This document shows, one piece after another, positions 1 to 64,000 of a DNA stretch of 64,000 nt. The stretch is from Qipengyuania vulgaris (GTDB taxonomy: Bacteria; Pseudomonadota; Alphaproteobacteria; Sphingomonadales; Sphingomonadaceae). A program made the position numbers and the translations under genes. The stretch spans positions 682,001 through 746,000 of the forward strand of contig NZ_WTYC01000001.1 of NCBI RefSeq assembly GCF_009827325.1, written 5' to 3'. Each line of letters starts with the position of its first letter. Position 1 is the first letter of the stretch. Under the pieces are notes generated by a model. The model ran no database searches. It saw only the letters and a program-made list of their open reading frames with translations, and had not been told where the DNA came from.

Positions 1-9483: not shown

Positions 9484-10310
9484 CGCGCCGCCAATCACTG
9501 CCGATGCTGGCCCTCCCAGCACTGGCCATGATTCTCGCTGCACTGCTCCCCGTTCGGGCAGCCGCCCAGGAAGCGCGCCAGGCAAAGCCAGCTGCTTCGG
9601 CAGACAGCCTCTACTGCGAGCAGCGCAGGCTCGGCTACTGGTTCTATTGCGTAAAGCCGGTGCCGGCAGACGAGCCGCAGATGGCGCAGCCACCAGCCCA
9701 GGTGACCGCCACGCAGGAGCTGGACGCGGTCACGGGGGAACTGCGCGAACTCAAGGCGCGCGCGATCCTCTATCCGACGCCGGAAAACGTCACCGCCTAT
9801 ATCCGCTTCCAGCGTGCCCAGCTCGACCGGGCTTCGCTGTTCTCCGATGTCTGGCAACGCGCGATTTGGCAGGATCCCGAGCTCGACTACACGCTCGAAC
9901 GACCGGTCGGCGCACTCGCCAAGAAGCAATGGCAGGACGCGCGCGCTGCCGACCGCGACGCGGTGATGGCCAGGCTCTCCGAACGCTATGGACTGTTCTA
10001 CTTCTTCGCCCAGACCTGCGGCGCCTGCGAAGTGATGAGCCCGATCGTGCGCTCGGTGGCGGACCGCTGGCATATCACGGTCCGGGCGATCTCGACCGAT
10101 GGCGGGCCGTCCAGGCACTTCCCCGACTACAAGGTCGAAAGCGGCCAGCGGCCCCGCATGGGGCTCGAACCCGGCATCACCCCGGCGCTCGTGCTTTGGG
10201 ACAGCGTGGCCAGGCGCCCGATCCCGATCGGATACGGCGTGCTCTCGGCCGACGAGCTGCAGGACCGCATCTACCTCCTCACCTCGAAGGAAGCCGGACA
10301 TGATTACTAG
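9480..10310 (+). CDS. traF: TraF, thioredoxin-fold periplasmic T4SS protein (F type)
   Basis: 276 aa. Start ATG at 9480 overlaps the traN stop and opens a signal peptide (residues 10-29), so the longer open frame upstream is rejected. The C-terminal domain has a thioredoxin fold with an intact C180-G-A-C183 pair in FFAQTCGACEVM, so it could be redox-active. F-type TraF acts in pilus assembly and folding of periplasmic partners. The stop lies 11 bp inside traH. Confidence 0.9.
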   Translation: MTRRQSLPMLALPALAMILAALLPVRAAAQEARQAKPAASADSLYCEQRRLGYWFYCVKPVPADEPQMAQPPAQVTATQELDAVTGELRELKARAILYPTPENVTAYIRFQRAQLDRASLFSDVWQRAIWQDPELDYTLERPVGALAKKQWQDARAADRDAVMARLSERYGLFYFFAQTCGACEVMSPIVRSVADRWHITVRAISTDGGPSRHFPDYKVESGQRPRMGLEPGITPALVLWDSVARRPIPIGYGVLSADELQDRIYLLTSKEAGHDY

Positions 10311-11736
10311 CATCCGCAATGCGGCGCTCACCATAGCTGCCGCCAGCATGGTCGCGTCCCCCGTCGCCGCAAACGTCGGCGACAGCATGGACCGCTTCAT
10401 GGACGACATGGGCGCTGCGGCCAATGTCACCGGGCCGAGCGCATTCGAAGGACAGTCGGCGGGCTATTACAGCCTCGGCAATGTCTGGACGCGCTTCCCG
10501 CAGAAGACGACCAGCATCGCCAACCTCCAGCTGCCGCGTGCCCGCGCAGGTTGCGGCGGCATCGATATCTTCGCCGGGTCCTTCTCCTTCATCAACGCGA
10601 GCGAGATGGTCGCGCTGTTGAAGGCCGTCGCGAACAATGCGGTGGGGTTCGCCTTCAGCCTCGCGATCGATACCGTCTGCCCCGAGTGCTCAAAGATCAT
10701 GCAGGAGTTCAGCCAGAAGGCGCAGCTCATGAACAATCTCTCGATCAACTCCTGCGAGATGGCGCAGGGGCTGGTCGGCGGCGTCTGGCCCAAGGGCGAT
10801 CTCGCCGACAAGGCGATCTGCGAAGCGATCGGCAATTCCGAAGGTATCTTCACCGACTATGCTGCCGCCAAACACGGTTGCGGCACCAGGGGTCAGCGCG
10901 CCTCGACCAATGAGAGCGCCGGCGCCGACTATGCCGACGTCAATCCCGGTGTACCGCGCAATTACACCTGGCATGTCCTCAAGCAGAGCGCCTTCTTCAA
11001 CCCTGGTGGCACCTTCGACCGCGACCTCGCCGAGTATGCGATGACGCTCATCGGCACGGTGATCTACGTGCCGCCCCGCGATGACGAACCAGGCAAGTTC
11101 GTGCCTTTCGCAGGCGATGCCTCCTCGACGCTGGTGACCGCGCTGCTCGACGGGACGCAAGGCCAGTCGGTGCGGGTGTTCCAGTGTGACGAGCCCGACC
11201 AGTGCCTCAACCCCACTTTCCAGCAGATGAGCCTCACGAGCGCGAAGGCCATCCGGCCCCGCGTTGCCCAGCTCATCGGCAGCATGGTCGAGGCCATCCG
11301 CAGCGACACAGCGATCGGCGACGAGGAGAAGGAGCTGCTCCAGGTGGCATCGGTGCCGCTCTACAAGATCCTCACCGTGCAGGCGGCCTATGGACGCGGG
11401 ATGGCAACCGACGACCGCGACACGCTGGCCGAGATCGCCAGCATCGATCTTCTCTATGCCATCCTCGAACGCATCACAGCCGAGGCCGGACGCTCGATGG
11501 CGAGCTTCATTGCGGCCGATGAAGCGAAACTCGCGATCTGGCGCGCTCAGGTCGCGGAAGTCCGGTCAAGCCTCGCCCAGAGGCAAGCGACCGGACAGGC
11601 GCGGGTCTCCGCGATCATGCAGATCATCGAGAAGACCGCGATGATCGAGAACATGCTCGCCGCCTCGATGTCGCCATCGATGGCCGCCGCGCTCGACTGG
11701 TCGCGCGGGATGCAGTCCCGCTCCATCGTTCCATAA
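10300..11736 (+). CDS. traH: TraH, pilus assembly and mating protein
   Basis: 478 aa from the ATG at 10300, 11 bp inside traF. A signal peptide ends at about A-S-P-V-A-A-N. The N-terminal part has the conserved G-Y-Y-S-L-G-N and R-A-G-C-G-G-I-D blocks of TraH, and the C-terminus contains long helices with coiled-coil character (about residues 370-450). TraH is an outer-face periplasmic component that works with TraF and the TraG N-terminal domain. Placement traF-traH-traG is canonical. Confidence 0.93.
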   Translation: MITSIRNAALTIAAASMVASPVAANVGDSMDRFMDDMGAAANVTGPSAFEGQSAGYYSLGNVWTRFPQKTTSIANLQLPRARAGCGGIDIFAGSFSFINASEMVALLKAVANNAVGFAFSLAIDTVCPECSKIMQEFSQKAQLMNNLSINSCEMAQGLVGGVWPKGDLADKAICEAIGNSEGIFTDYAAAKHGCGTRGQRASTNESAGADYADVNPGVPRNYTWHVLKQSAFFNPGGTFDRDLAEYAMTLIGTVIYVPPRDDEPGKFVPFAGDASSTLVTALLDGTQGQSVRVFQCDEPDQCLNPTFQQMSLTSAKAIRPRVAQLIGSMVEAIRSDTAIGDEEKELLQVASVPLYKILTVQAAYGRGMATDDRDTLAEIASIDLLYAILERITAEAGRSMASFIAADEAKLAIWRAQVAEVRSSLAQRQATGQARVSAIMQIIEKTAMIENMLAASMSPSMAAALDWSRGMQSRSIVP

Positions 11737-11748
11737 GGGTGAGGCAGC

Positions 11749-14460
11749 ATGGTCGAGATTTTCACGGTCGGCGGCGGCGAGTATATCGTCAATGTCCTCA
11801 ATGCCGTTGCCGCCTGGACCGGAGCGGGCGGCTACAAGAGCCTGATTCAGGTCGCGCTGGTGATGGGCATGGTGCTCGCGGTCATCGTGGTCGCGTTCAA
11901 CCAGGACTGGCGCGCATGGCTCAACTGGTTCCTCGGTGCGACGCTCATCTACATGTGTCTGATGGTGCCGCGCATGGACGTCCATGTGACCGACCGGGTC
12001 AATCCAAGCCTTGCACCGGCAACGGTGGCCAATGTTCCGCTCGGGCTCGCCCTGATGGCAAGTTTCACCAGCCAGGCGGGGGACTATCTGACCCGCTCGG
12101 CCGAGCTCGTCTTCGGCTTGCCGGACGACCTCAACTACTCGAAGAACGGCATGATCTATGGCGCGCGGCTGCTTGAATCGACGCGGAGCTTGCGCATTTC
12201 CGATCCGGAGTTTGCTGCGAACTTCGACGAGCATGTCAGGCAATGCGTGTTCTACGATCTGCTGCTCGGCCGCTACTCGATGAAGGAGCTGTCCGAGAGC
12301 GATGATATCTGGGCGACGATCGCACCCGGCAGCGCGGCGCGCGCGCAGAAATTCCTGACCCGGCAGGCCGACGACAGCGTGACGGCCTCGATCATCACCT
12401 GCCGCGAAGCCTACACCGCGCTTTCGGGGCAATGGGCGAGCCTCATTGACGAGATGACGCTTGTCGCGGGACGCCAACTCTATCCGCGCCAGACCGAAGC
12501 GCTCGCCAAGGCCAAGCTCATGGCCGACCTCCCGATTGCCTATCAGTATCTTACCGGCATCTCGCGCAGCGCGAGCGACATTTTCCGCCAGGTGTTGACG
12601 ATCAATGCCATGAACCAGGCCATGCACGGCTTTGCAGGGGCGAGCGGCACGGGCAGTATCGACGTCTTCGCGCAGACCCGGGCCGATATTCAGACCGAGC
12701 GGACCTATTCTTCGATCGCGCACAACGCGATGAAATGGGTCCCAATCCTCAATGTCGTACTGACGGTGGTGTTCTACGCGCTGTTCCCTGTCCTGTTTCC
12801 GCTGTTCCTGATGCCGCGGACCGGACCCATTGCATTGAGAGGTTACGTCACCGGCTTCTTCTATCTTGCGGCGTGGGGACCGCTCTTCGTCATCCTGCAC
12901 ATGATCCTGATGTTCAAAGGCGCGGGCGATGTCGCCGCCGCTGGCGGCAGCACGGGCCTCAGCCTCGCGACCTTTGCTGGCATGAGCGACGTCAACAGCG
13001 ATATCGGCATCTTGGCAGGCTATCTTGTCGCCTCGATCCCGTTCCTTGCCGGCGGCGTGGCGCGTGGTGCGCTGGCGATTTCGGGCCAGGCAACGAGCTA
13101 TCTCAACCCGAGCCAGAATGCAGCCGAGGAAGCCTCGCGCGAAGCGAGCACCGGCAACGTCTCACTCGGCAACTCGAGCATCGACAATTCGACAGTGTTT
13201 TCCCGCCAGTTTGCGCAGGGCAATCTTGCCCCCAACATTGCCTATGGCGCGGCACAGACGCGGGGATTCAGCGACAGCGGCACGCAGACGACCAGCTTCC
13301 CCGATGGCGAGTTCGCTGCAGTCCCGAATTCAAGCTATCCGTTCACGCCGACGCTCGGGCAGGACTTCACGGGCCGCCTAGGAACGATGGCGAGCCAGAG
13401 CCGGACGCAGAGCGAGACCTATGCCAACCTCGCCCAGCAATCGACGAGCTCTGCGCTCACCCGGTTCAGCGAGATCCGCAACGCCTACAGCCAGGGTCAG
13501 AGCTCCGATACTGTCAGCGGCGTTGGTACGAACGACAGCATCGGCACGGCATTCAGCGAAGTCGACAATGCCTCGAGGACGCTCCAGCAGCAGTTCGGCC
13601 TGTCCCGGCGCGCGTCAGACGACATTACTATTTCTTGGTTCCTCAACGGCGAAGCAGGAGCCGGAGCAAAGGCCGAAGGTGGAGTACTAAACGCGCAGGC
13701 GGGCGTCCGCGGTGGCCGAAATCAGTCGTGGACCGACAGCGATATCGGGATCGCCTCGGAAGATCGCGGCAGGATAATGGGTACGCTGCGGCAGCTTTCG
13801 GATAGCCGCAACTGGTCGAACACGCGTGAAGGCTTCCTGCGCGAGACGAGTTCGAGTTCGGTATCGCAGGTGTCAACCAGCTCGTCGGGTCTCAGCCGAT
13901 CGCTGACCGAAGCCGAAAGCTACACACGAGAGGCGCGTCGGGCCGAAGAGGTGGCCAGCCGCCTCGAGAACCAGGCCAGTTGGTACGAGGCCAATAGTGC
14001 CGCAGGCACGCTAAACCTGAGCCAGGCTTATCGCGAATGGGGCATGGCCGAGATCGAAGCCAATCGCGACTATTACGGGCCGGTGCGCTTCGACGACATC
14101 GAGTTCCAGATGAGCGCGCGCGGCCAACAACTGCAATCGCGGTTTGTCGAGAGCTATGCTGATCGCCTACAAGACGACATCGAAGCCGACCTTTCGCTGC
14201 CGGACTTCGCTCCTGTCAGCCGCCCCGGGATCGGAAGTGCTGGGCAGGTACGCGCAAGAGGAGCCGTGGGCTCTGCGGGTGGTCCCTCAATGCCCGATGC
14301 TCCTGATCGGTCTGACATCACGGATGAGGTCGAGCGGGTGCGCCGACAGGGTCGTGGCAGGATCGGAACCGTGCGAACTTATCTTGATCGCCAAACGGAA
14401 GGCGCCACGGGCGCGAGTGAGGAAGCTGCAGACGACGTCAAAGAATGGGGCAATAGATAG
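11749..14460 (+). CDS. traG: TraG, inner-membrane mating-pair stabilisation protein
   Basis: 903 aa, close to the usual length. The first 460 residues contain several membrane helices (about 30-50, 60-85, 330-360, 375-400, 425-440), matching the TraG N-terminal domain needed for pilus assembly. The remaining periplasmic half is low-complexity, rich in Ser, Gln, Asn and Thr, with helical repeats. In F this part acts in mating-pair stabilisation and entry exclusion. It is separated from traH by 12 bp, and is the last gene of the operon in this direction. Confidence 0.93.
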   Translation: MVEIFTVGGGEYIVNVLNAVAAWTGAGGYKSLIQVALVMGMVLAVIVVAFNQDWRAWLNWFLGATLIYMCLMVPRMDVHVTDRVNPSLAPATVANVPLGLALMASFTSQAGDYLTRSAELVFGLPDDLNYSKNGMIYGARLLESTRSLRISDPEFAANFDEHVRQCVFYDLLLGRYSMKELSESDDIWATIAPGSAARAQKFLTRQADDSVTASIITCREAYTALSGQWASLIDEMTLVAGRQLYPRQTEALAKAKLMADLPIAYQYLTGISRSASDIFRQVLTINAMNQAMHGFAGASGTGSIDVFAQTRADIQTERTYSSIAHNAMKWVPILNVVLTVVFYALFPVLFPLFLMPRTGPIALRGYVTGFFYLAAWGPLFVILHMILMFKGAGDVAAAGGSTGLSLATFAGMSDVNSDIGILAGYLVASIPFLAGGVARGALAISGQATSYLNPSQNAAEEASREASTGNVSLGNSSIDNSTVFSRQFAQGNLAPNIAYGAAQTRGFSDSGTQTTSFPDGEFAAVPNSSYPFTPTLGQDFTGRLGTMASQSRTQSETYANLAQQSTSSALTRFSEIRNAYSQGQSSDTVSGVGTNDSIGTAFSEVDNASRTLQQQFGLSRRASDDITISWFLNGEAGAGAKAEGGVLNAQAGVRGGRNQSWTDSDIGIASEDRGRIMGTLRQLSDSRNWSNTREGFLRETSSSSVSQVSTSSSGLSRSLTEAESYTREARRAEEVASRLENQASWYEANSAAGTLNLSQAYREWGMAEIEANRDYYGPVRFDDIEFQMSARGQQLQSRFVESYADRLQDDIEADLSLPDFAPVSRPGIGSAGQVRARGAVGSAGGPSMPDAPDRSDITDEVERVRRQGRGRIGTVRTYLDRQTEGATGASEEAADDVKEWGNR

Positions 14461-14670
14461 CTACAGCACGAAATCCTGCAGGATGACGAACACCGCAAAT
14501 GCGACGACGACCAGCCCAAGTAGCCAGAGTCCGCGTCGTTCCCAAGGATCTGCTAGAGCCTTCTTCCAGCTGTATTCCATGCGCCGATTTTCGGAGATGG
14601 CACGGTCGATCTCTCGCAGGCCCTTCCAGTCCGTCTGGTCGTTTTGCTCCTTCTCGTCATCCATTTCCAT
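14461..14670 (-). CDS. Small single-pass membrane protein (unknown)
   Basis: About 69 aa, convergent with traG and starting its stop right after the traG stop. The first 45 residues are charged (D, E, K, R), then one C-terminal transmembrane helix (LWLLGLVVVAFAVFVILQ). A GGAG lies before the alternative starts at 14670 and 14662; the latter has the better spacing. A tail-anchored protein beside traG could be an entry-exclusion or regulator protein, but no family is recognised and this is only a guess from position. Confidence 0.5.
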   Translation of the reverse strand: MEMDDEKEQNDQTDWKGLREIDRAISENRRMEYSWKKALADPWERRGLWLLGLVVVAFAVFVILQDFVL

Positions 14671-14728
14671 CACTCCGACCTAAATAAAGTAGCAAATTTG
14701 ATGCATTATCGGGCATAAGCCAATTTAC

Positions 14729-14825
14729 GTCTCGATATTGACACATTAAATATCATCACGTAAAGACGCAAAATCGCTACACAAAGCTCCATAACGGAGA
14801 TAATGTCTCGATAATGCCACATTAT
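14729..14825 (+). promoter_or_regulatory. hipBA promoter with duplicated operator
   Basis: A promoter-like pair, TTGACA (14738-14743), 17 bp, TAAAGA (14761-14766), precedes hipB. Two 20-bp direct repeats that agree at 18 positions lie at 14729-14748 and 14805-14824. The first covers the -35 box and the second covers the hipB start codon. The second copy also contains a perfect inverted repeat ATAATG-CCA-CATTAT (14811-14825). HipB-type antitoxins are known to autorepress through repeated palindromes, so these are likely the binding sites. Confidence 0.6.
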
Positions 14826-15173
14826 GATTCACCAGATCTGCGTCCGCTCTCGGTGCTGCTATCCGACCTCGGGAAGCAGATCGAAGCATATCGCATATCA
14901 CGCAATCTCAAGCAGGCCGAGCTTGCGGAAATGGCAGGTATCTCGCGTTCAACGCTCGCCCGCCTGGAAGCCGGTAATGGCGGGACCATCGATAGCCTCG
15001 CCAGGATAATGCGTGCGCTCGACATTGAAGACCGCCTGCTGGATGTCATGCCGGACGCCAAGCTGAGACCGCTCGATCCCCGGTCCGACACCGGCAAGGC
15101 GCGGCAAAGGGTGCGCAAGTCTTCTGAAGGTGAGGCTGGCGAGGAATGGAGCTGGGGTGACGAGGCCCCATGA
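14814..15173 (+). CDS. hipB: HipB-like XRE-family antitoxin/repressor
   Basis: 119 aa. A helix-turn-helix of XRE type lies at about residues 20-75 (QAELAEMAGISRSTLARLE is the recognition segment), followed by a charged, Glu-rich tail. The gene overlaps hipA by 4 bp. Known role: binds HipA kinase and represses the operon. The start codon itself lies inside a palindromic repeat that this protein may bind. The element presumably uses the pair for maintenance or for a persistence response. Confidence 0.85.
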   Translation: MPHYDSPDLRPLSVLLSDLGKQIEAYRISRNLKQAELAEMAGISRSTLARLEAGNGGTIDSLARIMRALDIEDRLLDVMPDAKLRPLDPRSDTGKARQRVRKSSEGEAGEEWSWGDEAP

Positions 15174-16468
15174 CGCGTGCGGTAGTCAATCTCTGGGGTC
15201 GTCAGATCGGCGCCGTCCTGTGGGATGAAGATCGCGATGTCGGGGTTTTCGAATACACTCCGGAATTCAGTCGCAGCGGCATCGAAGTCGCTCCGCTCAC
15301 AATGCCATTACGAAGCGGCGTCTACGATTTTCCCGCGCTGAATTACGAGACCTTTAAAGGGCTACCGGGCATGCTGGCAGACAGCCTGCCCGACAAGTTT
15401 GGTAACGCGCTGATCAATCGCTGGCTTGCCGAGCAAGGCCGCACAGCCGACAGCTTCGATCCGGTCGAGCGCCTTTGTTATACCGGTCGCCGAGGCATGG
15501 GTGCGCTCGAATTCGAGCCCGCTACCGGTGAGCGCCGTGAACAGGGTCGGCCGGTCGATATCGCTCCGCTTGTCGAACTCGCCAACAGGGTCATTGCCGC
15601 GCGTGAAGAACTGGCCGGTGTGCTCAAGGGTGAAGATGATCATCGCGCACTTCAAGAGATCTTGCGCGTCGGCACCTCTGCTGGTGGCGCCCGGGCCAAG
15701 GCCGTCCTCGCCTGGAATGAGGAGACCGGAGAATTCCATTCAGGGCAGCTGACTGCAGGGCCCAGGTATACGCAATGGCTCGTCAAGTTCGACGGCGTGT
15801 CGGGCAGTGCCGACAAGGAGCTAGCCGATCCGATGGGCTTCGGCCGACTTGAATACGCTTGCTATCTGCTAGCCCGAGAGGCCGGCATCGACATGGCTCG
15901 TTCTCGTCTGCATGAAGAAGGCGGCCGGGCGCATTTCATGACACAGCGTTTCGACCGCACGCCTGATGGCAAGAAGCTTCACATGCAGTCGCTTTGCGCA
16001 ATGCGCCATTTCGATTTCAACCTCGCTCGCGCATACAGCTACGAGCAGGCGATCGAGACCATCCGCATGCTCGGTCTCGGCCGCGAAGCGATTAAGGAGC
16101 AGGTGCGCCGCGCGCTGCTCAATATCTTCATCCGCAACCAGGACGACCACACCAAGAACATCGCATTCCTCATGGATAGCTCGGGTCGCTGGAGCCTCTC
16201 GCCCGCATTCGATGTCGTCTATGCCTACAATCCTGACGGGGACTGGACCAACGAACACCAGATGTCTCTGGCCGGAAAGACTGACGGCTTCGAGCTTGAT
16301 GACTTGCTAGCGTTCGGCAAGTTCGCTGACCTGAAGGCAGGTGAGATCAGAAACATGATTGCCGAAATCAGATCCGCAATCAGCCTTTGGGACAGATTTA
16401 CGGACTTGGCGGGTCTTTCGAAACGACTCTCTGCGCGTGCGAAAGCCGGATTCCGAGCCGAACTATAA
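15170..16468 (+). CDS. hipA: HipA-like serine/threonine kinase toxin
   Basis: 432 aa, a full-length HipA. The N-terminal couple_hipA-type region is followed by the kinase core. The catalytic loop is N-Q-D325-D-H-T-K-N and the metal-binding motif is S-P-A-F-D-V-V-Y. The G-S-A-G/G-T-S-A-G-G loop (near residue 168) corresponds to the ejectable P-loop that carries the autophosphorylation serine. HipA enzymes phosphorylate aminoacyl-tRNA synthetases (GltX or TrpS in studied cases) and slow growth. It overlaps hipB, as usual for the toxin-antitoxin pair. Confidence 0.92.
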   Translation: MTRAVVNLWGRQIGAVLWDEDRDVGVFEYTPEFSRSGIEVAPLTMPLRSGVYDFPALNYETFKGLPGMLADSLPDKFGNALINRWLAEQGRTADSFDPVERLCYTGRRGMGALEFEPATGERREQGRPVDIAPLVELANRVIAAREELAGVLKGEDDHRALQEILRVGTSAGGARAKAVLAWNEETGEFHSGQLTAGPRYTQWLVKFDGVSGSADKELADPMGFGRLEYACYLLAREAGIDMARSRLHEEGGRAHFMTQRFDRTPDGKKLHMQSLCAMRHFDFNLARAYSYEQAIETIRMLGLGREAIKEQVRRALLNIFIRNQDDHTKNIAFLMDSSGRWSLSPAFDVVYAYNPDGDWTNEHQMSLAGKTDGFELDDLLAFGKFADLKAGEIRNMIAEIRSAISLWDRFTDLAGLSKRLSARAKAGFRAEL

Positions 16469-16696
16469 TGAAAATTGCACACTGAAAGTGATCCGAGACC
16501 AGGACTCACGCCAGTCCTTGCGGCTAAACTACTGTGCGGTGTCATCGCGGCTTCCAAGGTGATAAACTTGGGATCATCTCCGTCAGTTCGATTACACATC
16601 GTGGCATACCGACTAGACTTTGGAGAAGCTGTAGGTTGATTTTCAAAACGGCCACCGCAATTGGCATGCAAAATTGAATCTTTGGGAGTGCTGTCT

Positions 16697-17401
16697 CTAG
16701 GTTGGCCAGAAAACAGCGCTTGTTAGCTCCACGTACTCCTGACGATCGAAGTCCGCTGGTTCGACGTTCTGAAATATATTCAGAAATGCCTCCGCCTCGA
16801 CGCTTTCTGGTTCAATGTATTGAGAGATCGCCCCAGTACAGCGAGAGCATGCCGCTGACAGGATCGGGATCAAATTGGCAAACATACGGTCCACTTCGTA
16901 GCTGTGAGCAAGACACCAATCCTCGAAGCGGTCCGCAGCAATGGCTTCACGCCCCGCAGCAACAGAATCCGCGTACTTGGCTGATTGCAAATCTAGAATT
17001 GCGCGGATGTCAGACCAGCTGACATAGTGTTCAGCGAAACTTCCACCATCTTCGCTTTCACCTGCTTCGAAATTGATCAGCAGATAGTCTCTGGGATGCT
17101 CTTCGGCTCTAGCCCGTCGATAAACGCTTCGAAGCCCGTTGGCTTGGTTATGGTGTCGAGCGTTTCTCAGTCGCAAGACAAATGCGCACAAGGGGTCATC
17201 GTAGAAATTGAAAGCTTCCGGCGCTTCCAATTTCACTGCGTCATAAAGGCCATGGAATGCATTCAGAATCCCATCGATTGCGTGGTCTAGATTGCCGACG
17301 GCTTCTGGTGCATCGATCAGAAAAAGTTGGCGAAAGCGAAGATGCTGTTCGGCAAAAACTCGAAACGCTTGGGCTAGAGTTTCGAAGCGATCTGAGATCA
17401 T
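16697..17401 (-). CDS. Unrecognised protein at the end of the restriction operon; HEPN-like RN-x3-H motif
   Basis: 234 aa, mostly helical by composition. I do not recognise the family. The segment F-V-L-R-L-R-N-A-R-H-H contains R-N-x(3)-H, the pattern of the RNase active site in HEPN domains, placed near the middle of the protein (about residue 80). Four cysteines or histidines near the C-terminus do not form an obvious metal site. It starts 9 bp after the stop of the 423-aa gene and is the last gene of the five-gene minus-strand operon. A toxin-like nuclease backing the restriction enzyme is possible but rests on one short motif. Confidence 0.6.
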   Translation of the reverse strand: MISDRFETLAQAFRVFAEQHLRFRQLFLIDAPEAVGNLDHAIDGILNAFHGLYDAVKLEAPEAFNFYDDPLCAFVLRLRNARHHNQANGLRSVYRRARAEEHPRDYLLINFEAGESEDGGSFAEHYVSWSDIRAILDLQSAKYADSVAAGREAIAADRFEDWCLAHSYEVDRMFANLIPILSAACSRCTGAISQYIEPESVEAEAFLNIFQNVEPADFDRQEYVELTSAVFWPT

Positions 17402-17410
17402 AGAATGGTG

Positions 17411-18682
17411 CTACTTAAAGGGTGTGATGGCTGGATCGGAGCCGCCGAACGTGAATTCGATCCAATCATCGTTATCGTCCTCGCCGCCAGGAATCACCTC
17501 AATCTTTGTCGGAAGCCTCCCGTTCGCGAACGGCAGTTTGAATGGATTGCCACGTTGAAGTTCTGACATACGATCCACACTGATTTGGCCAGTGAGAACC
17601 TCCATAATCATGCGAGAGCTCAATCTGACATTATCGCCTGACATTTTGCAGCCTCCATGGTGCCCCCATCCATAATCTGCTTCGATCGCCCTTCGTGCAG
17701 CATTGACTGGCATGTCTCGGGGATAAGGGAAGTTTCGCATCATCGAACGAAAGGTCGTGTCGAGATCGCCAGCAATCTTTAATGCGTCTTGCGTGCGCAG
17801 CATTGCAAACATTTGCCGGTCGTAGCCCTCGGCGGGATGCCAGCCACGTCTCTCCTCACGAACGCTAATCGCCAAAACGAAGTCTACCGAGCTGTTCTGC
17901 CGCAAGAAATCGCGTGTCAGAGTATCCATGAGATCGATGCGATTGCCGAAGCCACCATCGGCCATAGTGGCGCAATCCGCATCGCAGATGATTATCCCGG
18001 TTAAGGCATCCACCCCCTTCAACTGCGGAACCTTCGATCTCAGCGCCTTATAATAGGGGTTCCGATTTTTGATGCTTGGGCGGTCATATGAGGCATAGCC
18101 GCCGCTACTGTAGGGGCTCTTGGCCGGATCAATACTGACTGAAATTTCAGTTTCCTCGTCCACAATGTCTACGCGGATCGGACACTGCCCAGAGCGGTGC
18201 TGTTGCCTTATCTCAGGCTCGATGGCTGTCTTGAAGTATTGGCGCAGGCTTGACCGATTGGGCATCTGCAAGGTCGTTTGCTCGCCTCGATCCTTTCGCT
18301 CTCGACTCGATCCTATTCGGATATCCACTCCGCCTATTGGCATTCCGAGCTTGGTTTTCAGACTTTCAACCAGATTGCTCAGATCTTCATATGGATTTTT
18401 CTTGTCGAGCCCCGCGTCGGATACGGTAGTCACGTCTGCTACAAACGATATGCCTAGGCCTGCGTACTCGATATCGGGATTTTTGCCGTTCACCTGCTCC
18501 GCTTCAACAGCTACCGACCCGACTTGATTGAGGCCGTGTACAACCATGAGTTCATAAACGGCTGCCAGCCTATCGCGATTTGGCTGATTTAATCGGCGCA
18601 CTAAGTCCGCATGCCACTCGCTCGGAGTGCAGGGCCGGATTGCGTCCAAACGTGCTTGAATGCTTCGACGACTAAAGAGCAA
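17411..18682 (-). CDS. Unrecognised 423-aa protein of the restriction operon; possible nuclease fold
   Basis: No family recognised. Near residues 67-86 the run N-P-D-I-E-Y, then seven residues, then F-V-A-D-V-T-T resembles the PD-(D/E)xK core of some restriction-like folds, although the usual Lys is replaced by Thr. The rest is mixed alpha/beta with an H-H-G-G-C segment near residue 340. It lies 28 bp after the XamI-type endonuclease gene and 9 bp before the next gene, so it is expressed with the restriction-modification genes. Role unknown; an accessory or second effector are both open. Confidence 0.65.
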   Translation of the reverse strand: MLFSRRSIQARLDAIRPCTPSEWHADLVRRLNQPNRDRLAAVYELMVVHGLNQVGSVAVEAEQVNGKNPDIEYAGLGISFVADVTTVSDAGLDKKNPYEDLSNLVESLKTKLGMPIGGVDIRIGSSRERKDRGEQTTLQMPNRSSLRQYFKTAIEPEIRQQHRSGQCPIRVDIVDEETEISVSIDPAKSPYSSGGYASYDRPSIKNRNPYYKALRSKVPQLKGVDALTGIIICDADCATMADGGFGNRIDLMDTLTRDFLRQNSSVDFVLAISVREERRGWHPAEGYDRQMFAMLRTQDALKIAGDLDTTFRSMMRNFPYPRDMPVNAARRAIEADYGWGHHGGCKMSGDNVRLSSRMIMEVLTGQISVDRMSELQRGNPFKLPFANGRLPTKIEVIPGGEDDNDDWIEFTFGGSDPAITPFK

Positions 18683-18710
18683 GATGGCCGCCTTTAGTCA
18701 TTGATGCTGG

Positions 18711-19631
18711 TCACTTCTTTGAGCTGGCGATCCATTCCGTCAATGGCTCCAGATCGTGTGCCCAGAAGATGGTCAGGCCGCGTTCCTGCGCATCCAACAA
18801 ATTGTGCAACTTGTAGACGCCGCTGAGGACCGCACTTGGCACAACCTGCCGCAGGCCAAAGTCCGTTTTCCAGCTCGTAGCTTTCACCGCAGCATCATTG
18901 TTCAACCGCTTGACCGAGTTGGTTGATGAGTTTGACACCTTACACTCTATGGGCATCACGCGATGGTCCCAAAGTCGCACGATGATATCGCCTTTGCGGT
19001 TGCCGAGCACACTTTCGCCGCAGAATTGTCCTGGCTCGGGTGCCAGGGCGATCGTAGTGATCTTTCGCGGTTCCACCTCTTCGAAACCGAGCTTCAAGAG
19101 TGAATCCTTCACCGCGCCTTCCTGACGATCTTTGCCAGATGTCCGACGCTTTGTCTGAGCTCGACTCGCAGCCATCAACGCCGCCGAGGCAAGCACGGCT
19201 GCATTGCGCTCAGCCTCGGTCGGTTCACGATCTTCAACGACCCAAGCGAAGCGCCGACGGTCAAGCACCTGGCGGACTACAGCTATTACGCGCTGGACCA
19301 GTGCCGGTGTGGCCGCAAGATGTCCTTTCGTGAGCGATTGTGCATCCGAAAGGGTCTTCAGATCGTCCTGAGAAATCGGAGGACCTGCGAGATACCTGAA
19401 CGCCTCAAGCAAATTTGGATCGCCCAAAACATCGAGCGCCGTATCCTCAAGACGAGAAAGGTCGACGGTGGTCTCGAGTATCTCCTCGATATGCCCCTGA
19501 TACTCGTCAAAAGCGTCGAGATAGTCTTCCAGAGGTTCTTCGAGACGTTCGGTGCAAAAGGCCGCGATTGCCTTTTCTCTTTCGACCTCTAATTCTTCGT
19601 CGCTCCAAAGCGGCCGATCAATCACAGGCAT
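18711..19631 (-). CDS. XamI-family type II restriction endonuclease
   Basis: 306 aa. The C-terminal half carries a PD-(D/E)xK-type core, G-D-I-I-V-R-L-W-D then M-P-I-E-C-K, followed by V-S-N-S-S-T-N-S-V-K-R-L-N-N-D, which I recognise as the signature of the XamI family. XamI itself cuts GTCGAC. The N-terminal half is helical. Its start lies 10 bp inside the methyltransferase gene, so the two are translationally linked with the methyltransferase first, which is a safe order for establishing protection in a new host. Sequence specificity here is inferred from the family only. Confidence 0.82.
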   Translation of the reverse strand: MPVIDRPLWSDEELEVEREKAIAAFCTERLEEPLEDYLDAFDEYQGHIEEILETTVDLSRLEDTALDVLGDPNLLEAFRYLAGPPISQDDLKTLSDAQSLTKGHLAATPALVQRVIAVVRQVLDRRRFAWVVEDREPTEAERNAAVLASAALMAASRAQTKRRTSGKDRQEGAVKDSLLKLGFEEVEPRKITTIALAPEPGQFCGESVLGNRKGDIIVRLWDHRVMPIECKVSNSSTNSVKRLNNDAAVKATSWKTDFGLRQVVPSAVLSGVYKLHNLLDAQERGLTIFWAHDLEPLTEWIASSKK

Positions 19632-21238
19632 ACTCCGCTTGTGAGCAACTCCGGGCTCGGCACAATCACCCGTTCCATTTCACGAGGCTCAAATTTGGTT
19701 AGACCACCCGCGTAAGTCCGTCCCGACTTTTGCGAGATGTTGTGCTGCAGATAGGAGACCAAGGCGCGCTTCAACTTTTCGTTCATCGGGTCACGAGGAT
19801 ACAACCCATGAGCGATATTGATATGCCTTGCTCCGGCTTTGTTTAGGGCAAAGCCAGGAGGGCGTCGGGCCATATATGTCGATATGATCGGGGCCGCTTC
19901 GCGAAGCCCAATTGACCACCAAGCCTTTCTATTGCGTGCGACATACCCGCTATGTGCACCCATCGATTTTGCTACCTTCAGGAAGCTTTCAACGCGCTTG
20001 CGGTCTGAGACAGAAAGTTCATCTAGGTCGGTTGGCAGATCGATGGCTTGCCTGAGCAAGTCGGGATCTTTCAACAAGCCGCCGGAATTGAAGACCTCGC
20101 GAGCGCGCGTGATGGTTGGGAAAAGCACCGAGTCAGGCAAACCAGCACTATGCTCTCCGGCGATCCATACGCCGTTTGCCCCGGTAACAGTGCCGCGATG
20201 AACCCGGCACAGTTCTCCTAGCTCGACGTATCCCTCGGGTGGACGTTCCGCTACCCGCGTCAGATGTGACCACCGCTTCTCGGTAGCGAGACGGTCTCGC
20301 CTAATGCGTCGACCACTTCCGAGTTTACCCAGACTTGCGAGGTCATCTACTCTCTGAAAGCTAACAGTCTTGGGTTCCGCACCAATTTCGAAGGTTGTGA
20401 TCGCTGCGGTCGTGGCAGCATCGGGAAATGGCTGCGCGGTCGGTTCGATTACGGTAATGTTCTTCCCGCCGAGTTCGCCGAGCATCAGCGACCGAACGAG
20501 CGAGCCGTAGTTCACGTCAAGCCACTCGGAAGCTGTAACGAATGCCCCTACGTCCTTCTTCTCGGCTTCAAGTGCTGTCGCGAGGAAAAAGTACACGTGG
20601 AGCCCAGCGAGTTTGCTCGCCGGCAGTTTCAATTCTGCCGCTCTTTGCGCGAGCCAATCCTTCCACACAGCATCGATCTGATGATGCCTGACGTATGGTG
20701 GATTACCGATGTACAGTGTCTGTCCAGCAGTCCTCTCGGTGAAATTTCGGAAGTCACCGAGTATGATCTTTGCCCGCTTTGCATACCCATTCACACACAG
20801 ATTGGCACGGGCCATCAGGGTTGCGACCGGGTCCACATCAATGCCGACAAGCTGAGCATTTGGGAACGCTCGCCCGGCGGCTGAGAGGAAGCGGCCTGAG
20901 CCAACCCCTGGGTCGACAACGCGCGATGGACTTGAGTTATTCGCGGCCCACTGCACCATCGACTGAACAATGCCCTCAGGAGTGTACGTCGCCCCATCAG
21001 ACCGGCGTGTCTCCGCAGATCGGATTGACGAGAACCCTTCTCCTAAAGGGTCATTTCCGCTGAGAATTGAATCACGCAGCAGAGCCACTCTCTTTGCGGA
21101 AACTCGCTGCTTGGCAGAGCTTGCAGCGAGCCTCTTTTCAGCCTCCGATAACCCATGCCCGACATCGAGCGCGCCGAGTTGCAAGGCTGCCGAAATCAGT
21201 TCCTTCTCTGACGCGAAGAGAATGGGGAGATCAGTCAT
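19622..21238 (-). CDS. N6-adenine DNA methyltransferase, partner of the XamI-type enzyme
   Basis: 538 aa. Motif I (SAM binding) is V-V-D-P-G-V-G-S-G-R-F near residue 107 and motif IV (catalytic) is N-P-P-Y-V-R near residue 178. The order I before IV, with a large C-terminal target-recognition region, fits gamma-class type II adenine methyltransferases such as TaqI-like and XamI-like enzymes. It protects host DNA from the endonuclease encoded next. It overlaps the controller gene upstream by 4 bp and the endonuclease by 10 bp. Confidence 0.92.
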   Translation of the reverse strand: MTDLPILFASEKELISAALQLGALDVGHGLSEAEKRLAASSAKQRVSAKRVALLRDSILSGNDPLGEGFSSIRSAETRRSDGATYTPEGIVQSMVQWAANNSSPSRVVDPGVGSGRFLSAAGRAFPNAQLVGIDVDPVATLMARANLCVNGYAKRAKIILGDFRNFTERTAGQTLYIGNPPYVRHHQIDAVWKDWLAQRAAELKLPASKLAGLHVYFFLATALEAEKKDVGAFVTASEWLDVNYGSLVRSLMLGELGGKNITVIEPTAQPFPDAATTAAITTFEIGAEPKTVSFQRVDDLASLGKLGSGRRIRRDRLATEKRWSHLTRVAERPPEGYVELGELCRVHRGTVTGANGVWIAGEHSAGLPDSVLFPTITRAREVFNSGGLLKDPDLLRQAIDLPTDLDELSVSDRKRVESFLKVAKSMGAHSGYVARNRKAWWSIGLREAAPIISTYMARRPPGFALNKAGARHINIAHGLYPRDPMNEKLKRALVSYLQHNISQKSGRTYAGGLTKFEPREMERVIVPSPELLTSGVCL

Positions 21239-21585
21239 CGGACCGCCTCCCGATTTGCGCTTTGGCTCATCGACGTGGTTCCAACAAATTGGAACGGCTG
21301 CACCTCAATTTCTCTGTTTTTCTTGCGAGCTTCGGCGATGTCAAATGCAGTCTGCATCTGCATCATCGCTTCCAATGGAAATCCGAATGCCTTCTCCAAC
21401 CGAACTGCCATCTCTGGAGACAAATGAACTCGTTGGTTGATGAGTTTGGATAGCGAAGGACGCGCGACGCCTAGAGCCTTTGCTGCCTCCGTGACGGATA
21501 TCCCACGCTCGTCAATCAACTTGATTTTCAAGAACCGACCAGGGTGCCCGGGATGCTCCGTTCTAAACTGTGTCGCAGTACCCAT
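21235..21585 (-). CDS. HigA-like XRE regulator heading the restriction-modification operon
   Basis: 116 aa. An XRE helix-turn-helix (residues 25-70, with V-T-E-A-A-K-A-L-G-V-A-R-P-S-L-S-K-L-I-N) is followed by P-E-M-A-V-R-L-E-K-A-F, the HigA-family signature. No HigB toxin lies next to it. Instead it overlaps the methyltransferase gene by 4 bp, so it probably acts like the controller (C) protein of restriction systems. A palindrome 29-47 bp upstream of its start is the natural binding site. AAGGGGAT precedes the ATG. Confidence 0.8.
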   Translation of the reverse strand: MGTATQFRTEHPGHPGRFLKIKLIDERGISVTEAAKALGVARPSLSKLINQRVHLSPEMAVRLEKAFGFPLEAMMQMQTAFDIAEARKKNREIEVQPFQFVGTTSMSQSANREAVR

Positions 21586-21613
21586 TTGGTATCCCCTTTG
21601 CAGTCTATTGCCC

Positions 21614-21632
21614 TGTAACGCTACGGGTTACA
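21614..21632 (-). promoter_or_regulatory. Candidate operator of the restriction operon
   Basis: A perfect inverted repeat TGTAAC-N7-GTTACA lies 29 bp upstream of the HigA-like start codon. Spacing and position suit an autoregulatory operator comparable to C-boxes. A TTGACA -35-like box on the minus strand (21662-21667) lies further upstream; I could not place a convincing -10. Confidence 0.5.
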
Positions 21633-21643
21633 AGTGTACCTTT

Positions 21644-21658
21644 GTTCTTTTTTTGTTC
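21644..21658. promoter_or_regulatory. LexA (SOS) box upstream of the restriction operon
   Basis: GTTC-T7-GTTC, an exact match to the alphaproteobacterial LexA box GTTC-N7-GTTC. It lies 59-73 bp upstream of the HigA-like gene and directly after the minus-strand TTGACA box, so bound LexA would block that promoter. Confidence 0.6.
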
Positions 21659-21685
21659 CACTGTCAATTGGAGCTGAAAGCAGCC

Positions 21686-21859
21686 TCACGAGCGTCGAGC
21701 TAGATAATTCTCTACCTTCTCGACTGTTCGGCGGCGCGGCCTGCGGCCAGCTCGTAGGTCAAGCACGAAGCGCGGATCGCCAACCGCGCGACGACCGAAC
21801 CGTGTCGCCGAAATGTGCGATTCCTTCAGATGTCGTTCAATGCGATCCAGCAATTTCAT
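21686..21859 (-). CDS. Small basic DNA-binding-like protein
   Basis: 57 aa from the ATG at 21859, chosen over a GTG 24 bp earlier because AGGAAGG sits a few bases upstream. The protein is very basic (RRAVGDPR, RAGRRPRRR) and has a short helix-turn-helix look: S-A-T-R-F-G-R-R-A then T-V-E-K-V-E-N-Y-L. Such proteins are common and uncharacterised in alphaproteobacteria. It is divergent from the S24 repressor, so it could be an excisionase-like or Cro-like partner, but that is inferred from position only. Confidence 0.65.
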   Translation of the reverse strand: MKLLDRIERHLKESHISATRFGRRAVGDPRFVLDLRAGRRPRRRTVEKVENYLARRS

Positions 21860-21878
21860 GGCCTTCCTCGACTCACTC

Positions 21879-21902
21879 AACACTTGTGTTCCTGTTTTGT
21901 TC
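21879..21902. promoter_or_regulatory. Divergent control region with LexA (SOS) box
   Basis: Between the small basic protein and the S24 repressor. AACAC-TT-GTGTT (21879-21890) is a short palindrome. It overlaps GTTC-CTGTTTT-GTTC (21888-21902), an exact alphaproteobacterial LexA box. A further inverted repeat AGGAGA-N8-TCTCCT lies at 21928-21947, closer to the S24 gene. The region could serve host LexA, the S24 repressor itself, or both. Confidence 0.6.
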
Positions 21903-21970
21903 TTAGTAGGAAGGTTCCATCGAGTCTAGGAGATTTCCTTCTCTCCTGAGACCGCTAGAAGGAACGACAC

Positions 21971-22606
21971 ATGGAACATGTCAGAGAGGAGCTCGATCGC
22001 CTGATCCAGCAGCGACGGCTCGGATATTCCTCGATCTCGCGGATGATCGGAAGAAACTCGTCCTACATTCAGCAATTCATCAAGCGTGGATCGCCGCGCA
22101 AACTGGATGACGATGACCGGCGCACGCTTGCCAGCTTCTTCGGGGTCGACGAGCAAGTGCTTGGCGGACCGCCCGCACCCATGCGTGACGGGTTGATCGA
22201 AATACCCGTGCTCAATGTCGATGCATCGGCGGGCTTTGGAGCGATTGCCGAAAGCGAGACCGCCCATACCCGCTTCGGTTTCGACGAACGCTGGCTTGGC
22301 CGGTTGACCCGGGCGAAGAGCGCCAGCCTTTCGATCATCCACGTCTTGGGCGACTCCATGGAGCCGACACTCAGCGATGGCGACGAGGTGCTGGTCGATG
22401 CATCGGACCAAGGCTCGCGGCTGCGCGACGGTATCTACGTCCTGCGCGCCGACGATGCGCTGGTGGTCAAGCGCGTGACGCTCAAGCCCGGTGGCCGCAA
22501 TATCACCATCAGCAGCGATAATTCGGCCTATCCGAGCTGGGACGATGTCGACCGGTCCGAGATCCAAGTGGTCGGACGGGTCATCTGGTTTGGGCGGGCG
22601 GTATAG
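21971..22606 (+). CDS. S24 (LexA/CI-type) self-cleaving repressor
   Basis: 211 aa. The N-terminal third is a DNA-binding domain (S-S-I-S-R-M-I-G-R-N-S-S-Y-I-Q-Q-F). The C-terminal S24 peptidase has the nucleophile S129 in GDSMEPTLSDGD and the general base K167 in ALVVKRV. An Ala-Gly pair in D-A-S-A-G-F-G (about residue 80) is a plausible cleavage site. Repressors of this kind, such as SetR of SXT, hold ICE transfer off until RecA filaments trigger cleavage. It is divergent from a small basic protein and convergent with the relaxase gene. Confidence 0.9.
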   Translation: MEHVREELDRLIQQRRLGYSSISRMIGRNSSYIQQFIKRGSPRKLDDDDRRTLASFFGVDEQVLGGPPAPMRDGLIEIPVLNVDASAGFGAIAESETAHTRFGFDERWLGRLTRAKSASLSIIHVLGDSMEPTLSDGDEVLVDASDQGSRLRDGIYVLRADDALVVKRVTLKPGGRNITISSDNSAYPSWDDVDRSEIQVVGRVIWFGRAV

Positions 22607-22621
22607 AAAGCTCTCGTCGGC

Positions 22622-25546
22622 TCAGATCCCGATTTCGAAATGCTTTACCCTTTCCTTCGTGAGTTCGGGCTTGTCACTTGCAGGCGAAGGGCTGCGGACA
22701 TCCTCGTCTTGCGAAAGGCCCTTGGCCGCTGCCGCCTTGAGCCTTTGCGTTACTTCAAGGGCCGACGCTTTCTCGCCGCTGTTGGACTTGATGGCCCGGC
22801 CGAGTTTCTCGGCATTATCTGCAATCAGCGTAAGGCCGTCGCGAAGCCGGGTGACCGTGACCAGGAAAGTCTGCCGATTGGCGAGATTGCGTTCGCGGCT
22901 GTCCATCACTGCGATCCCGCGATCCGAAGTAAGTCCCTGCGCCATATGCGCATTGAGGGCGTAGGCGAGGTCCATGCATTTGAGCATGGGGTCGCCGCGG
23001 TTCAGGCGGAGCTCCTTGCCCACTGATGTCTCGACCAAGACGCCCTTTGTGTCGATGGCCACGATCCTCGCCTGGTCGGCGTTGAACAGCCCGCGCTTGT
23101 GGTCGTTGTCGGTCCAACGGATTTTGTCACCTTCAATGATGGACAGCGATTTGCGCTCGAAGAGCGACAGCCGGCTATCGTCTGCGCCCGGCCGCAAGCG
23201 CGCGGGATTGAACTTGCGAAGCCGTCCTTTCCTGTCCTCAAGCACGAGCTGCTTCCGCGCATGGTCAATGGTCTTGACGGTGTAGTCACCCTTGGAGAGT
23301 TTCTGGGTGCTGTCGCGCGAGCGGAAGTTAAGGACCATGCCTGGTTGGTAAGTGCGAAGATAGCGCAGCTCCTCGTGTGTCACATTCACCCGCGAATGAA
23401 CGGTCAGCCGGCCCGATCGTGGGCCGAGCTCGCCGTTGGCCTTGAGTCCGCACTGCACAGCCTCGTTGACCGCAGAACGTAAGGCCCGTCCCGAAGCGTA
23501 GATCGACGTCCGATCCCGATCCGCCGGGCTGAGCGAAAGCCACTTTTCGGCAGCAACAATCGCGCTGTCCCCACGAGCTTCGATGGTTGAAGGAGCAAGA
23601 GCCTGGAGCGCATCGTCGATGCGTCCCTCCTGCGCTGCGGCCTGGGCTCGCCGCAGTATGGGATCGCGGCCGCGTAAATTCACATCCATGTTGGCGCGCT
23701 CGATCCCGGCCTGCTGGACGAGGTCGAAGGGCTTACCGGCATCGACGGCGGCTAGCTGTCGCTTGTCGCCGACGAGAACCAGGCGCTGGACTTCTGCAAG
23801 GTTCGCCAGCCGTACCAGCTTGGCCTTGTCCTCGTTCGACACCATCGACGCCTCATCGAGCACCAGGACATGGTCTCCGAGAGCGCTCCGAGCCTCACGC
23901 AGCAACGTGGCATTTCCCGGCTCGTGCAGAAGCCTGCCCCATTGCGCGAGAAAGCGGGCGATGGTCATCGAACGGATGCCGGTGTCGCGCTCGAGCATCT
24001 GGACGAGCGTGTTCTGCACGGCGAGCCCCAGTACCTGCTTGCCTTCCTCGCGAAGCAGCTGGGCAACAGGCTTCATCACGCTGCTTTTGCCCGCCCCGGC
24101 TATGCCCTGGATCGCTACGGTCCGGTCACGCGACGAAAGGACAAGGCCAGCCGCATTCTCCTGTCCTTCGTTGAGCGAAATTCCGTGGTTGAGCGCAGCA
24201 ACAGCCTGAACCCGCTCTGCAGCGTCCGCCCGATCCAGGATGGGCAACACCGCACCTCGTCCCTGGTCGACATTCGCAATAATGGTGCTTTCAAGGTCAA
24301 GCGCCTCCCGGCTCGCCAGCCAGCCTTTGTGCTCGCCTTTGCCGGATTCGAGTGCGCCGCTTCTGATCAATGCGTTCACACGGGTTTCGATGTGGTCCAC
24401 CGTCGTCGGCAGCCCAAAATCGAGCGCCGCCTTCAGCAATCCCTCACGGGGAAAGGCTGCCTCGCGCTGCGAGAGATGGCGCACCGCGGAAGCAACGGCC
24501 TGCGCTGCCGCGATGGTCGGTGCATCTTGCTTGAGGACATGGGCAGGGATCAGTGGATCCGCCGGATTGCCCTTGATCCGCTGCGCGAACTCTCTCAGCT
24601 TCGCAATTCCACGCTGCAGAAGGTTCCCTTCTTTCGAGCTGGGAATGTCCTTTGTTGCAGCGCGCATCTGCGACGCATCGATCAAGCCGGTAAGGTCAAT
24701 CCCGACTTCCTGGGATTTCTGCCGCCACCCATCGAGAAGGCCTTCCCGGTCCCTAACGGGCGCCTTGCTTTTCCTTGTATCGAGCACAGCAATGTCGCGG
24801 GTTTTCGGAGTATTCTCCCCCAGCTGGCGTACCGCGTCGAGGACTTCTTCGCGCCGCGTCGAAAAGGCCATAACTTGCTGGCGGGCAATGCCCGCTGCTT
24901 CGAAGTTGCCATGCTTTCCAACCGGCCCAGCCTCGTAGCCCATTTTCTCGACTGCCAGACGAAAGCGAGCCATGGTCATCGAGTTGAGCAGCGTGTTGAA
25001 CGACCAAAGTTTGTCGTTGCGAAGCGCGCGCCACTTTCCGTCGCTGCCTTGCGTGACATTCGCCACGACCGCGTGAAAATGCAGGTTTGGCTCCTGGTTG
25101 CGGTTGGTGTCGTGCTGGAAAAGACCAATCGTCAGGTTATCTGTCGCGACCTTCCCGTAACCAGCCTGACTGCCCATCCGGGTCTGCGCCGCGTTCTTTT
25201 CTGCCCAGCGCAAGGTCTCGATGACGGCCTCACGATAAGCATCGATAATCCGCTGGTCGCCGCCCACCAGCGCGAGCAGCGACCAGCTTTTCGGGAGTGA
25301 AAATGTGAGGTCGGTTCCCGGCCTGTGGGCCTGGCCCGCGTTGCCGACCTGGATACCGCCGGGAAGCTCTCCCCGCAGCAAGGCATCGAATTGCTCGGCG
25401 CTGACGCGGCCCTCAAGGCCAAGTCGTTCCGCTCCCTTCCCGACCCAGGTTCCGGAACGATCGGCATCGGCGCCGGTGTAGTAATTGTCTGCCGCGAAAT
25501 AGCTCGCAGCAGCCGAAGGGGAGCGCACATTGGCGACGGAAAGCAT
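22622..25546 (-). CDS. traI: MobF relaxase-helicase (TraI/TrwC type)
   Basis: 974 aa. The relaxase domain has tyrosines Y16, Y22 and Y23 at the N-terminus and the three-histidine metal site H145, H156, H158 (P-N-L-H-F-H-A-V-V-A-N-V). A RecD-like helicase follows: Walker A G-I-A-G-A-G-K-S near residue 480, Walker B V-L-D-E-A-S-M-V, G-D-K-R-Q-L-A and the late motif H-M-A-Q-G-L-T. It nicks oriT, stays covalently attached to the strand and unwinds it for export. Third gene after the TrwA-like and TraD genes, the same order as trwABC of R388. Confidence 0.95.
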   Translation of the reverse strand: MLSVANVRSPSAAASYFAADNYYTGADADRSGTWVGKGAERLGLEGRVSAEQFDALLRGELPGGIQVGNAGQAHRPGTDLTFSLPKSWSLLALVGGDQRIIDAYREAVIETLRWAEKNAAQTRMGSQAGYGKVATDNLTIGLFQHDTNRNQEPNLHFHAVVANVTQGSDGKWRALRNDKLWSFNTLLNSMTMARFRLAVEKMGYEAGPVGKHGNFEAAGIARQQVMAFSTRREEVLDAVRQLGENTPKTRDIAVLDTRKSKAPVRDREGLLDGWRQKSQEVGIDLTGLIDASQMRAATKDIPSSKEGNLLQRGIAKLREFAQRIKGNPADPLIPAHVLKQDAPTIAAAQAVASAVRHLSQREAAFPREGLLKAALDFGLPTTVDHIETRVNALIRSGALESGKGEHKGWLASREALDLESTIIANVDQGRGAVLPILDRADAAERVQAVAALNHGISLNEGQENAAGLVLSSRDRTVAIQGIAGAGKSSVMKPVAQLLREEGKQVLGLAVQNTLVQMLERDTGIRSMTIARFLAQWGRLLHEPGNATLLREARSALGDHVLVLDEASMVSNEDKAKLVRLANLAEVQRLVLVGDKRQLAAVDAGKPFDLVQQAGIERANMDVNLRGRDPILRRAQAAAQEGRIDDALQALAPSTIEARGDSAIVAAEKWLSLSPADRDRTSIYASGRALRSAVNEAVQCGLKANGELGPRSGRLTVHSRVNVTHEELRYLRTYQPGMVLNFRSRDSTQKLSKGDYTVKTIDHARKQLVLEDRKGRLRKFNPARLRPGADDSRLSLFERKSLSIIEGDKIRWTDNDHKRGLFNADQARIVAIDTKGVLVETSVGKELRLNRGDPMLKCMDLAYALNAHMAQGLTSDRGIAVMDSRERNLANRQTFLVTVTRLRDGLTLIADNAEKLGRAIKSNSGEKASALEVTQRLKAAAAKGLSQDEDVRSPSPASDKPELTKERVKHFEIGI

Positions 25547-25605
25547 CCAGTTTGGTCCTCGTCACGGCTCCCCTCGCGGCCGGGTAATCCCTCCCTATTT
25601 GCCTT

Positions 25606-27918
25606 TCACATGTCGGGCTCGAACTCGCCGAAATCCTTTTCCGGAGGATCTGCGACCGCACCTTCACGCAGGTCTTTCTCGACCGGTATGAGAGGCTGGC
25701 GCCCGTTGGCAGCTGAACGGCCTCGTTGCGTCGAACCAGCCTTGCCACCTGTGTCATCGCCGGCGGTTCCGGGTTCGGACGGATGCTGTTCCGCGCCCAT
25801 TGCTGGTGCATCCTCACCGGTTTGCACTGCGGCGAGAGGTAGCGTTGGACCTGCATCCAGATGCGTATCGGAACGGGTTTCGGCACCGAGCTCACCAGTA
25901 GCGCGTCCTGCATTCAGCTTTTCAAGCGGCACAGGCTCCTGCCGATCCTGCGGTTCATCGGCGACACGGCGCTGCCCCTCCAAGTCGAGTTTGAGCTGCT
26001 TTGTATCGACAGGTTTACCGGCACCGTCGTCGTTCGAGGCGGGATGCTCATCAATCGGTTTCGAACCCGGTCTTGCTTGAAGCGCCGTTGCCGCAGGACC
26101 CTGGTCAGGCTTAATGAGCGGTTTCTCGCGGGCGATGAATCCCTCGGCAATACGGCCACGCGTGCGCGGAATGAGCGATACCGGCGCAGCGGGGAATCCG
26201 TCGGGAAATTTGATGTAGGCCGACAACCTCGGAAGGTTCATAAACTGGTCGGGCAGGAGCAATGGCTCGATCTGCCGCCTCGGCGTCAGGCTGACCGCAT
26301 CGCGCGCATTGTTGTACCCGTAGCTATAGCCTTCTTCCATGTCGCGCACCTGCCGGTGGCCGATGAAATCGGAGCACCAGGTCGCTGTCTCTCGATCGGC
26401 CGTCGCTAGGATGAGCTTCGTTCGCGCAAGCGAGGAAAGTGTCATGGCCATGTTCTCGCCGTAGACTTCCTTGAGCTTGGCAAACGCATGCACCCCGGTG
26501 ACGATCGCACCGCCGAAGTTGCGCGCCGTTTGCAACCCCTTTTCAAGCGCCGGTAGTCGGTGAAGGGCACCGAGCTCGTCGATCAGGAACCACATCCGCA
26601 GGTCATGTGTGCGCTCGAGCGTCATCAGCGTATTCATCGCCGTGTCGAGCCACAGCGTCAGCAACTGCGAGGAGATGCTCATGTCGACATAGCGGGCAGA
26701 AAGGAACAGGATCGAGCCCGCCTGGTAGTCGCCTTTGACCCAGTCGCGGACCGAAAAGCGCGGTCCGGATGAGGGCAAAAGCTTGAGCACTTTCGCATTC
26801 GCATTGAACACAGCGCGGATCGATTCCGCCATGCGGGCCGCTTCCGGAGCGGTCAGCGGATCGGCCATGGTACCGCGCATCAGCTTATGCACCTCGGACA
26901 GATCAGCGGTCATCAGCCGCCGTGCCAACGCCTCATTGGTTGCAGTGCCGGTACGGGCAAGATGAAGACACATCTCGACAAACAGCATGCGCGCCGCAAG
27001 CACCCAGAACTGTTCTGAACCACCCCCGTCATGGGGCACGAGCGCTTCAGCGGCAGCATGAAACTCAGCTTCCGTCGTGCAGTCGTTGAACACGCTCCAA
27101 AGCGGGCACCGCACATCGACAGGATTGAGAATGATGTCGCGTGCAGGATCGTAGAAGGCCTCAATGAATGCCCCTGTGAGGTCGAAAATGACCGCGCGCT
27201 GGCCGCGTTCACGCGCTTCGGCAACAAGTTCGGTGAGCGCCACGGTCTTGCCGGTTCCGGTCGTACCGATGAGCATGGCGTGGCTCTGCTCGAGCCGCCA
27301 CGGCCAGCTTACACCGGCGAGATGTGCGGGTTGGTAATGGCCTGCTTCGGCCAGCGCCGACGAGCTCGCAAGCCGCCACTTCCAGCCAAACTTGCGGCCC
27401 AGTTCTTCGGCCCTGAATGCCTTGTTGTGACGCTCGATTTCTTCTTCGAGTTCGTCGAGCGAAACAAGCATTGCGCCGCGCTCGTGCTTGCGCTCCTTTG
27501 ACCGACCGCCAAAGCGCTCGGCGAACCACCAGAAGAACACGAAGGCCGGGATCAGCAGTACTGCCGAAACCAGCAATCCCTGCTTCACTGCCGTACGAAA
27601 CGCCTCGACCGCCTCGCGCATCGGCGGGAACTCGCGAACGATGCCGAACGGGAGGCCGACCCTTTCGCCGTCAAGCAGTTCAAGGTTGACCAGCTTGGCC
27701 GGATCGAACTCCATGAAGGCATAGAGACTGGCGTAGATATGCATCCAGACCAGGTAGATCTGGTGATCACTCAGAGCCGACCGCACCTCCCAATAGCAGG
27801 TGCCGACCGCTACCAGGCCGGTGACAATCAAGGGGCCCTTCAGGCCGGCTGCAAACATGAAACCAAAGTGGCCGAGCAACTGGCTCCCGCGGGTGAAATT
27901 CAGGAGATTATGCTTCAT
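25606..27918 (-). CDS. traD: TraD/TrwB-type coupling protein (T4CP)
   Basis: 770 aa from the ATG at 27918; the longer open frame to 28176 lacks coding character and would cover the upstream gene. Two transmembrane helices lie in the first 180 residues, then Walker A G-T-T-G-T-G-K-T near residue 217 and Walker B W-F-L-I-D-E-L-G near 444. The C-terminal 130 residues are acidic and low-complexity, as in TraD tails that contact the relaxosome. It pumps relaxase-bound DNA into the T4SS. Overlaps the TrwA-like gene by 11 bp. Confidence 0.95.
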   Translation of the reverse strand: MKHNLLNFTRGSQLLGHFGFMFAAGLKGPLIVTGLVAVGTCYWEVRSALSDHQIYLVWMHIYASLYAFMEFDPAKLVNLELLDGERVGLPFGIVREFPPMREAVEAFRTAVKQGLLVSAVLLIPAFVFFWWFAERFGGRSKERKHERGAMLVSLDELEEEIERHNKAFRAEELGRKFGWKWRLASSSALAEAGHYQPAHLAGVSWPWRLEQSHAMLIGTTGTGKTVALTELVAEARERGQRAVIFDLTGAFIEAFYDPARDIILNPVDVRCPLWSVFNDCTTEAEFHAAAEALVPHDGGGSEQFWVLAARMLFVEMCLHLARTGTATNEALARRLMTADLSEVHKLMRGTMADPLTAPEAARMAESIRAVFNANAKVLKLLPSSGPRFSVRDWVKGDYQAGSILFLSARYVDMSISSQLLTLWLDTAMNTLMTLERTHDLRMWFLIDELGALHRLPALEKGLQTARNFGGAIVTGVHAFAKLKEVYGENMAMTLSSLARTKLILATADRETATWCSDFIGHRQVRDMEEGYSYGYNNARDAVSLTPRRQIEPLLLPDQFMNLPRLSAYIKFPDGFPAAPVSLIPRTRGRIAEGFIAREKPLIKPDQGPAATALQARPGSKPIDEHPASNDDGAGKPVDTKQLKLDLEGQRRVADEPQDRQEPVPLEKLNAGRATGELGAETRSDTHLDAGPTLPLAAVQTGEDAPAMGAEQHPSEPGTAGDDTGGKAGSTQRGRSAANGRQPLIPVEKDLREGAVADPPEKDFGEFEPDM

Positions 27919-28240
27919 GGGATTGGCCTCCCATGTTTGCGTTGACGAGGAGGCCAAGACGCTCGAGGCGTCGCCGGTATGCCTCGTGAGTACGGTCGCG
28001 CAAACTCGCGTCAGGGTGGCTGGCCAGAAGCGCATCGAGCGCCACCGAAATGAAGATTGCCTGGCGCGCGGGATCGAGCCCTGCGGGCCTGTCCTTCGCC
28101 TCGTTATCGCGCTGCCACGCTGCGACGATGAGGTCACGAATAAAGACGCTGACACTGACGCCATGGTCCGCGGCACACTGGCGAACCCAGTTACCCACGG
28201 AGAGAGATACGAATGTCTGAAGCCGATCTTGTCGGGTCAT
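27908..28240 (-). CDS. TrwA-like ribbon-helix-helix relaxosome accessory protein
   Basis: 110 aa from the ATG at 28240. The first 45 residues fit a ribbon-helix-helix: a short strand (Q-T-F-V-S-L-S-V), a helix (N-W-V-R-Q-C-A-A-D-H-G-V) and S-V-S-V-F-I-R-D-L-I-V-A-A-W. In R388 the TrwA RHH protein binds oriT, stimulates TrwB and represses the operon; here the gene has the same place, directly before the coupling protein and relaxase. It overlaps traD by 11 bp. The family assignment is by pattern and synteny. Confidence 0.7.
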   Translation of the reverse strand: MTRQDRLQTFVSLSVGNWVRQCAADHGVSVSVFIRDLIVAAWQRDNEAKDRPAGLDPARQAIFISVALDALLASHPDASLRDRTHEAYRRRLERLGLLVNANMGGQSHEA

Positions 28241-28298
28241 GAAACAGGTTCCTTGTCGGGCCGACGGAACCTGGCTCACCTTGCGGAAGGTGGCAATG

Positions 28299-28327
28299 AG
28301 AATAAATCGTGAACAACTCGCAGTCAA
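28299..28327 (-). promoter_or_regulatory. Promoter of the mobilisation operon
   Basis: On the minus strand TTGACT (28322-28327), 17 bp, TATTCT (28299-28304). This is a good sigma-70-like pair placed 59 bp before the TrwA-like start codon, with no other gene between. Confidence 0.55.
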
Positions 28328-28411
28328 TCGAAAGATTCGGACTATATTTCAAGGTGATAGATGGATGTGAGTTGTCAGCGGATCAGCGCAAAGCCGCTCT
28401 ACTCGCAGACG

Positions 28412-28492
28412 GGTTGATTTCGCCCAAAACCACATTCTTTAGCAATAACAGAAAGATTAATCCCGAAATCGCGGGGTAGGGTGTGCTCCTTT
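28412..28492. other. oriT: Candidate origin of transfer (oriT)
   Basis: Non-coding region directly upstream of the TrwA-like/TraD/MobF operon, where oriT lies in R388-like modules. It holds nested inverted repeats: GATTTCG (28416-28422) with CGAAATC (28464-28470), and CCCG-N6-CGGG (28462-28475). The sequence after the small hairpin, GGGGTAGGGTGTGCTCC (28473-28489), resembles the GGGGTGT-GGTGC stretch around the F nic site. Position, AT-rich flank and repeats support it; the exact nic is not proven. Confidence 0.45.
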
Positions 28493-28921
28493 GTTCCCAA
28501 GTGCGCGAGGTGGTCCAGGCAATGAGGGGGATTCATCAAGGACGACTTTTCCCGATCTCCATGTTGGAGCGCGAGCAACCAAGCCTGGCAGCTCACAGCA
28601 TGCAGATAGAAAGCAGTTGGACGCCTCCAGCCGAAGACAGCACCTGCGAAAGAGGCAGCGGCCAAGGGCGCGTGGGAAGCAAAGCAAGCGGGACCTGTCG
28701 CGTGCCCAAGCTTCCCGCCGCCCGACCCGGTGCCGGTTCGCAAGTGCGCGCGGGGCCCAAGAACAAATTACGCCGCACCCTCAGGAGCGCATCGCAAGAT
28801 GCGCGGGACAGAGTGCGTCCACAGCCCCGCTCCACTTATCGGGCGGCGCCGCATTGCGGTGGGCGGCCGTCAGAGCAACCGACCGAACCGGTTTCTTGTG
28901 CTTCGATGGACTACCCGGCGA
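28493..28921. other. Long intergenic stretch without recognised gene
   Basis: About 430 bp of GC-rich sequence between the candidate oriT and the next terminator. Frames on both strands lack a ribosome binding site and encode proline/arginine-rich shadows. Nothing else was recognised; it may belong to an extended oriT region. Confidence 0.4.
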
Positions 28922-28961
28922 ACAAGAAAAAAGGGCAGGAACCGCTTCCGGTTCCCGCCCT
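28922..28961 (-). terminator. Intrinsic terminator after the small acidic protein gene
   Basis: A 13-bp stem with one mismatch (28932-28944 with 28949-28961, loop of 4) is followed on the minus strand by a T-rich run (28922-28931). It ends the 28972-29193 transcript before the oriT region. Confidence 0.8.
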
Positions 28962-28971
28962 GTCGGAAGTC

Positions 28972-29193
28972 TCAAAACTCGTCGAGCATGCCGCCGTGGA
29001 CCGTGTGGACCACCCGCGCTGCGAGATGCACTGGCAATATGTTGTAGTCACCCTCGTCGAGGGCAAAGTACCCGAGTTCGTCATCCTCGATAACGTGCTG
29101 ATCGAAGAAGCTGTGCAGCGCTCTCTTCTCGGCTGTCTCCAGAGCCTCGAAATAGCTCCGTGACGGAAGGGCGCAATGCATCGAATAAGCCAT
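28972..29193 (-). CDS. Small acidic protein (unknown)
   Basis: 73 aa from the ATG at 29193, preceded by AGGAGG at the right distance. The protein is acidic, with V-I-E-D-D-E-L-G-Y-F-A-L-D-E-G-D-Y-N in the middle and no membrane segment. Not recognised. It is followed by a strong terminator. Its leader forms a palindrome shared with the divergent lipoprotein gene, and its ribosome binding site lies in the 3' arm, as in other leaders of this element. Confidence 0.65.
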   Translation of the reverse strand: MAYSMHCALPSRSYFEALETAEKRALHSFFDQHVIEDDELGYFALDEGDYNILPVHLAARVVHTVHGGMLDEF

Positions 29194-29199
29194 GATAAT

Positions 29200-29231
29200 C
29201 CTCCTGATTTCTGTCGTGAGACGACAGGAGG
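29200..29231. promoter_or_regulatory. Palindrome with mirrored ribosome binding sites
   Basis: CCTCCTG (29200-29206) and CAGGAGG (29225-29231) flank a perfect inner repeat CTGTCGT-GAG-ACGACAG (29211-29227). Each outer arm is the ribosome binding site of one of two divergent genes whose start codons are only 46 bp apart. In RNA either strand can fold so that the binding site is paired; in DNA the inner repeat could be an operator. Confidence 0.6.
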
Positions 29232-29239
29232 TGCGCGCG

Positions 29240-29371
29240 ATGGTCTTGTGCATCCCGGGTCAGGGATCGCCCGGATGGGCGACCGCGATAGCGGCGGTGG
29301 GGGTAACGATTTTGTTCGCCGCCGGATGCAATCCGGTGGCGGGCAAAATGGTGGGGCCCCGCCGTCCTTGA
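29240..29371 (+). CDS. Very small lipoprotein
   Basis: 43 aa, below usual gene-calling size. AGGAGG (29226-29231) lies 8 bp before the ATG. Residues 13-29 form a hydrophobic helix ending in the lipobox F-A-A-G-C30, followed by only 13 residues. This is the pattern of entericidin-like or entry-exclusion lipoproteins of conjugative elements. The function is unknown; the ribosome site and lipobox together make it likely to be real. Confidence 0.55.
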   Translation: MVLCIPGQGSPGWATAIAAVGVTILFAAGCNPVAGKMVGPRRP

Positions 29372-29538
29372 GGCGGGAGGCGCAAGGCCATCATGCTGGG
29401 AGAACCGTGAGCAAGGACCCACCACCTCCGCCCAATATCAAACATCTGCTGCGTGCGAATTGTCTTTCCTACACCCCGATGACGCGGGCATGAAACCAAC
29501 CGGGGAGCAGATCCGAGGGGGACAAAAGGACAAGTAAC

Positions 29539-29805
29539 ATGCCCCGAAACAGGAGCGCGATAGCAGCCCTGCAAAAGCTCGAAGCAGACCGCGAGGCGCT
29601 CGACGCCAGACAACGCGAACTTGAAGTGCAGGCGGCCAGAGAACTCGGCGAAATCATCCTGGGAAGTGGTCTCGAAAGCTTCTCGAAGAGGGGCCTGAGG
29701 AAGGTTGCCGAAGAACTCGGGAAACTCGGCGAGGATGCCGCGATCGAGAAACTGACGGGGCGCGGTGCAACACGTGCTTCGAATGCAGCGCCGGGAACCC
29801 AGTAA
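29539..29805 (+). CDS. Small coiled-coil protein of conjugative elements (DUF6437-like)
   Basis: 88 aa. Residues 8-40 form a charged coiled coil (A-L-Q-K-L-E-A-D-R-E-A-L-D-A-R-Q-R-E-L), followed by a shorter helical part with S-F-S-K-R-G-L-R-K-V-A-E-E-L. I recognise the layout as a small family common on sphingomonad plasmids and ICEs (probably DUF6437), with no known activity. AAGGA precedes the ATG. A strong hairpin follows the stop. It faces ssb. Confidence 0.65.
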   Translation: MPRNRSAIAALQKLEADREALDARQRELEVQAARELGEIILGSGLESFSKRGLRKVAEELGKLGEDAAIEKLTGRGATRASNAAPGTQ

Positions 29806-29813
29806 CCCCAGAG

Positions 29814-29847
29814 GAAGAGGCCCTGCCGCTTGCGGCAGAGCCTCTTC
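29814..29847. terminator. Bidirectional terminator between convergent genes
   Basis: Long interrupted stem: GAAGAGGC (29814-29821) with GCCTCTTC (29840-29847) and CTGCCGC (29823-29829) with GCGGCAG (29832-29838), loop of 2. It lies between the DUF6437-like gene and ssb, which converge. Confidence 0.75.
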
Positions 29848-29871
29848 GTAAGGGGACGATCGGGATCGATG

Positions 29872-30270
29872 TCAGTCGATATCGGGAGCGTCGGTGTTGT
29901 CGTTGTCGTCGCTCGAACCACTACCGCGGGAGAGGAAGTCGACCTTGTCGGCGAGGATCTCGGTGCCGTAGCGCGTGACCCCGTCCTTGTCCTCCCACTG
30001 GGTGTAGTGGATGCGGCCCTGCACGCTGACCAACTGGCCCTTGGAGCAGTACTGCCCGACGGTCTTGGCGAGGCCGTTGAAACAGGTCACCCGGTGGAAC
30101 TCACTTTCCTTGGCGGTATAGCCGTTCTCGTCCTTGTAGGTCTTGCCGTCCTTGTCGCGTGCGGGGCGATCGGTGACGACGGTGATCCCGGTGACGTTGG
30201 TGCCTCCCTTGGTCTCGCGGGTGTCGGGATCGCGGGCGATGCGGCCGGTGAGGATTGCGATATTGGTCAT
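29872..30270 (-). CDS. ssb: Single-stranded DNA-binding protein
   Basis: 132 aa. The OB-fold starts with M-T-N-I-A-I-L-T-G-R-I and includes F-H-R-V-T-C-F-N-G-L-A and Q-L-V-S-V-Q-G-R-I, standard SSB blocks. The acidic C-terminal tail (S-S-D-D-N-D-N-T-D) ends in D-I-D rather than the canonical D-D-I-P-F, so interaction with host SSB partners may be altered. Element-borne SSB protects the transferred strand and can dampen SOS induction in the recipient. Confidence 0.93.
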   Translation of the reverse strand: MTNIAILTGRIARDPDTRETKGGTNVTGITVVTDRPARDKDGKTYKDENGYTAKESEFHRVTCFNGLAKTVGQYCSKGQLVSVQGRIHYTQWEDKDGVTRYGTEILADKVDFLSRGSGSSDDNDNTDAPDID

Positions 30271-30295
30271 GATAGTAGTCCTTCAGTTCCTCAAA

Positions 30296-30312
30296 CCGGA
30301 GACCATCTCCGG
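30296..30312. promoter_or_regulatory. Perfect hairpin in the ssb upstream region
   Basis: CCGGAGA-CCA-TCTCCGG, a 7-bp stem with a 3-base loop, 26 bp before the ssb start codon. Could be an operator or an RNA hairpin in the leader. No T-run follows, so it is not a terminator. Confidence 0.35.
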
Positions 30313-30538
30313 CTTGCGAACTTGCCAAAGAAGCAGGGCATGGGAGGACTGCACCGCAGGAGCGAAGCTCCAAGGGGAACCTGTTCATGACGGGTGGTGC
30401 GGGCAGGCGCGCGAAGCGCGACCACACGGCCGGAAAGGAACGGGTTGCTGTACTCAGCTGACCTGATTCAGGACTGTTCGCGAAGAAAGCCGGATGGGTA
30501 TCGGGTGCGGGTCTGAAGGTGCCAAGACCCTACTGCAA

Positions 30539-30844
30539 TCAGCCTGCTCCATCGCCTTCCGATGCCGCCAGTAGATCCATGAAGTTGCGGGCTGCTTCCC
30601 GGTCTTCCTCGTTCTCGAACGCCACATCGAGATCGGGGGCGGACCCGAACATGTGTAGGAACGACCACAATGCAAAGCGCTTGCCCCGATCCTTCTCAAG
30701 GCCGAGATCGACCCGGCAATGTTCAATGCCGGCTGCAAAGGTGTCTGGGGCAACCCCGGAAAGGTCGCTGGTGGCAAAGTAGCGCTGTAGCAGAACGTCA
30801 AGTTGCATGACCGGTTCATATTCGGGTCGGCGCTGAATGCACAT
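30539..30844 (-). CDS. Hypothetical protein of the ssb region
   Basis: 101 aa from ATG 30844; an internal ATG at 30808 (M-Q-L-D-V-L-L-Q-R-Y-F) is equally possible since neither has a clear ribosome binding site. Acidic, mostly helical, with F-A-L-W-S-F-L-H-M-F near the middle. No family recognised. It lies 34 bp after the DUF2493 gene on the same strand, so it is probably in that transcript. Confidence 0.55.
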   Translation of the reverse strand: MCIQRRPEYEPVMQLDVLLQRYFATSDLSGVAPDTFAAGIEHCRVDLGLEKDRGKRFALWSFLHMFGSAPDLDVAFENEEDREAARNFMDLLAASEGDGAG

Positions 30845-30878
30845 CCAGGCAATTCAGATGAAGATGATGAAGGGCCCC

Positions 30879-31814
30879 TCAGGACCCAGGAGAAGTGCCC
30901 AAGAGGCCGCGACGATCGACCACGGTGATCCGGCGCGTCTTAGCATCGATCACCAGTCGTTCGGTGACGCCATTGCCCGGAAAGGCGACGACATAACGCG
31001 GATTGAGCGAGAGCATCTGCTCGTTGCGCTTGAACCCGGCGCGGGCACCAAGCCGACGATCGAGCGAATAGGTCAGCTGCTGGACTTCGCGGCGTTCGGC
31101 CCAGCTGGCGGCCAGGCGATCGGCACCCTTGCCGTCGCCGCCATGGACCAGGAAGAGATCGGGAACCACGTCGCGAACCTTGTCCAGCGTCGCCCAGATA
31201 TTGTCGGCATAAACGCGCGCGTCCTCGGCGCTTTCGAAGCTCTGGCGACCACCGGCGAAAACCACCGGAGTGCCTTCCGGGATCAGGGCATTACGCCGGT
31301 TCTCGGCGCGTGCGCGGAGGAAATCGCGGGCATCGATCACGGCCGAGGTAAGGTTTCGCGAATGGCTCGTGCGCGAGCCGGAAACGGGCTTCCACGAGGA
31401 ACCGGTCTCGTCGCGGTAAAGTGCTGCCGCAGCCTCGCGCATCTGCTCGAAGGCCAGCATGCTGGCTTCGGCGGCCTGCGCGCGCTCGACCTGCTCTTCA
31501 AGATTGCTCGAATGCACTTCGGAGCCATCGGCGGATGCAAGGAGGACCCGGATCTCGTCGCTGGCCTGGTCAAGTTGAGCCGACTTGCGGCTGGCGGCGC
31601 GGTGGAAAAGGTTGACCATACCCCAGGCAATATCCTCGGCATCTGCTTCCAGGGCAGTGTCGGAAAACATCGCAAAAAGGTCGGACCAGACTGCGCCAAG
31701 CGTCTGTTCGATCGCATCCTCGCAGGGAAAGTCGGTCTCGTTGAATGGGGCCGGCCTGATGCTGAGGCCTGAGAGATCGAGGCCGCTCAACTGGTCGATG
31801 AAGCTGTCGTACAT
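30879..31814 (-). CDS. DUF2493 protein (SLOG-like nucleotide-binding domain)
   Basis: 311 aa from the ATG at 31814, which has CAGGAG upstream; the longer frame is rejected. The first 170 residues are helical. The C-terminal domain starts with P-V-V-F-A-G-G-R-Q-S-F and continues with L-V-H-G-G-D-G-K-G-A-D-R-L-A, the Rossmann-like pattern of DUF2493/YspA-type SLOG proteins that bind nucleotide-derived ligands. Such genes are common on alphaproteobacterial conjugative elements. Role unknown. The leader belongs to the shared family described separately. Confidence 0.82.
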   Translation of the reverse strand: MYDSFIDQLSGLDLSGLSIRPAPFNETDFPCEDAIEQTLGAVWSDLFAMFSDTALEADAEDIAWGMVNLFHRAASRKSAQLDQASDEIRVLLASADGSEVHSSNLEEQVERAQAAEASMLAFEQMREAAAALYRDETGSSWKPVSGSRTSHSRNLTSAVIDARDFLRARAENRRNALIPEGTPVVFAGGRQSFESAEDARVYADNIWATLDKVRDVVPDLFLVHGGDGKGADRLAASWAERREVQQLTYSLDRRLGARAGFKRNEQMLSLNPRYVVAFPGNGVTERLVIDAKTRRITVVDRRGLLGTSPGS

Positions 31815-31889
31815 GAGGTGTCTCCTGATCGCGGGGACAAGGCGAGGAGGCACCATTGCCTCGGTCCTGTCCGCCGGAGCCCGATCAGG
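31815..31889 (-). promoter_or_regulatory. Shared leader, copy 1 (before the DUF2493 gene)
   Basis: Reading on the minus strand, CCTGATCG (31889-31882) pairs with CGATCAGG (31831-31824), and the second arm runs into the ribosome binding site AGGAG. The arm is preceded by GTCCCCGC, almost the same as in copy 2 before ardC. Confidence 0.55.
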
Positions 31890-32033
31890 GCCGGGACAAG
31901 GGGCGAGACGCACCGCGAAGCGGGAAACCTGCGGCCCTAGGCTGGCGCGGGTAACACGGGCCGACGGGCCGCAGGTTGCGGCGCGCCCCGACCGGCCCAA
32001 GGGCCTCTCCCGGCGGACTGGGATGAGGCAGGA

Positions 32034-32474
32034 TCAGGACCCGGTGTCGCACTTCGATCGGGAGCGCTCGAAGATCGCTTCGCCATTCGAGAACCGCCCG
32101 ACCAGGCGCAGATCCCCGAACAGGTCGATGAACCTATCCGACACCTGGGTAAGCCAGTGCCGTGCCCTCGCCGTTCGTGGGTTGTAGAAATCCGCCTCCC
32201 AGTACCGGGCATCGTCACGCTCGGCGAGCCAGATCGCGGCAAGGCCGCAATAGGTCGATATGCCGCAATCGGCGAAGGCGTTGCGCAAGAGGATTCTGTC
32301 CTCGCGGCCGCGCCATCCATCGAAACGCTCGAAAGAAGGAAAGGTCGCCTTCGTGTTATCGATGACCTCGTCGACGAGGCACTCGTAGACCCAGTCGACA
32401 TCGTCGCCTTCGCCCTCATCAAGCAGGCGAAAGGCCACCACGGAGCCGGTCGGATAACTGACGGAACGTCCCAT
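32034..32474 (-). CDS. Hypothetical protein between ardC and the DUF2493 gene
   Basis: 146 aa, start ATG 32474 with GAGGAG upstream and only 11 bp after ardC. Acidic, with several Trp and Tyr residues (V-D-W-V-Y-E-C-L, R-Y-W-E-A-D-F-Y-N-P-R). No transmembrane segment, no motif recognised. Its place directly after ardC suggests a role in early establishment, but that is inference. Confidence 0.65.
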   Translation of the reverse strand: MGRSVSYPTGSVVAFRLLDEGEGDDVDWVYECLVDEVIDNTKATFPSFERFDGWRGREDRILLRNAFADCGISTYCGLAAIWLAERDDARYWEADFYNPRTARARHWLTQVSDRFIDLFGDLRLVGRFSNGEAIFERSRSKCDTGS

Positions 32475-32485
32475 CTCACTGCTCC

Positions 32486-33415
32486 TCAGGCGGCGTCAGC
32501 AAGGTCGATATCGTCCTCGCTCTCGCCGAATTGGTGACCCCCAAGATCAAGCAACAGGCTGGCCGCTTCCTCGGCCTTGGCCGCAGCGGTCAGGATCGCG
32601 CGCTCGTCCGATTTGAGGATCTTGAGCCAGGACGCGATGTAGCTGGCGTGATGGTCGAGGTGGGTGACCGGAAGACCCAGTTCGGCCCCGAGAATGGCCG
32701 AGGACAGCTCGGCGATCAGTTCCTCGGCAGCATAGGCATCGCTCCCGAAGCGGTTCTTGAGATCGCGGTCGAGCCGCGAAGAATGCCCCGTCCAGTGCGA
32801 CAGCTCGTGTGCAAGCGTCGCGTAGTAGTGGTCATAGGCTTCGAAGAGTTCGGCTGGCGGCATGGTGACCCGGTCACGCTGCGGCTCGTAATAGGCCTGG
32901 GCTCCAGAATGCCGCAGGTCAGCGCCGATCTCGGCGAAAAAGGTATCAAGCCGCTCTTCGCGTCCTTTGGGCTCCAGCGCGGCAATGAGTGGCTTGGGAT
33001 GATAGAACTCGGGGAGGCCGTCGCACTGGTCGGCATTGAACACGGCATAAGCTTTGAGGACGCGCCGGTACTCGGTGTCAGCTTCGCCTTCGGTGTTCTC
33101 GACCTCCTTGGTGTAGTTCTTGTAGAAGATCGCGATGGTCGATTTCTCGCCTTTGCGGACCTGTCCGCCGAGCGCCTGACACTGGCGGTAAGTCATCCAA
33201 TAGGGCGAGACGTAGCCGTTGCCATCGGCCACCATCCACAACCAGAAGGTATTCATGCCGCGATAGGGCGTTCCGCAGGAGCGCAACGGCCGCGAGACGG
33301 GCACACCGCGCCAAGGCTTGACCCAGGGCTTTGTGCCTTGCTCGAGTTTTTCGATAATGGCGGCGGTAATGCGCTGGGCTGGCGAAGTCGAAGTAGTGCG
33401 GCGGGACTTGGTCAT
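32486..33415 (-). CDS. ardC: ArdC-type antirestriction protein
   Basis: 309 aa from the ATG at 33415. The N-terminal ssDNA-binding DUF1738 domain shows K-P-W-V-K-P-W, Y-R-G-M-N-T-F-W-L and T-Y-R-Q-C-Q-A-L-G-G. The C-terminal metallopeptidase domain has the zinc motif H-E-L-S-H-W-T-G-H near residue 201 and the helper acidic E-E-L-I-A-E. ArdC proteins protect incoming single-stranded DNA from recipient restriction. The gene sits in the leading-type region with ssb, and its leader is copy 2 of the shared structure. Confidence 0.92.
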   Translation of the reverse strand: MTKSRRTTSTSPAQRITAAIIEKLEQGTKPWVKPWRGVPVSRPLRSCGTPYRGMNTFWLWMVADGNGYVSPYWMTYRQCQALGGQVRKGEKSTIAIFYKNYTKEVENTEGEADTEYRRVLKAYAVFNADQCDGLPEFYHPKPLIAALEPKGREERLDTFFAEIGADLRHSGAQAYYEPQRDRVTMPPAELFEAYDHYYATLAHELSHWTGHSSRLDRDLKNRFGSDAYAAEELIAELSSAILGAELGLPVTHLDHHASYIASWLKILKSDERAILTAAAKAEEAASLLLDLGGHQFGESEDDIDLADAA

Positions 33416-33458
33416 GGGAGCTCTCCTGATCGCCGGGACGGGCATGCCCCGGCTCAGG
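33416..33458 (-). promoter_or_regulatory. Shared leader, copy 2 (before ardC)
   Basis: Strong hairpin on the minus strand: CCTGA (33458-33454) with TCAGG (33429-33425), and GCCGGG (33453-33448) with CCCGGC (33437-33432), a 2-base bulge and a 10-base loop. The 3' arm includes part of the AGGAG ribosome binding site. This is the clearest member of the family. Confidence 0.65.
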
Positions 33459-33660
33459 AAAGGCAAAGCTCCCTCCTCTCTCTTTTACATGTGGCGGCTA
33501 CCGCAGGCGCGAGCTTCATCTCACGCGCTATTTGTTCAATAGACACTTCCAGAGGTGTCGAGCGCGGAGGATAGCCCAAACCTTTTCTCAGGAGGCGACT
33601 TTCGAAGATCAAGGCATGCATCGCGGTTGCCACCGGACAGACCTCAGAACTCCTCGTTCG

Positions 33661-34612
33661 CTAGTTTTTCGCCTGGATCTCTGGCCAATGCTCGCTCACC
33701 AAGGAGACCACGAGCTGCTCACCTCTTAAAGAAAGGCGATCGATCCATTCATCATCCATCGCCGAAAAATTGGTTCCATAACCAGCAACTGTGTCGCCGG
33801 ATATAAAGTCATCTGGTTTGTTCGAGAGTCGCGCGTCGTCTTGTCCGAGATACGGCATTATGAAGCCACCGATCCTTCCGGCTCGTTGCAGATCGAAGAG
33901 CCGAGTGGTGGATGCGTTCTGAGCCCTCGCAAAAATGCTTTCAAAAACTGCTGCCATGCGTGCTGGCATTAACGACGAGGGCTCGCCAACATCCAGCGAG
34001 TAGCCCGCACGACATGCGATCAATTTGTAAACCGGATCAACCTCCAAGCTTATGGAGTGATCGCGGTCCGGCCAAAACGGCATCAAGCCGAGATTGTCGT
34101 AGACTCCTCCGTCAGTGAGTGAGATCCGATCAGAGCGCTTTGTTCCGTTGCGCTCGAACTCAACGGTGGTATCAAGCGCTGGCAGTGCCAACGGGTATGC
34201 TGCTGATGCTGCGACTGCATCTGCCAGGCTTGTATCTTCGGAGGTCGCTGAACCGTATCGCCAGCAATGCAACTTTTCTCTTGTAAAGTAGAACGCAGCC
34301 TTTGCGCGCAACTCACAGGCGACTATGATCAACCTGGGTCGATCACCACGCAATTCGGACAGGCGCTTCGAACCAAAGACTTTGTCGAAAACTCGCCTCA
34401 AAATTGTCGTTCGACTTGCTCTGCGGTGGAGGATCGTCCGGTATGGCCAGCGATCGCGGCGTGGACTCACTGGCAATAGTGAAATCATCAGCTTCGTCGG
34501 CAAAGCGGCCAATCGATCAAGGGATATGAGCAAGACGGTGAAGAGCGCCTTCAGCCCTTCCAAACTAAAGACCGCTTCGTAGGCTGCCGGCCAGACAAAA
34601 CCTTGTCGCAAC
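33661..34612 (-). pseudogene. Patatin-like phospholipase, 5' part missing
   Basis: About 317 codons of the C-terminal part remain. The patatin signature S-L-A-D-A-V-A-A-S-A-A-Y-P-L and the catalytic Asp block T-D-G-G-V-Y-D-N-L are present. The G-x-S-x-G nucleophile and the glycine-rich oxyanion loop, which should be N-terminal, are absent because the frame is cut by the left end of an IS element at 34613. A TTG inside the fragment could restart translation but would give an enzyme without its serine. Patatins serve as effectors in several defence systems, so this may be a wrecked defence gene. Confidence 0.75.
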
Positions 34613-34630
34613 TGAATAGCCCCTAGTTTT

Positions 34631-35509
34631 CTAGACGCCCTCGGTGCTCATCATCTGCTGCCGTTCGAACTCTACGGGTGACAGCATCCCGTTTCTCACA
34701 TGCTTGCGTATCGGGTTGTAGAACATCTCGATGTAATCGAACACATCCTGTCTGGCCTCGTCTCGTGAGCGATAGGTCCGCCGCCGGACGCGTTCGCGTT
34801 TGAGCAGGTTGAAGAAGCTCTCGACCACTGCGTTGTCATGGCAGTTGCCACGGCGGCTCATCGAGTGCTCCAGATTGTGGGCCTTCAGGAAGGACGTCCA
34901 GTCCATGCTGGTGAACTGCGATCCCTGATCCGAGTGGATCAGAACCTTCCCTTTTGGCTTCCTGCGCCACACCGCCATCAGCAATGCCTGCAGGACCAGG
35001 TCGGTGGTCTGGCGGTTCTGCATCGACCAGCCCACTACGCGGCGGGAGTAAAGGTCGATCACCACCGCCAGATAGGCAAAGCCTTCCTGTGTTCTTATGT
35101 AGGTGATGTCGGTCACCCATGTCTTGTCCGGTGCCGCGACATCGAACTGGCGGGCCAGCGTGTTGTCGACCACCCTAGATGGCTTGCCGCCATAGCTGCC
35201 CGGCCTGCGCTTGTAGCCGATCTTCGCTTTAATACCCGCCAGACGACTGGCGAGACGCGCCACCCGGTTCGGGCAGCAGGTCTCGCCCTGATCGAGCAGG
35301 TCGTCGTGCAGTTTGCGGTAGCCATAGACCTTGCCGCTGTCTTCCCACGCCTGCCGGATCATCGCAGTCTGGCGAACATCTTCCTTCGCCCGTCTGCTCA
35401 GCGGGTTCTTCAACCAGGCGTAGAAGCCGCTGGGCTGGATGCGAAGACACCGGCACATCGCGCGCACCGGGAACAGCGTGCGATGCTCGGCCACGAACGC
35501 GTATCTCAC
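34631..35509 (-). CDS. IS3-family transposase OrfB (DDE catalytic part)
   Basis: 292 aa from the GTG at 35509, overlapping the orfA stop (GTGA). The catalytic triad is visible: D in V-T-D-I-T-Y-I, D in H-S-D-Q-G-S-Q-F, and E in N-A-V-V-E-S-F-F-N. The Y-G-Y-R-K-L-H block is also typical. Active transposase is usually the OrfAB fusion made by -1 slippage at the A7G run in orfA. Frame intact, so the element may still move. Confidence 0.92.
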   Translation of the reverse strand: MRYAFVAEHRTLFPVRAMCRCLRIQPSGFYAWLKNPLSRRAKEDVRQTAMIRQAWEDSGKVYGYRKLHDDLLDQGETCCPNRVARLASRLAGIKAKIGYKRRPGSYGGKPSRVVDNTLARQFDVAAPDKTWVTDITYIRTQEGFAYLAVVIDLYSRRVVGWSMQNRQTTDLVLQALLMAVWRRKPKGKVLIHSDQGSQFTSMDWTSFLKAHNLEHSMSRRGNCHDNAVVESFFNLLKRERVRRRTYRSRDEARQDVFDYIEMFYNPIRKHVRNGMLSPVEFERQQMMSTEGV

Positions 35510-35772
35510 TTTGCATCCCTGGCGAAATACGCGGTGGCTTTTTTTAGGATGTCGCGCTCCTCGGTCACCCGCTGCAGCTCGCGCTTCAGTTGCCGGATCT
35601 CGGCGTCCTTTGATCCATCTTCGGGCCGCTTTGCGAACTGTCTCTTCCATGCATACAGCGAATGCTGGCTCACGCCGAGTCGCTCGGAAACCTCCGCCAC
35701 CCGGTAGCCCCGCTCGGTGATCTGGGCCACCGCATCGCGCTTGAACTCATCGCTGAAATTAGCCTTCCCCAT
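35506..35772 (-). CDS. IS3-family OrfA (DNA-binding part)
   Basis: 88 aa. A helix-turn-helix (V-A-E-V-S-E-R-L-G-V-S-Q-H-S-L-Y-A-W-K) is followed by a leucine-zipper-like coiled coil (I-R-Q-L-K-R-E-L-Q-R-V). The slippery heptamer lies near the 3' end, at D-I-L-K-K-A. It binds the terminal repeats and forms the N-terminal half of the OrfAB transposase. Confidence 0.92.
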   Translation of the reverse strand: MGKANFSDEFKRDAVAQITERGYRVAEVSERLGVSQHSLYAWKRQFAKRPEDGSKDAEIRQLKRELQRVTEERDILKKATAYFARDAK

Positions 35773-35831
35773 CGTCGCCTCCTGTCCTCAAAATTAGGAA
35801 AGAAAGCGTCCACAAATCTAGGGGCTATTCA

Positions 35832-36939
35832 CACCCCGTTAGGCGACATCCATGCGAGGTTTGGGTTTATCGATGACATCATCATGCCTCATGCGCACGT
35901 AACGAATGAGCGGCGGATTGCATCAGATGCCGAGAGCTATCCCGAGCAGTTGACGGAATATGAAACGACACCGAAAGCCGAACACCTTCTTTCCCCGGAA
36001 TTCGTTGAGGCGTGGCAAGAGCAGTTCGGCGCAGGTTTTGACGAAACCCGAGCGCTCGTAGATGCGATTGAAGACATTGGCATCAAGGCGGAGTCCGCTG
36101 TTCAGCAGCTCAAGAAAAGTGAACTTCTAGCGATCGGTGACGGGGCTTGGCCAATTACCTCCTCTTCCGTCGCGAGCCTCTTAGACGCACTTATCCACTT
36201 GCCGCGTTCCACATGGCGGGAAACGCCTGACGGGTTCGAGGATCGCGACCGGCATCCTTGGCGCTTCCGCCGACAGCTTTCGCTACTACGGCGCCCATTG
36301 ATCCAGCTTGATGAGGATAGCGATCCAACGCTCATATTTGCTCCTGGCCAGATGCGCGACAGTTTCAAATATATGCTTGGAAATCTGCTTCGCGGTGAGT
36401 TCCCGCAAACTCAGCTTTCGCCGAAAATGAAGCGTTGGGCTGGCAAGGCTGCCGACAAGAAAGGACACGATTTCACGCTGAAAGTAGCGGAGCGCTTGAG
36501 AGAACTCGGATGGTGCACCGAGACCGAGGTGACAATCCCCAAGATCTTGGGCGAGCGCCAAGACAGGAACTACGGCGACGTCGATGTTCTAGCATGGGAT
36601 TCGAACAGCCGCCGGGTATTGATCGTTGAGTGCAAGGATGTGCATTTTCGGAAGACCTACGGCGAAGTGGCGGAGCAACTCGCTGATTTCCGGGGCGTCA
36701 TCCGTGAGAATGGAAAGCCCGATTATCTGCGTAAACACCTTGATCGCGTCGAAATTCTTCGCGGCAATATCGACGCTGTGGCGAGGTTCACCAAGGTCGC
36801 CGATTTGACCGACGTCGAGAGCCACCTAGTTTTTGCGGACCCGGTTCCATTGGAGTTCGCACTTGCACAGATGTCCGAGCAGGTTCGTATCTCACATTTT
36901 GATCGCCTAGGCACGGCGCTGGTCTGGGAAGCACCATAA
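35832..36939 (+). pseudogene. C-terminal fragment of a nuclease-domain protein, cut by IS A
   Basis: About 369 codons open from the right IS end to a stop at 36939. No ribosome binding site or start fits the 5' end; the frame simply runs out of the IS. The C-terminal part carries a PD-(D/E)xK nuclease core: D-V-D-V-L-A-W-D followed by V-L-I-V-E-C-K-D. The N-terminal part must have lain to the left, where a patatin fragment in the opposite orientation now stands. The original protein is unknown. An internal ATG (M-P-H-A-H) could start a shorter protein. Confidence 0.65.
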
Positions 36940-37131
36940 CTTCGAACTGTTCGAGAACACGAGCGAAACGGCAGTTTCGTGTTCCAGGCAGTAGGAGATC
37001 GTCCCTAGTTCCGTTCAGCCGCGCACATTAGATTGGCGCACCTAATGATCACATTCTTGGGATCAAGCCCCACAATACACGGGTAAGGCCCCCACGAAAT
37101 TCGAGTAGTTGGAACTGTCATCCTTACAGCG

Positions 37132-38097
37132 CTAGTGCGACTTCTGAACCCCCAAGGCCTCCAAGACGTGAGGAGAAATAACATCAGGATCATACGGGAG
37201 GCGCAACGACGGCTTTTTATCCTCAACCTGGAACTGTGTGCCAAAGATTTGCGGCTGATTTGTCGCCAGCAAAAAGCGATCGAGGGAAGCTGCCGCAATC
37301 CAGCGTGCGGACGGTTCACCGCGTGCCAGTGCGACCATCGCCAAAGCGTGTGCTTGTAAATAATCCGATGGCTCTTCGCCGTGTTGAAAGATGAATGCAG
37401 CGAAATAAAAGTCCCTTCCTGATTTCAATTGACCTTCCCGCAGCAAACTCTTTGCTCGATTCCGCCTTTCTCGATCCCGGAGTGCCAGCAAATGCAGCCC
37501 TTGGTCATCTAACGAGGCAGCGTCGCTTCTTTCGCGCTGGTCTTCGTCAAAGATCGACGCGATTTCGCGGTTACTTGGGCGAAATCTAAGGTGACTATAG
37601 CGGGCGTTTGAGTCCCAATCTTCAAATGCGCATTTTCCCTCACTCGGAGCCCTCAGCATGGTGAAAGGCTCAAAGGGTAGCAGTTTAAATGAAAATTCCC
37701 CCTTGGTTTGATCTACGGGACTTAACTCGATGATGTCGGGGTTGTCAGGGTCACCGGGATCTTCAAACGCAATTGCGAGAGTACCTTCCTGTTCCTCAAT
37801 CCAAAGAGATCTTCGCGAGACGGCGGGGCCGGACACCTGCCAAAAATCTTCTCCGTCCGTCAGATATTCAGACGGTGCAAGAAGAGAGGCACTCCACGCT
37901 TCCTCCTTGGTCAAATCAATTCGGAAAATTGCCTGACTTTCTGCACAAACGTACCATGAACCTTGTAGACCCGCCAAGCTGCTGGCGTCTGTCCGCCCCG
38001 CATGCAAAGCACCCGCCCCTAGGAGGCAAAGAGATATCGGCACAGTTCTAAACATTCTCAGGAATGCGCCACTTCGTAGGACCTGATCATATCCCAT
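37132..38097 (-). CDS. Exported DUF6624-type protein of the ATP-grasp operon
   Basis: 321 aa from the ATG at 38097, with GGAG nine bases upstream. A signal peptide ends near L-L-G-A-G-A-L-H-A (residues 26-34). The C-terminal 120 residues show the DUF6624 pattern: D-D-Q-G, D-R-E-R-R-N-R-A, then F-Y-F-A-A-F-I-F-Q-H-G, A-H-A-L-A-M, and A-A-S-L-D-R-F-L, ending Q-I-F-G-T-Q-F. The domain's function is unknown. The gene follows the ATP-grasp gene by 19 bp and is last in the operon. It could be a substrate, a binding protein or an immunity factor. Confidence 0.78.
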   Translation of the reverse strand: MGYDQVLRSGAFLRMFRTVPISLCLLGAGALHAGRTDASSLAGLQGSWYVCAESQAIFRIDLTKEEAWSASLLAPSEYLTDGEDFWQVSGPAVSRRSLWIEEQEGTLAIAFEDPGDPDNPDIIELSPVDQTKGEFSFKLLPFEPFTMLRAPSEGKCAFEDWDSNARYSHLRFRPSNREIASIFDEDQRERSDAASLDDQGLHLLALRDRERRNRAKSLLREGQLKSGRDFYFAAFIFQHGEEPSDYLQAHALAMVALARGEPSARWIAAASLDRFLLATNQPQIFGTQFQVEDKKPSLRLPYDPDVISPHVLEALGVQKSH

Positions 38098-38116
38098 TAC
38101 AAAGCACTCCAGATAG

Positions 38117-39277
38117 CTAAGCAGAAAGCGCGGGGACCTGCTCACCAATATCGGTCACAAAGCCCAAATCAGGGCTAGGGAAAAACTTAAACTGCTCAAT
38201 GTACTTTTGGTATTCCGGGTCACTCAGCACATCGGGAAACAGGTTTTGGGCGCTGGACGCATCCCAGTCGCTTAGGGTTCCCCAAGCCAGAAAGTGGCAA
38301 AACGCGTCGGTGATAGGAACCTCTGGGCATTTATTCTCCAAGAAAAGGAATTGTCCGCTCTCGTTCACTTCCAAGAAGACAACTTCATCGTCAGGCGTTA
38401 TGATAAAATCAAACGCCCCATACGTTAGGTTAAGCTCCTTCATTAGCTGCAAGCACTTCTCGAATAAGGACGGTGATAGCTCATAGGGATAGCACTTTAC
38501 GCCACTCAAACCAGACATTCTCCAGTCTACGATTGCCTTTTCATGTCCCTGGGATTCGATCGCTATGCCGAATTGTTTCTCCCCGAAGATAGTTACCCTC
38601 GCCTCATACTTCTTTTCTATATATTGTTGGAAGATAGCCGGCTGAAGTCTTACAGCTTCGTCAGTGCGCGAGGAACGTGGCGGGAAAATTGCCGAATAGG
38701 CGTGCCAACTCGATTGCTCTCCCTTCCAAGTGTGAGGAAGAAGCGATTTGCAAATGAGCCGTCCTCGAGCTTTCTCACGGAAGCGCTCCACCTGTTCAGG
38801 TGAGTTGGTGATTAGGGTCTGTGGGATTTGCAAGCCGAGTTGTGCCGCAATAATCAGTTGCAGATGCTTACTGTTTCCAATCATCTTAGCTGGAAAATCG
38901 TTGACCATCAGACTCCCGGCATTCTTGCACATAACATCAATCATCGACAGAATTGATTTCCGGTGAGCTTTGTGAATTTGCTCTATATATGGCCGATCAT
39001 CTTCGTGGATTTCAAACTCCTTGACGGAGTCTCCCGCCGTCCGTCGGAGCCAGACGGTATCATAGACGACATCAGGACCCAGGATCGTTTGGCTCTCGGT
39101 TGAGAATGACCACCCGTCGCCCACGTAAGTGGTTTGCTCATCGTAATAGGGAATGAGGCTTGGCATAAAGAATTCGACCTGAACACCCCTCCTCTCCAGC
39201 AAAAATGCCATTACGTAGGCCGTGTGATCTTGGGGCTCTGCGACGATAAGCACACGTGGGGATCGAAAATTGGTCAT
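38117..39277 (-). CDS. ATP-grasp peptide-ligase-like enzyme (MvdC/MvdD-type)
   Basis: 386 aa. The N-terminal pre-ATP-grasp region is followed by V-N-D-F-P-A-K-M-I-G-N-S-K-H-L-Q-L, then G-L-Q-I-P-Q-T-L-I-T-N-S, the pattern of graspetide ligases such as MvdD, and by the ATP/metal site F-L-E-V-N-E-S-G-Q-F near residue 310. These enzymes join acidic side chains of a ribosomal peptide to Ser, Thr or Lys. Here the gene lies 1 bp after fic and before an exported protein. Substrate unknown; see the small ORF at 40107-40199. Confidence 0.83.
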   Translation of the reverse strand: MTNFRSPRVLIVAEPQDHTAYVMAFLLERRGVQVEFFMPSLIPYYDEQTTYVGDGWSFSTESQTILGPDVVYDTVWLRRTAGDSVKEFEIHEDDRPYIEQIHKAHRKSILSMIDVMCKNAGSLMVNDFPAKMIGNSKHLQLIIAAQLGLQIPQTLITNSPEQVERFREKARGRLICKSLLPHTWKGEQSSWHAYSAIFPPRSSRTDEAVRLQPAIFQQYIEKKYEARVTIFGEKQFGIAIESQGHEKAIVDWRMSGLSGVKCYPYELSPSLFEKCLQLMKELNLTYGAFDFIITPDDEVVFLEVNESGQFLFLENKCPEVPITDAFCHFLAWGTLSDWDASSAQNLFPDVLSDPEYQKYIEQFKFFPSPDLGFVTDIGEQVPALSA

Positions 39278-39278
39278 T

Positions 39279-40052
39279 CTAAAGCTCCGAGATACCTCTC
39301 TCCAATGCTGTGAATTGGCAGCAGAGTTCGATGAGATCTAACATGAATTGGAGAAATTCCTCCCATCTTCCGTCTTGGGCCATGCCGCGGAATGCCGGCG
39401 TGAAAGAGTTTCCATAATGATAAATCATGGGGCCTAGCGGAAGAAAGGGTGCTGAAATCACTCCTCGATTTGCAAGATTTCCATGAAAAATTGCGCGCGC
39501 CACACGTCCATTGCCTTCTTTTAAAGGATGAAAAATTACGAAGACCGCGTATAGAATTACCGCCTCCAACAACGGAGGAAAGGATCGACGCGCTCGGACA
39601 TTCTTCAATTCCGGATGCCATAGCCGCGAATTCTCTACATTTATGTATTTCCAACCCGCAACATGCCCCATCCGTGGCTTGACTATTTCATTGTTGCGAA
39701 ATTGGGCCACTTCGCCGAGCAATTTTGAGCCCATCTCAATGGCCCACTCAGGGTTGACTTGCCAATCGAGGAACTGCTCCCATCGCTCGACGAGAACCGG
39801 CTCCGAGCATAGCCTTTCTTGAAAGGTCGCCAGGCTCGGCGCGCGGTAAGAAATCCGAGGATGCGTCGCTATGCGCTCATCGTGCAAAGAAACAGTTTGC
39901 AGGAGTCCCGAGGCTCGAACTTCGCTCCCGTAGCTCCGCCACACTGCATTTTCGTAGTATCGGTTGAGCGAGGTGACGACACTCTCCAGCTCACAATATC
40001 GTTCCGTCAGGTGCGGTGAGCATTCCGGTAAGGTAAATCGGTCCTCTCGCAT
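39279..40052 (-). CDS. Fic-domain protein (AMPylator-like)
   Basis: 257 aa from the ATG at 40052, preferred over 40076 because the latter is only a few bases from a terminator stem. The Fic motif is complete: H-P-L-K-E-G-N-G-R-V-A-R near residue 180. Family members usually transfer AMP or another nucleotide phosphate from a co-substrate to a protein hydroxyl. An inhibitory S/T-x-x-x-E-[G/N] helix was not seen. First gene of a Fic/ATP-grasp/DUF6624 operon, an association I do not recognise from any described system. Confidence 0.87.
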   Translation of the reverse strand: MREDRFTLPECSPHLTERYCELESVVTSLNRYYENAVWRSYGSEVRASGLLQTVSLHDERIATHPRISYRAPSLATFQERLCSEPVLVERWEQFLDWQVNPEWAIEMGSKLLGEVAQFRNNEIVKPRMGHVAGWKYINVENSRLWHPELKNVRARRSFPPLLEAVILYAVFVIFHPLKEGNGRVARAIFHGNLANRGVISAPFLPLGPMIYHYGNSFTPAFRGMAQDGRWEEFLQFMLDLIELCCQFTALERGISEL

Positions 40053-40078
40053 TGCGACCCTATTGAGCAAAGCCATCG

Positions 40079-40108
40079 AAAAAAGGGCGCCCGTAGACGC
40101 CCTTTTTC
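40079..40108 (-). terminator. Terminator or attenuator before the fic operon
   Basis: AAAAAGGGCG (40079-40088) pairs with CGCCCTTTTT (40098-40107), loop of 9. On the minus strand it ends the 40614-40107 genes and is followed by T residues; the fic start is only 27 bp further on. There is little room for a new promoter, so partial read-through may set fic-operon expression. Confidence 0.7.
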
Positions 40109-40199
40109 ACTTAGTCGGCGTCGACGCCAACGTCATAGTCGGGACGAGGGAATGTGGGCTCCCAAGCTCCTCTGTCGCCGACTTATTTGCCTCGGACAT
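40107..40199 (-). CDS. Short ORF before the terminator (possible precursor peptide)
   Basis: 30 codons from ATG 40199 to TGA just before the terminator stem. In this frame the end is T-L-A-S-T-P-T-K. In the neighbouring frame the same DNA encodes G-A-W-E-P-T-F-P-R-P-D-Y-D-V-G-V-D-A-D and a stop (40111-40113), which looks more peptide-like and acidic; one extra base near 40170 would join it to the ATG. Neither frame has a strong ribosome binding site. Listed because RiPP operons commonly place a short gene before a leaky terminator and the maturation enzymes. Confidence 0.25.
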   Translation of the reverse strand: MSEANKSATEELGSPHSLVPTMTLASTPTK

Positions 40200-40203
40200 G
40201 GAT

Positions 40204-40614
40204 CTATTTGGGCACCAGCCGTCCATTTGGATGCGCAGCTTGCTCGACGATGTAGACCACCGGTTCATACCAAATTGCCCCGGTATCGGGGTCGACGCAT
40301 TTTTCTAGGTGCCCGCCCCAAACATAGTTCTTCCCGTCGGCGTCGCTGCGTGGCGGCAAGCTCATTGTGCTCCGTCGCACCGGCATCTTCGCGCGCACTG
40401 GCACACCAAAGATGAGCGGCATGGGCTGGAAATAGATGCGGCCATTTCGAGTGGCGCTACGCGCAAGCGGTCGAATTACCTGCTCACCGGTCTTCGGATT
40501 AATGAGCCTCTCGAATATAGGTTCGAGAGGCACGGCGTCGGGCGGCGGATTGGCGTTAGCGTCCACTGTGAAATTTATACCGCCCGGCGCTTGTCTGGAA
40601 GCGCGCGGGCTCAT
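40204..40614 (-). CDS. Hypothetical protein downstream of a truncated gene
   Basis: 136 aa, overlapping the upstream fragment by 4 bp. Proline-rich N-terminus; C-terminal part with Y-V-W-G-G-H-L-E-K-C-V-D-P-D-T-G-A-I-W. No family recognised. Its promoter probably lay upstream of the region removed when IS B arrived, so expression is uncertain. Confidence 0.5.
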   Translation of the reverse strand: MSPRASRQAPGGINFTVDANANPPPDAVPLEPIFERLINPKTGEQVIRPLARSATRNGRIYFQPMPLIFGVPVRAKMPVRRSTMSLPPRSDADGKNYVWGGHLEKCVDPDTGAIWYEPVVYIVEQAAHPNGRLVPK

Positions 40615-41256
40615 CGCTGATAGTATTGATACTTTCGAGGATCAGCCTGATCCTGGAACGGTTTTCGCTCTTGCTCGGTCCGCGCCTTCTCCAAGGCGCG
40701 GAGGCGCTCCGCATTCTCAGGTTTCTTTAAAGCTTCCGCAATAGCCTTGAGTTTGGTCCTCTGGTGTTGATCAAGACGCCTGTAGGTATCTTGATCGAGC
40801 TTGATGCTCGCGGCGCGGGCCTCGGCCATCAGAATAAGCCTGCGTCCATCGGGTTCACTCAAAGCGCGTTCAAGTGCGTCTCGCCCTGCCGAGATCTGCG
40901 CGGCAAGACTATTCTGTCTTGCGCGGGCGGAATGCTGCCACCGCGGACCGGAGATGCCATGCTCGCTCATCGCCCGTTCCAGCGCGGCAGCTTCAAGAAG
41001 TGTGTCGTCTGCGCTAAGGCGGACCTCGAACATCTTCTTCTCGGTATATTGAATGCTTCGCAGTGAAGGCGCCACAGCCTCTAGGTCCGCCGGGGTAGGC
41101 GCAAGCGCGACCTCGCCAAATTGGGAGGGCCGTCTCAGGAGTTCGTTTTGCGCATGCCGAAGCCCCTTGTTGCGCGCCTGCTCGCGGAATGCCTGATAGG
41201 CACCATCTGCCTGGACAAAGCTGCGGCGGAACAACGCAAGGCTCTGTTCGGTGTGG
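40611..41256 (-). pseudogene. C-terminal fragment of an unknown helical protein, cut by IS B
   Basis: About 215 codons, open straight out of the IS end at 41257. The sequence is strongly helical and charged, with Q-R-T-K-L-K-A-I-A-E-A-L-K-K-P-E-N-A-E-R-L near the C-terminus. No start or ribosome site belongs to the fragment; the apparent start lies inside the IS. It could be the tail of a relaxase or large effector, but I cannot identify it. Confidence 0.55.
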
Positions 41257-41303
41257 TGTCCCCCGTCAGCACCTATGGCACAGATTGGCGGTTGTGATTT
41301 AAG

Positions 41304-41358
41304 GAGGATTTGGGCTTCGTCGTAGTGACGAAGGAACGAAGATGAAGCCCAAATCCTC
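41304..41358 (+). repeat. 15-bp perfect inverted repeat around the IS B orfA start
   Basis: Arms at 41304-41318 and 41344-41358 are perfect complements with a 25-base spacer holding the ribosome site region; the ATG at 41342 is directly before the second arm. A transcript entering from outside would fold and hide the start, as in fold-back inhibition of IS10 transposase. Confidence 0.6.
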
Positions 41359-41716
41359 AAGGTCCAAATCGCCTGCCGAGCAGGTGGTGAAGGACATCCG
41401 CCGCAAGACCCGTCGGCATTTCTCTGCAGAAGACAAGATCCGGATCGTGCTCGATGGCCTGCGCGGTGATGACTCCATCGCCGAGCTGTGTCGCCGCGAA
41501 GGGATCGCCCAGAGCTTGTATTACACCTGGTCCAAGGAGTTCATGGAAGCCGGCAAGCGTCGCCTGGCTGGCGATACTGCGCGTGCTGCGACCACGGACG
41601 AGGTGAAGGATTTGCGCCGTGAGGCACGCGATCTGAAGGAGTGTGTGGCCGATCTCACTTTGGAGAACCGGCTGCTCAAAAAAAGCATGATCGCGGATGG
41701 GGGTGACGACGAATGA
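41342..41716 (+). CDS. IS3-family OrfA of IS B
   Basis: 124 aa. The helix-turn-helix (D-S-I-A-E-L-C-R-R-E-G-I-A-Q-S-L-Y-Y-T-W) and the C-terminal coiled coil (E-A-R-D-L-K-E-C-V-A-D-L-T-L-E-N) are those of IS3 OrfA. It ends in ATGA with orfB. A run of seven A and a G (41678-41685) looks slippery, but a stop at 41704 in the -1 frame blocks a simple fusion, so orfB is probably made by translational coupling. Confidence 0.9.
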   Translation: MKPKSSRSKSPAEQVVKDIRRKTRRHFSAEDKIRIVLDGLRGDDSIAELCRREGIAQSLYYTWSKEFMEAGKRRLAGDTARAATTDEVKDLRREARDLKECVADLTLENRLLKKSMIADGGDDE

Positions 41717-42693
41717 GGTATCCCGCATCCGAGAAGCTCGAGATTATCAGGATCGTCGAGCAGTCGCATCTGCCTGCCAAGCGCACGCTGGATCAGCTCG
41801 GTGTGGCTAGGCGCACCTTCTACCGCTGGTACGATCGCTTCCTCGAGGGCGGGCCCGAGGCGCTTCAGGACCGCCCTTCAGCGCCGAGCCGGGTGTGGAA
41901 CCGCATCGGAGACGATATCCAGCAGCAGATCGTCGAGATGGCACTGGAGCAGACCGAGCTGTCCCCGCGCGAGCTGGCCGTGCGCTTCACCGACGAGAAG
42001 CGCTACTTCGTGTCGGAAGCCACGGTCTATCGCCTCCTGAAGGCCCACGACCTCATCACCAGCCCGGCCTACACGGTGATCAAGGCGGCAGAGGCGTTCC
42101 ACACCCAGACCACCCAGCCCAACGAGATGTGGCAGACGGACTTCACCTACTTCAAGATCATCGGGTGGGGCTGGGTCTACCTCTCGACTGTGCTCGACGA
42201 CTACTCACGCTACATCATCGCCTGGAAGCTCTGCACGACGATGAAGGCTGAGGACGTCACCGAGACGCTCGACATGGCACTGACCGCCTCAGGCTGCGAC
42301 CATGCCAATGTCCTGCACAGGCCGCGCCTGCTCAGTGACAACGGTCCCAGTTACATCGCCGGAGAACTGGCCAGCTATCTCGAAGGCAAGGCCATGGATC
42401 ATATACGCGGTGCGCCCTTCCATCCGCAGACCCAGGGCAAGATCGAGCGGTGGCACCAGACGCTGAAGAACCGCGTCCTGCTGGAGAACTACTTCCTGCC
42501 TGGCGATCTCGAACAGCAGATCAAGGCCTTCGCCGAGCACTACAACCATCAGCGCTACCACGAGAGCCTGAAAAACGTGACGCCTGCCGATGCCTACTTC
42601 GGCAGGGCAACCGCCATCATCGAACGAAGAGAAAGGATCAAGCGACAGACACTCGAACATCGGCGCTTGCAACACCGCAGGCTCGCCGCCTAA
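41713..42693 (+). CDS. IS3-family transposase OrfB of IS B
   Basis: 326 aa with the DDE triad: D in W-Q-T-D-F-T-Y, D in L-L-S-D-N-G-P-S-Y and E in Q-G-K-I-E-R-W-H-Q. An N-terminal helix-turn-helix (T-L-D-Q-L-G-V-A-R-R-T-F-Y-R-W) is present, so this OrfB can bind DNA itself. Frame intact. Confidence 0.93.
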   Translation: MRYPASEKLEIIRIVEQSHLPAKRTLDQLGVARRTFYRWYDRFLEGGPEALQDRPSAPSRVWNRIGDDIQQQIVEMALEQTELSPRELAVRFTDEKRYFVSEATVYRLLKAHDLITSPAYTVIKAAEAFHTQTTQPNEMWQTDFTYFKIIGWGWVYLSTVLDDYSRYIIAWKLCTTMKAEDVTETLDMALTASGCDHANVLHRPRLLSDNGPSYIAGELASYLEGKAMDHIRGAPFHPQTQGKIERWHQTLKNRVLLENYFLPGDLEQQIKAFAEHYNHQRYHESLKNVTPADAYFGRATAIIERRERIKRQTLEHRRLQHRRLAA

Positions 42694-42767
42694 ACATCAA
42701 ACCCAGACAAGGCCCACACTCCGTAAGCCTACGCCGCGAGTTGTGCCAAATGTTCTGACGACGGACA

Positions 42768-43513
42768 ATCGCGGAATTCAAGCTGTTTGAGCTCGTCCGG
42801 CCTGAGCCCGGTATTGGCCGCGAAAAGTACAAAGTCGTGCAACTGCTCCGCATGCCACCGATAGTGCGGACGCTGCGGGTCCGCCGCGTTGGATCGCGTG
42901 GCCTGATACAATAGCTTATATTCGTTTGGCGTAAACCAGGGTCGATGTTCGACCTTGGTTTGGCGACGGTAAGGATCTGAAAGATCTGGGACGTGTTCGA
43001 TCCATCCGTGACGGTAGGCGGTCTTCAGCACCATGCTCAGCGTTACGACTTCGTTGTGAAGTGTGTTGCGCGCAGGCGGCTTCCACTCCTTCTCGTCATC
43101 GTTCCAGCCTTCCGGCTTAGTCATCCGCTTCACACGGTATTCCTGAGCGGTGCCGGAGGTGATGCTCTTAACGGGCATCTTTTCGAAGTGAGGTAGTAAA
43201 TGAAGCCTGATCCGGTCTTTGTGGCCCTGCACCCACTTGGGGCTGCGCCGGCCACGGGTGATCGCTTCGTACTCTTTTCAAATTGCTTTGCGGCCTGAGC
43301 AAAGGTTTTGCCGGACTCGAGCTCGCCAAATCTCTTTTTGGCGCAGAGCTCCAGATACCAATCTTCGGCAACGTCTTTGGCGCGACCGAGGCTGCGCAGC
43401 TTCGTGCTTTTGCGCCACTCCTTGCCGTCGAGGTATGTGGAGCAGTGCCAGTTACCGCCGTCCGCACGGCGGTAGAGGCGGACCTTGTCACCTAAGATTC
43501 GATGTATTTCCAA
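42768..43513 (-). pseudogene. int: Tyrosine integrase, frameshifted and 3'-truncated (tRNA-fMet type)
   Basis: The N-terminal part (from 43513) and the core-binding and early catalytic part (to 42768) are in two frames joined by a missing A in the run at 43275-43278. The catalytic region stops after N-T-G-L-R-P-D-E-L-K-Q-L-E-F, which includes the first catalytic Arg; the H-x-x-R and Tyr boxes were removed by IS B. The gene begins 140 bp from a 45-bp tRNA-fMet fragment, the usual place of an integrase beside its attachment site. It is a dead integrase of an older element. Confidence 0.82.
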
Positions 43514-43652
43514 AGCGCCTCCCTTTGTGTGCGTTTGTGTGAGCGCTGTGCGACTCCATTTTAGTGTATCACGGGGGAGTTTTGAGCGTCAAATGCGTGC
43601 CGCAGACAAAGAAAAAACCCCTATGAAAAAAATGGTTTAATCATTTTGTCGG

Positions 43653-43698
<46 letters not shown>

Positions 43699-44380
43699 GC
43701 TTGCCCCGCGGCGAATACTTGACCGAGCTGCAAAGACCCCGTTCGCGAACGGCCGTCATGACGCGGGTGTATCGCCGTGTCCGCAGAAACTCGTCGAAGA
43801 TAAACCGGACGATCTCAGCTTCTGGCTCGTCGACCTTTAACCCCTGAGGAGTGGCAACATAGCCGAATGGCGGCAAACCACCGTGCATTTTCCCGTGCCG
43901 CTTGCGCGTGCGGATGCTGTCGCGCACCCTTTCCGCGATAAGCTCGCGTTCGAACTGGGAGAAGGTAAGCAGCACATTGAGGATCATCAGGCCCATACTG
44001 TCGGAAGTATCAAAGGCCTGTGAGATGGAGACCAGAGCTATGTTAAGGCGATCGAAGATCTCGATCATCCTAACGAAATCGGCAAGGCTACCGGTCAGCC
44101 GGTCGATCTTGTACACCACGACAACGTCGATTTCTCCTGCTTCGATATGCTGCATGAGCTGCGAGAGCGCAGGGCGATCCATTCCGCTCCCCGAATGGCC
44201 GCCATCGTCGTATCGGTTGGGCAGCTCGACCCAACCCTTGTACTGCTGACTCTTGACATAGGCGCTACTGATTTCGCGCTGCGTAACCAGTGAATTGACA
44301 TCATGTTCGAGGCGCTGGTTAGTGCTCTTGCGGGTGTAAATTGCGCACCGTTTCAACGGTGCGATAGCTTCGATATCCAT
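43699..44380 (-). pseudogene. Large serine recombinase, 3'-truncated
   Basis: About 227 codons from the ATG at 44380, with GGAG seven bases upstream. The resolvase domain is intact: nucleophile S19 in Y-T-R-K-S, V-V-V-Y-K-I-D-R-L-T and F-S-Q-F-E-R-E-L-I-A-E-R-V-R-D. The recombinase domain has only begun (F-G-Y-V, E-F-L-R-T-R-R-Y-T) when the frame runs into the tRNA-fMet fragment, so the DNA-binding zinc domain is gone. Strand exchange is unlikely. Confidence 0.8.
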
Positions 44381-44625
44381 GGGCAAACTCCGAAATTCCT
44401 TCGAAACATCGCCCCGTTGCGATCGGCGGAGAAGGTCTAAGCGCCGGATGTGGAGAATTATGCGGCTATATGAAGAGCAAGGGCATCTCGCGCCTGACCG
44501 CTCCCCTTGGAGCGATCAGCCATCGACCTTCAGCCTAAGTCGATTGCCAGCATTGCAAGGTCTGCTCTTGTCTTTTTACCCAAACGCGGACTGATAGTTT
44601 TCTGCCGAGTATCTGGCATGGAAAA

Positions 44626-44655
44626 GGCGGCCCGTCCCGATTGGGACGGACCGCC
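44626..44655 (-). terminator. Terminator after the ParB-like gene
   Basis: GGCGG (44626-44630) with CCGCC (44651-44655) and CCGTCCC (44632-44638) with GGGACGG (44643-44649), loop of 4, followed on the minus strand by TTTT. A second stem without a T-run (44495-44518) lies further downstream. Confidence 0.8.
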
Positions 44656-44685
44656 CGCCGAGTGACCTGGACCTGTCAGGAGGGG

Positions 44686-46659
44686 TCAGGCAGCCTGCTC
44701 GGCAATTTCGTCAGTTGCTTCGGCGTTCACCGCCTCGTCTCCTTCGTGGTCGGCCAATTCGACTTCTTCCGAACCGGCGAAACGCATGCTCGAAGGCACC
44801 CAGGCCTGCGCTCGTTCCTTGATATCTGCCTCGCCGATGAAGTTGCCCGAGAAAATGCGTTCGGCAGCGCTCGCGAGTTCTGCCTTCTTCGACGCAGCGT
44901 AGCGACTGACCATTTCGGGACCACCAGCGGCATCGAGCGCTTCGAGCGTGCGGGTCTTGGCAACACGGTCGAAGTAGTTGGCAGCCGTAGGACGCCACCA
45001 ATGCGCGGTCTCGATTTCGAGCAGCGAGCCGAGCGCCTCGTGCATCGGCACCGAACGCTCGCCTTCGCAGGCAAGACTGGCAACGAGTGCACGCGAGACG
45101 ACATGACCAAGCCAGGCCGAGCGCGCCTCGTCGGTAAGCGCCCGGAACCTGGCAAACCGCTCGACATCGCTCTCGCCAGCACGCCAGCTTTCATCGAGCG
45201 ACCCCGCGAATTCGGCCAAAGCAGCACTCGCCGGCGCATCCTTGGCCTCAAACCCGGTGACCGGGCCGGACGCTACCGATCCGACAAGCGTCGACGCTTT
45301 CTTGGCGCGCCAGTCGTGCCCATCGGCATCGGCGAGCGTGAAGACCATGAAGTCGAGTGCCAGTGCCGGATCGTTTGCGAGATGGATCGCGAGGATGTCG
45401 CGGCGCTGCATCGCGAGCTCGTCGAGCAGGCGCTGGGACAGCGAGCTCCCTTTAGGCTTCGCCGCTCCGCTCTCCTCGACGGCCTCGACCACACATTCGT
45501 CAGCGATGACTTCGGTCTCGGTGTAGTATTGCTGGACCAATGTCGGCTCGCCATTTCGCGAGAGGACTAGGAAGGCGCCAGCTTCGGATTTCAGCTCGTC
45601 GGCGAGTACCGGCGGCCGATCATTGATCGCGCGCATGGCGCGGTCGATTACCACGAGTTCCTGTTCGGCCTTGGCGACCTCATCCTCGTCGCTGTCCTCG
45701 TCTTCGAGCACAGCGGCGACGCGGTCGTAGTCGGCCTCGAGCTCGCCAAGTTCCTTCGCTTCCTGTTCGGTCATCGGCGCAGGCTCGCAAGGCAGACGGC
45801 TCAGACCTTCAACAAGGTCGTGGCTGACGTAATTGCCAAGGGTCGGCCGAATCCAGGCAAGTCCATATTCGAGCGCGGTCTTTTCTGCGGCTTCGTCCAT
45901 GGCCTTGTGCGCTAGGTCCTCGAGCAGCGCGACGTCGATCCAGCTCTCGCTGGCATCATCGTCGAACAGTTCGCGCTCGATCCGGCCACCTGCGGCGATA
46001 TAGGCATCGCGTCCGACGAGAACAGCACGCGGATCGGAACCGCGCACCGTGGCATCGAGCACCATGCGGCGGATCGTGTCGGGCGTGATCTGGTACCAGG
46101 CGTCCTGCAGTTCGGCATAGACATGCGCCTGGCGCTCCACGTCGGAGATCGCGCCGTAGGCCTTGGCCATGTCGAGCGTGATCGTGCCTTCGGCGAGCGC
46201 TTCGAAGACGCAAGGCGCGAGACTTGCAAGGCGCAGACGTCCTTCGACGAACCGGACAGTGAGGCCGAAGCGGCGCGCCACGTTTTCCGTGGTAGCCCCT
46301 GCCTCGATGATGGAGGCGAAGGCCTGCGCCTCGTCGGCGGGGTTCATCGCGAGGCGCTGGAAGTTCTCGGCAAGACTTGCTTCGCGCACTTCGCTTTCCT
46401 CGCCTTCGATAACGAGGCAAGTGACTTCGTGCGTGTCAGGCAAGGTGCCCTCTTCGGCCAGCGCCTGCAGCGCGGTGAGACGGCGACCGCCGGCCTCGAC
46501 CTCGAACTTGCCGCGCTTTCCTTTGCGCACGACGAGGTTCTGCAGCAGGCCGCGCGCAGCAATGTCTGCCCGCAACTGGAGGTCGGCCAGCACGTCGCTC
46601 GACTTGCGAACGTTGCGCGGACTCGGGACGAGCTTCTTCAAGGGAATTGACTGGATCAT
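44686..46659 (-). CDS. ParB/Srx-fold protein of the element backbone
   Basis: 657 aa from the ATG at 46659. The N-terminal ParB/Srx domain shows I-P-L-K-K-L-V-P-S-P-R-N-V-R, V-E-A-G-G-R-R-L-T-A-L and E-A-S-L-A-E-N-F-Q-R, followed by a helix-turn-helix (T-T-E-N-V-A-R-R-F-G-L-T). Unlike segregation ParB it is about twice as long, with an acidic hinge near residue 350, and no parA is adjacent. Such long ParB-like proteins occur on sphingomonad plasmids together with the DarB-like and Toprim genes upstream. Likely a DNA-binding factor for establishment or transfer; the exact role is unknown. Confidence 0.87.
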   Translation of the reverse strand: MIQSIPLKKLVPSPRNVRKSSDVLADLQLRADIAARGLLQNLVVRKGKRGKFEVEAGGRRLTALQALAEEGTLPDTHEVTCLVIEGEESEVREASLAENFQRLAMNPADEAQAFASIIEAGATTENVARRFGLTVRFVEGRLRLASLAPCVFEALAEGTITLDMAKAYGAISDVERQAHVYAELQDAWYQITPDTIRRMVLDATVRGSDPRAVLVGRDAYIAAGGRIERELFDDDASESWIDVALLEDLAHKAMDEAAEKTALEYGLAWIRPTLGNYVSHDLVEGLSRLPCEPAPMTEQEAKELGELEADYDRVAAVLEDEDSDEDEVAKAEQELVVIDRAMRAINDRPPVLADELKSEAGAFLVLSRNGEPTLVQQYYTETEVIADECVVEAVEESGAAKPKGSSLSQRLLDELAMQRRDILAIHLANDPALALDFMVFTLADADGHDWRAKKASTLVGSVASGPVTGFEAKDAPASAALAEFAGSLDESWRAGESDVERFARFRALTDEARSAWLGHVVSRALVASLACEGERSVPMHEALGSLLEIETAHWWRPTAANYFDRVAKTRTLEALDAAGGPEMVSRYAASKKAELASAAERIFSGNFIGEADIKERAQAWVPSSMRFAGSEEVELADHEGDEAVNAEATDEIAEQAA

Positions 46660-46768
46660 GGGTGTTCTCCTGATAGGATGCAGGCGCAGGTGAGGATCAC
46701 GAGGCCCACAAGCCCAAAGGGCTCCCTCCACTCTCATTCTGAGATTGGGGTCTGCCCGAGGGATCAGG
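46660..46768 (-). promoter_or_regulatory. Shared leader, copy 3 (before the ParB-like gene)
   Basis: CCTGAT (46768-46763), which contains the stop codon of the upstream gene, is complementary to ATCAGG (46674-46669) at the ribosome binding site. The long interior holds a smaller AGCCC-TTT-GGGCT hairpin. The weakest member of the leader set because of the distance. Confidence 0.35.
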
Positions 46769-49700
46769 CGGCAAGCGCGGGGAGGACCGACGAGGCTGCG
46801 GAGACTGGCACGAACAGCCGCGTGCGGTATCGGATAATCTCGGTGAAGCAGCCCTTGTTCTTGTACCAGTCGAGCCGATCGGGCGAGAAGCCAGTCAGTT
46901 CGAGGCGCTGTTCGCCGCCGACCAACGAGCGCTTCACGGTAAGTGGATCATGGCTTGCGAGGCCCAGCGGTTTTCCGCTTGCGAGGACGAGGTCGCCGAT
47001 CTGCTCTGCCGATGGTCCGGTAACCCCGGACAGGCCAAAGGTTTTGGAAATCGCAAAGAGATCAACATCGAGCACTTCACGTCCGATGATCGACTGGCCG
47101 TCCTCGGCAACGAGCCGGGTGACCCGGACATGATCGCCAGACAGGCGCTTCCAGACCGGGAGCAGCAGCCCGGTAGCGAGATGGACGCGCTCGGTCACCG
47201 GTGAAGCGCCAGCCTCTTCTTCCTCGGCACGCCAGGCGCTCGTGAACGCGGTGACGCCAGTTTCTTCCCAGTGGCTTTCACCCAGTGCCTCAAGCGTCCA
47301 GTTCGCGGACTTGAGCGGTCGCAGCAGGCGCCGACGTTCGATCACCTCCCCGTCGTCGGCGATGAGACGCCGGGCTGGTATCGACAGCGCGACCTTGCCC
47401 GAGCGCGCATTGCGCATCGGGATTGCGTGCGGGCTGCCAATCTCGTGCATCCGTAGCAGGCGCTGCAGGCGCAGAGGCCGCAGGTGCCTCGTCACTTCGA
47501 GCGAGACGAGGCGGGTTTCCGCTCCGGTCACGGGGTCGGTGCGCAGGAGTTCATCGGCGAGGACCGTGAAACGATCGACCTTCACGGTTTCCAGTCCCTG
47601 ATCGAGCGTTCCGGCCTCGCGCGCGGCTTCGATCCGCGCTTCGACGAGGCCAAGATATTCATCGAAGATGGCGTTCTGGAGCGCGATCGGCAGCGCGAGG
47701 ATGCGGTTGAGCCAGCGCTGGATCGTGGGGAGATTGTCGGTCAGTCCCCCATCTGGGTTTTCGAGACGGAGGCCCGTTCGCTCGACGAAGTGGCCGAAAG
47801 TGGTGGCTTCGAGCTTGCCGTCATAGAGCAGCTGGAACCAGCGGCTGAGCGCGTCGCGCGCATAATCGCTTTCGAGATTGTCGGCCGGGTCGAACAGGTT
47901 CTGTCCGCCGGTCTGGCGCTGGCCGCGCGTAAGCGCGCCCAAAGCGTCGAGCCTTCGCGCAATAGTCGAGATGAACCGGCGCTCGCCCTTCACATCTGTG
48001 GTGACCGGGCGGAACAGCGGGGCTGAGGCCTGATTGGTGCGGTTCGTGCGACCAAGGCCCTGGATGGCGTTGTCGGCGCGCCATCCCGGTTCAAGCAGGA
48101 AGTGAACCCGGCGCTGCTGGTTCCTGGCGCCCAAGTCGGCATGATAGGAACGCCCCGTGCCGCCCGCATCCGAGAAGACCAGGATGCGCTTGGTCCCTTC
48201 CATGAAGGTTTGCGCTTCGGCGACATTGGCGCTGGGGCTACGCCGTTCGAGGCGCTGCTCACCATCGCGGCCGAGGACAAGCCTGCGGGTCCGGCCCGTG
48301 ACTTCGGCCACGGCGTCGGTTCCGAAATGTTCGATAATCGCATCGAGCGCAGTGGCGATGGGCGGCAGTGCGCAAAGCTGTTCGATCAGCGCATCGCGCG
48401 CAGCAATGGCGCGCGGGCAGAAAACGGGATTGCCCTCTCCGTCGCTCATCGCCTCGGAGCGAAGATTGCCGTCCTCGTCGGCGAAGACCTGCATCAATCG
48501 TATCGGGAAGCTCTTCGTAAGGTAGTCGATGACGTATTCACGCGGGGACAGATCGATATCGAGAGCTTCGCGTTCTTCCACGGTAAGGTCGGCAAGGCGC
48601 CGGTCGAGCATGGCCTCGGCGGTCGAGACCAGCTGCACGACAACCGAATGCTCTTCGCCAAGCGCTACTTCCATCGCGGGGATCAGGCTCGGCAATTTCA
48701 TCGAAAGCAGGAGCTGGGCAAAGAAGCGCTGCTTGGTGCCTTCGAAGATCGATAGCGCCGCAGCCTTGGCATTGCGGTTGAGCGTGTCGCCGCTGTCCTC
48801 GTCGACCACGCGGGTTGCTTCGAGCGCAGCTTCGAGGTTGCGGTGAATGATCGCCCAGGCATCAGCATAGGCATCATAGATTTTTATCTGCGCTTCGGTC
48901 AGGCTGTGTTCGAGGATCTCGTACTCGACCCCGGCGAAGGACAGCGCACGGGCAAGATAGAGACCCTGGGCCTTGAGATCACGGGCGACGAGCTCCATCG
49001 CCGCGACGCCGCCAGCGCGGATCTCGGTCATGAATGCCTCGTGGGTCGGAAAGGCGGTCTCGGGTCCCCAAAGGCCGAGGCGGGAAGTGTAACCGAGGTT
49101 GGCGATATCCGAAGCGCCAGTGGCAGACGCGTAGAGCACGCGGGCGCGTGGGAGATGGTTTTGCAACCTGAGGCCCGCCATGCCCTGTTCGGAGCCCTTG
49201 ACCTTGCCGCGGGTTGAAGAGCCCCCAAGCGCATTGGCCATCGCGTGGGCTTCGTCAAAGGCGATCACACCGTCGAAATCCTCGCCCGCCCAGGCAAGGA
49301 TCTGGTCGAGCCGCGTATCCTCGGCGCGGCCCGAGCGCAGCGTTGGATAGGTGACGAAGAGAATGCCTTCGGACATCGTTACGGGCTGGCCGAGTTTCCA
49401 GCGCGAGAGCGGCTGGAGATCGAGCGGCAGCCCGCCAAGCGCCTCCCAGTCGCGGCGTGCATCTTCGAGCAGCGCCTCGTTCTTGGTGATCCAGACATGT
49501 CGGCGCTCGCCTGCGAGCCAGCGATCCATGATGACCGCGGCGATCTGCCGTCCTTTGCCCGCTCCGGTTCCGTCGCCGAGGAAGAAGCCTTGGCGGTAGG
49601 AGTGTCCGTCCTCGGAGAGTTCCAGCGAGGTGCCTTCCTGGCTCACCTTGAACTGACCCGGAAGATCGCGCGCAAATGCCTGGGCAGCGTAGACCAGTGT

Positions 49701-51011
49701 CTCGCATTGCGCTTCGGACAGCAGGCCATCGGCCTGCCAACATGCGGGAAGGCGCGGGCAAACATCGGGCTGCGGTGCCGCGACCGAACCCATGGCGACC
49801 GATTCCACGAGCGGGGTGGGATGGGCCGGAGCGCCTTCGAACGCGATGCGGCTGGGCCGGTAAGGCAGGTAGATGCCTGCCTGTTCGGGCACAGGCGCGG
49901 GGTCGGCGAGGACCGAATAGGCAAGGTCGATCGCATTCGCCGTGGCTGCTGGTGTCGCGGCGAACGGCGCCACCGGCCGAACCGGCGCGCTTTGGGCCGA
50001 AGTCTTGCCAACGAGGCGCACTGGCTTGCCGAGCGGCAGGCGGTGGATGTTGGCGGAGGTCTGTATGCGTGGCGGAAGCGCAGTGATAAGCTCGTGGAGC
50101 GAGATGAGGTCGGCAGTATCTCCGGTGATCGCAGGCGAGGACGCAGTCGGCGTCTTGTCGAACACAACCAGGCGAACAGCGATCCCCGTCCCTGTCCGGC
50201 GAAACATCTGCTGCAGGCGAACATCGAGGAGCAGCGATGCTTCGTCCTGTTCCTTGGCGAAGGCGGAGGCGTCGAAGCCTTCAGGCATAATGGCGACGAT
50301 CCTCGCCCGATTAGCAGCGGCCCGGATTGCACCGCGTAGGTGACGCATAGCGGTCTCACCGTCCTTGCCGCGTTCCAGGCTGTGAGCGAACGGCGGGTTC
50401 ATCAGCACGGCAGACGGAACAGGGCCGCGAAGCAAGTCGGCGATCAGTTCCCCGTCATGCGCAGTGATGGTGGCCGTGGGGAAGACGTGGGCCAGACCGT
50501 CTCGTCTTGCCGGATCGATCTCGTTGAGGAGCAGCGAAGCGTTCTGGACGCTGCCCCAAAGAGCAAGGGCACCATTGCCTGCGGACGGTTCGAGGAGCGT
50601 GTCTTGCGCGCAGCCAGCTGCGGCCTTCGCCATCAGCCAGGCCAGCATTGGCGGGGTCGAGAACTGCTGGAGCTCGACCTGTGCTTCGCTGCGCACATGC
50701 CGCGGCGGAAAGGCAGCTTGGAGCCAGTCGAACCGCGCTTCGGCTTCATGCACGTTCGTCGCCAGATCGATCCGTGAGGACTCTCGCAACCAGAGCAGTG
50801 CGCCGATCTCGACCGCGTTATTGTAGTCAGCGATGGTCCAGGCGCTTCCCCAGTCCAAAGATCCAGTCTCCTCGGCGAACAGCCCGGAAATGTCGGTACG
50901 GGTAAGATGACGTCCCGAAGCAAGAAGCGCGGCAACTCGGGTGCCGATGGCATAGGCCAAGGGCATGGACGGCAACTGCTCGCCGGCGGGAAACAGGTCT
51001 GATTGAAACAT
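46764..51011 (-). CDS. DarB/strawberry-notch-like methyltransferase-helicase fusion
   Basis: 1,415 aa from the ATG at 51011. An N6-adenine methyltransferase-like domain comes first: motif I L-L-E-P-S-A-G-N-G-A near residue 145 and motif IV L-M-N-P-P-F-A near 215. A superfamily 2 helicase of strawberry-notch type follows: G-D-G-T-G-A-G-K-G-R (Walker A), F-D-E-A-H-A-M and the late block Q-G-L-G-R-T-N-R. P1 phage DarB has the same combination and protects DNA from type I restriction. Here the gene lies between Toprim and ParB-like genes, so an antirestriction role for entering ICE DNA is plausible. Confidence 0.88.
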   Translation of the reverse strand: MFQSDLFPAGEQLPSMPLAYAIGTRVAALLASGRHLTRTDISGLFAEETGSLDWGSAWTIADYNNAVEIGALLWLRESSRIDLATNVHEAEARFDWLQAAFPPRHVRSEAQVELQQFSTPPMLAWLMAKAAAGCAQDTLLEPSAGNGALALWGSVQNASLLLNEIDPARRDGLAHVFPTATITAHDGELIADLLRGPVPSAVLMNPPFAHSLERGKDGETAMRHLRGAIRAAANRARIVAIMPEGFDASAFAKEQDEASLLLDVRLQQMFRRTGTGIAVRLVVFDKTPTASSPAITGDTADLISLHELITALPPRIQTSANIHRLPLGKPVRLVGKTSAQSAPVRPVAPFAATPAATANAIDLAYSVLADPAPVPEQAGIYLPYRPSRIAFEGAPAHPTPLVESVAMGSVAAPQPDVCPRLPACWQADGLLSEAQCETLVYAAQAFARDLPGQFKVSQEGTSLELSEDGHSYRQGFFLGDGTGAGKGRQIAAVIMDRWLAGERRHVWITKNEALLEDARRDWEALGGLPLDLQPLSRWKLGQPVTMSEGILFVTYPTLRSGRAEDTRLDQILAWAGEDFDGVIAFDEAHAMANALGGSSTRGKVKGSEQGMAGLRLQNHLPRARVLYASATGASDIANLGYTSRLGLWGPETAFPTHEAFMTEIRAGGVAAMELVARDLKAQGLYLARALSFAGVEYEILEHSLTEAQIKIYDAYADAWAIIHRNLEAALEATRVVDEDSGDTLNRNAKAAALSIFEGTKQRFFAQLLLSMKLPSLIPAMEVALGEEHSVVVQLVSTAEAMLDRRLADLTVEEREALDIDLSPREYVIDYLTKSFPIRLMQVFADEDGNLRSEAMSDGEGNPVFCPRAIAARDALIEQLCALPPIATALDAIIEHFGTDAVAEVTGRTRRLVLGRDGEQRLERRSPSANVAEAQTFMEGTKRILVFSDAGGTGRSYHADLGARNQQRRVHFLLEPGWRADNAIQGLGRTNRTNQASAPLFRPVTTDVKGERRFISTIARRLDALGALTRGQRQTGGQNLFDPADNLESDYARDALSRWFQLLYDGKLEATTFGHFVERTGLRLENPDGGLTDNLPTIQRWLNRILALPIALQNAIFDEYLGLVEARIEAAREAGTLDQGLETVKVDRFTVLADELLRTDPVTGAETRLVSLEVTRHLRPLRLQRLLRMHEIGSPHAIPMRNARSGKVALSIPARRLIADDGEVIERRRLLRPLKSANWTLEALGESHWEETGVTAFTSAWRAEEEEAGASPVTERVHLATGLLLPVWKRLSGDHVRVTRLVAEDGQSIIGREVLDVDLFAISKTFGLSGVTGPSAEQIGDLVLASGKPLGLASHDPLTVKRSLVGGEQRLELTGFSPDRLDWYKNKGCFTEIIRYRTRLFVPVSAASSVLPALAA

Positions 51012-51064
51012 GGCAATTCGTCCTCCTGATGGGGGCATCGGGACACGCCCTCTGCCGGATCAGG
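51012..51064 (-). promoter_or_regulatory. Shared leader, copy 4 (before the DarB-like gene)
   Basis: CCTGAT (51064-51059) pairs with ATCAGG (51030-51025), with an inner GGGC (51050-51047) and GCCC (51036-51033) stem. The 3' arm continues into AGGAGG, the ribosome binding site. Confidence 0.55.
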
Positions 51065-51086
51065 AATTCGAGAAGCTCTCTCTCCT

Positions 51087-51995
51087 CTACCGCGCCGCTT
51101 TGCGGCGCAGCCATGCTGTAAGTTCATCGTTCCAGTCGGTGTCGCGTGAGGATGGTTTGCGAACGTGGATCGTCCGCCCATCGCGGGCATAAGCGGCCAG
51201 GCCACGCGACGCAGCCAGCTCGCCGCCAGCATCGTGATCGACGAAGAGGTGAAGCTCGGTCACGCTCTCAGGCACGCTGACGAGACCGAAGCGCTCATTG
51301 CCCAGGGTCGCCCAGACGGGGATGCCGGTAAGAGCATAAGCCGACATTGCGCTCTCGATCCCTTCAGCAAGGCCGAGCAGGCCGGAGGCCGGAGCGAAGA
51401 GACGAACAGCAGCTTCACCGAGCGCGCCAAGCGCGCGCTTCGGCTTGTCGAAATCAGCCTTGGCATCGCCCGAAAGGAAAGTGCGATGGATGGCGATCGG
51501 CCCCTCGTCGAGGTTGACCGCCGCAATCATCGCCGGCAAAAAGCGGGTTCGTCCTTTCGGACCAAGCGGCGTTCGTGAATGGAAGCGGAGCGCCGGAGAT
51601 GCGGCAAGGATGCCGCGGCTCTCCAGATATGCCTTTGCCGGGCTGGCACGCAGTGGCTGTGCATCGCGCCAGATCCTCAGCGCTGCCGCCGAGGGTTTGC
51701 GCGTTCTGGTCTGCTCGGGACCTTCGGTAGTCGCAGAAGCTGAAAAGAGCGCCGGTGCCTCGAAACCTTCACGCGCCAATGCAGACAATACGCTCTGCTG
51801 ATCACATCCCGCAAAGCAATGGAAAAGGATAGCCTGTCGACCGAGCGACACACCGAGTGACGGCGTGCGGTCATCATGCGCGGGGCAACAGGCCATGCCC
51901 TTTGTGCCGGACCATTTGCCCCCTCGCGATTCGCAAATGCGACGGGCGGTCTCGGCAAGCGACCGGTTGGGATGAGTTTGGACAGACAGGGACAT
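51087..51995 (-). CDS. Toprim-domain protein with CHC2-type zinc finger (primase-like)
   Basis: 302 aa. A zinc finger C-C-P-A-H-D-D-R-T-P-S-L with F-H-C-F-A-G-C-D lies in the first 75 residues, as in DnaG-like primases. The C-terminal Toprim fold has G-L-A-E-G-I-E-S-A and L-H-L-F-V-D-H-D-A-G-G, the acidic metal ligands. The polymerase centre of a full DnaG is missing, so it may be a short primase or a primase-like helper for second-strand synthesis in the recipient. GAGGAG precedes the ATG; the LexA box at 52085-52099 lies upstream. Confidence 0.85.
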   Translation of the reverse strand: MSLSVQTHPNRSLAETARRICESRGGKWSGTKGMACCPAHDDRTPSLGVSLGRQAILFHCFAGCDQQSVLSALAREGFEAPALFSASATTEGPEQTRTRKPSAAALRIWRDAQPLRASPAKAYLESRGILAASPALRFHSRTPLGPKGRTRFLPAMIAAVNLDEGPIAIHRTFLSGDAKADFDKPKRALGALGEAAVRLFAPASGLLGLAEGIESAMSAYALTGIPVWATLGNERFGLVSVPESVTELHLFVDHDAGGELAASRGLAAYARDGRTIHVRKPSSRDTDWNDELTAWLRRKAAR

Positions 51996-52084
51996 GCGAG
52001 CTCCTCAGCATGCAAAGTAGCCCCCTCATCAGCGCTCCTCTCCTCTCCCAAAGGCAGGCGTTCGCCGCTTTCCTACAGGGATAT

Positions 52085-52099
52085 GTTCTATCTATGTTC
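52085..52099. promoter_or_regulatory. LexA (SOS) box between Toprim and transglycosylase genes
   Basis: GTTC-TATCTAT-GTTC, an exact alphaproteobacterial LexA box, in the divergent region 51996-52133. It is followed by a 10-bp palindrome GATTCGAATC (52106-52115). It could control the Toprim/DarB/ParB operon, the transglycosylase gene, or both. Confidence 0.6.
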
Positions 52100-52133
52100 T
52101 CTTTCGATTCGAATCAATGGAGCACAAGTCGAG

Positions 52134-52718
52134 ATGACCTCCCTCAATCGTCTGACTGCGATAGCGGTCGCCTGTCTGGGGATGATCGCGACCTCCTCAC
52201 AGCAGGTCCGCGCCCAGGATTTCACTTTGTTCGAGCACGCGATCGTTCCACCAAAGACGGACCAGCAGCCGGCAAGGCAATATCTACCTGCAATCTACCA
52301 AACAGGGCCAGCAGACGTATCCTACCGGGAAGGCCTGTATATGGCGGCAATAGCCGAGGCCGAGCGCCGTTACGGGCTTCCGACCAATCTGCTTCGTGCT
52401 CTCATCTGGGCTGAGTCCCGCTTCAATCCGATGGCTGTGAGTCCAGCCGGTGCTGCCGGGCTTGCTCAGCTTATGCCAGCCACGGCGCGAGAACTGGGCG
52501 TCCGGAACCGTCATGACCCTCTTGCATCGATCGACGGTGGCGCCAGGTACCTTCGCGACATGTTGGACCGGTTCGACGCGGTCCACCTGGCCTTGGCTGC
52601 TTACAATGCGGGCCCAGGTGCCGTCTCCCGATCACGCGGCATTCCCAACAATGGTGAAACGCCGCAATATGTCCGGTCTGTGTTGGGACGTTGGCAAGCA
52701 ATTGGTACGTACAATTGA
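52134..52718 (+). CDS. Lytic transglycosylase (VirB1-like) of the conjugation machine
   Basis: 194 aa from the ATG at 52134, the start that opens a signal peptide (I-A-V-A-C-L-G-M-I-A-T-S, cleavage near V-R-A-Q). The SLT domain is complete: catalytic Glu in L-I-W-A-E-S-R-F-N-P, G-A-A-G-L-A-Q-L-M-P-A-T-A and A-A-Y-N-A-G-P-G-A-V. These enzymes open peptidoglycan for the T4SS channel. It lies far from the tra operon at the integrase end of the element, a common split arrangement. Confidence 0.92.
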   Translation: MTSLNRLTAIAVACLGMIATSSQQVRAQDFTLFEHAIVPPKTDQQPARQYLPAIYQTGPADVSYREGLYMAAIAEAERRYGLPTNLLRALIWAESRFNPMAVSPAGAAGLAQLMPATARELGVRNRHDPLASIDGGARYLRDMLDRFDAVHLALAAYNAGPGAVSRSRGIPNNGETPQYVRSVLGRWQAIGTYN

Positions 52719-52782
52719 CGAAACTACCTGATTTCCGGCTATTGTCTGAAATCATGTGCCGGAATGAAGACGGACAACGCCA

Positions 52783-53334
52783 GTGAATGAGACCCCCGGT
52801 GAGCCGTTCGACTTTCGCAAGGCGTTGAAGGCACAGAAGCGCCGGAAGCTGAGAAAGGAGATCGCGTTGGGTTTGGGAGCATTCGCGATCGTATTTGCTG
52901 GAGGGATGCTGGCACTCAACTGGTCAGTCCATGATGCCAGCCTTGCTAACGACGATCAGCAGCCTCAGGCTTTATTCCAGCAAGCAAGCTCCCCACAATT
53001 CGACATCTGCGGATCCGTCCGGCGCACATGCGTCGTGGATGGAGATACTTTCTGGCTTGATGGCGTGAAAATCCGGATTGCCGACATCGACACTCCCGAG
53101 ATCAGCGAGCCTCGTTGCGACTATGAATACCAGCTCGGCATGCGCGCGACGCACCGCCTTGTCGAATTGCTGAATGGCGGGCCCTTTGAACTGAGGACCA
53201 TCGGTAGCAGAGACGAGGATCAGTACGGTCGCAAATTGCGGGTTGTAACGCGCGGCGGCCGCTCGCTTGGCGATCAGCTGGTCAGCGAAGGCCTGGCGCG
53301 AACCTGGACCGGGAGACGTGAACCATGGTGCTGA
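52783..53334 (+). CDS. Thermonuclease-like (SNase) membrane-anchored protein
   Basis: 183 aa, GTG start. One N-terminal membrane helix (about residues 28-47) anchors an SNase fold. V-D-G-D-T-F-W-L-D, I-R-I-A-D-I-D-T-P-E and E-D-Q-Y-G-R-K-L are the nuclease blocks, including the Asp, Arg and Glu usually needed for catalysis. It probably acts in the periplasm. Genes of this type are frequent beside conjugation modules. It overlaps the next gene by 10 bp. Confidence 0.83.
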   Translation: MNETPGEPFDFRKALKAQKRRKLRKEIALGLGAFAIVFAGGMLALNWSVHDASLANDDQQPQALFQQASSPQFDICGSVRRTCVVDGDTFWLDGVKIRIADIDTPEISEPRCDYEYQLGMRATHRLVELLNGGPFELRTIGSRDEDQYGRKLRVVTRGGRSLGDQLVSEGLARTWTGRREPWC

Positions 53335-53519
53335 ACCGCGATCAGGAATTGTGGGCCGTCGCGCTCTGGGTCGAAAAGAACCATGGCGGAGAGGGAACCG
53401 CGTATATCGCGCAGCAAATCCAGCGGCTATCCAACGAAGGGGACGAGGCTGGCATAGCAACGTGGAAGACTGTTGCTGAACGGTTCGATCAGCTTAGCTG
53501 CCAAAGCTCTACGAACTGA
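53325..53519 (+). CDS. Small DUF6961-like protein
   Basis: 64 aa. D-Q-E-L-W-A-V-A-L-W-V-E-K-N-H-G at the N-terminus, then helical; I recognise it as the small DUF6961-type family common in sphingomonads, with no known function. It starts inside the SNase gene, so it is translated from the same transcript. Confidence 0.65.
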   Translation: MVLNRDQELWAVALWVEKNHGGEGTAYIAQQIQRLSNEGDEAGIATWKTVAERFDQLSCQSSTN

Positions 53520-53530
53520 GGCTCGGCACG

Positions 53531-53635
53531 ATGCGGAAGTGGCTTAAGGTCTGGGGCATCAGAATTGAGTTCGCCTTGCTCGCGTCAGTGTCCCTGATAG
53601 GGCTGGTCCTGAGCCTTCAATCCTGCACTGGCTGA
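53531..53635 (+). CDS. Very small membrane/lipoprotein-like ORF
   Basis: 34 aa from ATG 53531 with GAGG at suitable distance. A hydrophobic segment (F-A-L-L-A-S-V-S-L-I-G-L-V-L) is followed by S-L-Q-S-C31-T-G, a weak lipobox near the end. It directly follows the DUF6961-like gene. Short but with the features of a translated membrane peptide. Confidence 0.4.
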   Translation: MRKWLKVWGIRIEFALLASVSLIGLVLSLQSCTG

Positions 53636-53655
53636 GAAGAAATTCGATCTCCCGA

Positions 53656-54879
53656 TCAACCCTTCGCAAACTTCCCCATGATGACCTTTCCTCCAGTCCG
53701 GAGCTCATCGAGGTAGTCGCTCCACCATTGAGCCATCCGCACGCGCTCGTCCCAATGCTTGCCGCGATGGTAGATGCCACGCACAACATTGCTGTCGCCA
53801 TGTGCCAAGGCACGCTCGATCGCATCAGGATTCCAAAGGCCCGACTCGTTCAGGAATGTCGATGCTGTCGCCCGGAGTCCATGAGCGGTGACTTCTTCCT
53901 TCGAGTATCCCATGCGACGGAATGCGGCATTGAGCGTGTTTTCACTCATGGGACGCTTGGAGCTGCGCGCAGATGGGAAAACATATCCTTCGCGGCCGAG
54001 CATCTCGGCCAGATCAGTGAGATAGCCTCTAACCTGCTTGGAAAGTGGGACGGCATGCGCTCGGCGCGCTTTCATTTTACCGGCAGGGATCTTCCAGACC
54101 CCATCGACGAGGTCGATCTCATGCCATTCGGCGTGCCGGAGTTCGCCGGGGCGTACGAACACATGCGGCGCTATCTGCAAGGCCAACTTCGTCACCATGT
54201 AGCCAGTAAAGTCGTCGATTGCGCGCAGCAGCCCACCTAGCTCGGTGGGCTCGAGGATTGCTGCATAATGCGTGGCTCTCGGCGTTACGAGAGCGCCCTT
54301 CAGCATACTGGTCGGATCGGATTTGCAGCGGGTGGTAGCAACACCGTAGCGAAACACGCGGCCTGCGAACGACCGACATTTCTTCGCAGTCTCGTGCTTA
54401 CCGGTGGCTTCCAGCCGTTTGAGGGGAGCCAGAACTTCGAACGGCTCGATCTCGTTGATGGGTCGGTTCCCGATGGCAGGCGCAAGCTTGTCGAGGAAAT
54501 AGTTGGCCTTGACGATCGTGCCATCGGCGCGGCCGTTCTGGACCATCATCTGTTCAATATACTCACGTGCGACTGCCTCGAACGTCTGTGCAGAAAGGAA
54601 CTCTGCGCGGATTTTCCGCTTCCGCTTCTCAAAAGCCGGGTCGCCCCCTGAAGCAACAGCTCGTCGCGCCTCGTAGGCCGCGTCTCGCGCTTGCTTGAGG
54701 CTGATGTCGGGATAGCTGCCGATGCAGAGCTTCTTTTGCGCGCCGCCGATCCGGTATCGGAATCGCCAAAGTTTGCCGCCGGTCGGCGTGACCTCAACAT
54801 ATAGGCCGCGCTCATCGGTTACCTTGTACGGCTTATCCTTGGGCTTGAGTGCGCGGAGGCGAGTATCTGTCAGCGGCAT
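53656..54879 (-). CDS. int: P4-type tyrosine integrase of the ICE
   Basis: 407 aa. The N-terminal DUF4102-type arm-binding region (Y-V-E-V-T-P-T-G-G-K-L-W-R-F-R-Y) and the catalytic residues are visible: Arg in V-R-P-G-E-L-R-H-A-E-W, H-x-x-R in T-A-H-G-L-R-A-T-A, and the Tyr in R-G-I-Y-H-R-G, followed by W-W-S-D-Y-L-D. The gene points away from tRNA-Leu, 169 bp from its 3' end, the standard position for P4-type integrases that use a tRNA 3' end as attB. It should still recombine the element. Confidence 0.95.
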   Translation of the reverse strand: MPLTDTRLRALKPKDKPYKVTDERGLYVEVTPTGGKLWRFRYRIGGAQKKLCIGSYPDISLKQARDAAYEARRAVASGGDPAFEKRKRKIRAEFLSAQTFEAVAREYIEQMMVQNGRADGTIVKANYFLDKLAPAIGNRPINEIEPFEVLAPLKRLEATGKHETAKKCRSFAGRVFRYGVATTRCKSDPTSMLKGALVTPRATHYAAILEPTELGGLLRAIDDFTGYMVTKLALQIAPHVFVRPGELRHAEWHEIDLVDGVWKIPAGKMKARRAHAVPLSKQVRGYLTDLAEMLGREGYVFPSARSSKRPMSENTLNAAFRRMGYSKEEVTAHGLRATASTFLNESGLWNPDAIERALAHGDSNVVRGIYHRGKHWDERVRMAQWWSDYLDELRTGGKVIMGKFAKG

Positions 54880-54883
54880 GTGG

Positions 54884-54927
54884 GGGCCTTTTCATCTGGG
54901 CCTTTGCGAAACGGCCTCAAAAGGCCC
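54884..54927. promoter_or_regulatory. Repeat cluster directly upstream of the integrase
   Basis: GGGCCTTTT (54884-54892) and AAAAGGCCC (54919-54927) are perfect inverted repeats; a second direct copy of GGGCCTTT lies at 54898-54905. Two ACGATCC direct repeats and AAATCC-CTA-GGATTT (54986-55000) follow. Such clusters at element ends are typical integrase arm sites or operators. Confidence 0.45.
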
Positions 54928-55026
54928 ACAAAAGTGTCTGGAACCCCCGAGAACAGGCGGGACGATCCGGAACGATCCAAGGGCCAAATCCCTAGGATTT
55001 CTGCGGGTTTTATAGATTATTTGGGA

Positions 55027-55041
55027 GAACGTGAGAAGAAC
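55027..55041. promoter_or_regulatory. LexA (SOS) box between integrase and tRNA-Leu
   Basis: GAAC-GTGAGAA-GAAC, the complement of GTTC-N7-GTTC, at the very end of the element next to the tRNA 3' end and about 150 bp upstream of the integrase start codon. Confidence 0.5.
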
Positions 55042-55044
55042 AAA

Positions 55045-55133
55045 TGGTGCCCAGAAGAGGACTCGAACCTCCACGCCCTTGCGAGCGCCAGCACCTGAAG
55101 CTGGTGCGTCTACCAATTCCGCCATCTGGGCAC
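55045..55133 (-). tRNA. tRNA-Leu (CAG), ICE attachment site
   Basis: Complete cloverleaf on the minus strand: acceptor GTGCCCA with TGGGCAC, anticodon arm CCAGC-TTCAGGT-GCTGG (anticodon CAG), a long variable arm as in class II tRNAs, T arm with GGTTCGAGTCC, and an encoded CCA (55045-55047). The 3' end faces the integrase. The ICE probably restored the tRNA 3' end on insertion; the matching repeat at the left end is outside the window. Confidence 0.93.
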
Positions 55134-55471
55134 ACTTTGCAGAGAGCGGTCATCTAGGTCCGCACTGCAGGTAGGAGCGGGCCGATAGCGACCGCCGTAG
55201 TCTCTTGTCAACAAGATTGCCCAGTGCGCTCCAAAGAAAACGCCAAGCTACTCATCGTTCGAAATTCAATCCACTTGAGCTCGCTATAGCCGTCCGAACG
55301 CCATCCTTCAGAATGCCGCTCAATGTACTGAGCAACCGCGTCTGCGATTGCCTCGGATTCGGATCAGAAAGAACTCGTAATGTCTGCATAGTACGGGTTG
55401 AATATGGCGGAATCGGGGTTCTCAGTTAGCGCTGAATTTGCATCCCTTGACCGCTTCCCTATGAATGGGGA
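55134..55471. other. Intergenic chromosomal sequence
   Basis: 338 bp between the tRNA and the BCCT gene. No gene, RNA or clear promoter was recognised; frames here are short and lack a ribosome binding site. Confidence 0.4.
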
Positions 55472-57154
55472 ATGGCTTCAGGAACCGACACCCGCATGAC
55501 ACCGCCGCTGGTGGATCTGCCCATTGCCACCCACGACAGTGGATTTTACGATGGGTTCAGCCGGGCTGTAACGATCCCATCGAAGATCATCGTCTCGCTG
55601 CTGATCATGTGGGCGATCTTCTTCCCGGTCAGCGCCAATGAAACGCTATCTGCGGCCAATTCCAGCATTATCGCCAGTTTTTCAGGCTGGTACGTTTATC
55701 TTGTCGCGGCACTCATGGCCGTCTGCTTCCTCCTGGCTCTTTGGCCGAGTGCCGGACGACTCAGGATCGGTGCCGAGGACGAGGTACCCGAATTCAATCG
55801 TTTCTCCTGGTTCGCAATGCTGTTCGGTGCGGGGATCGGCATCGGTATGCTCACCTATTCGACCGGCGAGCCACTGGCCCATTTCGCCAATAATCCCGAG
55901 ATCATTCGCGGTTCTATCGAGGCCCAGTCCGCCGAGGCGGTGCGTCCGGCCTTTATCTATACCTTCCTCCATTGGGGTTTTGCCGCCTGGGGAAGTTATG
56001 CCCTCGTGGGCTTGGCCATCGGCTATGTCGCCTATCGGCGAAACCTGCCCCTCACCATACGTTCGGCGCTTGCCCCACTGTTCGGGGTTCGCTTGTCAGG
56101 CCTTTCCGGCCATTTAATCGACATCGTTGCGGTAGTGGCGACGATACTGGGGGTGGCGGTAACCATGGGCCTCGGCGTCGAGCAATTCGTTGCCGGGCTT
56201 GCCCGCCTTGGTTTGGGGGACTGGCTTCTGGATGCCGATGGATCATCCTCTGCCGCCGCGGTAGTCGTGTCTCTCGTGATCCTTGTGGGAGCATCGACGC
56301 TGAGTGCCCTTTCGGGCGTCGGCCGCGGGATCAAGTGGCTGTCGAACCTCAATATGGGGCTATCGTTCGCGCTTCTTGCACTTTTCGCTATTATTGGCTC
56401 GGGTATGGTGGGCCTGAATATTCTGGGCGTAGGCCTGTGGGACTATTTCCGGACGCTGATACCGAATTCCCTGACCCTGTTTTCCGGCGGCAACGAGATA
56501 GGCGACGCGCTGGTTCGGTGGCAGCTGGACTGGTCGGTCTTCTATTGGGCCTGGTGGATCGCATTCGCGCCCTTCGTGGGCATGTTCATCGCCCGCATCT
56601 CCAAGGGAAGAACAATCCGCGAGTATGTCCTCGGTGTGGTCCTCGTTCCTTCACTGATGTGTTTCGTCTGGATGGCGCTGGCCGGGGGAACGGCCATCGA
56701 CCTGGAATTGAGTGGAGCCGCTGGCGGTACGATCGTGAACTCCGGTATTTCGGACCAGCTCTTCGCGACACTGTCCGTGCTTCTGTCCCCTCCGGTATTT
56801 TCCGTCGTCTCGGGCCTCGTCGTGATTCTTTTAATGACCTACCTCATCACTTCGACCGACAGCGCCATATTGATCGTCAACACGATCAACGGTGCGGGGG
56901 AAACCGAGGGTCAACGCCGCCGCCATATCGTGTTCTGGGGCGTCGCCCTGGCCTTTGTGGTCGGTTCGATGCTGATTCTCGGCGGGATCGACGCCATCCG
57001 GATCACCATGATAATCGGCGCCCTGCCCTTCTCTTTCGTTGTTGCCCTGATGGCCGTATCGATCGTGAAGGCGGTTGTGTACGACCTGAAGCGGGAGCGC
57101 CACGGCGTGCCCACCACTGCCGCCGATTGCGCCGAGTGGACCGGGCAGAAATAG
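55472..57154 (+). CDS. BCCT-family transporter (betaine/choline/carnitine type)
   Basis: 560 aa with about twelve membrane helices. The family's glycine-rich substrate helix G-I-G-I-G-M-L-T-Y-S-T-G-E-P and the signature F-Y-W-A-W-W-I-A-F-A-P-F-V-G-M-F-I-A-R-I are present, as is R-T-I-R-E-Y in the following loop. The G-I-G-I-G-M pattern suggests sodium-coupled uptake of a quaternary ammonium compound. No osmoregulatory C-terminal extension is seen. First chromosomal gene beyond the ICE. Confidence 0.92.
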   Translation: MASGTDTRMTPPLVDLPIATHDSGFYDGFSRAVTIPSKIIVSLLIMWAIFFPVSANETLSAANSSIIASFSGWYVYLVAALMAVCFLLALWPSAGRLRIGAEDEVPEFNRFSWFAMLFGAGIGIGMLTYSTGEPLAHFANNPEIIRGSIEAQSAEAVRPAFIYTFLHWGFAAWGSYALVGLAIGYVAYRRNLPLTIRSALAPLFGVRLSGLSGHLIDIVAVVATILGVAVTMGLGVEQFVAGLARLGLGDWLLDADGSSSAAAVVVSLVILVGASTLSALSGVGRGIKWLSNLNMGLSFALLALFAIIGSGMVGLNILGVGLWDYFRTLIPNSLTLFSGGNEIGDALVRWQLDWSVFYWAWWIAFAPFVGMFIARISKGRTIREYVLGVVLVPSLMCFVWMALAGGTAIDLELSGAAGGTIVNSGISDQLFATLSVLLSPPVFSVVSGLVVILLMTYLITSTDSAILIVNTINGAGETEGQRRRHIVFWGVALAFVVGSMLILGGIDAIRITMIIGALPFSFVVALMAVSIVKAVVYDLKRERHGVPTTAADCAEWTGQK

Positions 57155-57199
57155 CCGCACAGGGGCAGGATAATTCCAGCCCGTTCTTTGCAACTCCGT

Positions 57200-57535
57200 T
57201 CAGGCCAGCCGCGCGCCATTGGGTACATCGCCCGGCGAAGCGAGCACTATCCTGCCCTCCCCGTCCGGAAAACCGAGCACCAGGACGTCGGACATGAAAG
57301 GTCCGATCTGGCGCGGCGGAAAATTGACTACGGCCATCAACCTTCGACCGACCAGCCCATCGCAAGTGTAAAGCTCGGTGATCTGAGCTGAACTCTTCTT
57401 CACGCCGATTTCGCTGCCGAAGTCGACTTGCAGTTTGATGGCGGGCTTGCGTGCTTCCGGAAAGGGCTCTGCGCTGATCACCGTGCCGCTGCGGATATCC
57501 ACATTGAGGAAATCGTCGAACGTAATCTTATCCAT
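57200..57535 (-). CDS. csaA: CsaA-like tRNA-binding domain protein
   Basis: 111 aa, full length for CsaA. The N-terminal block F-L-N-V-D-I-R-S-G-T-V, then A-I-K-L-Q-V-D-F-G and G-R-R-L-M-A-V-V-N-F-P-P-R are those of the EMAP-II/CsaA OB-fold tRNA-binding domain. Proposed role: secretion-related chaperone or tRNA binding. Divergent from the MFS gene. Confidence 0.9.
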   Translation of the reverse strand: MDKITFDDFLNVDIRSGTVISAEPFPEARKPAIKLQVDFGSEIGVKKSSAQITELYTCDGLVGRRLMAVVNFPPRQIGPFMSDVLVLGFPDGEGRIVLASPGDVPNGARLA

Positions 57536-57620
57536 ACCCGATGATTAGGAGCGCCTGCCGTTTTTGTCGAACGGCAGACACAGGTTGAAGCCGGAGCATT
57601 GCGGGAATACGGGACAGGCT

Positions 57621-58844
57621 ATGCTTTCCCCCGCCATCCCCGCGCGCACCTTGTTGCTGGCGATCTTCGTGCTGATGGCGGGAAGCGGGTTTCTTTCAAC
57701 GCTGATCGCTATCCGGCTCGAACTGGCAGGGGCCTCCGCGCTTCTTATCGGATTGGTAGCCACGAGCTATTTCGGCGGCCTGATGGTCGGCTCGCTCCGC
57801 GTCGAAAGGGTGATCGCACGCATCGGGCACATCCGGGCCTTTGCTGCCTTCGTGACCGTCTACTCAGCGACCAGCCTGTCCTACGCTATCCTGGACCATC
57901 CCGGCATCTGGATAGCCCTGCGCTTTCTCGACGGGTTCATGATGGCAGGGGTATTCGTCTGCCTCGAAAGTTGGCTGAATGAGCAGGCGAGCCCGCAGAC
58001 CCGCAGCACTGCGCTCGCGGCATATATGATTGCGCTCTATAGCGGGCAGGCGGCAGGGCAATTCCTGCTCAATCTCGGTGACAGGTCTCCCGATCTGCCG
58101 TTCATGGTTTCGGCAATACTCCTGTCGATCGCCTTGCTGCCCGTCCTTCTGACTCGGATGGAGCAGCCGAAGATGGAGGCCATCAAGCCTTTCTCGATCA
58201 GGCGACTGTACGAGGTTTCGCCACTGGGCATTGTGGGCACACTGGTGAACGGGGCGATGCTGGGGGCGTTCTACGCGCTCGGCGCGGTTTACATCCAGCG
58301 CATCGGCATGGGGCTTTCGCAGGTCGCGCTGTTCACCTCCTGCGTGATCGCGGGGGGAGTACTTCTCCAGTATCCGCTCGGTGTCCTGTCAGACCGGTTC
58401 GACCGGCGGCTGGTGGTAATCGGATGCTTCCTGGCGGCGGCGGCGATCTGCGCCCCTCTCGGTCTGTTTGTCCTTCCCGCGACGGCCACCATCGCCCTGG
58501 GCAGCCTGTTCGGCGGCTTTGCCTTCGCCCTTTACCCGCTCTGCGTCGCGCACTCGAACGACCATCTGGACGAACAGGAACGGGTGGGGGCAAGCAGCGG
58601 ACTAGTCCTGACTTATTCGGCAGGTGCCGTGGCCGGTCCCCTCCTCGGTTCTGCAGGGATGGGCATTCTCGGCCCCTCGGGGCTTTTCGCTGTCCTCGGG
58701 AGCCTCGCACTGATGGGCGGCATTTTCGGCATCTGGCGGAGTTTCGCCCGAAGTGCTGTCCCGGCGGAAGATCAGCAGGCCTTTCAGAGCCTGCCCCGCA
58801 CGACACCGATGGCTTCCGTCTTGGAAGGCGAGGACAACGGCTAG
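57621..58844 (+). CDS. MFS transporter (YcaD-like)
   Basis: 407 aa from the ATG at 57621, which follows a GGGACAGG ribosome site; an in-frame upstream start is not needed. About twelve membrane helices with a central cytoplasmic loop. G-S-L-R-V-E-R-V-I-A-R-I-G-H-I-R corresponds to the loop 2-3 MFS motif and V-L-S-D-R-F-D-R-R to its repeat after helix 8. The fold resembles YcaD-type small-molecule permeases. Substrate unknown. Confidence 0.87.
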   Translation: MLSPAIPARTLLLAIFVLMAGSGFLSTLIAIRLELAGASALLIGLVATSYFGGLMVGSLRVERVIARIGHIRAFAAFVTVYSATSLSYAILDHPGIWIALRFLDGFMMAGVFVCLESWLNEQASPQTRSTALAAYMIALYSGQAAGQFLLNLGDRSPDLPFMVSAILLSIALLPVLLTRMEQPKMEAIKPFSIRRLYEVSPLGIVGTLVNGAMLGAFYALGAVYIQRIGMGLSQVALFTSCVIAGGVLLQYPLGVLSDRFDRRLVVIGCFLAAAAICAPLGLFVLPATATIALGSLFGGFAFALYPLCVAHSNDHLDEQERVGASSGLVLTYSAGAVAGPLLGSAGMGILGPSGLFAVLGSLALMGGIFGIWRSFARSAVPAEDQQAFQSLPRTTPMASVLEGEDNG

Positions 58845-58883
58845 CCGTTATTCGAGACCTGCGCTTCACGACGGGCCAAGGAA

Positions 58884-58946
58884 AAGGCCGCCCATCCGGA
58901 CGGCCTTCTCGTTGATATCAGGAAGCCTTCTCGTTGATATCAGGAA
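58884..58946. terminator. Terminator stem followed by a 22-bp tandem duplication
   Basis: AAGGCCG (58884-58890) pairs with CGGCCTT (58901-58907) between the convergent MFS and small membrane protein genes. The 22 bp at 58903-58924 are repeated exactly at 58925-58946, so part of the terminator has been duplicated in tandem. Confidence 0.65.
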
Positions 58947-58950
58947 TTGG

Positions 58951-59208
58951 TTACGCGGCTTCCGCAGTATTGCCTGTCTTGGGGGAACTCGCTTTCGCGC
59001 CGGGCGCAGCCTTCTCGCGTTCGTTCTTGTCGAACAGCTTTTTGGCCACGAAACCGCCGACACCCAATGCCAGCATCGCAGGAAGGCTCATCCGGCGCAG
59101 CGCCGTTGCCGCAACCACGCCCAGTGCCGCGCCTCCGGCGCCACCAATGCCGCTTGTCTTCTTGGCTAGCTTGTCGCCCGCATACGCTCCGATAATCTTG
59201 CCGATCAT
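58951..59208 (-). CDS. Small glycine/alanine-rich membrane protein
   Basis: 85 aa from the ATG at 59208 with AGGAGA upstream. A central hydrophobic region rich in Gly and Ala (G-I-G-G-A-G-G-A-A-L-G-V-V, then L-A-L-G-V-G-G-F-V-A) could form one or two membrane passes; the C-terminal tail is Lys/Ala/Pro-rich. Not recognised beyond being a small inner-membrane protein. Confidence 0.7.
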   Translation of the reverse strand: MIGKIIGAYAGDKLAKKTSGIGGAGGAALGVVAATALRRMSLPAMLALGVGGFVAKKLFDKNEREKAAPGAKASSPKTGNTAEAA

Positions 59209-59263
59209 GTAAATTCTCCTTTGGTCAACCAACGGCGCCGACCGGCAAGCGTTCCTGTATGGA

Positions 59264-59881
59264 TCAGCCCTCGATCCCCTTGCGAAGAAAGCGATTTGCG
59301 ACCCTAGCCACCTCTTTCGGTCCCGGGTCCCCTTCGCGGCGCCAGATTGCATAGCGAAGCCCCAGGAACACGTTCATCCCCATGAGCGACCACGCCTCGA
59401 TCTCGCCGAGGTCGCCGCGCATGGCCCCGTCTTGTCCTCCGCGCTGCAAACGCTCGACAATGCGCGTTCCGACAGTTTCATAGTGGCTTCGATAACTGTC
59501 CGGATCCACGAACTCGGCCTCGTCGATGATCCGGTAAACTTCCTTGTGATCGCCCGCGAATTGAAGGAACGCTTCCAGCGCGGCGCGTTCGATCTCGAGC
59601 GCCTGCATATCGGGTCGGATCGCCTCGCGGGCAGCGAATTTAACGGCCTCGCTCATGTCCGCGACCAGGGCGCGGAAGATTTCGTCCTTGCTATCGAAAT
59701 AGGTGTAGAAAGTGCCGAGCGCCACACCCGCACGCCGCGTTATCGAACTGATCGACGCTTCGTGAAACCCGTGATCGCCGAACTCTCCGGCCGCAGCATC
59801 CAACAACTTGCGGAGCGTCTTGCGCCCCCGCTCGGTTCGCGGCGCCTTGTGATCTTCCGTCGCGCTTGCAGCCATTTTCAT
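59264..59881 (-). CDS. TetR-family transcriptional regulator
   Basis: 205 aa. The N-terminal helix-turn-helix is typical: A-S-I-S-S-I-T-R-R-A-G-V-A-L-G-T-F-Y-T-Y-F with S-K-D-E-I-F following. The C-terminal ligand domain has T-V-G-T-R-I-V-E-R-L-Q-R-G. It is divergent from the TonB receptor gene with 113 bp between them, so it probably regulates that gene. Ligand unknown; neighbours (receptor, sulfotransferase) suggest a steroid- or lipid-like compound, which is a guess. Confidence 0.92.
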   Translation of the reverse strand: MKMAASATEDHKAPRTERGRKTLRKLLDAAAGEFGDHGFHEASISSITRRAGVALGTFYTYFDSKDEIFRALVADMSEAVKFAAREAIRPDMQALEIERAALEAFLQFAGDHKEVYRIIDEAEFVDPDSYRSHYETVGTRIVERLQRGGQDGAMRGDLGEIEAWSLMGMNVFLGLRYAIWRREGDPGPKEVARVANRFLRKGIEG

Positions 59882-59933
59882 CCCTCCAGCCTCTCTTGGC
59901 TAAGCACCGCCCGCATCTCTTGCAAGAACAAAC

Positions 59934-59956
59934 TTGAAAGGTGGTTCAGTTTTCAA
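59934..59956. promoter_or_regulatory. Candidate TetR operator
   Basis: TTGAAA (59934-59939) and TTTCAA (59951-59956), an inverted repeat in the region between the divergent tetR and TonB receptor genes. Confidence 0.4.
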
Positions 59957-59994
59957 TAATGGTGCTGGAGAGAGATATTTTTGGGAGGGAATCA

Positions 59995-62346
59995 ATGAAG
60001 TTTCACGTCTCACGTTCGTTCGCCGCCTTGATGGCTGGCACTGCGTCGCTCTGCTGGTCGCTGCCCGCAGCGGCTCAATCCCAGCAAGAAACCGTTGCCG
60101 ATAGCGACAGCGGCACTGCTGCCGATCCCGATGCGGAAGAGAGCGATGTCATAATCGTGACCGCGCGCCGCCGCGAAGAGCGCCTGATCGACGTCCCTGT
60201 GGCAGTTTCCGCTTTCAGTGGCGAAGAACTCGCGCGACGAGGCGCACTCGATGTAACGGACATTGCGCAGACGGTACCGAACGTCACTCTCGAGGCGAGC
60301 CGCGCCACCAACTCGACGCTTTCTGCCTTCATTCGAGGCATCGGGCAGCAGGACCCTGTTTCGGGGTTTGAGCAGGGCGTCGGCATTTACCTCGACGATG
60401 TATATCTGAACCGCCCGCAGGCAGCCGTGCTCGATATTTACGACGTCGAACGGATTGAGGTGCTCCGCGGACCGCAGGGTACACTCTACGGACGCAATAC
60501 CATTGGCGGAGCGGTCAAATACGTGACCAAGCGCCTCCCGCTCGACCCTTCCTTCAAGGCACGCGCCACCTACGGGACCTACGACCAGGCTGAAGGTGTT
60601 GTCACTGCTTCAGTTCCCATGGGCGATCTGGTTCGCGTCGGCGGTTCGGTCGCCCGCCTTTCGCGTGGCGGATTCGGAGACAATCTCACCACCGGCCTCG
60701 AAAACTACAACAAGGATATCTGGGCCGGACGCTTGAGCATGGAAGTCGGCGGTTACGGCGAACCGGGCTTCATCCGAATCCAGGGCGATTACACCAAGGA
60801 CAAGAGCAATCCGCGCGGTGGACATCGCCTGATCCCCGGCCTCGCTTCCGGCGCTCCGATCCTCGACAATGTCTACGACACGCGTGGTGGATTGCTCGAC
60901 CCGGAACAGGATGTCGAATCCAAGGGACTTTCGCTTCACGCCGAAATCGAGCTGGGCGATATGTTCACACTCCGCTCCATCTCCGCATGGCGCAAGGACG
61001 ACAGCTTTTCCCCAATAGATTTCGATGCACTGCCCGCCGTCGACCTCGACGTACCTGGGGCATATTTCAACGAGCAGATCAGCCAGGAATTCCAGATCCT
61101 TCTGGACAATGGCGGAGCGCTGAACGGTTTGCTGGGCTTCTATTATCTCGATGCTAAGGCGGACACGTTGTTCGATGTGCGTATCTTCACGACTGTTCCG
61201 GGCCTGACAGCATTCACTCAAGCAAATGTTGATACCGAAACCTATGCGATATTCGGTGACTTCACCTACGATCTGACCGAGCAGCTGAGCGTTTCAATTG
61301 GCGGCCGCTATACTTGGGACGAGCGCTCTGCAGAAATTCTCAGACAGAACTATTTCGGCGGCGGCTCACCATTTTTCGGAGGCACAGGTCTCGTCCTGAC
61401 GCCGCCGGACACGAATTTCGACGGTAGCGCCGACTTCAAGAAATTCACGCCGCGCGCCTCGATCAGCTACATGCCCACGCCTGATCACAACCTCTACGCA
61501 AGCTATTCTAAAGGCTTCAAGGGTGGCGGCTTCGATCCTCGCGGCGTGGGCAGGAACGCGCCTGCAGCTGATCCCGGCAATCCGACAGACGCGGAAGTCG
61601 CTGACTTTCTCAGCTTCGCGCCAGAGGAAGTGGACAGCTACGAGATCGGCTACAAGGGTAGCCTAGGCATCTTGAACGTGGCTGCAGCTGCATTCTATGC
61701 GGATTACACGGACGTGCAGATCCCCGGTTCGGTAGCTTGCGAAGTGGCTGGTACTCCGTCGTTCTGCGGCGTCGTATCGAACGCTGGCGCCGCGACATTC
61801 AAGGGACTTGAACTTGAAGCCAATGCCCGCTTCGATGGCGGCTTCGGCCTGTCCGGTTCGCTTGGCTACATCGACGCTGAATATGACGAATATATAACCA
61901 ATATTGGCGGCGTTCCCACGGATGTCGCCCAGTTCCGCGTGGTGCAGAATACGCCCGAATTCACCGGCAGCATCACTGCGAGTTACGATGCGCAGCTGGG
62001 CGCGGGCGACCTCTATCTCGGCTCGACATTCTCCTACCGTAGCAAAACGAGCCAGTTCGAAATTCCGAACCCCTACCTCGACCAGGATGGATACGGCCTG
62101 CTCGATGCCAGCGCTGTATACACCGCGCCAAGCGGGCGCTGGACTTTCGGTGTTTATGGGAAGAATCTGCTCGACAAGGAATACAAGACCAGCGGCTATA
62201 CCTTCGTGGCGACCGACCCGACTACCGGCGAGATCGCGAACGGCTCCAATGGTTTCCCGATACCGACCCTCGGGCCTGAGGGGACGCTGACGGCATTCTA
62301 CGGCAACCCGCGGCAGGTTTTCGCTACAGTTACTTTCACCTACTGA
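59995..62346 (+). CDS. TonB-dependent outer-membrane receptor
   Basis: 783 aa from the ATG at 59995 (GGGAGG upstream). A signal peptide ends near L-P-A-A-A-Q-A/S. The TonB box region (D-V-I-I-V-T-A-R-R) and plug domain (V-L-R-G-P-Q-G-T-L-Y-G-R-N-T) are followed by a 22-strand type barrel ending in V-F-A-T-V-T-F-T-Y, with a terminal aromatic residue. It resembles the large sphingomonad receptors for organic ligands rather than classical siderophore receptors. Divergent from TetR; a hairpin follows the stop. Confidence 0.93.
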   Translation: MKFHVSRSFAALMAGTASLCWSLPAAAQSQQETVADSDSGTAADPDAEESDVIIVTARRREERLIDVPVAVSAFSGEELARRGALDVTDIAQTVPNVTLEASRATNSTLSAFIRGIGQQDPVSGFEQGVGIYLDDVYLNRPQAAVLDIYDVERIEVLRGPQGTLYGRNTIGGAVKYVTKRLPLDPSFKARATYGTYDQAEGVVTASVPMGDLVRVGGSVARLSRGGFGDNLTTGLENYNKDIWAGRLSMEVGGYGEPGFIRIQGDYTKDKSNPRGGHRLIPGLASGAPILDNVYDTRGGLLDPEQDVESKGLSLHAEIELGDMFTLRSISAWRKDDSFSPIDFDALPAVDLDVPGAYFNEQISQEFQILLDNGGALNGLLGFYYLDAKADTLFDVRIFTTVPGLTAFTQANVDTETYAIFGDFTYDLTEQLSVSIGGRYTWDERSAEILRQNYFGGGSPFFGGTGLVLTPPDTNFDGSADFKKFTPRASISYMPTPDHNLYASYSKGFKGGGFDPRGVGRNAPAADPGNPTDAEVADFLSFAPEEVDSYEIGYKGSLGILNVAAAAFYADYTDVQIPGSVACEVAGTPSFCGVVSNAGAATFKGLELEANARFDGGFGLSGSLGYIDAEYDEYITNIGGVPTDVAQFRVVQNTPEFTGSITASYDAQLGAGDLYLGSTFSYRSKTSQFEIPNPYLDQDGYGLLDASAVYTAPSGRWTFGVYGKNLLDKEYKTSGYTFVATDPTTGEIANGSNGFPIPTLGPEGTLTAFYGNPRQVFATVTFTY

Positions 62347-62368
62347 ACGACCTGCATTCTTTTCTGAT

Positions 62369-62397
62369 GGCGGCGACCGGGCAACCGGTTCGCCGCC
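62369..62397. terminator. Terminator between TonB receptor and sulfotransferase genes
   Basis: GGCGGCGA (62369-62376) pairs with TCGCCGCC (62390-62397); CCGG/CCGG inner pairing extends it. It lies between convergent genes and can serve both. Confidence 0.7.
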
Positions 62398-62403
62398 TTC
62401 ATC

Positions 62404-63756
62404 TTATCCTGCAGCGATCGCTGGTCGCGTTTCTCCAATGCCACCTTCCACCGGAATGCCGTAACAACTCGCGTATTCGCCGAGCCGTTCATAGACCTCG
62501 CCTTCGCTGAGGCCGAATTCCTCGAGCGAGTAGGAATGCGGGACGCGTTTCGATGCAGCAGTTCGCGCCAGATAGGTTTTCATTCCGGGCAGCGCGGGCT
62601 CGATATCGAGATCGAGGAAGCGGTAGATACGCTCCATCGACGAACGCCAATCATTGTCCATGTCATCATATTGCACGTCGATCATCCGCTCTGCCGGGAT
62701 GCTTTCGCGGGCGCTGCGCATGCGTTCGATCATCAGTTCTGTCTTGCGGAGCCACTCGCGTCCGTGCGGCTGCGGCATCACATCGTCGGAATAAATGATC
62801 GTCTGGTTCCAGGCGAGTGACGCTGCGCTGCCCACCACGGATTTGGGATCGCGATGGGTGAAGATCAGCCTCGCATCGGGAAAGACCTCCAGCAAGGCGG
62901 GCAGGTCCAGCATGTGTTGCGGGGTCTTGAGTATCCATGGCCGCAGCGAACTTTCCTGCTGCGACCACCCGATCAGGCGCAAGAGGTTGGCCATGTGCCG
63001 GTAGGCGGGTACGGCGCTCTCCTGCTCGCACCAGCGGGTATAGGTGGGCACGCGCCACTGCGCTTCGAACTTCATGCCGTAGAAGCTGGCAGCGATCAGC
63101 CCGAGTTCCTCTTCGGGTTCGAAGGGCCCGGTCGGATGGATCGATAGTGTGCGGGGATTGGCCAGCCGCGCAACCTTCAGGATCCGCCGGGCGAGGACCG
63201 GCCGGAAATCCTGTTTCTCGCCCGCCATGACCTGTTCGAAGTCTGGACGCGGCACGGGGCTGATCGTTTCGAAGCTGCGCAAATGCGCAAATCGCCTGTC
63301 GGCCGACAGGAGCCTGTGGAGGCGTGTCGTCCCGGATCGCATCGGCCCCACGATAACAACCGGGTTCTTTATCGGGCGCGCGAGAATTTCCGGATGCCTG
63401 TTGTACCACATCTGCGCATACAACCGGTCGCGGAGCAGGTGGTGGAACTGCTGCATCGCCGAAAAATCGCCAGCCGCGTTCAAATGGGCTTCGGCACGAG
63501 CGGAATCGAGCAGCACGTCGAGAGGCCGCGTGAACCATTCATCCCCGAAATCATCAAGACCGTAGGCATCAGCCGCCTCGCCCATCAGATCGTCGCGGCT
63601 CCATCGGGCATTCTCCACCATACCGAACTTTCGCCCGGTCCTGATGCCTGCATCGACGAGGTCGATGAAGCGGCTGCGCCGCGGAGGTGCGTAATTCTGG
63701 CTTTGCAAGTCTCTCGGCCTCGTCTTCTGTTCGGCGGCGGTCGGGAGGAGCGCCAT
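62404..63756 (-). CDS. Sulfotransferase-fold protein
   Basis: 450 aa from the ATG at 63756 with GGGAGGAG upstream. The 5'-phosphosulfate loop is V-G-P-M-R-S-G-T-T-R-L-H-R-L-L and the 3'-phosphate block L-I-F-T-H-R-D-P-K-S-V-V-G-S. Together they identify the PAPS-dependent sulfotransferase superfamily. The long N-terminus (about 140 residues) before the P-loop is usual for the bacterial group with this architecture. Substrate not known. It converges with the TonB receptor gene. Confidence 0.88.
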   Translation of the reverse strand: MALLPTAAEQKTRPRDLQSQNYAPPRRSRFIDLVDAGIRTGRKFGMVENARWSRDDLMGEAADAYGLDDFGDEWFTRPLDVLLDSARAEAHLNAAGDFSAMQQFHHLLRDRLYAQMWYNRHPEILARPIKNPVVIVGPMRSGTTRLHRLLSADRRFAHLRSFETISPVPRPDFEQVMAGEKQDFRPVLARRILKVARLANPRTLSIHPTGPFEPEEELGLIAASFYGMKFEAQWRVPTYTRWCEQESAVPAYRHMANLLRLIGWSQQESSLRPWILKTPQHMLDLPALLEVFPDARLIFTHRDPKSVVGSAASLAWNQTIIYSDDVMPQPHGREWLRKTELMIERMRSARESIPAERMIDVQYDDMDNDWRSSMERIYRFLDLDIEPALPGMKTYLARTAASKRVPHSYSLEEFGLSEGEVYERLGEYASCYGIPVEGGIGETRPAIAAG

Positions 63757-63842
63757 AGACTGACAAACAGTCTGCCATCCAATCGGTGCCAGCCCTTTTC
63801 TGCACTGGAAATGAAGCCCGCCAATCGGCATAGCGCCAGCCC

Positions 63843-64000
63843 ATGCACGATATCGCTTTCATTCGAGCCAATCCCGAAGCCTTCGATGCCGCCATGAAAA
63901 GGCGGGGGGCGGACCCTGTCGCCGACCGTATCGTCGCCCTCGATGCCAAGAAGCGCGAGGCGCAGACCCGCGTGCAGGAAGCCCAGAGCCGCCGCAACGA
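63843..64000 (+). CDS. serS: Seryl-tRNA synthetase, N-terminal part (cut by window edge)
   Basis: The first 52 codons are visible. M-H-D-I-A-F-I-R-A-N-P-E-A-F-D-A-A and the following coiled-coil arm with R-I-V-A-L-D-A-K-K-R-E-A-Q and S-R-R-N-E are the N-terminus of SerS, whose arm contacts tRNA-Ser. The gene continues beyond the window. Confidence 0.92.
   Translation, partial: MHDIAFIRANPEAFDAAMKRRGADPVADRIVALDAKKREAQTRVQEAQSRRN

What the first reader, a model, noticed from the sequence alone, without database searches (positions are those of the whole stretch)
37132..40052. Fic + ATP-grasp ligase + exported DUF6624 operon: a possible undescribed modification or toxin system
Three adjacent minus-strand genes with gaps of 1 and 19 bp encode a Fic protein with a complete HPLKEGNGRVAR motif, an MvdD-like ATP-grasp ligase and a signal-peptide protein with a DUF6624-like domain. 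Fic enzymes modify proteins with nucleotides; MvdD-type enzymes cross-link or extend peptides. I know of no described system with this trio. It lies in ICE cargo, where defence and competition systems gather.
Basis: partly seen in the sequence, partly recalled or inferred. Interest (0 to 1): 0.72.

Follow-up and report, generated by a model that had tools for sequence, protein, structure and literature searches.

The report
Mobile peptide-crosslinking operon with Fic enzyme
A three-gene mobile operon in a marine bacterium pairs a peptide cross-linking enzyme with a Fic (nucleotide-transfer) enzyme and an exported protein, and pairs of these parts recur in related peptide-making clusters, suggesting an undescribed way of decorating small bacterial peptides, although its own peptide and exporter genes are missing.

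Summary
In detail: three intact minus-strand genes (Fic, ATP-grasp, exported protein) with gaps of 1 and 19 bp lie in low-GC cargo of an F-type conjugative element. The ATP-grasp is not a housekeeping ligase: its best solved relatives are graspetide synthetases, and in a tree it sits in a clade (0.96) where five of six other members have a double-glycine-leader precursor beside them. The third protein has a divergent DUF6624-type C-terminus; DUF6624 was reported in 2026 as frequent in several graspetide groups. The new element is the Fic. Among 40 other graspetide-type loci, one (unnamed sphingomonad G043) has a small Fic beside precursor, synthetase and exporter. The best plasmid match of that Fic by E-value (Sphingomonas MM-1) lies 1 bp behind a broken NHLM-type peptide exporter. 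The complete trio was not found elsewhere. The window has no recognisable precursor or exporter; the genome's one recognisable precursor belongs to a second cluster on another contig. Best reading: a partial or in-trans graspetide module in which Fic nucleotidylates the peptide or protects the producer. The Fic link rests on few loci, and the window Fic does not group with the other two. New variant of a known kind.

The parts
39279..40052 (-). Fic protein, 257 aa from ATG 40052 (265 aa from ATG 40076), FIC motif HPLKEGNGRVAR, no [ST]xxxE[GN] autoinhibitory motif
38117..39277 (-). Graspetide-synthetase-like ATP-grasp ligase, 386 aa; the columns invariant in a 14-sequence alignment include K177, R227, D251, R253, D290, E303, N305
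37132..38097 (-). Exported (by eye) two-domain protein, 321 aa: N-terminal domain found in short frames elsewhere, C-terminal divergent DUF6624-type domain (QHG ... GTQ)
40079..40108 (-). Hairpin with A and U tracts (intrinsic-terminator-like) directly upstream of fic; fold z-score -4.06. Marks the upstream edge of the trio's transcription unit; the consensus scan did not list it
35662..36939 (+). Convergent neighbour, not part of the operon: C-terminal piece of an Upx-type anti-phage gene; bounds the cargo on the downstream side

Best explanation
The trio is a mobile, incomplete graspetide-type (RiPP) modification module. The ATP-grasp enzyme would form side-chain ester or amide cross-links in a leader-bearing peptide (supported by homology and tree). 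The small Fic enzyme would then transfer AMP or another nucleotide-derived group onto that peptide, giving a decorated graspetide (inferred). The exported two-domain DUF6624-type protein would act in the periplasm on the exported product, as processing or immunity factor (inferred). As it stands the operon has no recognisable precursor or exporter of its own, so it either works in trans on the peptide and exporter of the genome's second cluster (contig C12) or lost its upstream and downstream genes when it became conjugative-element cargo.
For: PDB sequence relatives of the ATP-grasp at E<=0.01 are six, all titled ATP-grasp proteins, AMdnB or CdnC: 5ig9 6e-34, 7m4s (AMdnB), 5ig8, 7mgv (CdnC), and weaker 9bou and 7drm (that 5ig9/5ig8 are MdnC/MdnB and 7drm PsnB is recalled). 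In the tree it sits in a 0.963 clade with G110, Legionella, Bradyrhizobium, G1080, G000-C12 and G677, apart from six sphingomonad RimK-like ligases. Five of those six other members have a double-glycine-leader precursor ORF beside them. G043 holds precursor, ATP-grasp, NHLM-like exporter and a 261-aa Fic within 6 kb. The best plasmid hit by E-value of the G043 Fic (9e-16; of two records), found by Fic sequence alone, is a 260-aa Fic 1 bp behind a broken NHLM-type exporter in Sphingomonas MM-1. A true DUF6624 (4e-16) and a homologue of the third protein (34% over 276 aa) lie about 6 and 7 kb from the G110 ATP-grasp. DUF6624 is reported frequent in graspetide groups 18, 20, 23 and 42. Trio GC (49-52%) matches the C12 cluster (50-53%). 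0 of 47 loci of other Fics carried ATP-grasp, HlyD, DUF or Trx relatives.
Against: No GG-leader precursor candidate in the 64 kb by pattern, and none in the whole genome by profile except C12. No exporter in the 12 kb around the trio. Only 1 of 40 other graspetide-type loci has a Fic. The window Fic does not group with the G043/MM-1 Fics in a tree (their pair 0.981; the window Fic is nearest an ordinary Fic, L029). Five plasmid loci of related exporters (5 of 1039 records) show no annotated Fic. Other relatives of the third protein (L080-L083) have no ATP-grasp in the 13 kb read. The nucleotidylation step itself has no direct evidence.
Confidence: 0.45

Rival explanations
1. Fic is an immunity or target-modifying factor: it modifies a host protein (as topoisomerase-AMPylating Fics do) so that the producer tolerates the cross-linked peptide, while the ATP-grasp makes the peptide and the exported protein adds periplasmic protection.
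For: Fics that AMPylate topoisomerase IV are described (PMC7479194, title and start of abstract seen in the listing). In G043 the Fic is followed by what reads by eye as a TonB receptor. RiPP clusters usually carry immunity genes (recalled).
Against: An immunity gene need not be coupled to the synthetase gene as closely as here (1-bp gap). The protein target is unknown. Not testable here.
Confidence: 0.25
2. The trio is a decaying fragment of a graspetide cluster carried as cargo, with no present function; the precursor, thiol-redox and exporter genes were lost at both junctions.
For: No precursor or exporter recognised. A terminator-like hairpin abuts the fic start, leaving little room for a promoter. 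Transposase genes and a truncated Upx gene lie on both sides.
Against: All three frames are intact and well spaced, with ribosome-site-like GGAG before genes 2 and 3 by eye. A cluster that could supply precursor and exporter exists in the same genome.
Confidence: 0.2
3. An anti-phage or toxin-antitoxin system in which Fic is the toxin or effector and the ATP-grasp and exported protein are modulators.
For: Conjugative-element cargo next to an Upx-type defence remnant. PADLOC lists SoFic and Fic-containing candidate models for the Fic. An unidentified 136-aa ORF lies upstream.
Against: No inhibitory motif, no PADLOC hit for the ATP-grasp or third protein. The two other small Fics with context sit in peptide-export loci.
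Confidence: 0.08

Closest known systems
GG-leader graspetide (omega-ester peptide) clusters with NHLM-type exporters; groups 18/20/23 of Carter et al. 2026 (PMC13097080) are the nearest by stated content
   Same: Graspetide-type ATP-grasp and a DUF6624-type protein; several sister synthetases have GG-leader precursors and exporters
   Different: No recognisable precursor or exporter here; a Fic gene is present, and no word beginning with Fic occurs in that paper's main text. Group assignment not tested
Microviridin MvdC/MvdD (MdnB/MdnC) ATP-grasp ligases
   Same: Among the closest solved relatives of the ATP-grasp (chain identities partly recalled)
   Different: In the tree it lies outside the MvdC/MvdD pair; a single ligase instead of two, no microviridin precursor seen; below the NCBIfam cut-offs
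SoFic-type protein adenylyltransferases
   Same: FIC core and complete catalytic motif
   Different: Similarity limited to about 100 residues; 257-265 aa instead of about 360-390; no autoinhibitory motif by pattern; NF046030 37.6 bits against a cut-off of 550
Microcin C type nucleotide-decorated peptides (recalled)
   Same: Would share the idea of a nucleotide attached to a small ribosomal peptide
   Different: Microcin C uses the ThiF-like MccB, not Fic, and has no ATP-grasp cross-links (recalled)

Membership tests
Graspetide synthetase (ATP-grasp RiPP maturase) | Sequence relationship to characterised graspetide synthetases rather than RimK/GshB-type ligases | tested here: met
Graspetide synthetase (ATP-grasp RiPP maturase) | Conserved ATP-grasp residues across the family intact | tested here: met
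   present in all columns invariant in the 14-sequence alignment; aligned over the catalytic half to 5ig9, AMdnB, 5ig8 and CdnC
Graspetide biosynthetic cluster | Precursor peptide gene in the locus | tested here: not met
   0 GG-leader candidates in 64 kb by pattern; the only one in the genome by profile is at C12. A precursor without a GG leader would be missed
Graspetide biosynthetic cluster | Cross-linked peptide product | not testable with these tools
   needs mass spectrometry
Exporter-linked graspetide subgroup | HlyD and peptidase-ABC exporter in the locus | tested here: not met
   none in L009, a 12-kb stretch around the trio
DUF6624 (PF20329) | Score above the Pfam gathering cut-off | tested here: not met
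   no hit at E<=1; in the own genome the best match is 12.6 bits elsewhere. Relationship only transitive; hhalign with a true DUF6624 gave probability 20%
Fic/Doc | FIC motif HxFx[DE]GN[GK]R and Pfam score above cut-off | tested here: met
   HPLKEGNGRVAR (L instead of F at position 3), 25.6 vs 24 bits
Fic toxin-antitoxin (class I-III) | Inhibitory [ST]xxxE[GN] helix in cis or in an adjacent antitoxin | tested here: inconclusive
   no motif in the Fic itself; downstream neighbour is the ATP-grasp; upstream, beyond the hairpin, an unidentified 136-aa ORF was not tested for the motif
Fic protein adenylyltransferase | AMP transfer activity | not testable with these tools
   needs assay

The most novel reading that the evidence does not exclude
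A Fic-tailored RiPP: a Fic domain enzyme nucleotidylates (or otherwise transfers part of a nucleotide onto) a cross-linked graspetide, and this decoration module travels on conjugative elements among sphingomonads, in one case supplied in trans to a resident peptide cluster. It would be the first Fic enzyme in ribosomal peptide biosynthesis known to me, and small Fics may have been recruited for it more than once.
Probability: 0.28. Interest if true: 0.82.

Novelty: new variant of a known kind. Interest (0 to 1): 0.52.

Why it matters
Fic enzymes are studied as toxins, effectors and chaperone regulators (recalled). If they also decorate ribosomal peptides, that adds a new tailoring chemistry to RiPPs, gives a possible role to a class of small orphan Fics, and makes a pool of peptide clusters findable by a Fic marker. 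It also gives the recently noticed, unexplained DUF6624-graspetide association a compact mobile test case.

Tried and rejected
Structure prediction of the Fic and of the third protein: single-sequence models with mean pLDDT 33 and 43, so no fold search was run; only a beta-rich N-terminus and a helical C-terminus for the third protein are hinted at.

Viral contigs: pattern-seeded scans found no relative of the Fic, the ATP-grasp or the DUF alignment. Phage records: one weak Fic hit. So this is not evidently phage-borne; the scans need exact short peptide matches and can miss relatives.

Housekeeping ligase: rejected by tree and PDB relatives.

A stricter first leader pattern gave one window candidate, 38983-39186, an alternative frame inside the ATP-grasp gene; rejected as chance. 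The second pattern gave none. A core-like tail frame just upstream of fic (about 40100-40170) was looked at by eye and rejected: no start codon in that frame and no leader. The upstream stretch 40077-41340 has no plasmid relative in the rows seen beyond its IS end.

All three small Fics as one clade: not supported. PCAT hits in two other Fic loci (L028, L030, E about 1e-25 and 1e-27) were taken as generic ABC transporters and not counted as peptide exporters; this is my reading, not a test.

ATP-grasp hits L065 and L066 (E about 1e-23 to 1e-24) were left out of the count of graspetide-type loci; neither has a Fic motif. Of 76 plasmid records with an ATP-grasp match only three were put through the Fic scan; two more (Nostoc, Streptomyces) show no annotated Fic. 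Survey regions run from 5 to 20 kb and some end at contig ends, so absence of neighbours is not complete.
Full report
WHAT IS THERE. The window is G000:C11:682001-746000 of a 3.23-Mb genome in 19 contigs. A 13,158-bp stretch around the trio is identical to Erythrobacter sp. AP23 NZ_LNBY01000018.1. The trio has GC 49-52% and third-position GC 51-56%, against 61-64% and 65-73% for the coupling-protein, ParB and primase genes; a methyltransferase gene of the element is intermediate at 56% and 58%. Surrounding genes include an F-type conjugation set and an integrase. Upstream of fic a 13-pair hairpin with A and U tracts ends 2 bp before the 40076 start and 26 bp before ATG 40052 (z -4.06); downstream lies a convergent C-terminal piece of an Upx-type gene.

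THE ATP-GRASP. NCBIfam ranks it as a RiPP maturase (TIGR04187 1e-48, MvdD 3e-47, MvdC 5e-41), but every score is below the curated cut-off, so it is a divergent member. Six PDB sequences match at E<=0.01: two titled ATP grasp ligase (5ig9, 5ig8; MdnC and MdnB from recall), AMdnB, CdnC, and two weaker ATP-grasp domain proteins (9bou, 7drm); the four best align over the catalytic half, CdnC over nearly the whole length. A profile of 14 relatives was run over three samples. Family: 20 places at E<=8e-53, then a gap to 4e-21, in 397 genomes, own included. Class: 5 further places in 385 genomes. Phylum: 10 further places in 398 genomes. In a FastTree of 47 sequences the window protein falls in a clade (0.963) with G110, Legionella adelaidensis plasmid, Bradyrhizobium CB82 plasmid, G1080, G000's own second copy on C12, and G677; six sphingomonad proteins that read as RimK-like form a separate group used as root. 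Two borderline proteins (L065, L066) fall on a long branch among other synthetases. Placement inside the window's clade is unresolved (0.507).

THE SISTER LOCI DEFINE A PEPTIDE SYSTEM. Five of the six other clade members have beside them a short ORF with a leader ending in AGG and a short core: G000-C12 (L008:6314-6466, minus), G110 (L079:1245-1484), Legionella (three copies), Bradyrhizobium (L022) and G1080 (L106). G043, outside the clade, has one too (L063:4286-4471). For G677 none was found. C12, G110, Legionella and G043 also carry a peptidase-ABC exporter; none was found in the stretches held for Bradyrhizobium, G1080 and G677. For C12 and G043 the best model is the NHLM exporter TIGR03796, below its cut-off. 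The window has 0 such precursors in 64 kb by pattern. A profile of the eight precursors finds only the C12 one in the whole genome (E 5e-14; next 0.66, inside a long frame). No exporter lies in the 12 kb around the trio.

THE THIRD PROTEIN. It has an exported N-terminus (by eye), a middle domain matched in short frames of 178-225 codons in G102, G066, G079 and G103, and a C-terminal domain found alone in several sphingomonads. It gives no DUF6624 hit itself. Relatives 43-48% identical in the C-terminal domain hit DUF6624 weakly (L081 1.5e-4, L080 0.002, L023 0.034), while L082, L083 and the G110 homologue give none. hhalign against a true DUF6624 was weak (probability 20%). G110 holds a homologue over both domains (34%, residues 61-334); G043 (contig C10) and G024/G109 match in the C-terminal domain only but have long N-terminal parts. 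The G110 homologue lies about 7 kb from its ATP-grasp and next to a true DUF6624 (E 4e-16); those of G043 and G024 have no ATP-grasp in the 13 kb read. In print, DUF6624 is reported at high frequency in graspetide groups 18, 20, 23 and 42 and called a possible undiscovered class of biosynthetic enzyme (PMC13097080; abstract, section 7 and passages seen). An earlier survey reports an uncharacterised, often signal-peptide-bearing family with conserved histidine and arginine (cluster 23) common in graspetide loci (PMC8939145; abstract, section 7 and passages seen); whether cluster 23 equals DUF6624 I did not test.

THE FIC. It carries the complete motif but is short and has no inhibitory motif by pattern; in PDB and NCBIfam only the core of about 100 residues matches SoFic-type enzymes. 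In the class sample 112 of 385 genomes, own included, had a match at E<=1e-3; the best outside the own genome was 8.6e-12 over 86 residues. I examined neighbourhoods of 40 other graspetide-type loci: 33 loci holding all 34 places-52 other than the window's own, 3 plasmid loci (of 76 records matched) and 4 genome-contig loci. One has a Fic motif ORF: G043, 261 aa, with precursor, ATP-grasp, NHLM-like exporter and a small CxxC protein. With at least 0.4 Fic matches per genome about 0.06 would be expected by my rough estimate, so suggestive but not strong alone. The independent support is Sphingomonas sp. MM-1 pISP0: searching plasmids with the G043 Fic alone returned two records; one is MM-1, where a 260-aa Fic starts 1 bp after an NHLM-type exporter gene split by an IS5 element, near traA. 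The other (Gluconobacter, 24%) is a split Fic without annotated peptide genes in the region. Searching with the MM-1 Fic added only two weak Neisseria matches (38% over a third of the query, E 4e-6), not followed up. A three-Fic profile in 103 family genomes matched full length only in G000 and G043, which were in the profile, then dropped from 351 to 46 bits. Of 47 loci of other Fics, 0 had ATP-grasp, HlyD, DUF or Trx relatives within the 2.3-3.4 kb held, and 2 had ABC proteins at generic scores.

RESULTS AGAINST. In the Fic tree G043 and MM-1 pair (0.981) but the window Fic does not join them. Window and G043 Fics are 26% identical over 78 residues by BLAST. Five plasmid loci with exporters related to G043's, chosen from 1039 records, show no annotated Fic. 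No locus examined other than the window has all three trio parts. So the association is peptide cluster with some small Fic, possibly recruited more than once, not a conserved trio.

MECHANISM. Shown by sequence: an intact graspetide-type ligase gene 1 bp behind a Fic gene with an intact motif, and a DUF6624-type protein with a signal-like N-terminus downstream. Inferred: the ligase cross-links a leader peptide; Fic adds a nucleotide moiety to it or protects a target; the third protein acts after export. The only recognisable substrate in the genome is the C12 precursor, and the C12 cluster shares the trio's base composition, so trans action is possible; loss of the native precursor at the upstream junction is equally open.

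NOVELTY. Library searches for Fic with ATP-grasp, graspetide, RiPP, AMPylation or biosynthetic gene cluster terms listed no paper that, by title and start of abstract, describes such a link. Of those listed I opened only PMC8939145, PMC13097080 and PMC4431377 (the last for passages only; its one Fic mention is about conflict systems in general). The library covers only open-licence PMC papers. I file the ATP-grasp as graspetide-synthetase-like, do not file the locus as a graspetide cluster (precursor test not met), and do not file the third protein as DUF6624 (cut-off not met).

Noticed in passing
window 34631-36939: C-terminal piece of an Upx-type anti-phage gene (NF042954 positions 884-1226 of 1240, E 1e-86) cut off beside what reads by eye as an IS3-like element.
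   Followed up: partly
L008 (G000:C12:148000-162000): A graspetide cluster in the same genome: precursor with GG leader and 17-residue core on the opposite strand, glutaredoxin-like protein, ATP-grasp, HlyD, peptidase-ABC exporter, and an exported protein that resembles by eye one next to the G677 ATP-grasp.
   Followed up: yes
L116 (NC_020542.1 40676-59086): Sphingomonas MM-1 plasmid: small Fic gene 1 bp behind an NHLM-type peptide exporter that is split by an IS5 element, near traA.
   Followed up: yes
L024:4629-4991: Pseudomonas aeruginosa RW109 plasmid ORF of 120 aa with four repeats of the kind TKT...E.DD just before a graspetide-type ATP-grasp: a likely multi-core precursor, annotated as hypothetical.
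   Followed up: no
L079:8752-11377: A true DUF6624 protein and, on the other strand, a two-domain relative of the window protein side by side at the end of a graspetide cluster.
   Followed up: partly
window 33661-34611: Patatin-like phospholipase gene (PF01734, E 4e-9) beside the IS3-like element, possibly another defence cargo gene; weak similarity (E 0.014) to an anti-phage phospholipase model.
   Followed up: no
window 42729-44386: Fragment with phage-integrase N-terminal similarity and a resolvase-domain ORF next to the transposase at 41342-42693; the cargo region has probably been rearranged several times.
   Followed up: no
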